Virus record (IMG/VR): IMGVR_UViG_3300032245_000376
Span: 1-36,159 of that record
Strand: one strand, 5' to 3'
DNA from: a virus
DNA: 36,159 nucleotides
Under the pieces are notes generated by a model. It saw only the letters and a program-made list of their open reading frames with translations. It did no database searches and was not told the DNA's origin. Positions 1 through 36,159 of the stretch are shown piece after piece; positions within the stretch are counted from its first letter, which is position 1, and each line of letters starts with the position of its first letter. The translations under genes and the position numbers were made by a program.

Positions 1-1
1 A

Positions 2-1189
2 ATGTCACAATTATTAAATGAAAGATGGTCAGAGACCAAATACGCACTGCTTGAAGGCCTAACGCGTAACCGTCGTAGTTCTATGGGCGTATGCTTAGAG
101 AACACACGCAAGTTCTTGGCTGAAAGCGCAACAGCAGGTGCAACTAGCGCAGGTAACGTAGCAACACTTAACCGTGTTATTCTACCAGTTATCCGTCGTG
201 TTATGCCTACAGTTATTGCCAACGAGATCATCGGCGTTCAGCCAATGACTGGTCCAGTTGGTCAAATCCACACATTACGTGTACGTTATGCAGATGCTTC
301 TCAAGAAGTTTCCGCAGGCGAAGAAGCATTGAGCCCATTCAAAATTGCTCAAGCATATTCTGGTAACGACAGCAACAGCACACCACGTGCGGCTGCTACA
401 AGTACTCTAGAGGGTACACCAGGTAAGCGTATGAGCATTCAAATCTTGAAGGCACCAGTAGAAGCCAAGAGCCGCAAACTAAGCGCACGTTGGACATTCG
501 AAGCCGCTCAAGATGCTCAAGCACAACAAGGTATTGATATCGAAGCAGAAATCATGGCCGCTTTGGCACAAGAGATCACTGCTGAGATCGACCAAGAGAT
601 CCTAGCAAGCCTACGTGGTTTGGCAACTGTTGAAGAAACATATGACCAAGCATTAGTATCTGGTACTGCTACATTCGTTGGTGACGAGCATGCCGCATTG
701 GCAATTCAAATCAACCGTGTTGCTAACTTGATCGCTCAACGCACACGTCGTGGTGCGGCTAACTGGGCTGTTGTTTCTAACCAGGCTCTAACGATCCTAC
801 AAAGTGCAACAACTAGTGCATTTGCTCGTACAACAGAAGGTACATTTGAAGCACCTACAAACACTAAGTTTGTTGGTACATTGAACGGTTCTTTACGTGT
901 TTACGTAGATGCATATCTACCAGACAGCGGTTCTCAGTCAATCTATGACAACCAAGTTCTAGTTGGATACAAAGGTTCTAGCGAGGCAGATGCTGCCGCG
1001 TTCTATTGCCCTTACATTCCTCTAATGAGTTCTGGTGTTGTTCTAGATCCAGCAACATTCGAACCAGTAGTTGGTTTCCTAACACGTTACGGTTACGTAG
1101 AACTAAGCAACACTGCTTCTTCTCTAGGTAACGCCGCTGACTACTTAGGTAAAGTAAGCATCAACTCTGCTAACACAAGTTACAAGTAA
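2..1189 (+). CDS. 23: Major capsid protein, T4 gp23-like (complete, compact form)
   Basis: This 395 aa protein is a T4-type gp23, which forms the hexamers of the phage head. Recognisable family stretches are IANEIIGVQPMTGPVGQ (about residues 72-88), EAKSRKLSARWTFEAAQDAQ (about 155-174), VGYKGSSEADAAAFYCPYIP (about 322-341) and FEPVVGFLTRYGYVEL near the C-terminus, each matching conserved parts of T4 gp23. The start MSQLL...RW is the usual N-terminus of aquatic gp23 proteins, so the gene is complete although only one base precedes it and its ribosome site is outside the window. L39-A40-E41 fits the (I/L)xE consensus of the T4 prohead protease gp21 and sits at the right distance for removal of the N-terminal peptide. 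The protein is much shorter than T4 gp23 (521 aa). Only about 50 residues separate the VRYAD and EAKSRKL blocks, so the T4 insertion domain is largely absent. It is followed at once by a terminator. Confidence 0.95.
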   Translation: MSQLLNERWSETKYALLEGLTRNRRSSMGVCLENTRKFLAESATAGATSAGNVATLNRVILPVIRRVMPTVIANEIIGVQPMTGPVGQIHTLRVRYADASQEVSAGEEALSPFKIAQAYSGNDSNSTPRAAATSTLEGTPGKRMSIQILKAPVEAKSRKLSARWTFEAAQDAQAQQGIDIEAEIMAALAQEITAEIDQEILASLRGLATVEETYDQALVSGTATFVGDEHAALAIQINRVANLIAQRTRRGAANWAVVSNQALTILQSATTSAFARTTEGTFEAPTNTKFVGTLNGSLRVYVDAYLPDSGSQSIYDNQVLVGYKGSSEADAAAFYCPYIPLMSSGVVLDPATFEPVVGFLTRYGYVELSNTASSLGNAADYLGKVSINSANTSYK

Positions 1190-1215
1190 TCAAATACTTG
1201 GCTTTAAAGCAAAAC

Positions 1216-1240
1216 AAAAACCCGCTTCGGCGGGTTTTTT
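1216..1240 (+). terminator. Rho-independent terminator after gp23, UUCG tetraloop
   Basis: The stem CCCGC (1221-1225) pairs with GCGGG (1230-1234) around a TTCG loop and is followed by six T. The flanking A tract (1216-1220) lengthens the stem. It lies 27 bases after the gp23 stop and would cap the abundant capsid mRNA. Confidence 0.93.
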
Positions 1241-1242
1241 GT

Positions 1243-1249
1243 TAAATAC
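1243..1249 (+). promoter_or_regulatory. Putative late promoter element TAAATAC
   Basis: The TAAATAC motif follows the gp23 terminator by only a few bases. It resembles the T4 late promoter core TATAAATA and the NATAAATA form described for T4-like cyanophages. The next gene starts 67 bases downstream. The same seven bases recur in front of several other genes in this window. Promoter function is inferred from position and recurrence. Confidence 0.55.
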
Positions 1250-1316
1250 AAATGAGATATTATGCAGTACCATCTGCGTAGACCTCAAACGTCATTATAT
1301 TTTAAGGAGAAACAAA

Positions 1317-2228
1317 ATGGGACGTCCAATTAAAAAGAAATTCTTTGGTAACTTAAACAACGAACAATTCGGCAGCGTAAATACTGGTAGCGGTATCGGC
1401 GGTGAAGGTGTTGCTAGCGTTAGCATTAGCAATACAGGTACATTATATTCACAAGGTACTATAATAACATTCTCAGCACCACAAGAGCCAACAGGTCGTA
1501 CAGCAACAGGTCACCCTGTGTTTACAACAGACGGAAATGGTGGATTTGGTATTACCAGTATTGTTATTGACGATTCTGGTACAGGTTATACATCTGCTCC
1601 AACATTAACAGTTACAACAGCCTCTGTAGTTACACAATATGTAACCAACTCTGGCGTTACTGCAACAAATACAATGAGTGTTGCTAGTGTTGTTGGCATT
1701 CAAATCGGTATGAGAGTATACGGCGGCGGCAACGGTGGCCTTGTTACAGCGGTTGATCCAGTATTAAACCGTGTTACATCTAGTCTACCTAACTCTACAT
1801 CATGGACTAACGCAAACAACTTAAAGTTTTATGATCAAGGTTCGGGTTTTGCCAAGACAGTTACTTTAACAAGCACAACAACTAATGCACTTAAAGTTAT
1901 GGCATACCTACAGACCAAAGATGGTGGTACAGATGCTAAACTTGCTGATATTGTTAAACAAGAAGCAAGCCACCGTTATCTAGTTAAGACTAGCGAAGGT
2001 ATTGGTCAGTGCAAACTAGTTAATACCAGCACATTGACTGCTGGTCAAATGAACATTGTTGCTACAGATACTAACGGTAGCACTTATTATGTTACAAAAT
2101 TAACAGCACGTCGCGCAGTTATTACACGTTCTACTGCTAGCGGTAGTTTCGTATATGCAAGCGGTTCAAGTGTTGGTTGGAATATTTCAACACCGGCAAC
2201 AGACATCGTAACTATTGCCAACGTTTAA
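1317..2228 (+). CDS. Virion structural-type protein of unknown role (303 aa)
   Basis: I chose the ATG at 1317 because a strong AAGGAG ribosome site lies at 1304-1309. An in-frame extension to a TTG at 1239 would run through the terminator U-tract and promoter motif. The protein starts with a basic peptide (MGRPIKKKFFGN). It has a Gly/Ser/Thr-rich beta-type body with a VIDDSGTGYTSAPTLTV motif, and a C-terminal part containing SHRYLVKTSEGIGQCKLVN and TYYVTKLTARRAVI. That C-terminal pattern is familiar to me from virion proteins of T4-like aquatic phages, but I cannot give an assembly role. It sits alone between two UUCG terminators, suggesting its own transcript. Confidence 0.75.
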   Translation: MGRPIKKKFFGNLNNEQFGSVNTGSGIGGEGVASVSISNTGTLYSQGTIITFSAPQEPTGRTATGHPVFTTDGNGGFGITSIVIDDSGTGYTSAPTLTVTTASVVTQYVTNSGVTATNTMSVASVVGIQIGMRVYGGGNGGLVTAVDPVLNRVTSSLPNSTSWTNANNLKFYDQGSGFAKTVTLTSTTTNALKVMAYLQTKDGGTDAKLADIVKQEASHRYLVKTSEGIGQCKLVNTSTLTAGQMNIVATDTNGSTYYVTKLTARRAVITRSTASGSFVYASGSSVGWNISTPATDIVTIANV

Positions 2229-2247
2229 TTAATTTTAAACTCAATAT

Positions 2248-2272
2248 AAAGGACTCTTCGGAGTCCTTTTTT
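2248..2272 (+). terminator. Rho-independent terminator, UUCG tetraloop
   Basis: The stem GGACTC (2251-2256) pairs with GAGTCC (2261-2266) around a TTCG loop and is extended by AAA/TTT pairs. A T tract runs to 2272. It lies 20 bases after the stop of the preceding gene. Confidence 0.93.
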
Positions 2273-2279
2273 ATTATGG

Positions 2280-2286
2280 TAAATAC
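2280..2286 (+). promoter_or_regulatory. Putative late promoter element TAAATAC, 3 bases before a start codon
   Basis: GGTAAATAC lies between the terminator ending at 2272 and the ATG at 2290. If it works like a T4 late -10 element, transcription would begin at or very near the start codon, giving a leaderless or nearly leaderless mRNA. No Shine-Dalgarno sequence lies between it and the ATG. Confidence 0.5.
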
Positions 2287-2289
2287 GTT

Positions 2290-2799
2290 ATGAGCACTAT
2301 TTGGATTACCCCTAATAACATTACACAGTATGCAGAAGACGATTCGCATATTCGTTGGGGCACAGACAATTTTGAAATGGTTAGAACTCTTAATAGAGGA
2401 GTGTCATTAAGCAATCCACTATTACACATAGCCAGACAACCCAGGAATGATATAACCATGAAAACTTGGTATGTCAAAGCAACAAATTTTAATTTTACAA
2501 GTATTCCTAACACTGTGTCTGGAATAGTATTTAAATTTACAGTTGACAGAGTTGGTCGTGTATTCGACGATACCGTACAACTAACTGTTAACGATGAGTT
2601 AATAGGCGAAAACAAGTGTGCTAAAACTGTTGACCCTATTCAAACCTACGGCGGCTCTACAGATTTGTGGAAGATAGACAACATATCCGATATTATTCAA
2701 GATCCATCATTTGGAATAGTAGTAAGATTAAAAAGTCATCCTAATTGGCCTCATAAAACAACACCGATTTTAAGAGGCATCGAACTACAAATATGCTAA
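2290..2799 (+). CDS. Unknown phage protein (169 aa), probable virion component
   Basis: The 169 aa protein starts at the ATG at 2290, three bases after a TAAATAC motif, and lacks a clear ribosome site. It has no signal peptide or membrane segment. Composition suggests a mixed beta protein, with GIVFKFTVDRVGRVFDDTVQ in the middle and GIVVRLKSHPNWPHKTTPIL near the C-terminus. I do not recognise a named family. Its place between two structural-type genes and upstream of the giant fibre gene, with its own apparent late promoter, argues for a virion or assembly role. An ORF on the opposite strand over the same interval is treated as a shadow. Confidence 0.75.
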   Translation: MSTIWITPNNITQYAEDDSHIRWGTDNFEMVRTLNRGVSLSNPLLHIARQPRNDITMKTWYVKATNFNFTSIPNTVSGIVFKFTVDRVGRVFDDTVQLTVNDELIGENKCAKTVDPIQTYGGSTDLWKIDNISDIIQDPSFGIVVRLKSHPNWPHKTTPILRGIELQIC

Positions 2800-2804
2800 A
2801 CGAA

Positions 2805-2811
2805 TAAATAC
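2805..2811 (+). promoter_or_regulatory. Putative late promoter element TAAATAC before the giant fibre gene
   Basis: GAATAAATACC lies just after the stop of the 169 aa gene and 19 bases before the ATG at 2831. A ribosome site (AAAGGA, 2815-2820) sits in between, so this copy is arranged as a conventional promoter plus leader. Confidence 0.55.
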
Positions 2812-2830
2812 CCTAAAGGAATCTAAAATA

Positions 2831-5800
2831 ATGGTTAGAAAATCAGGTACACGATCAATAGCACCGCAGAGTGGCTCAGTACAGACAACAAATAATGTAC
2901 AATCATTATCTCAGGCTGATAATGTCACCCTGATTAGATCGTCGTCTACAAACGTTGCAGGGTATCTAAGAGTTACAGGTCAACTAGGACCGACTATTGT
3001 TTTTCGAAATAATGCTGCCAACGTTGGTAGCATACTTAATACAAGTGCCGCTGAGCCTTTTGATATAGATCAAACTCTATTCAGTACCACAGCACAACGA
3101 GAAGCCGCAGGAGCATACTTTAGTGGTGGTGTAGGTATTGAAAAAGATCTGTCTGTTGGGGGATTTATCTACGGACGTATTGCAACTGCAAATACTGCAA
3201 CCACAAGTAGTAACATTGTAGTTCTTAAAACTAATTTAGATGCTACATATTTTCCTTTAATGACTGATGGTGCAGGCATTGTTCAGGAAGGTGCAAATTT
3301 ATTTGCAGATATTTACAATCAAGATGGCAGTTCTGGTGGACTAAAATATAATCCATATCGTGGAAAAATTACAACAGAAAGAATTGGTGTTATTAGTACA
3401 GATAGTTCTACAAGTACAACAACTGGAGCATTTACTGTAACTGGTGGCGTGGGTATTGGACAAGACGTTTATATTGGCGGAAGTATTCTTCGTGATAATG
3501 CCAATACTGGTACAATCGGCGCACAAGATTATGAATGGGCAGATGCGTACCTTAACAAAGTATATTCAAAATTTATTGGAAGCACTGCAAGTAGCCTAAC
3601 ACTTGCACCCGGAGCAGGCATAACAGATATTTTTGGAGACATTCGTGTTCGTGGACAAACTCCAATCGGTACTGCACCTGTTGTAACAAACACATTATAT
3701 GTGACCATGGATGGCGATGATACTAACGATGGTCGCGCTCAAGATTCAAGTCGTGCTTGCCGTACAATTGGCGGCGCAATGAACAGTCCCTACTATCAAC
3801 CCGGCACACAGATTCTTGTTAGTGCTGGTCGATATTTAGAAAATAATCCATTGGTAATGAAACCATATACTTCTGTTAGAGGTAGTGATATTCGTACCAC
3901 ATTCATTGAGCCAATTAATAAGACACAGGACTTATTCCATGTTAACAGCGGATGTTACCTAAACTATATGAACTTCTTAAACGGACGAAGTGGTCGGTTA
4001 GATGGTGCATATGATCAAAGGTTTAATAGAGGTGCCTATGCCGCATCATTTCCTCCTCAAACCGGTGATAATAGAATTGATGTATTCCAGTCTCCATATG
4101 TACAAAACTGTACAAATCAAAGTGGTCCGTGGTTAAGAGATGGAACCATGTTCCGTCCAAATAACACAGTACAAATTCCCAAGGCAGTGGGTCTTGCCAC
4201 ATGGGAGTCCAACACTTCTACAATCACTGTTTCTCTATCAACAGGCGATTTGCGTATTGGACAGAGTGTTAATCAAGGACAACAAAATCCAGGATTCTTC
4301 AATGCCCGTACCTTACTGTTAGCCAATAAACCTTTTATTCAAAGTCAGACAGTTGCCTATGTTGATGCAACGTTTAACAGTGGTGCATTTTCTTATGATC
4401 AAACTAAATGTGCTAGAGATACAGGATTGATTATTAATGCTATTGCTATGGACCTGCTGTGCAATAGTACTAGCGATAGTACTTTTGCAGGTATACAATA
4501 TTGGAATCAAGGAACCTACACTGGAGATATTCCTTCTGAAATAACACAGACTATTGCGGCTATTACACACTTAAGAGATATAGCGATTCCTAGTGTTAGT
4601 TCAGGTAATCAATCAACAGTTACAGGGTTGTTCAATAAAATAATTGGTATATTGACCGCTAATTCTACTGCTGGTATTACAGATCAAGTAATCTACGGTG
4701 GATTACCAACAACTGACTCCGGTACAGTTACTGATTATAATACTTTACAAACAAATAAGGCTAGTATACAAGATGCAATCATTGCTTGGATCACTACAAA
4801 CTATCCTAGTCTAAGTTACAATCAAGAAACGTGCCGTAGAGATGTTGGTTATATTATTGACAGTGTATGTTTTGACTTACTACACGGTGGCAACATTCAA
4901 AGTATCAAGAGTGGTGTGTATTATTATACATATTCTAATACATCAACACTAGCGTCAAGTAAAGAAGTTCCTGCTACTATTTCTGCTTATCGTTTTATTA
5001 AGAGTATTATTCCTAATATTGTTAAAGGTGATCAATTATTAAAAACATATCAGTTTAGCGTAAGTCAAGTAACAAATTTAGATGCCGCTACATCTCATGA
5101 AGTCTCTGAACTACAAAACAAGATTGATATTATAACAGGTATTATTAGAAACGGCCCTGACTTTGCTGGCGAGAAAACTCCCATCAATCTAACTGAGAAT
5201 ACTTCGGTGGGTGTGTTAAATGCTTATAACTTATTGATTGCTAATCTTAACTTTATCAAGGCTGAAGTTGTTGCATTTATCGATCAGACTATGAATAATT
5301 TTGACTATAACAGACAACTATGTTATAGAGATGCTGGAATACTTGTAGAAAATATGGCCTATGATATGGCTTTTGGTGGAAATCAAAAGAGTGTTGAAAG
5401 TGGTCTAGCCTACTATAGGGGTGTTACCAGTGTCATTGCTGGCCAGGAAACACAAACAATTGAAGCAATTGACTACATTGCATATTTGTGCTCATTAGTT
5501 GTTCAAAATCAAACATGCCCTGTATTAGTACCTCCGGCAAATATTCCTACAGACAGTCAAGTCATTAATACAGTAATGACTGGTGGCGATGTTACATTAT
5601 CATCAATTAAGAAATTATTCAATATAACAACTAACATAATTGACAACGGCCCAACTGCGGCTCCTGATATTTTTATCAGTACAGGACCAGATTCTGCTTT
5701 TGTCAGTGCTGAAGTATTATTGCATGCCAATCGTACATTCATTCAAGAAAATGTTATTAATTATATCAACTATAACTTGTGCAATCCTCCTAAAGCATTG

Positions 5801-8800
5801 CCATATAATCAAATTAAGTGTCGTAGAGATGCAGGAATAATACTTGATAGTGTGGCTATTGATTTATTGTTCCCAACACCTAGCAACTCACAATCTACAT
5901 TCTCTGGATTGCAATATTTTAATCAAGGCGGGTATACAGGGTCAATTGAACAAGAAATTAATCCAACTATAGATGCCGTAACGTATCTAAGAGATTTAAG
6001 TGTTAAAATTGTACAAAATATTACAACATCCACAGATGCTCTAGTAGGTGTAACAAGATATTCTAACGGAGTACAGACAACATCAAGCAATTATGCAACC
6101 AGTGTAGAAGTTAAAAAAATACGATCTGAATTTGGTATTATACTAACTATCCTTAATGGGCAAACTACTGGATGGACAGATCAAGTTGTTGCCAACAGCG
6201 GAACTGCTAGTAATCTAAAGGGTATTGAAAATACTGTAAATTTATTACAGGCAAATAAAACTTACATGGCCCAAGAAGTTACTGCCTATATAAATGCTAC
6301 TAACCCAGGGTTTACATATTCAGAAATTACATGCCAGCGAGATGTAGGATATATTATTGATAGTATATGTTTTGATTTATTGTATGGTGGTAATCGACAA
6401 GCAATTCAATCTGGATTAAGTTATTATACCAGTGCAGTAGGAACCACAGTGATTCCAGGAGAAACAGCCGCTACTGTCGATGCGTTTATGTTTATGGGTG
6501 ATTTAGCATCAAAATTAATCCAAGGTCAATCTTTTTACCCTCTGCAGACAAAAGTAAAACCAACGCTGTCATTGCCTATAAGCGACAGCACAAACGCCAA
6601 TAAGGTAACTGAAATTATTAGCACCATTACAAATATTGTTGCTAATGGGCCAACAGTGGCAGCAACACTAGTTCCTGTGTCGTTAACACGTTCTGCATCA
6701 TCTGAAACAGAACGTGCATTTAATATTATTATTGCAAACCGCAAGTTTATTGTAGAAGAAACTATTGCTTACTTAGATAAAACTTACAATCCCGAATCCT
6801 TTAACTATAATCAAGAATCTTGTTTTAGAGATACAGGATTGATTATTGATGCAGTAAGTCAGGATATCTTACTTGGCGGCAATAGAAAGTCACTTGAAGC
6901 AGGATTAAGTTACTGGAATCAAGGTTACAACTATGTTGCCGGACAAGAAACTACAACTACACTAGCAATTAACTATGCAAGAGATCTTGCTCTGCAGGTT
7001 ATTGCTAATACAACAGTTACCAGCGTAACAGGTACAGTAGCAACACAGGTTATTAATCCTTTCTATCAATACGGTGGCGATTATATGCCGCAAGAGGCAA
7101 TTGCCCGCAACTTTAATATTATAACCAACATTATCCAAAACGGACCTCAGGTAGCCCCTTCAGAGTATATCGGCGGTGGTGTATTTGCAGTATCGGGACC
7201 CAACGGCGATATTGTAAACGTTGCACCAACAGTTACCTACATAAATGAAATATCAGCAGGAACATATGAGATAGGTCTTAGCCAAGACACAATAGGATAC
7301 GGAGATAATTCAACACTATACTTTGGAAACACAACAATTTATCCTTTACAAGATGTTGAAGTTGATGCATTAAGCCTTGAGTTAACCGGCGATGCAACTA
7401 CATGGAATCAACGAAAAGTTGATCCAATTGGTGCAATGGGCGGGGCATTAATTGATGGTGCAGTGGTCAGTGAGCGTTCGCCAATTCAATCGTTTGTTTT
7501 TGATGCTTACACGCAATTGAATCAAGGCGGTATTGGTGTTAAAATTACCAACAACGGATATGCACAGTTAGTTTCTGTGTTTACAATTTTCTGTAGTATT
7601 GGTGTTATCTGTGATAATGGTGGTATTGCTTCTGTTACTAACTCCAACTGTAACTTTGGTGATATTTCATTGTTGGCCAAAGGATATGGTCCACGAAGTT
7701 TTAGCGGTACTGTGTTTAACCCCGCATATCGCTCATATCCATTTAGTCCAGATGTTTCTGGCGGAGCCTACTTAGACCAATTTTATCCAACAGGCTATTG
7801 GCCAAACAATGGCGGACAAGTTGAAATATTTGTTCCAGATGTTGGTAACAGACCTCACATTGGTCAAGTTATGGAAATTGTTCCACCTAACGGTCATACT
7901 AACGAACAAGGACTCCCAGGATTCTTAAACACACAACCAAGTACAAGTACAATTTCTACAGGTACAATTAATCTAACAGGAATTAGCACAACTGATGTGT
8001 TTATAGGCAACACGGTCTATATTAAAGATCAATACGGTCGCCAGTGGGACGACAACGGAGTTTGGTATGCGGCTACAGGTACAGTCGTTGCTGATGTTAA
8101 TTATAATAGTATTAGTTTAAATCAAGCATTGACCAGTGGCGGCGGCGACGTTACTAATCCAACATACTTTACACTATATTTCTGTGGAAACAGTTATTAT
8201 ACAGTGCAGACTAGTTCAGTTGCCGAGCAACCTTATGCACCCAATACTAATATTTTAAGTGCAAACAGTGATCCGTATTATCAAGGACCTACAATAAGTC
8301 AAATTTCAGCGCATATTAATACGTTAGAATATATGCAGACTGTAGTTGATAAGGTAATTGCTAACATTCCTGTAACACCGACATTCGGCAATTCAGAAAC
8401 ACAGATAATTAATGCAACAGTGGTAGGAGGAGCCGCCGCTCAACCGTTTATTGATTTACGATTTGGTTACATGATCAATATTATTGGTGCTCCAAATATC
8501 GCTGCCGCACAGTCTGTAGTTCCGCAAAGTCAAATTATTACTTCCGGAACTGTACCAACTGGTGCAGGTAATGCAGTTGCGTTAATAACAAGTAATATTG
8601 ACTTTATTTCAGCAGAGGTTGCAGCCTATGTGGCATTAAATCTTGCAAGCGGTCTTGGAGATTACAATACCGATAAATGTGTTAGAGATGTTAAATTAAT
8701 TTTACAACAACTAATCTATGATCTACAATCAGGCGGAAACTATAATAGTGTCTATAGTGGACTAAGTTATTGGAGTCGTAGCGGTACATACCACGTTGTT

Positions 8801-9145
8801 ACATTAGGAGAAGCAGTAACTCGTCCGGATTTATTCCCAGATGGTTCTATAGCAAACTTCTACCAACGTAGTTATATTTCAGCAAGTGGTTACCTATTCG
8901 AATATGTAGGTGCAGGAACAAATTACGGTGCATTACCACAACGTGGTGTTGCAGATCCTGTACAGGCAAAAGAAACAGTACAATTAAATGCTGGGAAGGT
9001 ATTCTTTACATCAACTGACCAAAACGGTGACTTCCGTATTGGTCCAGGGTTAGTTATTAGTCAAGCAACAGGTGTTCTAAGTGGTAGAACATTTGTACAA
9101 TCACTATATGCAAATATGACTCCATTCATATTGGCAATTGAATAA
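2831..9145 (+). CDS. Giant fibre/virion structural protein with beta-helix and Cys-Arg-Asp repeats (2104 aa)
   Basis: This is the largest gene in the window. Residues about 90-225 hold two 'GGVGI' fibre repeats. Around residue 291, VTMDGDDTNDGRAQD begins a pectin-lyase-like beta-helix segment. It is followed by copies of a repeat whose core is YNxxxCxRDxGxII(D)xxxxDLLxGGN...SGLxYY/W. Its Cys falls at residues 527, 668, 831, 997, 1168 and 1331, with a seventh diverged copy at 1950. A second beta-helix-like segment (about 1531-1690, with DGAVVSERSPIQSFVFDAYT) follows the sixth copy. The C-terminus (GKVFFTSTDQNGDFRIGPG) resembles ends of aquatic T4-like phage fibres. Similar repeats are, to my knowledge, present in cyanophage-type virion proteins of unknown function. 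A role as a large tail fibre or baseplate-attached appendage is inferred. Ribosome site AAAGGA lies upstream. Confidence 0.85.
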   Translation: MVRKSGTRSIAPQSGSVQTTNNVQSLSQADNVTLIRSSSTNVAGYLRVTGQLGPTIVFRNNAANVGSILNTSAAEPFDIDQTLFSTTAQREAAGAYFSGGVGIEKDLSVGGFIYGRIATANTATTSSNIVVLKTNLDATYFPLMTDGAGIVQEGANLFADIYNQDGSSGGLKYNPYRGKITTERIGVISTDSSTSTTTGAFTVTGGVGIGQDVYIGGSILRDNANTGTIGAQDYEWADAYLNKVYSKFIGSTASSLTLAPGAGITDIFGDIRVRGQTPIGTAPVVTNTLYVTMDGDDTNDGRAQDSSRACRTIGGAMNSPYYQPGTQILVSAGRYLENNPLVMKPYTSVRGSDIRTTFIEPINKTQDLFHVNSGCYLNYMNFLNGRSGRLDGAYDQRFNRGAYAASFPPQTGDNRIDVFQSPYVQNCTNQSGPWLRDGTMFRPNNTVQIPKAVGLATWESNTSTITVSLSTGDLRIGQSVNQGQQNPGFFNARTLLLANKPFIQSQTVAYVDATFNSGAFSYDQTKCARDTGLIINAIAMDLLCNSTSDSTFAGIQYWNQGTYTGDIPSEITQTIAAITHLRDIAIPSVSSGNQSTVTGLFNKIIGILTANSTAGITDQVIYGGLPTTDSGTVTDYNTLQTNKASIQDAIIAWITTNYPSLSYNQETCRRDVGYIIDSVCFDLLHGGNIQSIKSGVYYYTYSNTSTLASSKEVPATISAYRFIKSIIPNIVKGDQLLKTYQFSVSQVTNLDAATSHEVSELQNKIDIITGIIRNGPDFAGEKTPINLTENTSVGVLNAYNLLIANLNFIKAEVVAFIDQTMNNFDYNRQLCYRDAGILVENMAYDMAFGGNQKSVESGLAYYRGVTSVIAGQETQTIEAIDYIAYLCSLVVQNQTCPVLVPPANIPTDSQVINTVMTGGDVTLSSIKKLFNITTNIIDNGPTAAPDIFISTGPDSAFVSAEVLLHANRTFIQENVINYINYNLCNPPKALPYNQIKCRRDAGIILDSVAIDLLFPTPSNSQSTFSGLQYFNQGGYTGSIEQEINPTIDAVTYLRDLSVKIVQNITTSTDALVGVTRYSNGVQTTSSNYATSVEVKKIRSEFGIILTILNGQTTGWTDQVVANSGTASNLKGIENTVNLLQANKTYMAQEVTAYINATNPGFTYSEITCQRDVGYIIDSICFDLLYGGNRQAIQSGLSYYTSAVGTTVIPGETAATVDAFMFMGDLASKLIQGQSFYPLQTKVKPTLSLPISDSTNANKVTEIISTITNIVANGPTVAATLVPVSLTRSASSETERAFNIIIANRKFIVEETIAYLDKTYNPESFNYNQESCFRDTGLIIDAVSQDILLGGNRKSLEAGLSYWNQGYNYVAGQETTTTLAINYARDLALQVIANTTVTSVTGTVATQVINPFYQYGGDYMPQEAIARNFNIITNIIQNGPQVAPSEYIGGGVFAVSGPNGDIVNVAPTVTYINEISAGTYEIGLSQDTIGYGDNSTLYFGNTTIYPLQDVEVDALSLELTGDATTWNQRKVDPIGAMGGALIDGAVVSERSPIQSFVFDAYTQLNQGGIGVKITNNGYAQLVSVFTIFCSIGVICDNGGIASVTNSNCNFGDISLLAKGYGPRSFSGTVFNPAYRSYPFSPDVSGGAYLDQFYPTGYWPNNGGQVEIFVPDVGNRPHIGQVMEIVPPNGHTNEQGLPGFLNTQPSTSTISTGTINLTGISTTDVFIGNTVYIKDQYGRQWDDNGVWYAATGTVVADVNYNSISLNQALTSGGGDVTNPTYFTLYFCGNSYYTVQTSSVAEQPYAPNTNILSANSDPYYQGPTISQISAHINTLEYMQTVVDKVIANIPVTPTFGNSETQIINATVVGGAAAQPFIDLRFGYMINIIGAPNIAAAQSVVPQSQIITSGTVPTGAGNAVALITSNIDFISAEVAAYVALNLASGLGDYNTDKCVRDVKLILQQLIYDLQSGGNYNSVYSGLSYWSRSGTYHVVTLGEAVTRPDLFPDGSIANFYQRSYISASGYLFEYVGAGTNYGALPQRGVADPVQAKETVQLNAGKVFFTSTDQNGDFRIGPGLVISQATGVLSGRTFVQSLYANMTPFILAIE
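4340..6960 (+). repeat. Array of six Cys-Arg-Asp protein repeats within the giant fibre gene
   Basis: Six diverged copies are spaced about 420-510 bases apart, with Cys codons at 4409, 4832, 5321, 5819, 6332 and 6821. A seventh copy stands alone at 8678. Each unit has a helical-looking lead (NxxFIxxEVxAY), then YNxxxCxRD, then a hydrophobic IIDSxxxDLL segment, GGN, and SGLxYY or SGLxYW. The DNA copies differ strongly, so the repeat is maintained at protein level. Confidence 0.85.
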
Positions 9146-9156
9146 TAGGAAAGATT

Positions 9157-9540
9157 ATGGCACAGTTACCATTAAATAAATTTTTAACCAAAACATCAAA
9201 ACTAAGCACAAGTACAACGGCCACTGTTTATACAGCACCAATTGGTGTTACTTCCATTGTATTAATGGCGCAAGTTTCAAATCTTACAACTGAAACACAT
9301 ACCGTGACTTTTGTACATCATAGATATAAAACTATCCTCCCCGATGCTCAAGGTTTTGGTGGACAACCAGGTAATACAGACAGTGTATTAGTTAATCAAT
9401 ATGCTATTCCTGCAAATGATGCTGGCTCTCCTTTATCAGGAAAGTTGATTATTGAAGAATTAGACAGTATACGTGCGTATGCAGATACAACAGGTACAAT
9501 GCAATTGGTATTGAGTATACTACAAACAGCAAATGCATAA
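9157..9540 (+). CDS. Small virion-type protein (127 aa), unknown role
   Basis: The 127 aa protein starts 11 bases after the giant fibre stop, with AGGAAAG as ribosome site. It looks like a compact beta protein, with TATVYTAPIGVTSIVLMAQV near the N-terminus and LIIEELDSIRAYADTTG near the C-terminus. This pattern resembles small proteins in structural clusters of aquatic phages, but I cannot name a specific one. The tight spacing on both sides places it in one transcription unit with the fibres around it. It could be a fibre connector or decoration protein, which is inference from context only. Confidence 0.75.
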   Translation: MAQLPLNKFLTKTSKLSTSTTATVYTAPIGVTSIVLMAQVSNLTTETHTVTFVHHRYKTILPDAQGFGGQPGNTDSVLVNQYAIPANDAGSPLSGKLIIEELDSIRAYADTTGTMQLVLSILQTANA

Positions 9541-9555
9541 ACAGGATAATATATA

Positions 9556-10749
9556 ATGCCAGGATTATTAAGTGGATCAATTTTAAGGTCAGGAGGTAGC
9601 GGACAGTTTATTAAACTGCAAGACGCTATGCCACAACTGCCTGCAAGTCCCAGTACCAGTACGGGCTATACACTTATCACAAGTGATAAACTGATAACTA
9701 CCTATGCAAGCAGTTTAGGTAATGTACAGTTTAACGTAGGTACAATGTATGTTAATACCACTGGCACAAATTTAAGACTAGTAGGAACAGGAACATTAAG
9801 TGTAGTTGTCAGTGGGGGATCTATTTCCACAAATACAAATACAGGTGCATTAGTTGTTGAAGGCGGATTAGGTGTATGGGGTGACACTTATATTGGAGGA
9901 ACACTAGTATCTACGGTATTCACAGCAACCACTGCTACTATAGTAAATCTTTCAGTACAGCATCTAGATGTTTACTCAACAGGAACATTTCATTCTGATC
10001 TAAGAGTTCTTGGCGACAGTTATATGTTAGGAGAATTAAATGTCACAGGAACAGGATCAGTAGATCTTTCTCCACAAGCCGCCAGTGTTTACATTCAACC
10101 AACGCTAGGCGGTTCTATTACAATTCAACCTAGCGTGCCGGGAAATATCAACAACATGGCCATTGGTGCATTTAATCCACAAGACTCGCACTTCTTAAAT
10201 TCCTATGCTACTAATTTTATTGGACTTGCAACAACTGCTACAAATTTAGAAAAAGGTGCTTTAGGCAGTATTCCCTATCAAACCAGTAGCGGAACCACTG
10301 CGTTTATCGATATAGGCTCTACAAATACAGTACTAGTTTCTAACGGTTCAACTGCAACATGGAGTAATGCGGCTAATTTAAGTGTAAGTACAGCAACCTA
10401 TGCTGACAATGTATTCATACATACAACATCTAGCGGAAACTATGCTATTATCCTAAGCACAGGAACCAATGCCTACGAACAATTAACAGAAGATTCAAAC
10501 TTTGCATATAATGCTGATGTTAGACAACTGCTAATTCCTAGCATATCGGCTTCTCAAAGTATATACAGTCGGGAAGGAAATCCAAATGAAAACAATTTAT
10601 TGTATGTACCTATATCAACACTATCTGTCGGAACGCCCCCTGCAAGTCCTAGACTTGGCGATTTTTGGATAGACCCGAGCCAAGGCGCAACATTCCAATA
10701 TATGCAAGACGGCGCAAATAAAGTTTGGATACAATTTACAGGACTATAA
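9556..10749 (+). CDS. Tail fibre-like protein (397 aa)
   Basis: The N-terminus (MPGLLSGSILRSGGSGQFIK, then DAMPQLPASPSTSTGYTLIT) resembles that of fibre proteins in aquatic phages. One canonical fibre repeat follows at about residues 92-115 (TNTGALVVEGGLGVWGDTYI). Residues about 232-280 carry one copy of the 'GxxGSIPYQTxxGTTAF' module that is multiplied in the two longest downstream fibres. The C-terminal segment has a GDFWIDPSQGATFQY...VWIQFTGL ending, a short Trp-containing beta motif seen in several neighbours. CAGGATAA in front of the ATG may serve as ribosome site. It is probably part of the late fibre operon; its attachment point on the virion is not evident. Confidence 0.82.
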   Translation: MPGLLSGSILRSGGSGQFIKLQDAMPQLPASPSTSTGYTLITSDKLITTYASSLGNVQFNVGTMYVNTTGTNLRLVGTGTLSVVVSGGSISTNTNTGALVVEGGLGVWGDTYIGGTLVSTVFTATTATIVNLSVQHLDVYSTGTFHSDLRVLGDSYMLGELNVTGTGSVDLSPQAASVYIQPTLGGSITIQPSVPGNINNMAIGAFNPQDSHFLNSYATNFIGLATTATNLEKGALGSIPYQTSSGTTAFIDIGSTNTVLVSNGSTATWSNAANLSVSTATYADNVFIHTTSSGNYAIILSTGTNAYEQLTEDSNFAYNADVRQLLIPSISASQSIYSREGNPNENNLLYVPISTLSVGTPPASPRLGDFWIDPSQGATFQYMQDGANKVWIQFTGL

Positions 10750-10758
10750 GAGTATAAT

Positions 10759-11943
10759 ATGTCATCAATTTTTCCAGTACCCAGTTATGTAGGGCAAGAA
10801 TTTACAATAGGAACCACAACTTATCGGTGGACAGGTTATGCTTGGATTAAAGTTGCCGAGTCAACACAGTTAGTAAATCTTACACTACAGAATTTAACTG
10901 CTACAAATTCACTATCAGTTACAACAACTACAAATGCTACCAGTACAACCTCAGGAGCATTACAGGTCGTAGGCGGTGTAGGAATAGGACAAGATGTTTG
11001 GATTGGCGGCATGGTTCATATTGCCAACACATCTACCATAGACAATGCAGAAATCATTACAACATCAACATTGGTAAAATATGTTCAGCAACCCCTGTTT
11101 GTTGCAGGAACAGATACTGCAATTACTACTTCAACTGTGGGGTTTATAGAAACAGTTAGAATATGGAACACCAGTACACTACAAACAGTAACAGATCGCG
11201 GCCACACAACTACAAATCAGGTTGTTATTTCAAATGCAACAGCCGCAACCTCATTAGGTACAGGGGCTTTAATCATTACTGGTGGCATTAGTGCAGGTGG
11301 AGATCTATGGTTAGGTGGTACAATTTATAGCGGCGGTGTACCGGTAATTACCACAACTACTCTAGTTGACTCTTTCCAGTCTGGTGCAGATATTAAAATT
11401 ACTAATACTAGTTCTTTTACTGGACCAGTTATACTTATTTCCAACACCTCTACGTTTCAATCTGTTATAGGTAGGGGAAGTACTACTACTAATCAAGTAT
11501 TTTTTGCAAATACTACCAATTCTACATCCAGTAGCACAGGTGCAGTGGTTATTAGTGGGGGACTAGGTGTTGCAGGTAGAATTAATTCTGAGAGTGTTCA
11601 AATTGCAGACACTGTAATAGATTCCGGGCTGATTTTGGTAAATACAACGGACACAACTGTGATAGATTCATATTCGACGGATCAATATAGAACTTCGAAG
11701 TATCTAATACAGATAGATGATGGAACAGGATCGGGAGCAAGTTTTCAAACTGTTGAAATGCTGTTATTAGTTGATAATGATAAAACAGTATACGCAACAG
11801 AATACGCGGTTCTTTCATCAAACGGAGAATTAGGTAGTTTTGCGGCAGATGTACAAAATGATAATATAATGAGATTATATTTTACAGCATATCAAGCATC
11901 CAGCAAGACTTTGAAGATTTTTAGAACAACGATGACAAGTTAA
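10759..11943 (+). CDS. Tail fibre-like protein with conserved C-terminal domain (394 aa)
   Basis: A small N-terminal domain (residues 1-36, ending in TTYRWTGYAWIKVAES) is followed by three repeats of the type TSxxTGAxxxxGGxGxxxxxxxGG (about residues 60-85, 165-190 and 255-275). Two of them are preceded by a TLQTVTDRGHTTTNQV-type motif (also FQSVIGRGSTTTNQV). The C-terminal 100 residues (from about 302: IDSYSTDQYRTSKYLIQIDD) are homologous to the C-terminus of the next gene, which suggests an exchangeable fibre tip or trimerisation domain. It starts 10 bases after the previous stop, consistent with one operon. Confidence 0.82.
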   Translation: MSSIFPVPSYVGQEFTIGTTTYRWTGYAWIKVAESTQLVNLTLQNLTATNSLSVTTTTNATSTTSGALQVVGGVGIGQDVWIGGMVHIANTSTIDNAEIITTSTLVKYVQQPLFVAGTDTAITTSTVGFIETVRIWNTSTLQTVTDRGHTTTNQVVISNATAATSLGTGALIITGGISAGGDLWLGGTIYSGGVPVITTTTLVDSFQSGADIKITNTSSFTGPVILISNTSTFQSVIGRGSTTTNQVFFANTTNSTSSSTGAVVISGGLGVAGRINSESVQIADTVIDSGLILVNTTDTTVIDSYSTDQYRTSKYLIQIDDGTGSGASFQTVEMLLLVDNDKTVYATEYAVLSSNGELGSFAADVQNDNIMRLYFTAYQASSKTLKIFRTTMTS

Positions 11944-11957
11944 AGGAAATAACACAA

Positions 11958-14900
11958 ATGGCACTAACATCAATCACTAAAGACTTTGTTATCAAAGCGG
12001 GTATAACCACAGAAGGTACCCTTTTTGCAACAACGTCAACCGGGCAGACCGGAACGCTACAGGTCCTTGGTGGTGCCGCAATTGCTAAAAACTTAGTAGT
12101 TGGAACAACAGCAACAATTTGGGGTAACTCAACGCTGGTAGGTACGCTGAACGTTACTGGTTATAGCCAGGTAAGTCTACTAACTGCAACTATTTTTACG
12201 GCAACTAGTGCTAACATTATTGGTAACGAAACAGTCGGCGGAAACCTAGCAGTTACCGGCCTGTTTACCGCCACAGGTGCAAGTGAATTAGGTAATACAT
12301 TAAAAGTTGCAGGCAACAGTCTATTCAACGGTGCAGTAAACACATTTAGTGGTGCGCTATTTGTTACAGGTACAAACATTTTCACAGTAGGCACAGGTGC
12401 AAGTGCATTGGGCGGTTCTTTAAACGTTGCCGGTATAACAAGTCTTACAACTAACACCACAGCAGCCAATGCTGGAACAGGTGCATTGGTTGTTACCGGT
12501 GGTACTTATATTGGTGATAACTTAATTGTTAAAAGCACAGCATGGAATACTGCAACCAACACAGCCAACGCAATCTATACAGCGGGTGGTATCTATGCCG
12601 ATCGGGGATTAACTGTTGCAGGACCAACGTTATTCAAAGATATTGTTACATTTAACGGTACTGCCACCTACGTATTAAGTACAAATACATACTATACGGA
12701 CAACTTAATTGAATTGCATACTCCTCCCTCAGGTGTATACGGTCAATGGACATTAGACGACGGTAAGGATATTGGTTTCCGTTTCCACTACTATACAAAC
12801 TCAACAGATACCAATGCCGCCCTAGTTCTAGACAACACAACAAAATATCTTGACTGGTACAGTTCGGGTGCTGAATCAACAACTGGCGACTTCAGCAGTG
12901 CTACATTTGGTACATTTAGAACTGGTAGTATTATACTGGCAGGTGGCACAGCCGCAACCAGTACCATAACAGGATCGTTACAGATTACTAACGGTGGTAT
13001 AGGTGTTGGTGGTGCAGTATGGGCCAATACATTAAATGCTACAAACTTAACAACAGCCAGTGGTATTGTTTACAGTATCAATAACAAATTACAAAACACT
13101 CCTGTTACCTGGAACGATACTACACAACGTCTAGTTGGTACTATTGACTTATCCAATACAGCAACCAACATTACCGGCGGTTTAGCCGGTAGTATGCCAT
13201 ATCAAACAGCCGCAGGTCAAACAACCATGTTGGCTATTGGTACAAACGGTTATATTCTAACAGTCACAGGCGGAAACCCATCATGGCAACCAGTAAGCGG
13301 ATTGACTGCTGGTCTTGCTACCACAGCAACTAACATTGCTGGTGGTTTAAAAGATCAAGTTCCTTATCAGACTGCACCAGGACAAACAGCATTCAATGCA
13401 GGAATGACATTTAACGGTACTATTTTTACTGCTACAAACATCACAGTTAGTGGAACAAGTAATAGTACAGGATACAATAATAACACTGGTGCGTTAATTG
13501 TACGTGGCGGCGCCGCAATTAATAACGACTTATGGGTTGGCGGTGATATTAACCTACAAGGATCATTATTCTTAAAAGGTGTTGGCCTTGATCAAATTAC
13601 AGGTAGCACAGGTACGTTCGACTTTGTAATAATTGAAGGTACTGGCACAGCATTAACAGTTAATAACGGAGTTTCCATTGGCGGTGTCACAACAATGACC
13701 AGTACAACTCCGTCATTGGGATCGGCTACTGCTGGACCATTACAGGTAGCCGGCGGTGTAGGCATTGCTAAAGACATCTATGTAGGTACAACTGCTACTG
13801 TTGCTGGCGCACTGCTTGCAACTGGTACAACTCCTAGTTTAGGTGTTGCTACAGCAGGTGTTATACAGGCCACAGGTGGCGTGGGCATTGCCAAAGACAT
13901 CTATGTTGGTACAACTGCCACAGTAGCAGGAACATTCTATGCAACAAGTACTGCACCAGCATTATCAGGTGGACCAATAGTAGCGGCAATTGAAGTTTCT
14001 GGCGGTGTTGATATTTCTAAAGATATCTATGTAGGCACAACTGCAACTATTGCAGGTGTTACATTCCACAACAATACAACTCCAAGTTTGGCTTCTGCCA
14101 CACAAGGTGCTGTTCAAACCACAGGTGGTGTTGGAATTGCCAAAGATATCTATGTTGGTACAACTGCCACAGTAGCAGGTGCGGCCAGTGTTGGTACAAG
14201 TTTAACAGTAACTGGATACAGTTCATTAAACGGTGGTGCCACGGCCAGTGCTCTAACAGTAACCAACGCATTACTAGTAAGTGGATACACAACATTAAAT
14301 GGCGGCGCTACGATCAGTGCCGCAACCGTAACTAACGCATTACTGGTAAGTGGATACACAACATTGAATGGTGGTGCTACAATCAGTGCGGCCACTGTAA
14401 CCAACGCATTACTGGTAAGTGGATACACAACATTGAATGGTGGTGCTACCCTAAGTGCCGCCACAGTTACAAACACATTATTAGCAGCCAGTACAACTCC
14501 AAGTTTAGGTGTTGCTGCCGCAGGTGCAGTACAGGTAACTGGTGGTGTAGGCGTTGCCAAAGACTTATATGTAGGTACAACTGCTACTATTGCTGGTGTA
14601 ACTTTCCATAACAACACAACCCCTACATTGGCTTCTGCAACAGCAGGCGCAGTACAGACTACAGGTGGTGTTGGTATTGCTAAAGACTTGTATGTGGGTA
14701 CAACTGCTACTCTAGCAGGTTCGTTAGCAGTAACCGGATTTAGTTCACTAAGCGGTGGGGCTACTCTAAGCGCGGCCACAGTAACTAACGCACTAGTTGT
14801 GACTGGTTATACTTCACTGAACGGTGGTGCTACAATCAGTGCCGCTACAGTTACAAACACGTTAAGTGTAACTGGTAGAACATCATTAACTGATGTCAGT

Positions 14901-15581
14901 GTCAGTCAAACACTTACTGCAACTAACCTTGTTATTACAGGTACTGCAACTTTACCAAGTGTGGTTACATTATCTGCACTAACAGTTACAAACTTAACAG
15001 TTACCAACAACGAAACAGTTGGTAATAATCTAAGTGTTGCTAACTTGTTTACTGCAACCGGTGCCTCTGTATTTGGCAGTACAATTGGTGTAACAGGTAT
15101 TGCAACGTTCAACAGCACACAAGACAGTAATGCAACTAACAACGGTTCTATTGTTACACTAGGTGGTGTAGGTATTACTAAGAACTTGGTAGTAGGTAGT
15201 GCAGTAACCATTGGTTCAGTAAGCACACAGACTGTTGTTCCTGCAATCTACAGCAACAACAGTTTATACTCAAGTTATACCAGTGGTTATATTACAACCA
15301 ACGCTCAAGCCACTTTAGATACATATAGTGCCAGTGCATATAGAACTGCCAAATATATTGTACAGATTGTTGACGGTACTAAGATTCACGTTGAAGAGAT
15401 TCTAGTGTTCCACGATGGTACAAACGTATATCTAACTGAATATGCAATTGCTACAAGTCAGGGCGAACTAGGTACATTTGATGCTGCCTTGGGTGGTGGT
15501 ACAGTTACAGTATCGTTTACTCCTAACTATACCCCAACAAGCATGACTATCAAGTTGAATAGAACAACAATTACATTGTAA
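11958..15581 (+). CDS. Long tail fibre-like protein with tandem repeats (1207 aa)
   Basis: This long repetitive Thr/Ala/Gly-rich protein is typical of phage fibre shafts. Residues about 193-320 hold a non-repetitive module with LDDGKDIGFRFHYY that recurs in the 1456 aa fibre downstream. Residues about 400-510 carry two 'PYQTAxGQT' modules. From residue 583 there are copies of a 41 aa repeat (TTPSLGxATAGxxQxxGGVGIAKDIYVGTTATVAG...). These are interrupted and followed by 23 aa units (SGYTTLNGGATISAATVTNA). The last 100 residues (from about 1105, with LDTYSASAYRTAKYIVQIVD) form a globular domain shared with the previous gene. The ribosome site AAAGGAAAT precedes the ATG. The gene ends at a strong terminator, and the next gene is a glycine-rich adhesin-like protein, as in fibre/adhesin pairs of T-even phages. 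Confidence 0.87.
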   Translation: MALTSITKDFVIKAGITTEGTLFATTSTGQTGTLQVLGGAAIAKNLVVGTTATIWGNSTLVGTLNVTGYSQVSLLTATIFTATSANIIGNETVGGNLAVTGLFTATGASELGNTLKVAGNSLFNGAVNTFSGALFVTGTNIFTVGTGASALGGSLNVAGITSLTTNTTAANAGTGALVVTGGTYIGDNLIVKSTAWNTATNTANAIYTAGGIYADRGLTVAGPTLFKDIVTFNGTATYVLSTNTYYTDNLIELHTPPSGVYGQWTLDDGKDIGFRFHYYTNSTDTNAALVLDNTTKYLDWYSSGAESTTGDFSSATFGTFRTGSIILAGGTAATSTITGSLQITNGGIGVGGAVWANTLNATNLTTASGIVYSINNKLQNTPVTWNDTTQRLVGTIDLSNTATNITGGLAGSMPYQTAAGQTTMLAIGTNGYILTVTGGNPSWQPVSGLTAGLATTATNIAGGLKDQVPYQTAPGQTAFNAGMTFNGTIFTATNITVSGTSNSTGYNNNTGALIVRGGAAINNDLWVGGDINLQGSLFLKGVGLDQITGSTGTFDFVIIEGTGTALTVNNGVSIGGVTTMTSTTPSLGSATAGPLQVAGGVGIAKDIYVGTTATVAGALLATGTTPSLGVATAGVIQATGGVGIAKDIYVGTTATVAGTFYATSTAPALSGGPIVAAIEVSGGVDISKDIYVGTTATIAGVTFHNNTTPSLASATQGAVQTTGGVGIAKDIYVGTTATVAGAASVGTSLTVTGYSSLNGGATASALTVTNALLVSGYTTLNGGATISAATVTNALLVSGYTTLNGGATISAATVTNALLVSGYTTLNGGATLSAATVTNTLLAASTTPSLGVAAAGAVQVTGGVGVAKDLYVGTTATIAGVTFHNNTTPTLASATAGAVQTTGGVGIAKDLYVGTTATLAGSLAVTGFSSLSGGATLSAATVTNALVVTGYTSLNGGATISAATVTNTLSVTGRTSLTDVSVSQTLTATNLVITGTATLPSVVTLSALTVTNLTVTNNETVGNNLSVANLFTATGASVFGSTIGVTGIATFNSTQDSNATNNGSIVTLGGVGITKNLVVGSAVTIGSVSTQTVVPAIYSNNSLYSSYTSGYITTNAQATLDTYSASAYRTAKYIVQIVDGTKIHVEEILVFHDGTNVYLTEYAIATSQGELGTFDAALGGGTVTVSFTPNYTPTSMTIKLNRTTITL
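12535..12940 (+). repeat. Fibre module shared with 21712-22117
   Basis: About 130 codons (with LFKDIVTFNGTATYVLSTN, ELHTPP, DDGKDIGFRFHYY and TTKYLDWYS) are nearly the same at protein level in the 1207 aa and 1456 aa fibres. DNA differences are mostly synonymous, so the two copies have been separate for some time while the protein has been kept. Confidence 0.85.
13704..14210 (+). repeat. Tandem 123-base (41 aa) repeats
   Basis: Four consecutive units of the type TTPSLGxATAGxxQxxGGVGIAKDIYVGTTATVAG start near 13704, 13827, 13950 and 14076. The third is one codon longer and more diverged (VSGGVDISKDIYVG). Two further copies occur at about 14490-14720. They encode shaft repeats of the 1207 aa fibre. 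Confidence 0.85.
14211..14486 (+). repeat. Tandem 69-base (23 aa) repeats, four copies
   Basis: Four head-to-tail units start at 14211, 14280, 14349 and 14418 (SGYTTLNGGATISAATVTNA, then LLV or LLA). The two middle units are identical at protein level and the DNA is very similar. Degenerate copies continue at 14733, 14802, 14871 and about 14937. Confidence 0.9.
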
Positions 15582-15597
15582 AACGTGTAACTTTTAA

Positions 15598-15624
15598 GAA
15601 TAGGATCTTCGGATCCTATTTTTA
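15598..15624 (+). terminator. Rho-independent terminator after the 1207 aa fibre, UUCG tetraloop
   Basis: The stem TAGGATC (15601-15607) pairs with GATCCTA (15612-15618) around TTCG, with upstream A and downstream T tracts. It ends the transcription unit running from the giant fibre gene. Confidence 0.93.
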
Positions 15625-15642
15625 TTTCTTTTTATGGAAAAA

Positions 15643-15649
15643 TAAATAC
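15643..15649 (+). promoter_or_regulatory. Putative late promoter element TAAATAC, 3 bases before a start codon
   Basis: AATAAATACAGT directly precedes the ATG at 15653 and lies 19 bases after a terminator. No ribosome site fits between the motif and the ATG. A transcript from this element would be leaderless or have a very short leader. Confidence 0.55.
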
Positions 15650-15652
15650 AGT

Positions 15653-16849
15653 ATGACCATAATGCAATCATTTTTAGGAAGTGCTCCATCAGTATCATCT
15701 GCACCTACAATTGGTACTGCAACTGCTACTGCTTATAATCAAGCAACTGTTACATTCACTGCACCTTCTTCTAATGGTGGTTCTGCGATAACTTCATATA
15801 CAGCCGTGTCAAGTCCGGGGGGCATTACTGGTACACTGTCTGGTTCAGGTTCAGGCACAATTACTGTTAATGGCTTATCTGAATCAACAAGTTACACATT
15901 TACTGTATATGCGACCAATGCAGTAGGTAATTCAGCCAGTAGTTCGTCATCTAATTCTATAACAACTCCTGCTAATATAGTACCTGGTAATAGCGGAGTA
16001 TATACAGCGTCAACTACATTTACGGTTCCTACTTCATCCGGCGGCACAATTAAAATATTATGTATTGGAGCAGGTGGTGGCGGAGGCGGTGGCACTGGTC
16101 GTTCTGCTATATATCCATATACAGGTGGGGGTGGCGGTGGGTCAGGAGAACTTACACTAAAAACATATACTGTCACTCCAGGCACATCTTTAACAATTAC
16201 TATTAATTCAGTTGGCACAGCCGGTTCTGGGCGAGATGGACAGTATGGTGGGGGTAGTGCAGGCGGTGCAGGCGGTTCAGTAACTGTTAAAAATGGTGCT
16301 ACTATTATAGCGGGTGCGGCAGGTGGTAGCGGTGGTGCATTATCACAACTTTGCCCAAGTACGTTTGATAATAATAACTATAGCGCACACTTTAATCAGA
16401 ATCGAATCGATAATGCCGGAGATGTTGTTAGCGGAGGCAGTGGCGGTACAGGCGGCGCAGGCGCATCAGGATACACTAATCCATTGGCTAGTGCAGGTGG
16501 CAGTGGCGCAGGTTATACTTCAGCCTACGCAGGTGGCGGCGCAGGCGGACGAGGTTTTGCTATTAATACAACAGTTGGTACCGCAACTCCATATAGCGCA
16601 GGTTCTGCAGGAGCAGGTGGCAGAGGAAACGCACCACCGCAGGTATCATATGATATTGGATATTATTGGTTTACTTCTGCTACTAGTTGTAAAGGTGGTG
16701 GTGGCGCAAACACTATTGCCACAACAGGTAGCACCTATGGTGGAGGTGGGGGTGGTGGAGGTATAGATAACGAATATTGCGGTACTACAGGTAAAGCAGT
16801 TGGTGTTGCTGGTGGCACAGGTGCAGTATTCATCTGGTGGGGGTATTGA
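15653..16849 (+). CDS. FN3 plus glycine-rich adhesin-like protein (398 aa)
   Basis: The N-terminal peptide MTIMQSFLGSAP is nearly repeated at the start of the glycine-rich protein at 23582. Residues about 15-107 form a fibronectin type III domain (PTIGTATATAYNQATVTFTA, ITSYTAVSSPGG, VNGLSESTSYTFTVYATNAV). From about residue 138 to the end the protein is dominated by poly-glycine stretches separated by short aromatic and polar loops. It closes with GAVFIWWGY, an ending common in glycine-rich phage receptor-binding proteins. The glycine-rich design and the location directly after a long fibre gene recall gp38 adhesins of T2/S16-type phages, where polyglycine-II helices present variable loops. 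That functional link is inferred. Overlapping ORFs in other frames are composition artefacts. Confidence 0.82.
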   Translation: MTIMQSFLGSAPSVSSAPTIGTATATAYNQATVTFTAPSSNGGSAITSYTAVSSPGGITGTLSGSGSGTITVNGLSESTSYTFTVYATNAVGNSASSSSSNSITTPANIVPGNSGVYTASTTFTVPTSSGGTIKILCIGAGGGGGGGTGRSAIYPYTGGGGGGSGELTLKTYTVTPGTSLTITINSVGTAGSGRDGQYGGGSAGGAGGSVTVKNGATIIAGAAGGSGGALSQLCPSTFDNNNYSAHFNQNRIDNAGDVVSGGSGGTGGAGASGYTNPLASAGGSGAGYTSAYAGGGAGGRGFAINTTVGTATPYSAGSAGAGGRGNAPPQVSYDIGYYWFTSATSCKGGGGANTIATTGSTYGGGGGGGGIDNEYCGTTGKAVGVAGGTGAVFIWWGY

Positions 16850-16850
16850 C

Positions 16851-17279
16851 ATGAATGCACCGGTTATTACAATAGGATGTGTATCTAATCTTTACAGCAG
16901 ACAAATGCACTTTATAAACAAAGGAGATGTTGAACTAGGACACACTCATTTGTATGATCATTTCACATTACTGGCTGCTGGTAGCCTTCGAGTTACTATC
17001 GACGGCGCTGACACAGTGTTCACTGCACCAAACATGATTTTTATTAGAAAAGACAAAAATCATAGATTAGAAGCACTAGAGGACAATACAGTGGCATACT
17101 GTATTCATCCATTAAGAAATAATGATAAATCTGGCGATATAATGGACCCGAGTATGATTCCAATGATTCCTCCCAACGGCGGCACATATCAGCCAGGGTC
17201 CGAGGCGTTGGTAACACCTGCTTTTGAAATTGAAGATTACTGTCCTATCCCAACTGAAATTATTGGTAAAACTGTGTAA
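16851..17279 (+). CDS. Cupin-fold protein (142 aa)
   Basis: The ATG at 16851 starts one base after the preceding stop, with a GGTGGGGG ribosome-like stretch upstream. An earlier in-frame ATG at 16800 would overlap the adhesin gene and add non-conserved residues. Cupin motif 1 is visible as GHTHLYDHFTLLAAGSLRV (H31, H33, possibly H37, and G44). Motif 2 is around NMIFIRKDKNHRLEAL (H71). These would give a three-histidine metal site in a small beta-barrel. The C-terminal 50 residues are Pro-rich (SMIPMIPPNGGTYQPG). The substrate is not predictable. It is translationally linked to an adhesin gene and sits inside the fibre cluster, so a role in virion structure or in modifying sugars or fibres is possible. 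Neither is shown. Confidence 0.78.
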   Translation: MNAPVITIGCVSNLYSRQMHFINKGDVELGHTHLYDHFTLLAAGSLRVTIDGADTVFTAPNMIFIRKDKNHRLEALEDNTVAYCIHPLRNNDKSGDIMDPSMIPMIPPNGGTYQPGSEALVTPAFEIEDYCPIPTEIIGKTV

Positions 17280-17305
17280 AAGATCTCCAGTCCCTATTCT
17301 TATTT

Positions 17306-17313
17306 TATAAATG
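17306..17313 (+). promoter_or_regulatory. Possible late promoter TATAAATG
   Basis: TATAAATG differs from the T4 late consensus TATAAATA at one base. It lies in the 94-base gap between the cupin stop and the next start at 17374, leaving a leader of about 55 bases. A second candidate, CTAAATAAC at 17331, lies further down in the loop of a hairpin. Confidence 0.4.
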
Positions 17314-17325
17314 CTATTTTACCGT

Positions 17326-17348
17326 TTGGGCTAAATAACACTAGCCAA
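17326..17348 (+). promoter_or_regulatory. Hairpin in the leader of the tail-collar fibre gene
   Basis: TTGG(G)CTA at 17326-17333 can pair with TAGCCAA at 17342-17348 around an eight-base loop AATAACAC, with one bulged G. It has no T tract, so it is not a classic terminator. It could be an mRNA-stability or translation element, or chance. Confidence 0.35.
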
Positions 17349-17373
17349 TTGGTGGAAAGGGAAACTAAGGGCA

Positions 17374-18621
17374 ATGTCAACAACTAACGCCGACTTTAAA
17401 GTCAAAAAAGGCCTGGTGGTTAATACCACTGCGTCGTTCTTATCAACTGTGACTTCAACTAGCACTACTACAGGTGGTGTTATTCTTTCGGGCGGTATAG
17501 GCATTGCCAAAGATGTTTACATTGGCGGAAATATTGTTGGCTACGGTACAATCGTGGCCGGCGGCGTTCGCTCAACAAGTTCGAGTACAGCCCCTGTAAA
17601 CCCCACAGTTGGAGATATTTGGTACGACACAGTATCCGATGATATTAGTCGCTATACCAGCGACGGTACTAGCAGTTACTGGTTAGATATTACAGGCCCA
17701 ACTGTGGCCAACGTAAATTTTGGTACTAATAATACCTTTGCAGGACTAACCACAACAGGCGACATATTACCTGGTTCCAATGGTTTATACAATATTGGAA
17801 GTCCTACACTACGTTTTAGAACATTGTATGTAACCAGTGCTACAATTGACCTAGGCGGAACTACTCTTTCTGTTAATTCAACAACTAATTCTCTGCATAT
17901 TAATTCAGATCAAGTTGTTACAACTGCTTCTATTGTTAATCTTTCAATTGCCGCGCAAACAGTTGCTGGTGGAGTTGGAGTATATACGTTGTCAGCAGGA
18001 ACTGGTACTGCTGTTAGTGCAAGTAGCGGTACTGTTACTGTATGGAATACAACTCCCGGATTTAGTACAAGTACATTAGTAGCATCAGCAGTTAGTGCTC
18101 AAGTAGGAACAACCACAGCATATAGTAACTCTAGCACATCGTTAGCAACTACAGCATTTGTACAAAGTGTAATACCTAGAGGTGTTATTTTAATGTGGGG
18201 TGGTGCAACAACTACAATACCTACAGGATGGCAACTTTGTGATGGTACAAACTCTACTCCAGATTTACGCAGTAAATTTATTGTGGGAGCAAGTGCCAGC
18301 GGTGGATATGCAGTAGCAACCACAGGCGGTAGTGCAGACGCTGTTGTGGTTAGCCATAATCATACGGCTTCATCTAGTGTTACTGACCCAGGCCACTTCC
18401 ATACAAGTAACTGGTATAACATCAACGACTATAACCAAGGTAGTCTTTCTCCCGGAGCAGAACAATATCCCGACGATCAACAAGGTAACTTTAACAAAGA
18501 CACTGATACAAAAACCACTGGGATTACTGTTTCTACAACCGTTAGTAGTTCGGGTGTTAGTGCAACTAATGCTAACTTGCCTCCGTACTATGCATTATGC
18601 TACATTCAAAAAATGTTCTAA
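17374..18621 (+). CDS. Tail fibre protein with phage tail collar domain (415 aa)
   Basis: The N-terminal half carries a fibre repeat (residues about 28-55, STTTGGVILSGGIGIAKDVY). Next comes a module RSTSSSTAP...GDIWYD...SYWLDITGPTVA (about 65-115) that recurs in the 1456 aa fibre at about 22678-22830. A tail collar domain (Pfam Collar type) begins near residue 268 with PRGVILMWGG...IPTGWQLCDG and PDLRSKFIVGAS. It is followed by HxH motifs (VVSHNHTAS and GHFHT) like the metal-binding HxH sites of T4 gp12 and gp37 tips. The end, LPPYYALCYIQKMF, is the usual collar-family terminus. This could be the short tail fibre (gp12 counterpart) or a distal long-fibre tip; I cannot decide which. TAAGG lies before the ATG. 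Confidence 0.87.
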   Translation: MSTTNADFKVKKGLVVNTTASFLSTVTSTSTTTGGVILSGGIGIAKDVYIGGNIVGYGTIVAGGVRSTSSSTAPVNPTVGDIWYDTVSDDISRYTSDGTSSYWLDITGPTVANVNFGTNNTFAGLTTTGDILPGSNGLYNIGSPTLRFRTLYVTSATIDLGGTTLSVNSTTNSLHINSDQVVTTASIVNLSIAAQTVAGGVGVYTLSAGTGTAVSASSGTVTVWNTTPGFSTSTLVASAVSAQVGTTTAYSNSSTSLATTAFVQSVIPRGVILMWGGATTTIPTGWQLCDGTNSTPDLRSKFIVGASASGGYAVATTGGSADAVVVSHNHTASSSVTDPGHFHTSNWYNINDYNQGSLSPGAEQYPDDQQGNFNKDTDTKTTGITVSTTVSSSGVSATNANLPPYYALCYIQKMF

Positions 18622-18633
18622 GGATATGAATAA

Positions 18634-19194
18634 ATGAGTTTTCCACTATCACCTACTACCGGACAACTAGCAGTATTCAATGGAATAACCTATTCCTATA
18701 GTACCAGCACACAAAAATGGACTCGCGTAACACAGTCAGTGACTGCCACGACCAGTCTATTCATTTCCGGTAATACACAATCAACAGGTACCACAACCGG
18801 TGCATTAGTTGTTACAGGTGGTGTAGGCATAGGCGGCAATTTATATGCCGGTGCAATCTATTCAAATGGTGTACTTGTAGGCGGAAACGCTGGCAGTGCT
18901 ACCACTTCAACAAACTTAAATGGCGGTCAAGCAGGTTATATACCTTATCAACTGGCCCCAAGCGTTACTACATTGACCAACAAGTTGGTATTTGATGGTT
19001 CCTATGTACAAATAAATAGTAGTACAGTATTAACCACCGCTAGTGTCTATGGACAAGTAGGAATTACTGTGTCTAGCACCAGCACTGGCAATGTTTACCT
19101 AGCATTTATACCTGGAATACAAGGAGTTAGTGCAGATTTTGGATTAATCAGTGACCCAGTAGGACCGATCTATTATGATTGGGGCACATTCTAA
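18634..19194 (+). CDS. Small fibre protein (186 aa), paralogue of the gene at 24424
   Basis: The N-terminal 36 residues (MSFPLSPTTGQLAVFNGITY, then YSTSTQKWTRVTQSVT) are a small domain that is repeated almost residue for residue at the start of the 258 aa protein at 24424. One fibre repeat (TTTGALVVTGGVGIGGNLY, about residues 52-72) and one 'GQAGYIPYQLAPSVT' module (about 97-115) follow. The start is set by AAGGA at the end of the preceding gene, about ten bases upstream. It probably attaches to, or co-assembles with, the neighbouring long fibres. That role is inferred. Confidence 0.78.
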   Translation: MSFPLSPTTGQLAVFNGITYSYSTSTQKWTRVTQSVTATTSLFISGNTQSTGTTTGALVVTGGVGIGGNLYAGAIYSNGVLVGGNAGSATTSTNLNGGQAGYIPYQLAPSVTTLTNKLVFDGSYVQINSSTVLTTASVYGQVGITVSSTSTGNVYLAFIPGIQGVSADFGLISDPVGPIYYDWGTF

Positions 19195-19209
19195 TAAAGA
19201 GAAAATAAG

Positions 19210-22200
19210 ATGGCAACACAAGTACAATGGAAAAGAGGAACCACAGCACAGAATAACACCTACACAGGTGCTATTGGTGAAATTACGGTTGATACTACAC
19301 TAAAACAATTACGTCTCCATGACGGGGCAACTGCCGGCGGAACAACAATTGGTAGTAGTGCTGTTACTGTAACTACTGCAACTAACCTAGCGGGCGGAAC
19401 GGCAGGGCAAATTCCTTATCAAACAGCCGCAGGTGCAACCAGTTTCTTCGGAGCAGGCACAGCAGGTACTGTACTAGTAAGTTATGGCTCATCCGGTACT
19501 CCCACATTCCAAAATACATTAACCCTAGCAGGTACAACAGCGGCTACATCTACTCAAACTGGTGCATTGGTAGTAGGCGGAGGTGTTGGCATTGGTGGTA
19601 ACTTATATGTTGGTGGCGATATTATTGCTAATAAGTTAACTATTCAACTGACCACAGTTACAACAACATTAATACAAACTGATGACATTATCAGTACCTA
19701 TAATACTACTCAATCAAATTCAACAACTACAGGTGCTCTACAAATTGCTGGCGGCGCTGGTATTGGTTTAGATATTACAGTTGGTGGAAGTATTAGAGTT
19801 GGTAGTGTTGTTACAGCCACAACTTTTGCTGGTAACTTATCTGGAAATCTTGTAAGTGCAGGAACAGGTAACATTGTATATCAAAGTGCCAACAATACCA
19901 CAAGTTACTTGACCACAGGTACTGCCGGACAATTGCTAGTTGCCGCAGGTGGCGCACCTGTTTGGACAAGCACTGGCAGTATCTATGTTAACCGCGCAAC
20001 ATTGGCTGACTTGGCCACAACAGCAACTAATGCGGCAACTGCCTATGCAACTATTGCTACTTTATCAACTGGCACTGGTTTTTACGGTGGATCATTTAAC
20101 GGATCAGTAAACCAAACATGGTCATTGAATACTAGTACATTAATGGCCAATGCTGTTACGTCGATTAATATTGTTGGAGGTGCCGCAGGTAGTGTTCCAT
20201 ATCAAACAGCCGCAGGTACAACCACAATGTTACCATTGGGTACTAGTGGTTATGTTCTAACTGCTGGTGCAAGTGCTCCGTCATGGTCAGCAATCAGTGG
20301 ATTAAGCGCAGGTAATGCTACCACTGCAACTAACTTAGCCAACGGTCAACCAGGTTATATACCTTATCAAACAGCACCAGGTTTAACTAGTTTTATTACC
20401 AGTGCTACTACAGGCTATTTCTTGCAAGGTAACTATGCAGGTGCTCCTACCTGGACTGGTACAGCCAGTATGTATGTCAATGATGCAGTTAAATCTACTA
20501 ACCTACGTGCAGGTACTGCTGGACAATTACATTATCAAAGTGCGGCAGACACCAGCGGATTTATTAACACAGCCACAACAGGTAACTTCTTACAGGCCAA
20601 CTACGTAGGTGCACCTACTTGGACAACTACAGCCAGCATGTATGTTCAGGATGCAGTAGTGAGTACAAACGTCCGTGCAGGTACTGCTGGACAATTACAT
20701 TATCAAAGTGGTGCAAGCACAACTGGTTTTGTTGGTCCTGGCTCATTTGGTCAGTTCTTAATGTCAACTGGTGCAAGTGCTCCGGTGTACCAATCAACCT
20801 TAACACAGGCCGGTGGTAATATTATCATCACTAGTAATACTGCGGCTACTTCAACTGCCACAGGTGCCCTACAAATTGTCAATGGCGGTTTAGGTGTTGG
20901 TGGTGATATTTGGGCAGGCAATATATTCACTGGGCCTAATCAGTACATTTATTTTGGTGGATCAACAGGCACTAGAATTTATCGTGACGGTGGCAATAAT
21001 GGTATGTCGTTACAGACTAGTGGCATATCCAGATTGTTCATTGCAGATAACACAGGTATTGTTACAGTAACAACTGGATCTTCTGTAAGTTCAACAAATA
21101 CCGGTGCTCTGCAAGTTTTTGGCGGCATTGGCGTTAATGGCGGCGGTTTTTTTGGCGGTATTGTTACTGCCACAACTTATTATGGTACATTTGCAGGTAC
21201 AATTGGCGGCGTAACAACAATTAATACAGCCAATAATATTGCCGCAGGTACTGCCGGACAAATACACTATCAAAGTGCTCCAGGTATAACTGCGTTTGTT
21301 TCAACTGCTACCACTGGCTACTTCTTACAGGCCAACTACGTAGGTGCTCCTACATGGACTTCAAGTGGTACAATACAAGTAGGCTATGCGGCCAACATAT
21401 TAGGCGCAGGTACAGGTAATTTAGTCTATCAAAGCGGTAGCAATACAACTGCACTACTAAGCACTGGTACTACAGGTCAGTTACTAATGGCCGCAGGTGG
21501 CGCACCTGTATTTACAAATACTTCAAGCATCTATGTTGCAGCCGCAACACAGGTCAACACACAATTACAATCTGCCAGTGCAAACTATTTCCCTGCATTT
21601 GTCAGTGCTAACAATGCCGCAAGTTCGGCAATGTCTGTTTATACAACCAGCAGTTTTTACATTAACCCAGCAAGTGGTAACGTAACAGTTGGCGGCGCAT
21701 TAACTGTCAGCAGTACTGCCTATAACACAGCAACCAACACAGCCAACGCAATTTACACACCGGGTGCTGTCTATGCTGATAAAGGTCTAACAGTAGCAGG
21801 TCCTGTATTATTCAAAGATATTGTTACATTTAACGGTACTGCTACCTATGTTCTAAGTACAAATTCGTATTACACCGATAACCTACTTGAATTACATACC
21901 CCTCCAGGTGGTGTGTATGCTCCGTGGTTTGTCGATGATGGCAAAGATATCGGATTCCGTTTCCATTATTATACAGCAAGCACTGATACTAATGCGGCAT
22001 TGGTACTAGATAACACAACAAAATATCTTGATTGGTATAGCGCAGGTGCTGAAGCCACAAACGGAGACTTCAGCAGTGCTACCTTTGGTATATTTAGAAC
22101 TGGTAATATTAAATTAGTTACTGGTACTGCAAACGCAGGTAACACAAGTTCTGGTGACTTAACTGTATTGGGCGGTGTAGGTATTGGTGGTAGTATATAT

Positions 22201-23580
22201 GTCGGAGGCAACATCACTGTTGCCGGCGCAATTAACGCTACAGTCAACGGTACAATTACATCTGCTACAAACGTAGCAGGCGGTACAGCAGGACAAATTC
22301 ATTATCAAACAGCACCGGGTCTAACTGGCTTTGCTGGTCCTGGTACTGCCGGTAACGTATTGGTCAGTAACGGTACGGGTGCTCCTACCTACAACAACAC
22401 ATTAACATTAACTGGTACTACACAGGCAACATCAACAACAACAGGCGCCCTACAGGTAGCAGGCGGCGTTGGTATTGGTGGTAACATTTACTTCAACGGT
22501 AATCTATATCAAAACGGTGTATTGTTTACCAGTGGTAGTACCAGTACAACCAGTACATTCACAATCAACAACACAACTACCAGTGTGTCAACTACAACTG
22601 GTGCTCTAGTAGTACAGGGCGGCGTTGGTATTGGCGGTAGTGTCAACATTGGTGGTACTGTAACAGGCGGTGGTATCCGTTCAACAAGTACAAGTACCGC
22701 CCCAGCAAATGCTACTGTAGGTGATATTTGGTACAACACATCAACAGATGATATCTATCGTTATACCAACGATGGCACAACTACAACCAGTTACTGGTTA
22801 GACATCACAGGTCCAACAGTGGCTAACCTAAGTTCTATAACTGCAAGTAATATTGCAGGTGGAACTGCTGGACAATTAAATTATCAATCAGCACCAAGTA
22901 CAACTGCTTTTGTTAACACAGCCACAACAGGTAATTTCTTACAGGCAAACTATGTAGGTGCTCCTACTTGGACAACTACAGCCAGTATGTATGTAGGAGC
23001 CGCAACCAGTGCTGTTAACTTGTTTGGCGGAAGTGCTGGACAATTTGCTTATCAAACGGCAGCAGGTGCTACTGCATTTGTATCAACTGGTAGTATGTAT
23101 GTTAATCGTGCAACATTGGCTGACTCAGCAACTGCCGTTGCCGCAAGTGGAATTTCGGGAACTATTGGTAACTCACAACTTACGGGTAGTGGTGCAGTAA
23201 CGGTTACTGCTGGCACTGGTGTAAGTGGTGGTGGCAGTGTTGCATTAGGTAGCACAATAACCATAAACGCAGTAGGCACAACAATTAACTCAACAAGCAG
23301 TGCCTATGTATTAGTGGCCGGCGACGCAGGAAAAACAATCAGTATAACCACAGGTGGTGTTACTATTCCTAATGCTGTAATGAGTGCAGGGCATATTGTT
23401 TCTATCTACAACAACTCAGGTTCAAGTCAAACTATTACTCAAGGTTCAAGTCTTACCTTACAATGGGCAGGCCAATCGACATCACAGACAGGTAACAGAA
23501 CATTAGGACTGTATGGTATGTGTACAATTCTATTCATAACAGCATCAAGTGCTGTAATTACAGGATCTGGACTAACATAA
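19210..23580 (+). CDS. Long tail fibre with Mtd_N-like N-terminus (1456 aa)
   Basis: Residues about 5-48 (VQWKRGTTAQNNTYTGAIGE, TVDTTLKQLRLHDGATAGG) match the small N-terminal domain first described in the Bordetella phage tropism determinant Mtd, common in phage fibres. The shaft contains about eleven 'GTAGQ(I/L)xYQxAxGxTxF' modules, many followed by (A/S)TTGxFLQANYVGAPTW. These alternate with TTTGALxxxGGVGIGGxxYVGG repeats. Residues about 835-970 carry the DDGKDIGFRFHYY module shared with the 1207 aa fibre. The C-terminal 100 residues form a non-repetitive beta domain (AGDAGKTISITTGGVTIPNA, LYGMCTILFITASSAVI). This is a host-recognition fibre assembled from modules found in several neighbours. 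I see no variable-repeat/template pair or reverse transcriptase, so Mtd-style diversity generation is not implied. Confidence 0.88.
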   Translation: MATQVQWKRGTTAQNNTYTGAIGEITVDTTLKQLRLHDGATAGGTTIGSSAVTVTTATNLAGGTAGQIPYQTAAGATSFFGAGTAGTVLVSYGSSGTPTFQNTLTLAGTTAATSTQTGALVVGGGVGIGGNLYVGGDIIANKLTIQLTTVTTTLIQTDDIISTYNTTQSNSTTTGALQIAGGAGIGLDITVGGSIRVGSVVTATTFAGNLSGNLVSAGTGNIVYQSANNTTSYLTTGTAGQLLVAAGGAPVWTSTGSIYVNRATLADLATTATNAATAYATIATLSTGTGFYGGSFNGSVNQTWSLNTSTLMANAVTSINIVGGAAGSVPYQTAAGTTTMLPLGTSGYVLTAGASAPSWSAISGLSAGNATTATNLANGQPGYIPYQTAPGLTSFITSATTGYFLQGNYAGAPTWTGTASMYVNDAVKSTNLRAGTAGQLHYQSAADTSGFINTATTGNFLQANYVGAPTWTTTASMYVQDAVVSTNVRAGTAGQLHYQSGASTTGFVGPGSFGQFLMSTGASAPVYQSTLTQAGGNIIITSNTAATSTATGALQIVNGGLGVGGDIWAGNIFTGPNQYIYFGGSTGTRIYRDGGNNGMSLQTSGISRLFIADNTGIVTVTTGSSVSSTNTGALQVFGGIGVNGGGFFGGIVTATTYYGTFAGTIGGVTTINTANNIAAGTAGQIHYQSAPGITAFVSTATTGYFLQANYVGAPTWTSSGTIQVGYAANILGAGTGNLVYQSGSNTTALLSTGTTGQLLMAAGGAPVFTNTSSIYVAAATQVNTQLQSASANYFPAFVSANNAASSAMSVYTTSSFYINPASGNVTVGGALTVSSTAYNTATNTANAIYTPGAVYADKGLTVAGPVLFKDIVTFNGTATYVLSTNSYYTDNLLELHTPPGGVYAPWFVDDGKDIGFRFHYYTASTDTNAALVLDNTTKYLDWYSAGAEATNGDFSSATFGIFRTGNIKLVTGTANAGNTSSGDLTVLGGVGIGGSIYVGGNITVAGAINATVNGTITSATNVAGGTAGQIHYQTAPGLTGFAGPGTAGNVLVSNGTGAPTYNNTLTLTGTTQATSTTTGALQVAGGVGIGGNIYFNGNLYQNGVLFTSGSTSTTSTFTINNTTTSVSTTTGALVVQGGVGIGGSVNIGGTVTGGGIRSTSTSTAPANATVGDIWYNTSTDDIYRYTNDGTTTTSYWLDITGPTVANLSSITASNIAGGTAGQLNYQSAPSTTAFVNTATTGNFLQANYVGAPTWTTTASMYVGAATSAVNLFGGSAGQFAYQTAAGATAFVSTGSMYVNRATLADSATAVAASGISGTIGNSQLTGSGAVTVTAGTGVSGGGSVALGSTITINAVGTTINSTSSAYVLVAGDAGKTISITTGGVTIPNAVMSAGHIVSIYNNSGSSQTITQGSSLTLQWAGQSTSQTGNRTLGLYGMCTILFITASSAVITGSGLT
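21712..22117 (+). repeat. Fibre module shared with 12535-12940
   Basis: Second copy of the module with LFKDIVTFNGTATYVLSTN, ELHTPP, DDGKDIGFRFHYY and TTKYLDWYS. The protein is strongly conserved against the copy in the 1207 aa fibre, while many codons differ at the third base. Confidence 0.85.
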
Positions 23581-23581
23581 A

Positions 23582-24403
23582 ATGACTATTCTGCAATCAT
23601 TTTTAGGAGCCGGTCCAGGAAGAATAGCACTTAGTGTAGTTTATTCATCCACTACACAATCGCCGACTGTTACACTGGACACATTATCAGGGTATTCTGC
23701 TGGTAAAACAGATATAACAATTACAGTAAATTCTGGTGTTGTGCTTTATGGTAATCCTGGCAGTTTTGCAACTGCTCTTAAAATTACAGGTTCAGCGGCC
23801 GCTGGAGATACAGTCACTTTGATCAATAATGGTCGTATACTTGGTTATGGCGGAGATGGCGCACTTGGTGGACAAGTTGGTCCATCGGGTTCAGCAAGCC
23901 CAGGGCCAATAGGACCATATCAAGGAAGCAATGGTGGCGATGCATTGACCATTATAAAAACAAGCATAACACCAACAATCAATATTATCAATAACGGCAC
24001 CATAGCCGGAGGTGGTGGAGGTGGAGGAGGTGGAGGTGGCTACTATCCAAGTCCCTACGGTCACGGTGGTGGTGGCGGTGGTGGACAAGGTTATCCGGGT
24101 GGTGTGGCTGATACTCAAGGTGGGTCATATAATCCAGCCGGTTCAATACCTTCAGGTACAGCAGGTACATCGGGCTCAGATTCGGGGGCAGGCACTTACG
24201 GTAACGGTGTTAACGGTGCCGGTCGTGGCGGCGCCGGTGGGGCATATGGCGTCGCAGGCTCGGCTGGAACAGACAGTAGCCAATCCAACCCAATCTACAA
24301 AGGCTACGGTTCCAGTGGCGGTGCTGCCGGTGCTTATGTTAGAGGTTCTGCAAAGGTTTCGTTTACAGTGAGTGGAACGCTACAAGGTAACAATATAAGT
24401 TAA
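23582..24403 (+). CDS. Glycine-rich adhesin-like protein (273 aa)
   Basis: The start MTILQSFLGAGP closely matches that of the glycine-rich protein at 15653, suggesting a shared docking peptide. Residues about 17-135 form a beta-rich domain (QSPTVTLDTLSGYSAGKTDI, VTLINNGRILGYGGDGALGG). From about residue 142 the protein has long poly-glycine runs (eleven Gly, then seven Gly) broken by short Tyr/Pro/Ser loops. It ends in a beta strand (KVSFTVSGTLQGNNIS). The ATG follows the stop of the long fibre gene by one base, so the two are probably co-translated, as expected for a fibre and its tip adhesin. The polyglycine design resembles gp38-type adhesins. Direct homology cannot be claimed from sequence reading. 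Confidence 0.8.
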   Translation: MTILQSFLGAGPGRIALSVVYSSTTQSPTVTLDTLSGYSAGKTDITITVNSGVVLYGNPGSFATALKITGSAAAGDTVTLINNGRILGYGGDGALGGQVGPSGSASPGPIGPYQGSNGGDALTIIKTSITPTINIINNGTIAGGGGGGGGGGGYYPSPYGHGGGGGGGQGYPGGVADTQGGSYNPAGSIPSGTAGTSGSDSGAGTYGNGVNGAGRGGAGGAYGVAGSAGTDSSQSNPIYKGYGSSGGAAGAYVRGSAKVSFTVSGTLQGNNIS

Positions 24404-24423
24404 ATAAAGTATAAGGACAAAAA

Positions 24424-25200
24424 ATGAGTTTTCCAACTTCCCCAACAAACGGACAAACCGCAACGCTAAACGGTATAACCTATACCTATAGCAGTGCCAA
24501 TACCTCATGGACTAGAGTTTCACAATCAGTAACTTCTACAATAAGTTTAACAGTCTTGTCTACATCACAATCAACCAGCACCACAACTGGTGCTTTGCAA
24601 GTTGTGGGTGGCGTAGGAATCGGCGGAAACATTTATTTCAATGGTAACCTATACCAAAACGGTGTATTGTTTACCAGTGGCAGTACCAGTACAACCAGTA
24701 CTTTTAACATTACCAATATTACCCAATCAACCAGCACCACAACAGGTGCCCTAGTGGTTGCAGGTGGTGTGGGCGTAGGTGGAAACATTTATTCTGCAGG
24801 TATTCATGTAATACAAAACTCAACTAATGCCAGTTCAACTACTACAGGTGCCCTAATTGTTCAGGGCGGTGTTGGTATTGCTGGTAATGCCTACGTAGGT
24901 GGTAATTTATATACCAACGGTTCAATAATTTTACCAACTAGCATTCAAGAATTTACAGCAACAGGTGGGCAAACATTGTTTACCGTTGCAGGTGGATATA
25001 CAGTTGGTACCATACAGATATTTGCCAACGGTGTACAGTTAGCAAGTTCAGATTACACAGCCAGCAACGGAACAACAGTATCATTAAACACACCTCGTGT
25101 TAGTGGTGATATTATTAGAACGGTATCAGGATTAACCAGCAGTAGCATTAACAACATAAATGCACTCGCAATAGCATATTCTGTAGCATTTGGTGGATAA
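24424..25200 (+). CDS. Small fibre protein (258 aa), paralogue of the gene at 18634
   Basis: The N-terminal domain (MSFPTSPTNGQTATLNGITY, then TYSSANTSWTRVSQSVT) matches that of the 186 aa protein at 18634. Three fibre repeats of the TSTTTGALxVxGGVGIGGN type follow (about residues 55-75, 103-122 and 140-160). The first leads into a NGNLYQNGVLFTSGSTSTTS module also present in the 1456 aa fibre near 22490. The C-terminal 80 residues (IQEFTATGGQTLFTVAGGYT, VGTIQIFANGVQLASSDYTA) look like a separate beta domain familiar from phage fibre and baseplate proteins. A ribosome site AAGGA lies before the ATG. TTAAATAAAG at 24400-24409 could be a weak late promoter. Confidence 0.78.
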   Translation: MSFPTSPTNGQTATLNGITYTYSSANTSWTRVSQSVTSTISLTVLSTSQSTSTTTGALQVVGGVGIGGNIYFNGNLYQNGVLFTSGSTSTTSTFNITNITQSTSTTTGALVVAGGVGVGGNIYSAGIHVIQNSTNASSTTTGALIVQGGVGIAGNAYVGGNLYTNGSIILPTSIQEFTATGGQTLFTVAGGYTVGTIQIFANGVQLASSDYTASNGTTVSLNTPRVSGDIIRTVSGLTSSSINNINALAIAYSVAFGG

Positions 25201-25224
25201 GTAACATATTAAGGAATATTTAGA

Positions 25225-28200
25225 ATGTCAAAACAATTATTAAGATCATACATTTACACGCCAGGCGCGGCAGGTGTAGGAACCATCAAGATTCCAGGGA
25301 AATGGGATCTTAACCAAATTACATTAATCACCAATGTAACAAGAAATTCTATCATTTACAACTTTGCTGATGCAACATTTACCAACACATCAGTAAGTTT
25401 TAGCAGAGCCAACGATGCAAACTTTCCTCAAGTGTTACAAACTGCGGACGGTATAACAACAATTACACTTGGGTATAGTACAACTGGACATCTTTCTGCA
25501 GATAACCTACAAATATTTGTAGAAAACCCTGTAACTGTTGTTCGTCCTTGGGAATTTGGCACAGACGCTTTTGAACGTATGCGTACCGCAAATCCACAGA
25601 GTATGCTTGACGCTGACTTCGAATACGGATTACAGCCAACCAAATGGATGCAGTTAGAATTAGAGCGCGGATATCCTTCCTTATATGAAATTCCCGGAAC
25701 TGATACAAACTTATCTAACATTACCACAAACGCCAGTGGCGGTGGCGCCTCAGATATTGAAAGTTTAATTACTATAACTACACCTACTCCGCATTATTTT
25801 GCAACGGGTACTGTTGTGACACTTAAAGGATTAAATACCGCTATTACAGGATGGAGTCGTGCAGAAGGTAGTTTCCTTATTAATGCTGTACCTAGTCCAA
25901 CAACATTTAACTACTATGCCAAGGCCAAAGTTGGAACCAGTGGTGGACAAAGTTTATATACCTCATACGCAATTTTGCGTAAGGGCGGATTCTATACAGG
26001 TGCTGACATTGGCACTGCTACATTTGCCACCGCAGGATCTGGTGCGGCCGCTACAGGTACAGTAACAGTGACATTTGCCACCAATCACGGATTGTTGCCC
26101 GGCGGCAGTATTTTAACTACCATCAGCAGTGATAACGGCTCTAACAACCATACATTGTGCCAAGGGCCTTTTTATATTTTAAGTGTTCCAAGTGCAACCA
26201 CACTAACTTATGCGGCTCGAGATGTTGGTACAATTACTGGCACCCCTGCTGGTAAAGTTTATGCCAGACCTGATGCATTCTTTATTCACAGACCTTTTGA
26301 CGGTGGTGTAAGTTTAGGTACAGGTAGTCCCGGACACGGACATCAAGCCGTGCGTCAAAGTAAAAAATATATTCGTTATCAGTCTGGTAAGGCTGTTAAC
26401 TATAATACAGGTGCGCTGTTTTCACCTAATTATGACTTAAAATCAATTACAGCCAACGGAACAACCGTGGGCTCAACTATTACTGTTACTACAGACGATT
26501 TAGATCATGGACTGCAAGTTGGTGCAGTTATTAATTTAAATGGAATAGTAACAACGGGCTACAATGGAAACTATGTTGTGGCAAGTATTGTTGACGAACG
26601 TGTATTCACAGTGATTGCTACACAAGTATTAGGTGATACCCGTGCATATTTCCAGGCTCCTGCTGTGGTTAGTCATGTTAGTTGGCACGGTTCAACTGTT
26701 CGTGCAGGCACCTACGATGATCAAAACGGCATGTACTGGCAGTTTGATGGTCAACAAATGTCCATTGGACAGCGCAGTAGCACATTCCAAACTGCCGGAA
26801 CAGTTAGTGCCACACCCGACAGCAGTTTGGTAACTGGAATCGATACCAGATTCAATGAACAAGTGGCCGCCGGAGACCGTGTGGTTATTCGTGGTATGAC
26901 ACACGTGGTCACTGCTGTCGCTGGAACAGCAACCATGTATGTTAGTCCTGACTATCGAGGCGCATCAGCAGTTAGTGGTGCTAAACTGGTAAAAATTAAA
27001 GATATTCTTGTTCCACAAAGTCAGTGGAACATGGACCGTTGTGACGGCTCTAACAGTGTGTTCAATACAAGTGGTTACAATCTGTTGCCCAATAAAATGC
27101 AGATGATCGGCCTACAATGGACCTGGTACGGTGCTGGATTTATTGAATGGATCTTACGCGGACCAGATGGTAGATATATCACAGTACACCGTATCAAGAA
27201 CAGTAACGTCAACACAGAAGCATATATGCGTTCTGGCAACATGCCTGTGCGCTATGAAATTCAAAATGAAAGTGCCCGCGCCGCTATTACTGGTACAAAT
27301 CTAAGTACCATAGGTACATCAATGACCTTAACTGACGTTACTTTCTTCCCAAGCACAGGTACCGTCTATGTTGATAACGAAATGATTGGTTACACAGGTA
27401 AAAGTGCCAGTTCCGGAACAGCACAATTAACAGGTCTAAGTCGTGCTGTGTCTTTATCAATGTTTACAGGTGGCACGACTCGTACATTTACAGGGGGTAC
27501 CGCAGCCACACACAGTACAGGCACCGGTGTTATCTTGATCAGTCAAACTGCAACTCCGACTATTAGTCACTGGGGTTCAGCGTTCTTAACAGACGGCGGC
27601 TTTGACCAAGACCGTGGTTACATTTTTAACTATCAGGCTCCCAACATCATTGCTGGACCAGTTAAGAAAACTGCGTTTGCTATTCGACTGGCACCAAGTG
27701 TAAGCAATGCTATTCCTGGAGATCTCGGAGTTAGAGAACTTATTAACCGTGCTCAGTTGTTACTACAGTCAATTGAAATTACAGCGGGCGGTAGTACATC
27801 ACCTAACCAGGCCATTATTATCGAAGGTGTACTAAATCCAAGCAACTATTCAACAAGTACAAATAATACTACCTGGAACAGTTTACAGGGTGGACCACAG
27901 GGCGGTAACGCTTACGGTACAGGCCAACCAAGTTTTGCACAGATTGCTCCGGGAAATACCATGTTCTTTGATAACAGTGCAACTTATATCACTACAGTAG
28001 CCGCAGGCGCTGCCGCAGGCGCCAGTACAATTGCTGTATACACCACAGCAACCATGCAGGTTGGTGATGCAATAAGCACAGCCTCGGGTACTATTGCAGG
28101 AGGTACAGTTATTACTAACTGTTCGTCGAGTGCAACAGTCCAAATAAGTCAGCCATTAATCGGAAACTTAACAGCCAACGTAGGTATTGCTGGATTTAGA

Positions 28201-28425
28201 AATACCTACGCACAGCCAGGTGAAACTATTTTCTCGTTTATTTCTAGCCCTGCTAACAAGGACGCTTTGGACTTATCAGCATTGAAAGAAATGACCAACA
28301 CACCGTTAGGTGGCCGTGGAGCGTATCCAAACGGTCCGGACGTATTAGCGATTAACGTTTATGTTACAACCGGCACAGCATTAAGTACTAACTTGGTACT
28401 ACGTTGGGGTGAAGCACAAGCGTAA
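25225..28425 (+). CDS. Large virion structural protein of aquatic T4-like phage type (1066 aa)
   Basis: Unlike its neighbours this large protein is not built of fibre repeats. Notable segments are VRPWEFGTDAFERMRTANPQ and MLDADFEYGLQPTKWMQLEL near residues 110-150. GGVSLGTGSPGHGHQAVRQS lies near 360, MSIGQRSSTFQTAGTVSATP near 510, and GFIEWILRGPDGRYITVHRI near 640. YVDNEMIGYTGKSA and AQLTGLSRAVS follow at about 715-740. I recognise this overall pattern from large virion proteins in T4-like aquatic phages, where the exact location in the particle is generally not assigned. The ribosome site AAGGA lies about 10 bases before the ATG. It may be a baseplate or proximal fibre component, based on size and location between fibre genes. 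Confidence 0.8.
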   Translation: MSKQLLRSYIYTPGAAGVGTIKIPGKWDLNQITLITNVTRNSIIYNFADATFTNTSVSFSRANDANFPQVLQTADGITTITLGYSTTGHLSADNLQIFVENPVTVVRPWEFGTDAFERMRTANPQSMLDADFEYGLQPTKWMQLELERGYPSLYEIPGTDTNLSNITTNASGGGASDIESLITITTPTPHYFATGTVVTLKGLNTAITGWSRAEGSFLINAVPSPTTFNYYAKAKVGTSGGQSLYTSYAILRKGGFYTGADIGTATFATAGSGAAATGTVTVTFATNHGLLPGGSILTTISSDNGSNNHTLCQGPFYILSVPSATTLTYAARDVGTITGTPAGKVYARPDAFFIHRPFDGGVSLGTGSPGHGHQAVRQSKKYIRYQSGKAVNYNTGALFSPNYDLKSITANGTTVGSTITVTTDDLDHGLQVGAVINLNGIVTTGYNGNYVVASIVDERVFTVIATQVLGDTRAYFQAPAVVSHVSWHGSTVRAGTYDDQNGMYWQFDGQQMSIGQRSSTFQTAGTVSATPDSSLVTGIDTRFNEQVAAGDRVVIRGMTHVVTAVAGTATMYVSPDYRGASAVSGAKLVKIKDILVPQSQWNMDRCDGSNSVFNTSGYNLLPNKMQMIGLQWTWYGAGFIEWILRGPDGRYITVHRIKNSNVNTEAYMRSGNMPVRYEIQNESARAAITGTNLSTIGTSMTLTDVTFFPSTGTVYVDNEMIGYTGKSASSGTAQLTGLSRAVSLSMFTGGTTRTFTGGTAATHSTGTGVILISQTATPTISHWGSAFLTDGGFDQDRGYIFNYQAPNIIAGPVKKTAFAIRLAPSVSNAIPGDLGVRELINRAQLLLQSIEITAGGSTSPNQAIIIEGVLNPSNYSTSTNNTTWNSLQGGPQGGNAYGTGQPSFAQIAPGNTMFFDNSATYITTVAAGAAAGASTIAVYTTATMQVGDAISTASGTIAGGTVITNCSSSATVQISQPLIGNLTANVGIAGFRNTYAQPGETIFSFISSPANKDALDLSALKEMTNTPLGGRGAYPNGPDVLAINVYVTTGTALSTNLVLRWGEAQA

Positions 28426-28433
28426 AAGTTTGG

Positions 28434-28440
28434 TAAATAC
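28434..28440 (+). promoter_or_regulatory. Putative late promoter element TAAATAC before the S74 fibre gene
   Basis: GGTAAATAC lies 9 bases after the preceding stop and 22 bases before the ATG at 28463. A weak ribosome site (TAGGA) lies between, so this copy would give a conventional short leader. Confidence 0.55.
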
Positions 28441-28462
28441 ACTAAATTACTAGGATACATCA

Positions 28463-31400
28463 ATGAGTTTAGCCAGTCAACTATCGTTTTTAGAATCAAG
28501 CACATCAACAATACAGCAGATCAACAATAATATTGTTATTGCTGCCGGTGCTAATGCATCAAGTACCACAACAGGTGCGCTACAAATTGTCAACGGTGGA
28601 CTGGCTGTAGGCGGTGGTGTATTTGTTGGCGGTACTGTTACTGCTACAAGTTTTGTTGGTACATTTGCGGGTACCGTTTCGGGAACAGCAACCACTGCTA
28701 CAAACATTGCCGCAGGTACAGCGGGCCAAATTCACTATCAAACAGCACCGGGCCTAACTGGTTTTGCTGGTCCCGGATCATATGGTCAGTTCTTGATGTC
28801 AACTGGTGCTAGTGCTCCGGTATATCAATCAACATTGACACAGGTTAACGGTAATATTATCATTACTAGCAACACAGGGGCTTCTTCAACAATCACAGGT
28901 GCTCTACAGGTAGTCAACGGTGGCGTAGGTATTGGTGGTAACCTATATGTTGGCGATTTTATTCAAGTTTATAGTGGAAATAACACTTATAAATTAAGAC
29001 TACAATCTTCAGGTGCGGGCTTGAGACAACTTAATTTAGGTGTTGATGATTCTACCAGTAAAACATTTATTGATACTACATATTCAACTACTGGTGCATA
29101 TCCATTGCAAATTAGATCTGGTGGTACGTCAATTGCAGAATTTAGTTCTACTCAACTAGTATTACCAACAACAACTAGTGTTTCGTCAACTAACACCGGT
29201 GCCCTACAGGTAGCAGGCGGCATTGGTGTAGCAGGTGGTGGATTCTTTGGTGGCATTGTAACTGCCACAACATTTGTTGGTACATTTAACGGCACAATTG
29301 GTGCAGGTACTACTATCACAACTGCTACTAATATTGCCGCAGGTACCGCCGGTCAATTGCACTATCAAAGTGCTCCAGGCATAACTGCATTTGCTGGACC
29401 AGGTACAGCAGGACAACTTTTAGTTAGTGCAGGAACAAGTGCTCCAACATATACCAACACAGGATCGATCGGAGTTGGTTTTGTAAGTAACCTATTAACA
29501 GCAGGTACAGGTCTAACTGGAACAGCATATAATGGATCTGTTGCACAAACTTGGACATTGAATACAGCAACTTTAGTGGCTACTGCGGTAACTGCCTTAA
29601 CAGTTTCTGGAACAGTAACAACCGCAACTAATATTGCCGCTGGCACAGCAGGTCAGTTACCTTATCAATCAGCACCTAGCGTAACTAGTTTTGTAGGACC
29701 TGGTACATTTGGTCAGTTCTTGATGTCAACTGGTGCTAATGCTCCTGTGTATCAAAGCACACTAACACAAGCCGGTGGTAATATTATCATCACTAGTAAT
29801 ACTGCGGCTACTTCAACAACTACCGGTGCTCTACAAGTGGTCAACGGTGGTGTTGGCATTGGTGGTAATCTATATGTTGGTGGTGAGATTGTTGCTACAA
29901 AATTAACAATTCAACTTACTACAGTTACAACCACACTGGTACAAACAGATGATATTATCAGTACATACAATTATACCAATGCCACTTCAACAACTACAGG
30001 TGCGTTGCAAGTTGCTGGTGGTGCTGGCATTGGTAGAGATTTATATGTTGGCGGAAACATAACTGTTTTAGGAACTATTAATGCCAGCATTACCGGTGTC
30101 AGTACAACTGCTACAAACATTGCAGGCGGTACTGCTGGACAACTACATTATCAAACAGGTCCAGGTGCTACAAGTTTTGTAAGCACAGCAACTACAGGTA
30201 ACTTCTTACAGGCCAACTATGTAGGTGCTCCTACCTGGACCAGTACGGGTAGTATCTATGTAAACCGTGCTACTATAGCGGATACAGCAACTACCGCAAC
30301 CAATGCCGGTACTGCTTATGCAACTATTGCTAGCCATTCAGCAGGTACTGGCTTAACAGGCTCAGCGTTTAACGGAAGTGCGGCACAGACATGGACATTG
30401 AATACTGCTACATTAATGCAAACTTCTGTCAACGTTGTTGGCGGCGCGGCAGGTAGTTTGGTATATCAAACCGATGCTGGTGCAACCACAACACTGGCAT
30501 TAGGTACTAACGGCTATGTGTTAACAGCAGGTGCAAGTGCTCCTGCTTGGACAGCATTAAGTGGTGTTACATCAGGTAATGCAACCAATGCGGCCAACGT
30601 TGCAACTGTGGCACAACCTGCCAGTGGTACATATTACCCAACATTTGTCAATGCCAACAATGCTTCAAGTGCTAATATGGCGGTGTATACTACTAGTAGT
30701 CACTCAATTAACCCAAGTAACGGGTATATGATGATTGGTACTGGTACTCCTGGTGCTCCAATATCATTTACTGATGCTACTGGTCTAAAGATACAGTTAA
30801 ATGCTAACGCGGCCAACTATTATGCAATTGAAAAACAAGCCGCAGTAAACGGTGGGGACAGTCTGTTCAAATATAATGCAGGTAATACTGCGGCAGGTGA
30901 ACACGGATTCTATAGCGGTGGTGCATTAAAATTCTTAGTCGATGCTAATTCAAACGCTATCATGGGACAGGGCGGAAACCTTGTTATTCGGGGTAGTTCT
31001 ACTGTATCGGCCGAAGGTGCTCAAATTGTTCTAGGTTACGGTAACAACCAAGCCGCTAGTATCACTGGACAGGCAAACTATACATGGAATATTGATGTTG
31101 CCGCAGGAACCGCAAACAATAATCTTAGAATTTTCCGTCAAAACTCTGCAGGTGCAACTGTACAGGCCATAATTGCATCAGAAGCAGATGGCGGTGTACA
31201 ACTATTGAGTCTAGGAGTTGGCACAGCAGGCTCGGGTACAACTGGTGAAATTCGTGCAACCAACGAAATTACAGCCTACTATTCAGATCGCAGACTAAAA
31301 GAAAATGTTGCTGTAATTGATAATGCTGTTGAAAAAGTTCTAAGTTTACATGGTATTACTTATACACCAAACGACATTGCCGCAAGTTTTGGATATGATA

Positions 31401-31639
31401 AGACAGTTAAACTAGTTGGTTTATTTGCTGACGAAGTTGAGGCTGTACTACCAGAAGCAACTCGCCCTGCACCGTTTGACCAAGATGAAAATGGTAATAG
31501 CAAGAGCGGTGAGAACTACAAAACAATTCAATACGAAAAAGTAGTTCCACTACTAGTTGAAGCAATCAAGGAACAGCAAGCCACAATTAAAACTTTATTA
31601 TCCGAGTTAGAAGATATCAAAAAACAACTAGGTAAATAA
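28463..31639 (+). CDS. Tail fibre with C-terminal peptidase S74 chaperone domain (1058 aa)
   Basis: The shaft has repeated GGVGIGGNLYVGG units and five 'GTAGQxxYQ' modules, closely related to those in the 1456 aa fibre. Residues about 870-930 are less repetitive. From residue 941 a peptidase S74 (intramolecular chaperone) domain begins with SDRRLKENVAVIDNAVEKVL. S941 and K946 correspond to the Ser/Lys pair that carries out self-cleavage in endosialidase-type fibres. GLFADEVEAVLPEA and YEKVVPLLVEAIKEQQ follow, the latter leading into a C-terminal coiled coil (about 1027-1058). The domain drives trimerisation of the fibre and is then released in characterised members. Cleavage here is inferred from the conserved motif. 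It is the last of the long fibres on this strand. Confidence 0.92.
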   Translation: MSLASQLSFLESSTSTIQQINNNIVIAAGANASSTTTGALQIVNGGLAVGGGVFVGGTVTATSFVGTFAGTVSGTATTATNIAAGTAGQIHYQTAPGLTGFAGPGSYGQFLMSTGASAPVYQSTLTQVNGNIIITSNTGASSTITGALQVVNGGVGIGGNLYVGDFIQVYSGNNTYKLRLQSSGAGLRQLNLGVDDSTSKTFIDTTYSTTGAYPLQIRSGGTSIAEFSSTQLVLPTTTSVSSTNTGALQVAGGIGVAGGGFFGGIVTATTFVGTFNGTIGAGTTITTATNIAAGTAGQLHYQSAPGITAFAGPGTAGQLLVSAGTSAPTYTNTGSIGVGFVSNLLTAGTGLTGTAYNGSVAQTWTLNTATLVATAVTALTVSGTVTTATNIAAGTAGQLPYQSAPSVTSFVGPGTFGQFLMSTGANAPVYQSTLTQAGGNIIITSNTAATSTTTGALQVVNGGVGIGGNLYVGGEIVATKLTIQLTTVTTTLVQTDDIISTYNYTNATSTTTGALQVAGGAGIGRDLYVGGNITVLGTINASITGVSTTATNIAGGTAGQLHYQTGPGATSFVSTATTGNFLQANYVGAPTWTSTGSIYVNRATIADTATTATNAGTAYATIASHSAGTGLTGSAFNGSAAQTWTLNTATLMQTSVNVVGGAAGSLVYQTDAGATTTLALGTNGYVLTAGASAPAWTALSGVTSGNATNAANVATVAQPASGTYYPTFVNANNASSANMAVYTTSSHSINPSNGYMMIGTGTPGAPISFTDATGLKIQLNANAANYYAIEKQAAVNGGDSLFKYNAGNTAAGEHGFYSGGALKFLVDANSNAIMGQGGNLVIRGSSTVSAEGAQIVLGYGNNQAASITGQANYTWNIDVAAGTANNNLRIFRQNSAGATVQAIIASEADGGVQLLSLGVGTAGSGTTGEIRATNEITAYYSDRRLKENVAVIDNAVEKVLSLHGITYTPNDIAASFGYDKTVKLVGLFADEVEAVLPEATRPAPFDQDENGNSKSGENYKTIQYEKVVPLLVEAIKEQQATIKTLLSELEDIKKQLGK

Positions 31640-31678
31640 CACGATATCAATAAATGTATCAGGTTAATTAATGGCAAA

Positions 31679-31686
31679 TAAATATC
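31679..31686 (+). promoter_or_regulatory. Possible late promoter TAAATATC
   Basis: AATAAATATC lies in the 61-base gap after the S74 fibre gene, 14 bases before the GTG at 31701. A related AATAAATG occurs at 31649-31656. Both resemble the TAAATAC elements used elsewhere in the window, with one or two differences. Confidence 0.4.
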
Positions 31687-31700
31687 TAGGAGACTAAAGA

Positions 31701-31904
31701 GTGGCGTCAGTTTTACCAGCAACAGGTTCAGCAATTAAAATGGGTGGTGTTAAATTAGCATACACCAACGTTGCCCCCGGTGCCGGCCAAAATATTGCGC
31801 TCAGTGCCACCCTTGGCGCCAGTTATGGCGGTAAAGTAGCCGGTACACAAATTAGTTTCTCATCAACGTTCGGTGGCAAAACTGCCCCTTACACTTACGC
31901 TTAA
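31701..31904 (+). CDS. Small structural-type protein (67 aa), GTG start
   Basis: This 67 aa protein (MASVLPATGSAIKMGGVKLA near the N-terminus, ISFSSTFGGKTAPYTYA at the end) starts with GTG, set by a good ribosome site (AGGAG at 31689-31693). It is rich in Gly, Ala and Ser with no charged clusters. The pattern 'LPATGSAIKMGGV...' recalls short phage virion proteins of the type 'LPxSGxIxxxxVN' found in aquatic phages. That is a weak resemblance and I assign no function. It lies just downstream of the fibre cluster and 13 bases before the next gene. Confidence 0.65.
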   Translation: MASVLPATGSAIKMGGVKLAYTNVAPGAGQNIALSATLGASYGGKVAGTQISFSSTFGGKTAPYTYA

Positions 31905-31917
31905 AATTGGACGTAAT

Positions 31918-32388
31918 ATGAGTTTAGATATTAAGAATTTGCTTAAAGTAGCCGCCGCATCTCAAATCAGCAGATGGGAATTAGATACAATCACATGGAG
32001 TGAGAGGAAAACCAATCCTCAAGTACTCGCAGAATTCCTAAAAAGAATTGATGCCCTACAGACATTAAAGAAACCAACAGATCTAGAACGCCAAGAGTTA
32101 GCCATACTCGACGAACTAGCCAACGATATGGATGAAGATGAATGCCGAGAACTATTTGGCCAAGATGACGAAACTGTAAAACAACGTTTTGTAGAATCAT
32201 TGGCTCGTCAAGGAGCATTAGAAACTCTTTGTAAAAATGAACTCAGCATTGACACAATGGAAAAAATGTGTAAACTAAGTCCTAATGATTTTATTTTAAC
32301 TGCTAAACGCAGTCAAGACCTTATTAATTCTATTCAAGAATTGGTCATACAAGGCGAAACATTAAGTAACGATGTAGCCGGCGCATGA
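31918..32388 (+). CDS. Unknown helical protein (156 aa)
   Basis: I chose the ATG at 31918 because it follows the preceding stop by 13 bases. The in-frame GTG at 31873 would overlap the small upstream gene by about 30 bases. The protein is charged and looks almost wholly alpha-helical (PQVLAEFLKRIDALQTLKKP, RQELAILDELANDMDEDECR, RSQDLINSIQELVIQGETLS), with an acidic middle. It has no membrane segment or recognised motif. Its last four bases overlap the start of the glycosyltransferase gene (ATGA), so the two are likely co-translated. Assembly chaperone or regulatory roles are possible but unsupported. Confidence 0.7.
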   Translation: MSLDIKNLLKVAAASQISRWELDTITWSERKTNPQVLAEFLKRIDALQTLKKPTDLERQELAILDELANDMDEDECRELFGQDDETVKQRFVESLARQGALETLCKNELSIDTMEKMCKLSPNDFILTAKRSQDLINSIQELVIQGETLSNDVAGA

Positions 32389-33038
32389 CAAATAGTGTAT
32401 TCTCCTCTAGCCAGTGGAGTCTAAAAAAATCAAAACTGGCAGTATTAAGTCCCACACGCGATCAAGTACATGCGGCATTTAGTAAATGCATGATTGAACT
32501 GGTCAAACTCAACACCATGAAGGGACTGGACACGCATGTTATCTATGATGCCAGTACAGTCCTACTAACACAACGAGAAAGACTGGCATTAGAAGCACGT
32601 AAAATTGGTGCAGAATACATGTTGTGGTTAGACAGTGACATGGTATTTCCTGCTACTACTGCACTACGCCTGCTGGCGCACAAAGAAGATATCGTCTGTG
32701 CAAACTATATTCGTAGACAGCCTCCTTATAAAGGTGTTGCCTATCCTATTATCGGCGATTGGGGGAATCCTTTACCATTTGAATCACAAGATGACCTAGC
32801 AGAAGTGGAAGGTATTGGTATGGGCTGTATGCTTATGAAAACATCGATACTAGACAAAATTCCGCAACCTTGGTTTGAATTTGGTTGGACTCCCGAAAGC
32901 AACGATCATCTAGGTGAAGACATGATCTTTTGTCAGAAGATGGCCGCGATTGGTCATACGGTTAAAGTGGATACACAACTAAGCATGGAGATGCGCCACC
33001 TGGGCACCTATGCATTTGGGCCAGATTTACTCAAGTAA
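32385..33038 (+). CDS. GT-A fold glycosyltransferase (217 aa)
   Basis: The protein has a nucleotide-sugar-binding N-terminal half (KLAVLSPTRDQVHAAFSKCM). A DxD motif within YMLWLDSDMVFP (D83-S84-D85) would bind the metal and sugar-nucleotide. Further features are DIVCANYIRR, GIGMGCMLMKTSIL, an acidic LGEDMIFCQKM segment and a C-terminal H in MRHLGTYAFG. All are typical of family 2-like glycosyltransferases carried by phages. The acceptor is unknown; virion protein, phage DNA or the host surface are all possible. The start overlaps the stop of the preceding gene by four bases. The 3' end overlaps the convergent Nudix gene by 12 bases. Confidence 0.85.
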   Translation: MTNSVFSSSQWSLKKSKLAVLSPTRDQVHAAFSKCMIELVKLNTMKGLDTHVIYDASTVLLTQRERLALEARKIGAEYMLWLDSDMVFPATTALRLLAHKEDIVCANYIRRQPPYKGVAYPIIGDWGNPLPFESQDDLAEVEGIGMGCMLMKTSILDKIPQPWFEFGWTPESNDHLGEDMIFCQKMAAIGHTVKVDTQLSMEMRHLGTYAFGPDLLK

Positions 33039-33476
33039 ATCTAAAAGAAGTTCTAATTTACCTTTAATAACTTTACTGCCAAAACTGGCCTTAAGTCCTT
33101 GATGCAGTGGCTTAGGCCAGTTCTCATAACTACACCAAGCATATCCGCTATGCTCTTCGTTTAGTTGAGGAATAAATTCATTATCAACAATCACAACATA
33201 GGTGTTATACTGAAAATTTTGATCGTTACTGGTAAACAATTCTAGAGGAATTGTCTTTTTAATCTCAGCAACTTTACCTATCTCTTCTTCTATTTCTCTT
33301 TTCAGTGCTTCAAAGGGTGTAGCATCAGTAGGTTCTTTGCGACCACCTACTAGACCCCATGTATCAGCAGTACGCCCCTGTGTGCGTAGTAAGAACAAAA
33401 AACGCTTGGTATTTTTTGCTAGAAATAAACCACCGCTTGCGATGATTTGTTGCGAATTTACAGTATTATTCTCCAT
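33027..33476 (-). CDS. Nudix hydrolase (149 aa)
   Basis: A Nudix box is seen at residues 45-67, GRKEPTDATPFEALKREI followed by EEEIG. The catalytic REIEEEIG lies at 60-67, and the usual W-G-x-x-G-G lead is present (W40 to G45). The loop before the helix is one residue longer than the common 23-residue box, and the usual Gly-Glu before Thr-Pro is replaced by Asp-Ala. Nudix enzymes split nucleoside diphosphates linked to another group. Candidate substrates include oxidised nucleotides, ADP-ribose, NAD(H) or RNA caps, and none can be chosen here. The ATG overlaps the 3' end of the gp15-like gene by 19 bases, so it is the last gene of a gp14-gp15-Nudix unit. Confidence 0.87.
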   Translation of the reverse strand: MENNTVNSQQIIASGGLFLAKNTKRFLFLLRTQGRTADTWGLVGGRKEPTDATPFEALKREIEEEIGKVAEIKKTIPLELFTSNDQNFQYNTYVVIVDNEFIPQLNEEHSGYAWCSYENWPKPLHQGLKASFGSKVIKGKLELLLDLLE

Positions 33477-34834
33477 GCGTCCTTATCGTAGATACCTTCA
33501 AAACTTTTACTCCAGGCTTCTCCGTCCCACTTGTATTGAACGCCTGTATAAATGTTAGTTATATAAGTGACTGCCGCAACCTCTTGAGAATTGAAAACTA
33601 CTGTCCATGAACTACCATCCCACTGTATAATATCATTAGCGTTGGCTGTAAAAGCACTACCGTTGCTGTTTAACCAAGCACTTGGTCCGTTGCTTGATGT
33701 AGTAACAATATTTTCTAGTATGAGATATCTAGTACCGGCAGTTGGATTATTGGGATTAAATGTTTCAGGATTAACAATAGCATCGACTGTACCTCTACCG
33801 CTAATATTGCTATTAGAAGGAATTGTGTCTGCATCCACATTTAATATCATTCTACGTTCATCGAACGGGTCTAAACTTATAAATGCCACTACTTCATTAC
33901 CATCAGATTTAGTCAAACGTAACTGTGATAAATTTGCCCTAAATTGTCCTGGATACAGATCCAATATTTTTCTCCAAGACACAGTATGGTTAGGCATTTC
34001 ATCTAAGTTAGCATCTGATACAATTTCATTTCTAACAATACTGGCAACATTATCTAGAACAAGCAATTCAAAATTACCAGGTGTAACTACGACTTTGGCC
34101 ACCGGATCTCCTAGACCTGAATATACTGTGTCAATGCTGTCGTACTCAGATACAATAGTACCTTCAGGATTGCTGAATACGTTGGCAATAATTTTTGTAA
34201 TAACACCCATACGCTTGACCTTGGCAGGAGGAGTAATCCATATAGGAGTTTCAAATGTCAATGTCATAATATCAATATCTTGATTTGCGCCCTGTGGAAC
34301 TTGTCTACTGGTCCAGTTAGTTTGTTTTAGATATAATACTGTTAAACTAGTCCAATCAACGTAGTTGTCAGTGGTCTGTAATTCCATTGCAGGATTAAAG
34401 AAATAACTCAACTGTTCAAATATCTGTAACTTTTGGTCAGTGTTAGTTGTCCATATATCTGCATTAAAAGTTAATTTATAAGGTGCAGGCATAATACGTT
34501 CAACTGTATAACCACGTCCCTGTGTTTCTAGATATTGTTGAGTCTCGTCGTCATACTCTCTTTCTCTAATTTGTACTTTACTGACAAATGTAGGATCTTG
34601 CAGTCTAGCCTGTTCGTAGTCTAGTCCTTTAATATAGCAGGCAATGAAAGGAGCACTTGGTACTGTATTTTCACTATTCTTTTTTAGTATTGCACTGGCT
34701 TGGCGACTAGGATCACCGTACATAACAGGGACTTGATGAAGTCTGCCACCGGTATCTTTATAACTAAAATTACTCATTACTCGCATGAATTGAGTAAGAT
34801 ACCGTCTTATTTGCCCATCATAAAAATGATCCAT
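33458..34834 (-). CDS. 15: Tail sheath stabiliser / tail completion protein, T4 gp15-like, with long C-terminal extension
   Basis: Residues 1-250 follow T4 gp15, the protein that caps the tail tube and sheath and binds the neck. HFYDGQIRRYLTQFMRVMSN matches the FYNSSFRRYATLMGDLFSNI start of gp15. VPVMYGDPSRQASAILKKNS, PYKLTFNADIWTTNTDQKLQ, IFEQLSYFFNPAMELQ and LTFETPIWITPP follow in the same order as their gp15 counterparts. T4 gp15 has 272 residues, so this 458 aa protein has an extra C-terminal region of about 190 residues, ending with two short Trp motifs (IIQWDGSSWTVVF and YKWDGEAWSKSF). The gene begins one base after the gp14 stop and overlaps the Nudix start, indicating an operon. Large antisense ORFs over this gene are shadows. 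Confidence 0.87.
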   Translation of the reverse strand: MDHFYDGQIRRYLTQFMRVMSNFSYKDTGGRLHQVPVMYGDPSRQASAILKKNSENTVPSAPFIACYIKGLDYEQARLQDPTFVSKVQIREREYDDETQQYLETQGRGYTVERIMPAPYKLTFNADIWTTNTDQKLQIFEQLSYFFNPAMELQTTDNYVDWTSLTVLYLKQTNWTSRQVPQGANQDIDIMTLTFETPIWITPPAKVKRMGVITKIIANVFSNPEGTIVSEYDSIDTVYSGLGDPVAKVVVTPGNFELLVLDNVASIVRNEIVSDANLDEMPNHTVSWRKILDLYPGQFRANLSQLRLTKSDGNEVVAFISLDPFDERRMILNVDADTIPSNSNISGRGTVDAIVNPETFNPNNPTAGTRYLILENIVTTSSNGPSAWLNSNGSAFTANANDIIQWDGSSWTVVFNSQEVAAVTYITNIYTGVQYKWDGEAWSKSFEGIYDKDAWRIIL

Positions 34835-34835
34835 A

Positions 34836-36038
34836 TTAATTGTCCGCCTTAGGTTTTAGTACCTTACTTAATGCTTGACGTTCTGTTACAACTTTTCCAC
34901 TGATTGTACCAGTGTTAGTATTATTAACAAAACTAGATTTCTGTGTTTCTCTAATAGCAGAACCAGCAAAAGTTCCAGTTGATACATCTTGAGAACCAAA
35001 CTGGTTCATGGTCATACGAACACCTTGCTCATACATGACCCAACGATTACCGTCGTATCTAAATAATGCGTTAGGAAGGTAATCTGTACGTAGGAAAAAT
35101 TGTCCTTTGCTAGGTCCACTAGGAAATGTGATGCCGCTGCCAAACTTTGTTCCGTTAGGCGGAACTCCGTCACCGCTTTCTATACCTACATATATATTGC
35201 GTTTAGGAGTCTTTAGAACAAAACTGGCATCTAGGTAAGTTTGGCTAGCATCATCATCAGTATCGCTAGCATCCTCTACATCTACAAGACCGTCTGCGTC
35301 AGTGGGGATTACAAACAAGTGATTTTTATCATATCCGCTTAGTGGAGCATCTTGTTGTGCTTGTTCAATAATCTGATTATTAATGTCAATACTCTTTTGA
35401 TAGGTAGATAGAAGGTCTTTTAGTGTGCTACCATCACCGGCACCGCTATCTGCATTGAGGATTTGACTGAATTCTTGACTATCAACTAGGGGTTGACATT
35501 TAGCACGTAGCAAGTGCGGATACCAAGTTTGACTAAAACCGTTAGTAGGACGGCTAACATCTGTTACTACATAAAATCTTTTTAATGCTACAAGACTGTC
35601 ATCTAATGCGTATTCATCTTTTAAGTGGGGCAGTTCAAATACATCACCTGGCATGATTTTACGACCTAGCGCATCTACACAATTTCTCAAATGAAAGTGT
35701 AGCATGATATTATCGTTGCTTAGAAACAGTCCAAACTGACTTAGATTAAAATCTAGGTCTTGCATGGTATAGATCCCACGGATAACATAGACATCGGGTT
35801 CGTAAATTCTATCTCTGTTTTCCATGAACAAGACATCTTGAATGCCTATTTCAGGAATAGGGTTGGTTGAATTGTTAGGAGTCGTAGGACTACTTTGCCC
35901 ATCAGTGGGAGCAACGGTACCTGCGTATTTGTGTATAAAGATGTCTGTTCCCCCAACCTGAAATTCTTCATTGATCACACGGTCGAGAAACTTAAAATCA
36001 TTGCCCTTTTCGGGACGGTACAGGGAAAGTCTTGGCAT
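34836..36038 (-). CDS. 14: Neck protein, T4 gp14-like (400 aa)
   Basis: I chose the start MPRLSLYRPEKGNDFKFLDR at 36038 because this opening is typical of gp14 in aquatic T4-like phages, and because a TAAATAC element lies only six bases upstream. A longer reading from 36092 would run through that element. The middle region (DVYVIRGIYTMQDLDFNLSQ, FGLFLSNDNIMLHFHL, GRKIMPGDVFELPHL, ALKRFYVVTDVSRP) parallels T4 gp14. The C-terminal part (GQFFLRTDYLPNALFRYDGN and ERQALSKVLKPKADN) also matches the aquatic phage form, which is longer than T4 gp14 (256 aa). gp14 forms the neck with gp13 and joins filled heads to tails. Gene order gp14 then gp15 is as in T4. Confidence 0.87.
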   Translation of the reverse strand: MPRLSLYRPEKGNDFKFLDRVINEEFQVGGTDIFIHKYAGTVAPTDGQSSPTTPNNSTNPIPEIGIQDVLFMENRDRIYEPDVYVIRGIYTMQDLDFNLSQFGLFLSNDNIMLHFHLRNCVDALGRKIMPGDVFELPHLKDEYALDDSLVALKRFYVVTDVSRPTNGFSQTWYPHLLRAKCQPLVDSQEFSQILNADSGAGDGSTLKDLLSTYQKSIDINNQIIEQAQQDAPLSGYDKNHLFVIPTDADGLVDVEDASDTDDDASQTYLDASFVLKTPKRNIYVGIESGDGVPPNGTKFGSGITFPSGPSKGQFFLRTDYLPNALFRYDGNRWVMYEQGVRMTMNQFGSQDVSTGTFAGSAIRETQKSSFVNNTNTGTISGKVVTERQALSKVLKPKADN

Positions 36039-36044
36039 AGTGTT

Positions 36045-36051
36045 GTATTTA
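36045..36051 (-). promoter_or_regulatory. Putative late promoter element for the gp14-gp15-Nudix unit
   Basis: On the minus strand CATAAATACAAC lies six bases before the gp14 start. It is one arm of a perfect inverted repeat with the plus-strand element at 36055-36061. Confidence 0.6.
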
Positions 36052-36054
36052 TGG

Positions 36055-36061
36055 TAAATAC
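36055..36061 (+). promoter_or_regulatory. Putative late promoter element for the rightmost ORF
   Basis: GGTAAATAC lies four bases before the ATG at 36066. With the minus-strand element it forms GTATTTATGGTAAATAC (36045-36061), two TAAATAC motifs back to back with a three-base spacer. Confidence 0.6.
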
Positions 36062-36065
36062 TCAT

Positions 36066-36159
36066 ATGACTGACAACGAACAACAACGCCAAAGTGTTAC
36101 CGATTATTGCAAAACCATGTTAGGTGATGGCATGATCGATGTAGAACTTGACCCTATAC
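36066..36159 (+). CDS. 5' fragment of a gp13-like neck/virion protein (runs off the window)
   Basis: Thirty-one codons are visible, beginning MTDNEQQRQSVTDYCKTMLG and continuing DGMIDVELDPI. The segment YCKTMLGDGMIDVELDP resembles the N-terminus of T4 gp13 (ILRRLGAPIINVELTP). gp13 would be expected beside gp14. The start is supported by the TAAATAC element four bases upstream. The fragment is too short to settle the family, and similar openings occur in other virion proteins of aquatic phages. If it is gp13, the gene is divergent from gp14, unlike T4 where both run the same way. Confidence 0.5.
   Translation, partial: MTDNEQQRQSVTDYCKTMLGDGMIDVELDPI

Follow-up and report, generated by a model that had tools for sequence, protein, structure and literature searches.

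The two glycine-rich proteins described here, tip A and tip B, begin with a common N-terminal peptide that behaves as an attachment module, as the sequence-only reading had proposed: in many phages this peptide is tied to one C-terminal fibre domain (FCD), while the adhesin payloads that follow it are exchangeable. We consider it rather probable that the peptide of both proteins fits, as a plug, the FCD of a 1456-aa fibre, and that the two tips are adhesins conferring alternative or mixed specificities. The assignment of the peptide as plug and the FCD as socket is made by analogy with T4 gp9 and with gp38 of S16 and T2. The window, which is the whole 36,159-nt linear IMG/VR record, carries, besides a long run of repeat-rich fibre genes, genes for a major head protein and a tail sheath stabiliser-like protein, and is therefore a piece of a T4-like myovirus genome; judging from its relatives, the phage most probably originates from water. 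Both tip genes lie within the fibre array (Table 1).

Table 1. Coordinates of features in the 36,159-nt window, with the evidence on which each annotation rests
Feature	Coordinates	Strand	Evidence or remarks
1207-aa fibre	11958..15581	+	C-terminal ~112 aa (15243-15578) T4 gp9/10-C-like, not FCD
Terminator-like hairpin with T-rich tail, gap between 1207-aa fibre and tip A	15595..15624	+	13-pair stem
ATAAATA, T4-type late promoter-like, just 5' of tip A	15642..15648	+	Motif scan; weak evidence
Putative docking peptide (plug) of tip A, MTIMQSFLGSAP	15653..15688	+	19.4 bits, peptide PSSM
Tip A: plug, FN3 (residues 16-100) and Gly_rich_2-like payload (residues 120-395)	15653..16849	+	Pfam
Small cupin-like protein	16851..17279	+	PF07883, 8.3e-5
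1456-aa fibre, Mtd_N-like head and FCD tail	19210..23580	+	PF18454, 2e-10 (residues 5-41); FCD, 5e-43
FCD (putative socket), 96-aa C-terminal fibre domain	23290..23577	+	AF2, Foldseek, 79 IMG/VR loci
Putative docking peptide (plug) of tip B, MTILQSFLGAGP	23582..23617	+	14.9 bits, window left out of training
Tip B: plug and Gp38-like polyglycine adhesin body (residues 39-271)	23582..24403	+	Pfam, PHROG, Foldseek
258-aa fibre-array protein	24424..25200	+	3' of tip B; C-terminal half similar to end of the single L018 fibre gene

Both tip genes are intact open reading frames, encoding proteins of 398 aa (tip A) and 273 aa (tip B) with glycine contents of 24% and 27%, and each is preceded by a real long open reading frame (1207 and 1456 aa, respectively). 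Their N-termini, MTIMQSFLGSAP in tip A and MTILQSFLGAGP in tip B, are identical at 9 of 12 residues (24 of 27 nucleotides), and the two proteins are otherwise unrelated, with FN3 and Gly_rich_2-like domains in the former versus GP38 in the latter. In these points the initial description of the two genes was confirmed. Gene spacing differs, with tip B starting 1 nt and tip A 71 nt past the stop codon of the respective fibre gene. Among the 14 gene starts in the window, one further pair reaches 9 of 12 residues (18634/24424, MSFPxSPTxGQ), and all other pairs share four or fewer. The degenerate peptide MTIxQSFLG, with up to three mismatches allowed, occurs at two sites in the window only, those of tips A and B, compared with a mean of 0.05 in shuffled sequences, none of which contained two. 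Searches of phage records with the full tip A and tip B proteins (tblastn) yielded no match, for which low-complexity filtering is partly responsible.

The FCD was found in 79 IMG/VR loci (L numbers denote the loci and contigs compared here), as well as in the Synechococcus phages S-B28 (Autographiviridae) and S-CBS2, a single-cell virus of the Kyanoviridae, the Sphaerotilus phage vB_SnaP-R1 (Autographiviridae) and, by the FCD profile, the Limnohabitans phage YIMV22061. Nearly all FCD stop codons have a gene within a few bases, and most of these genes start like M[ST]IxQx[LF][LF]G; across 82 distinct pairs of FCD and next gene, the gap ranges from -4 to +11 nt. When 69 non-redundant leaders were scored with a leave-one-out PSSM, 84% reached at least 2 bits and 55% at least 8 bits, versus 1.5% and 0.2% of 1057 other ORF starts that served as control. 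The two control starts above 8 bits were tip A itself and a polymerase gene (L003) that had been fetched by the peptide pattern. Tip B conforms to this arrangement, its peptide-led gene lying inside the range of -4 to +11 nt from an FCD, and tip A has the peptide with no FCD adjacent to it.

The linkage also holds when approached from the peptide. A peptide-only scan, using MTIMQ followed by a degenerate S/T/R-type codon and two F/L codons, retrieved 25 places, comprising 14 with a gene of more than 100 aa (about 10 distinct) and 11 chance ORFs. All 14 genes begin +1 or -1 nt from the stop codon of an FCD fibre, compared with none of the chance ORFs; four of the 14 are located on contigs already found with the FCD. 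The concern that the peptide might be present on many unrelated proteins was not borne out, as none of these 14 genes was unrelated and a scan of IMG/VR with MTIxQSFLG returned two chance matches only, one antisense and one in L003, where a DNA polymerase begins; the latter was the single unrelated protein. Furthermore, plug codons vary synonymously while the residues hold (21 leaders), which indicates that selection acts on the protein. Some FCDs, such as those of L066, L146 and L326, are followed by a gene that lacks the peptide. Genome contigs contain only two FCD loci, of which L325 fits the rule (11.7 bits, gap -1) and L326 does not. Similarity between peptides correlates weakly with similarity between FCDs (Spearman 0.23, Mantel test) and no better than with similarity between payloads (0.27); co-variation of peptide and FCD was not separable from shared ancestry and is not counted as support.

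In L066, L143:5221, L146:8283 and L158:9282, the gene at -1 nt after the FCD departs from the rule: it lacks the peptide and encodes a conserved 102-aa protein (MEFTWSFPQFIV...). From 3279 onward in L325, a contig that was binned as Candidatus Neomarinimicrobiota and is probably phage DNA, an FCD is followed at -1 nt by MSTQQILLGGGK... and a fibrinogen-like-looking sequence (GGGWTMFAR).

The proteins encoded after the FCD vary. In a set of 64 payloads, which includes both window tips and L161, Gly_rich_2 was identified in 38, fn3 in eight, LamG in five and GP38 in five, in addition to RCC1 and others. L174 combines the peptide, FN3 and a Gp38-type body in a single protein immediately after the FCD. 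Gp38-type bodies, in a separate set of loci that also numbers 79, carry two main leaders, namely the short peptide with an FCD upstream, and a leader of 50-60 aa ('SSGAISL...NVELG...GKSNR') after other genes. Ten short leaders and one long leader occur after an FCD, and four short and 50 long leaders after other genes (Fisher P 6e-8). The sole long-leader exception after an FCD, L174, is the protein that bears the peptide plus FN3, and at least two of the four short-leader exceptions without an FCD (L161 and L301) have ends that score as FCD-like and were missed by the strict rule; the L277 end is of the same kind as that of L301. Gp38 of the Tevenvirinae bears a third leader type, Gp38_N.

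Tip B has a Gp38 fold. It matches PF05268 (E 2.4e-7, 31.3 bits vs a cut-off of 25) and PHROG 2056 (2.2e-12), and the top three Foldseek matches of its model are gp38 of PP01 and S16 (E 2e-4 to 7e-3); in the AlphaFold2 model (pLDDT 73) the core is confident and the polyglycine part uncertain. Its gene occupies the gp38 position, directly 3' of a distal fibre gene at a gap of 1 nt. Gp38_N (PF21721, with the tryptophan helices) is absent from tip B, and the positive control phiR1-RT gp38 was recovered at 3.9e-21. By sequence, the Gp38-like family has no significant match among PDB chains. The likeness to gp37-gp38 noted in the sequence-only reading thus applies in part: the tip B body is gp38-like by both family and fold, and Gp38_N and the gp37 end are missing.

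Tip A matches PF00041 (1.8e-8) and, below the curated cut-off (20.4 vs 24.3 bits), Gly_rich_2 (PF21722, 5.8e-4). The Gp38 body (PF05268) is absent from tip A and is replaced by FN3 and the Gly_rich_2-like region; tip A works like a tip yet is no member of the Gp38 family. The same order of peptide, FN3 and glycine-rich sequence is encoded immediately after the FCD in L078 and L088. Residues 112-398 of tip A are 57% identical to the product of L163:2668, which bears the long leader, and a homologue 78% identical to the cupin-like protein adjoins this payload homologue in L163. Since the payload relative in L163 has another leader, leaders have been exchanged, and the peptide plus FN3 of tip A represents the replacement of one attachment leader by another. 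On this sequence comparison tip A is a chimera. Judging by gene neighbourhood, the cupin-like protein travels with adhesin genes and may modify, fold or accompany adhesins. Cupin-like homologues are also encoded near gp38-like adhesin genes in L255, L278, L288, L301 and L277. Neither tip is present in the relative L018, with which the neighbouring 1066-aa protein shares 67% identity; the L018 orthologue of the 1207-aa fibre runs directly into the next fibre with no tip gene between, and the 1227-aa fibre of L018 starts like the 1456-aa fibre and lacks an FCD. Both tips look like cassette insertions. The region 5' of tip A was considered as a decayed fibre end and rejected, having no similarity past the leader start.

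The two long fibres end differently. The FCD of the 1456-aa fibre was modelled with high confidence (AF2, pLDDT 96.5), and its solved structural neighbours by Foldseek are phage spikes (Pa223 spike) and T4 gp9, the match to gp9 (1QEX) being modest (E 0.036, prob 0.98, TM 0.49). The model does not match the S16-type gp37 end (6F45) by Foldseek, and by sequence the FCD has no significant match among PDB chains. No other Pfam fibre end is present in the 1456-aa fibre, in which the Mtd_N head is the sole match up to E 0.1. With filters off, the FCD occurs only once in the window; the 1207-aa fibre gave no match to it, even with all filters off (--max), and its end matches PF23618 below the cut-off (E 0.0013).

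Tips A and B would serve a tailed phage as receptor-binding proteins at the distal tip of a fibre. In each, a short hydrophobic plug made up of the first ~10-12 residues (consensus M-[ST]-I-x-Q-x-[LF]-[LF]-G) would bind a trimeric fibre at its C-terminal FCD, and the remainder constitutes an exchangeable adhesin payload. Tip B, encoded 1 nt past the 1456-aa fibre, would dock on the FCD of that fibre. Tip A, whose gene lies 7.9 kb upstream and forms a separate unit with that of its cupin-like companion, would compete for or alternate at the same fibre end, with mixed or alternative receptor specificities as the putative outcome. Both tips are probably borne by the 1456-aa fibre, because the window contains one FCD and two plugs. 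Such sharing has no direct precedent, as among the strong peptide genes only that of tip A was seen at a distance from any FCD. More tentatively, the pair may represent a plug-and-socket standard common to T4-like cyanophages, Autographiviridae and siphovirus-like phages, in which a socket of ~96 aa takes any payload with a ~10-residue plug, and of which this phage might possess two payloads for one socket.

The proposed docking is compared here with known systems. In S16, one gp38 caps the gp37 trimer via tryptophans on helices of the attachment domain (PMC6851490); T2-type phages require a gp38 whose N-terminus matches its own gp37 (PMC12892980). As in gp37-gp38 of the T-even phages T2, S16 and PP01 (6F45, 9V85; PF05268), an adhesin gene follows that of the distal fibre, the body of tip B belongs to the Gp38 family, and an N-terminal region would provide attachment while a variable body would set specificity. 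In contrast to these phages, the putative attachment region is a ~12-aa peptide rather than the three tryptophan-bearing helices of Gp38_N (PF21721; PMC6851490), the fibre ends in an FCD that does not match 6F45, and two tips with one leader are found in one phage. The C-terminal domain of T4 gp9 receives the long tail fibres coaxially (PMC3004832). The FCD model gives a modest structural match to this long-tail-fibre socket, whereas the FCD forms the distal terminus of a long fibre with an adhesin gene next to it, and has no significant sequence match to gp9. S-B28, S-CBS2, vB_SnaP-R1 and YIMV22061 have the same FCD followed by an overlapping gene, the product of which is Gp38-like with a short leader in vB_SnaP-R1 and YIMV22061; unlike the window, they contain a single such tip in the stretches examined. 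The records label these downstream genes hypothetical or PE_PGRS and state no docking role. In Pam3, the chaperone gp25, co-encoded with the tail fibre gp24, likewise embraces a distal glycine-rich end (PMC9608196), but in that phage the glycine-rich domain belongs to the fibre itself, and its partner is a chaperone composed of a beta-sandwich and a helix.

The sequence-only reading had assigned each tip to the fibre encoded before it (1207 aa for tip A, 1456 aa for tip B), giving two gp37-gp38-like pairs. A long fibre gene does precede each tip gene and, as the 1207-aa end is gp9/10-C-like (PF23618) and the FCD modestly gp9-like by fold, both ends might be remote variants of one socket. Yet the two end domains failed to align in a profile comparison, and relatives of the 1207-aa end, which lacks an FCD, never precede peptide genes: none was found after them in L018, L042, L053 and L176, in the cyanophages S-SM2, S-SRM01, S-SCSM2R and S-CAM7, or after a 394-aa protein with the same end in the window, and no tip gene follows the orthologous L018 fibre. 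Furthermore, L161 and L286 each encode two Gp38-type proteins on different fibre types, and these have different leaders. This part of the reading is therefore not supported and we regard the two-pair arrangement as unlikely, although a possible remote gp9-like kinship of both ends leaves it some weight; given the absence of an FCD from the 1207-aa fibre and of peptide genes after the relatives of its end, both tips more likely share the 1456-aa fibre.

As the record represents only 36 kb of the genome, a second FCD fibre, to which tip A could belong, may be encoded outside it. Contigs with two FCD proteins do exist (L137, L143, L146 and L158), but the peptide gene abuts its own FCD in every other case seen, and we consider this origin of tip A quite unlikely. 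The leader could also be a chaperone or assembly signal rather than an anchor, with the tips as released assembly factors, since the genes of T4 gp38 and of assembly proteins related to it adjoin the fibre gene on its 3' side, and their products are not incorporated (PMC9608196). The payloads, however, are recognisable binding domains (Gp38 polyglycine body, LamG, FN3), and T2-type gp38 with such a body stays at the fibre tip (PMC6851490), which makes this explanation very improbable. Hardly any credence is due to conservation of the peptide as DNA only, through translational coupling or as a recombination site: the high nucleotide identity of the two copies (24/27) and the frequent stop/start overlaps would fit it, but not the synonymous codon variation with conserved residues across 21 leaders, nor the tip A peptide, which has no fibre stop codon next to it.

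Detachable adhesins of the Gp38 type determine the host range of many T-even phages, and aquatic phages seem to possess a gp38-type design in which the attachment module is far smaller and the fibre ends differently. No description of a plug-FCD pairing was found among the open-access papers listed for tail-fibre tips, gp38 and glycine-rich domains. Genes after the FCD in named records are hypothetical or misnamed, and receptor-binding proteins in metagenomes could be found via the gene after the FCD or via the leader peptide. If two tips share one socket, two specificities would be possible without phase variation or a second fibre, and one genotype could build virions with different or mixed tips. 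As the plug-socket pair is small, a direct test is feasible with two purified proteins.

Several further observations concern the fibre array and its surroundings. The motif ATAAATA is rarer in the window than in shuffles (five observed vs 12 expected), and four of the five copies are at or near gene starts (2804, 15642, 31678 and 36046(-)), as a T4-type late promoter would be; a sigma-70 promoter scan gave no more than background. In L163 (710-5747), a further phage in which several tips have one type of leader, three glycine-rich or gp38-like proteins with related SSG-type leaders are encoded in ~5 kb, with small genes and a cupin-like gene between them. Groups of two to three glycine-rich proteins in L047:198-3257 and L028:444-1961 have a short common start, M[STA]xLxxL, and a CCLWTVPAG motif, and are possibly a parallel tip family. 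Residues 129-234 of the 258-aa protein encoded 3' of tip B are 65% identical to the end of the single fibre gene of L018 (tblastn). This protein and the product of 18634-19194 form the second N-terminus-sharing pair of the window (MSFPxSPTxGQxAxxNGITYxYS), each gene being immediately 5' of a long fibre or structural gene, and such gene pairs are also present in L015 (6240, 9417).
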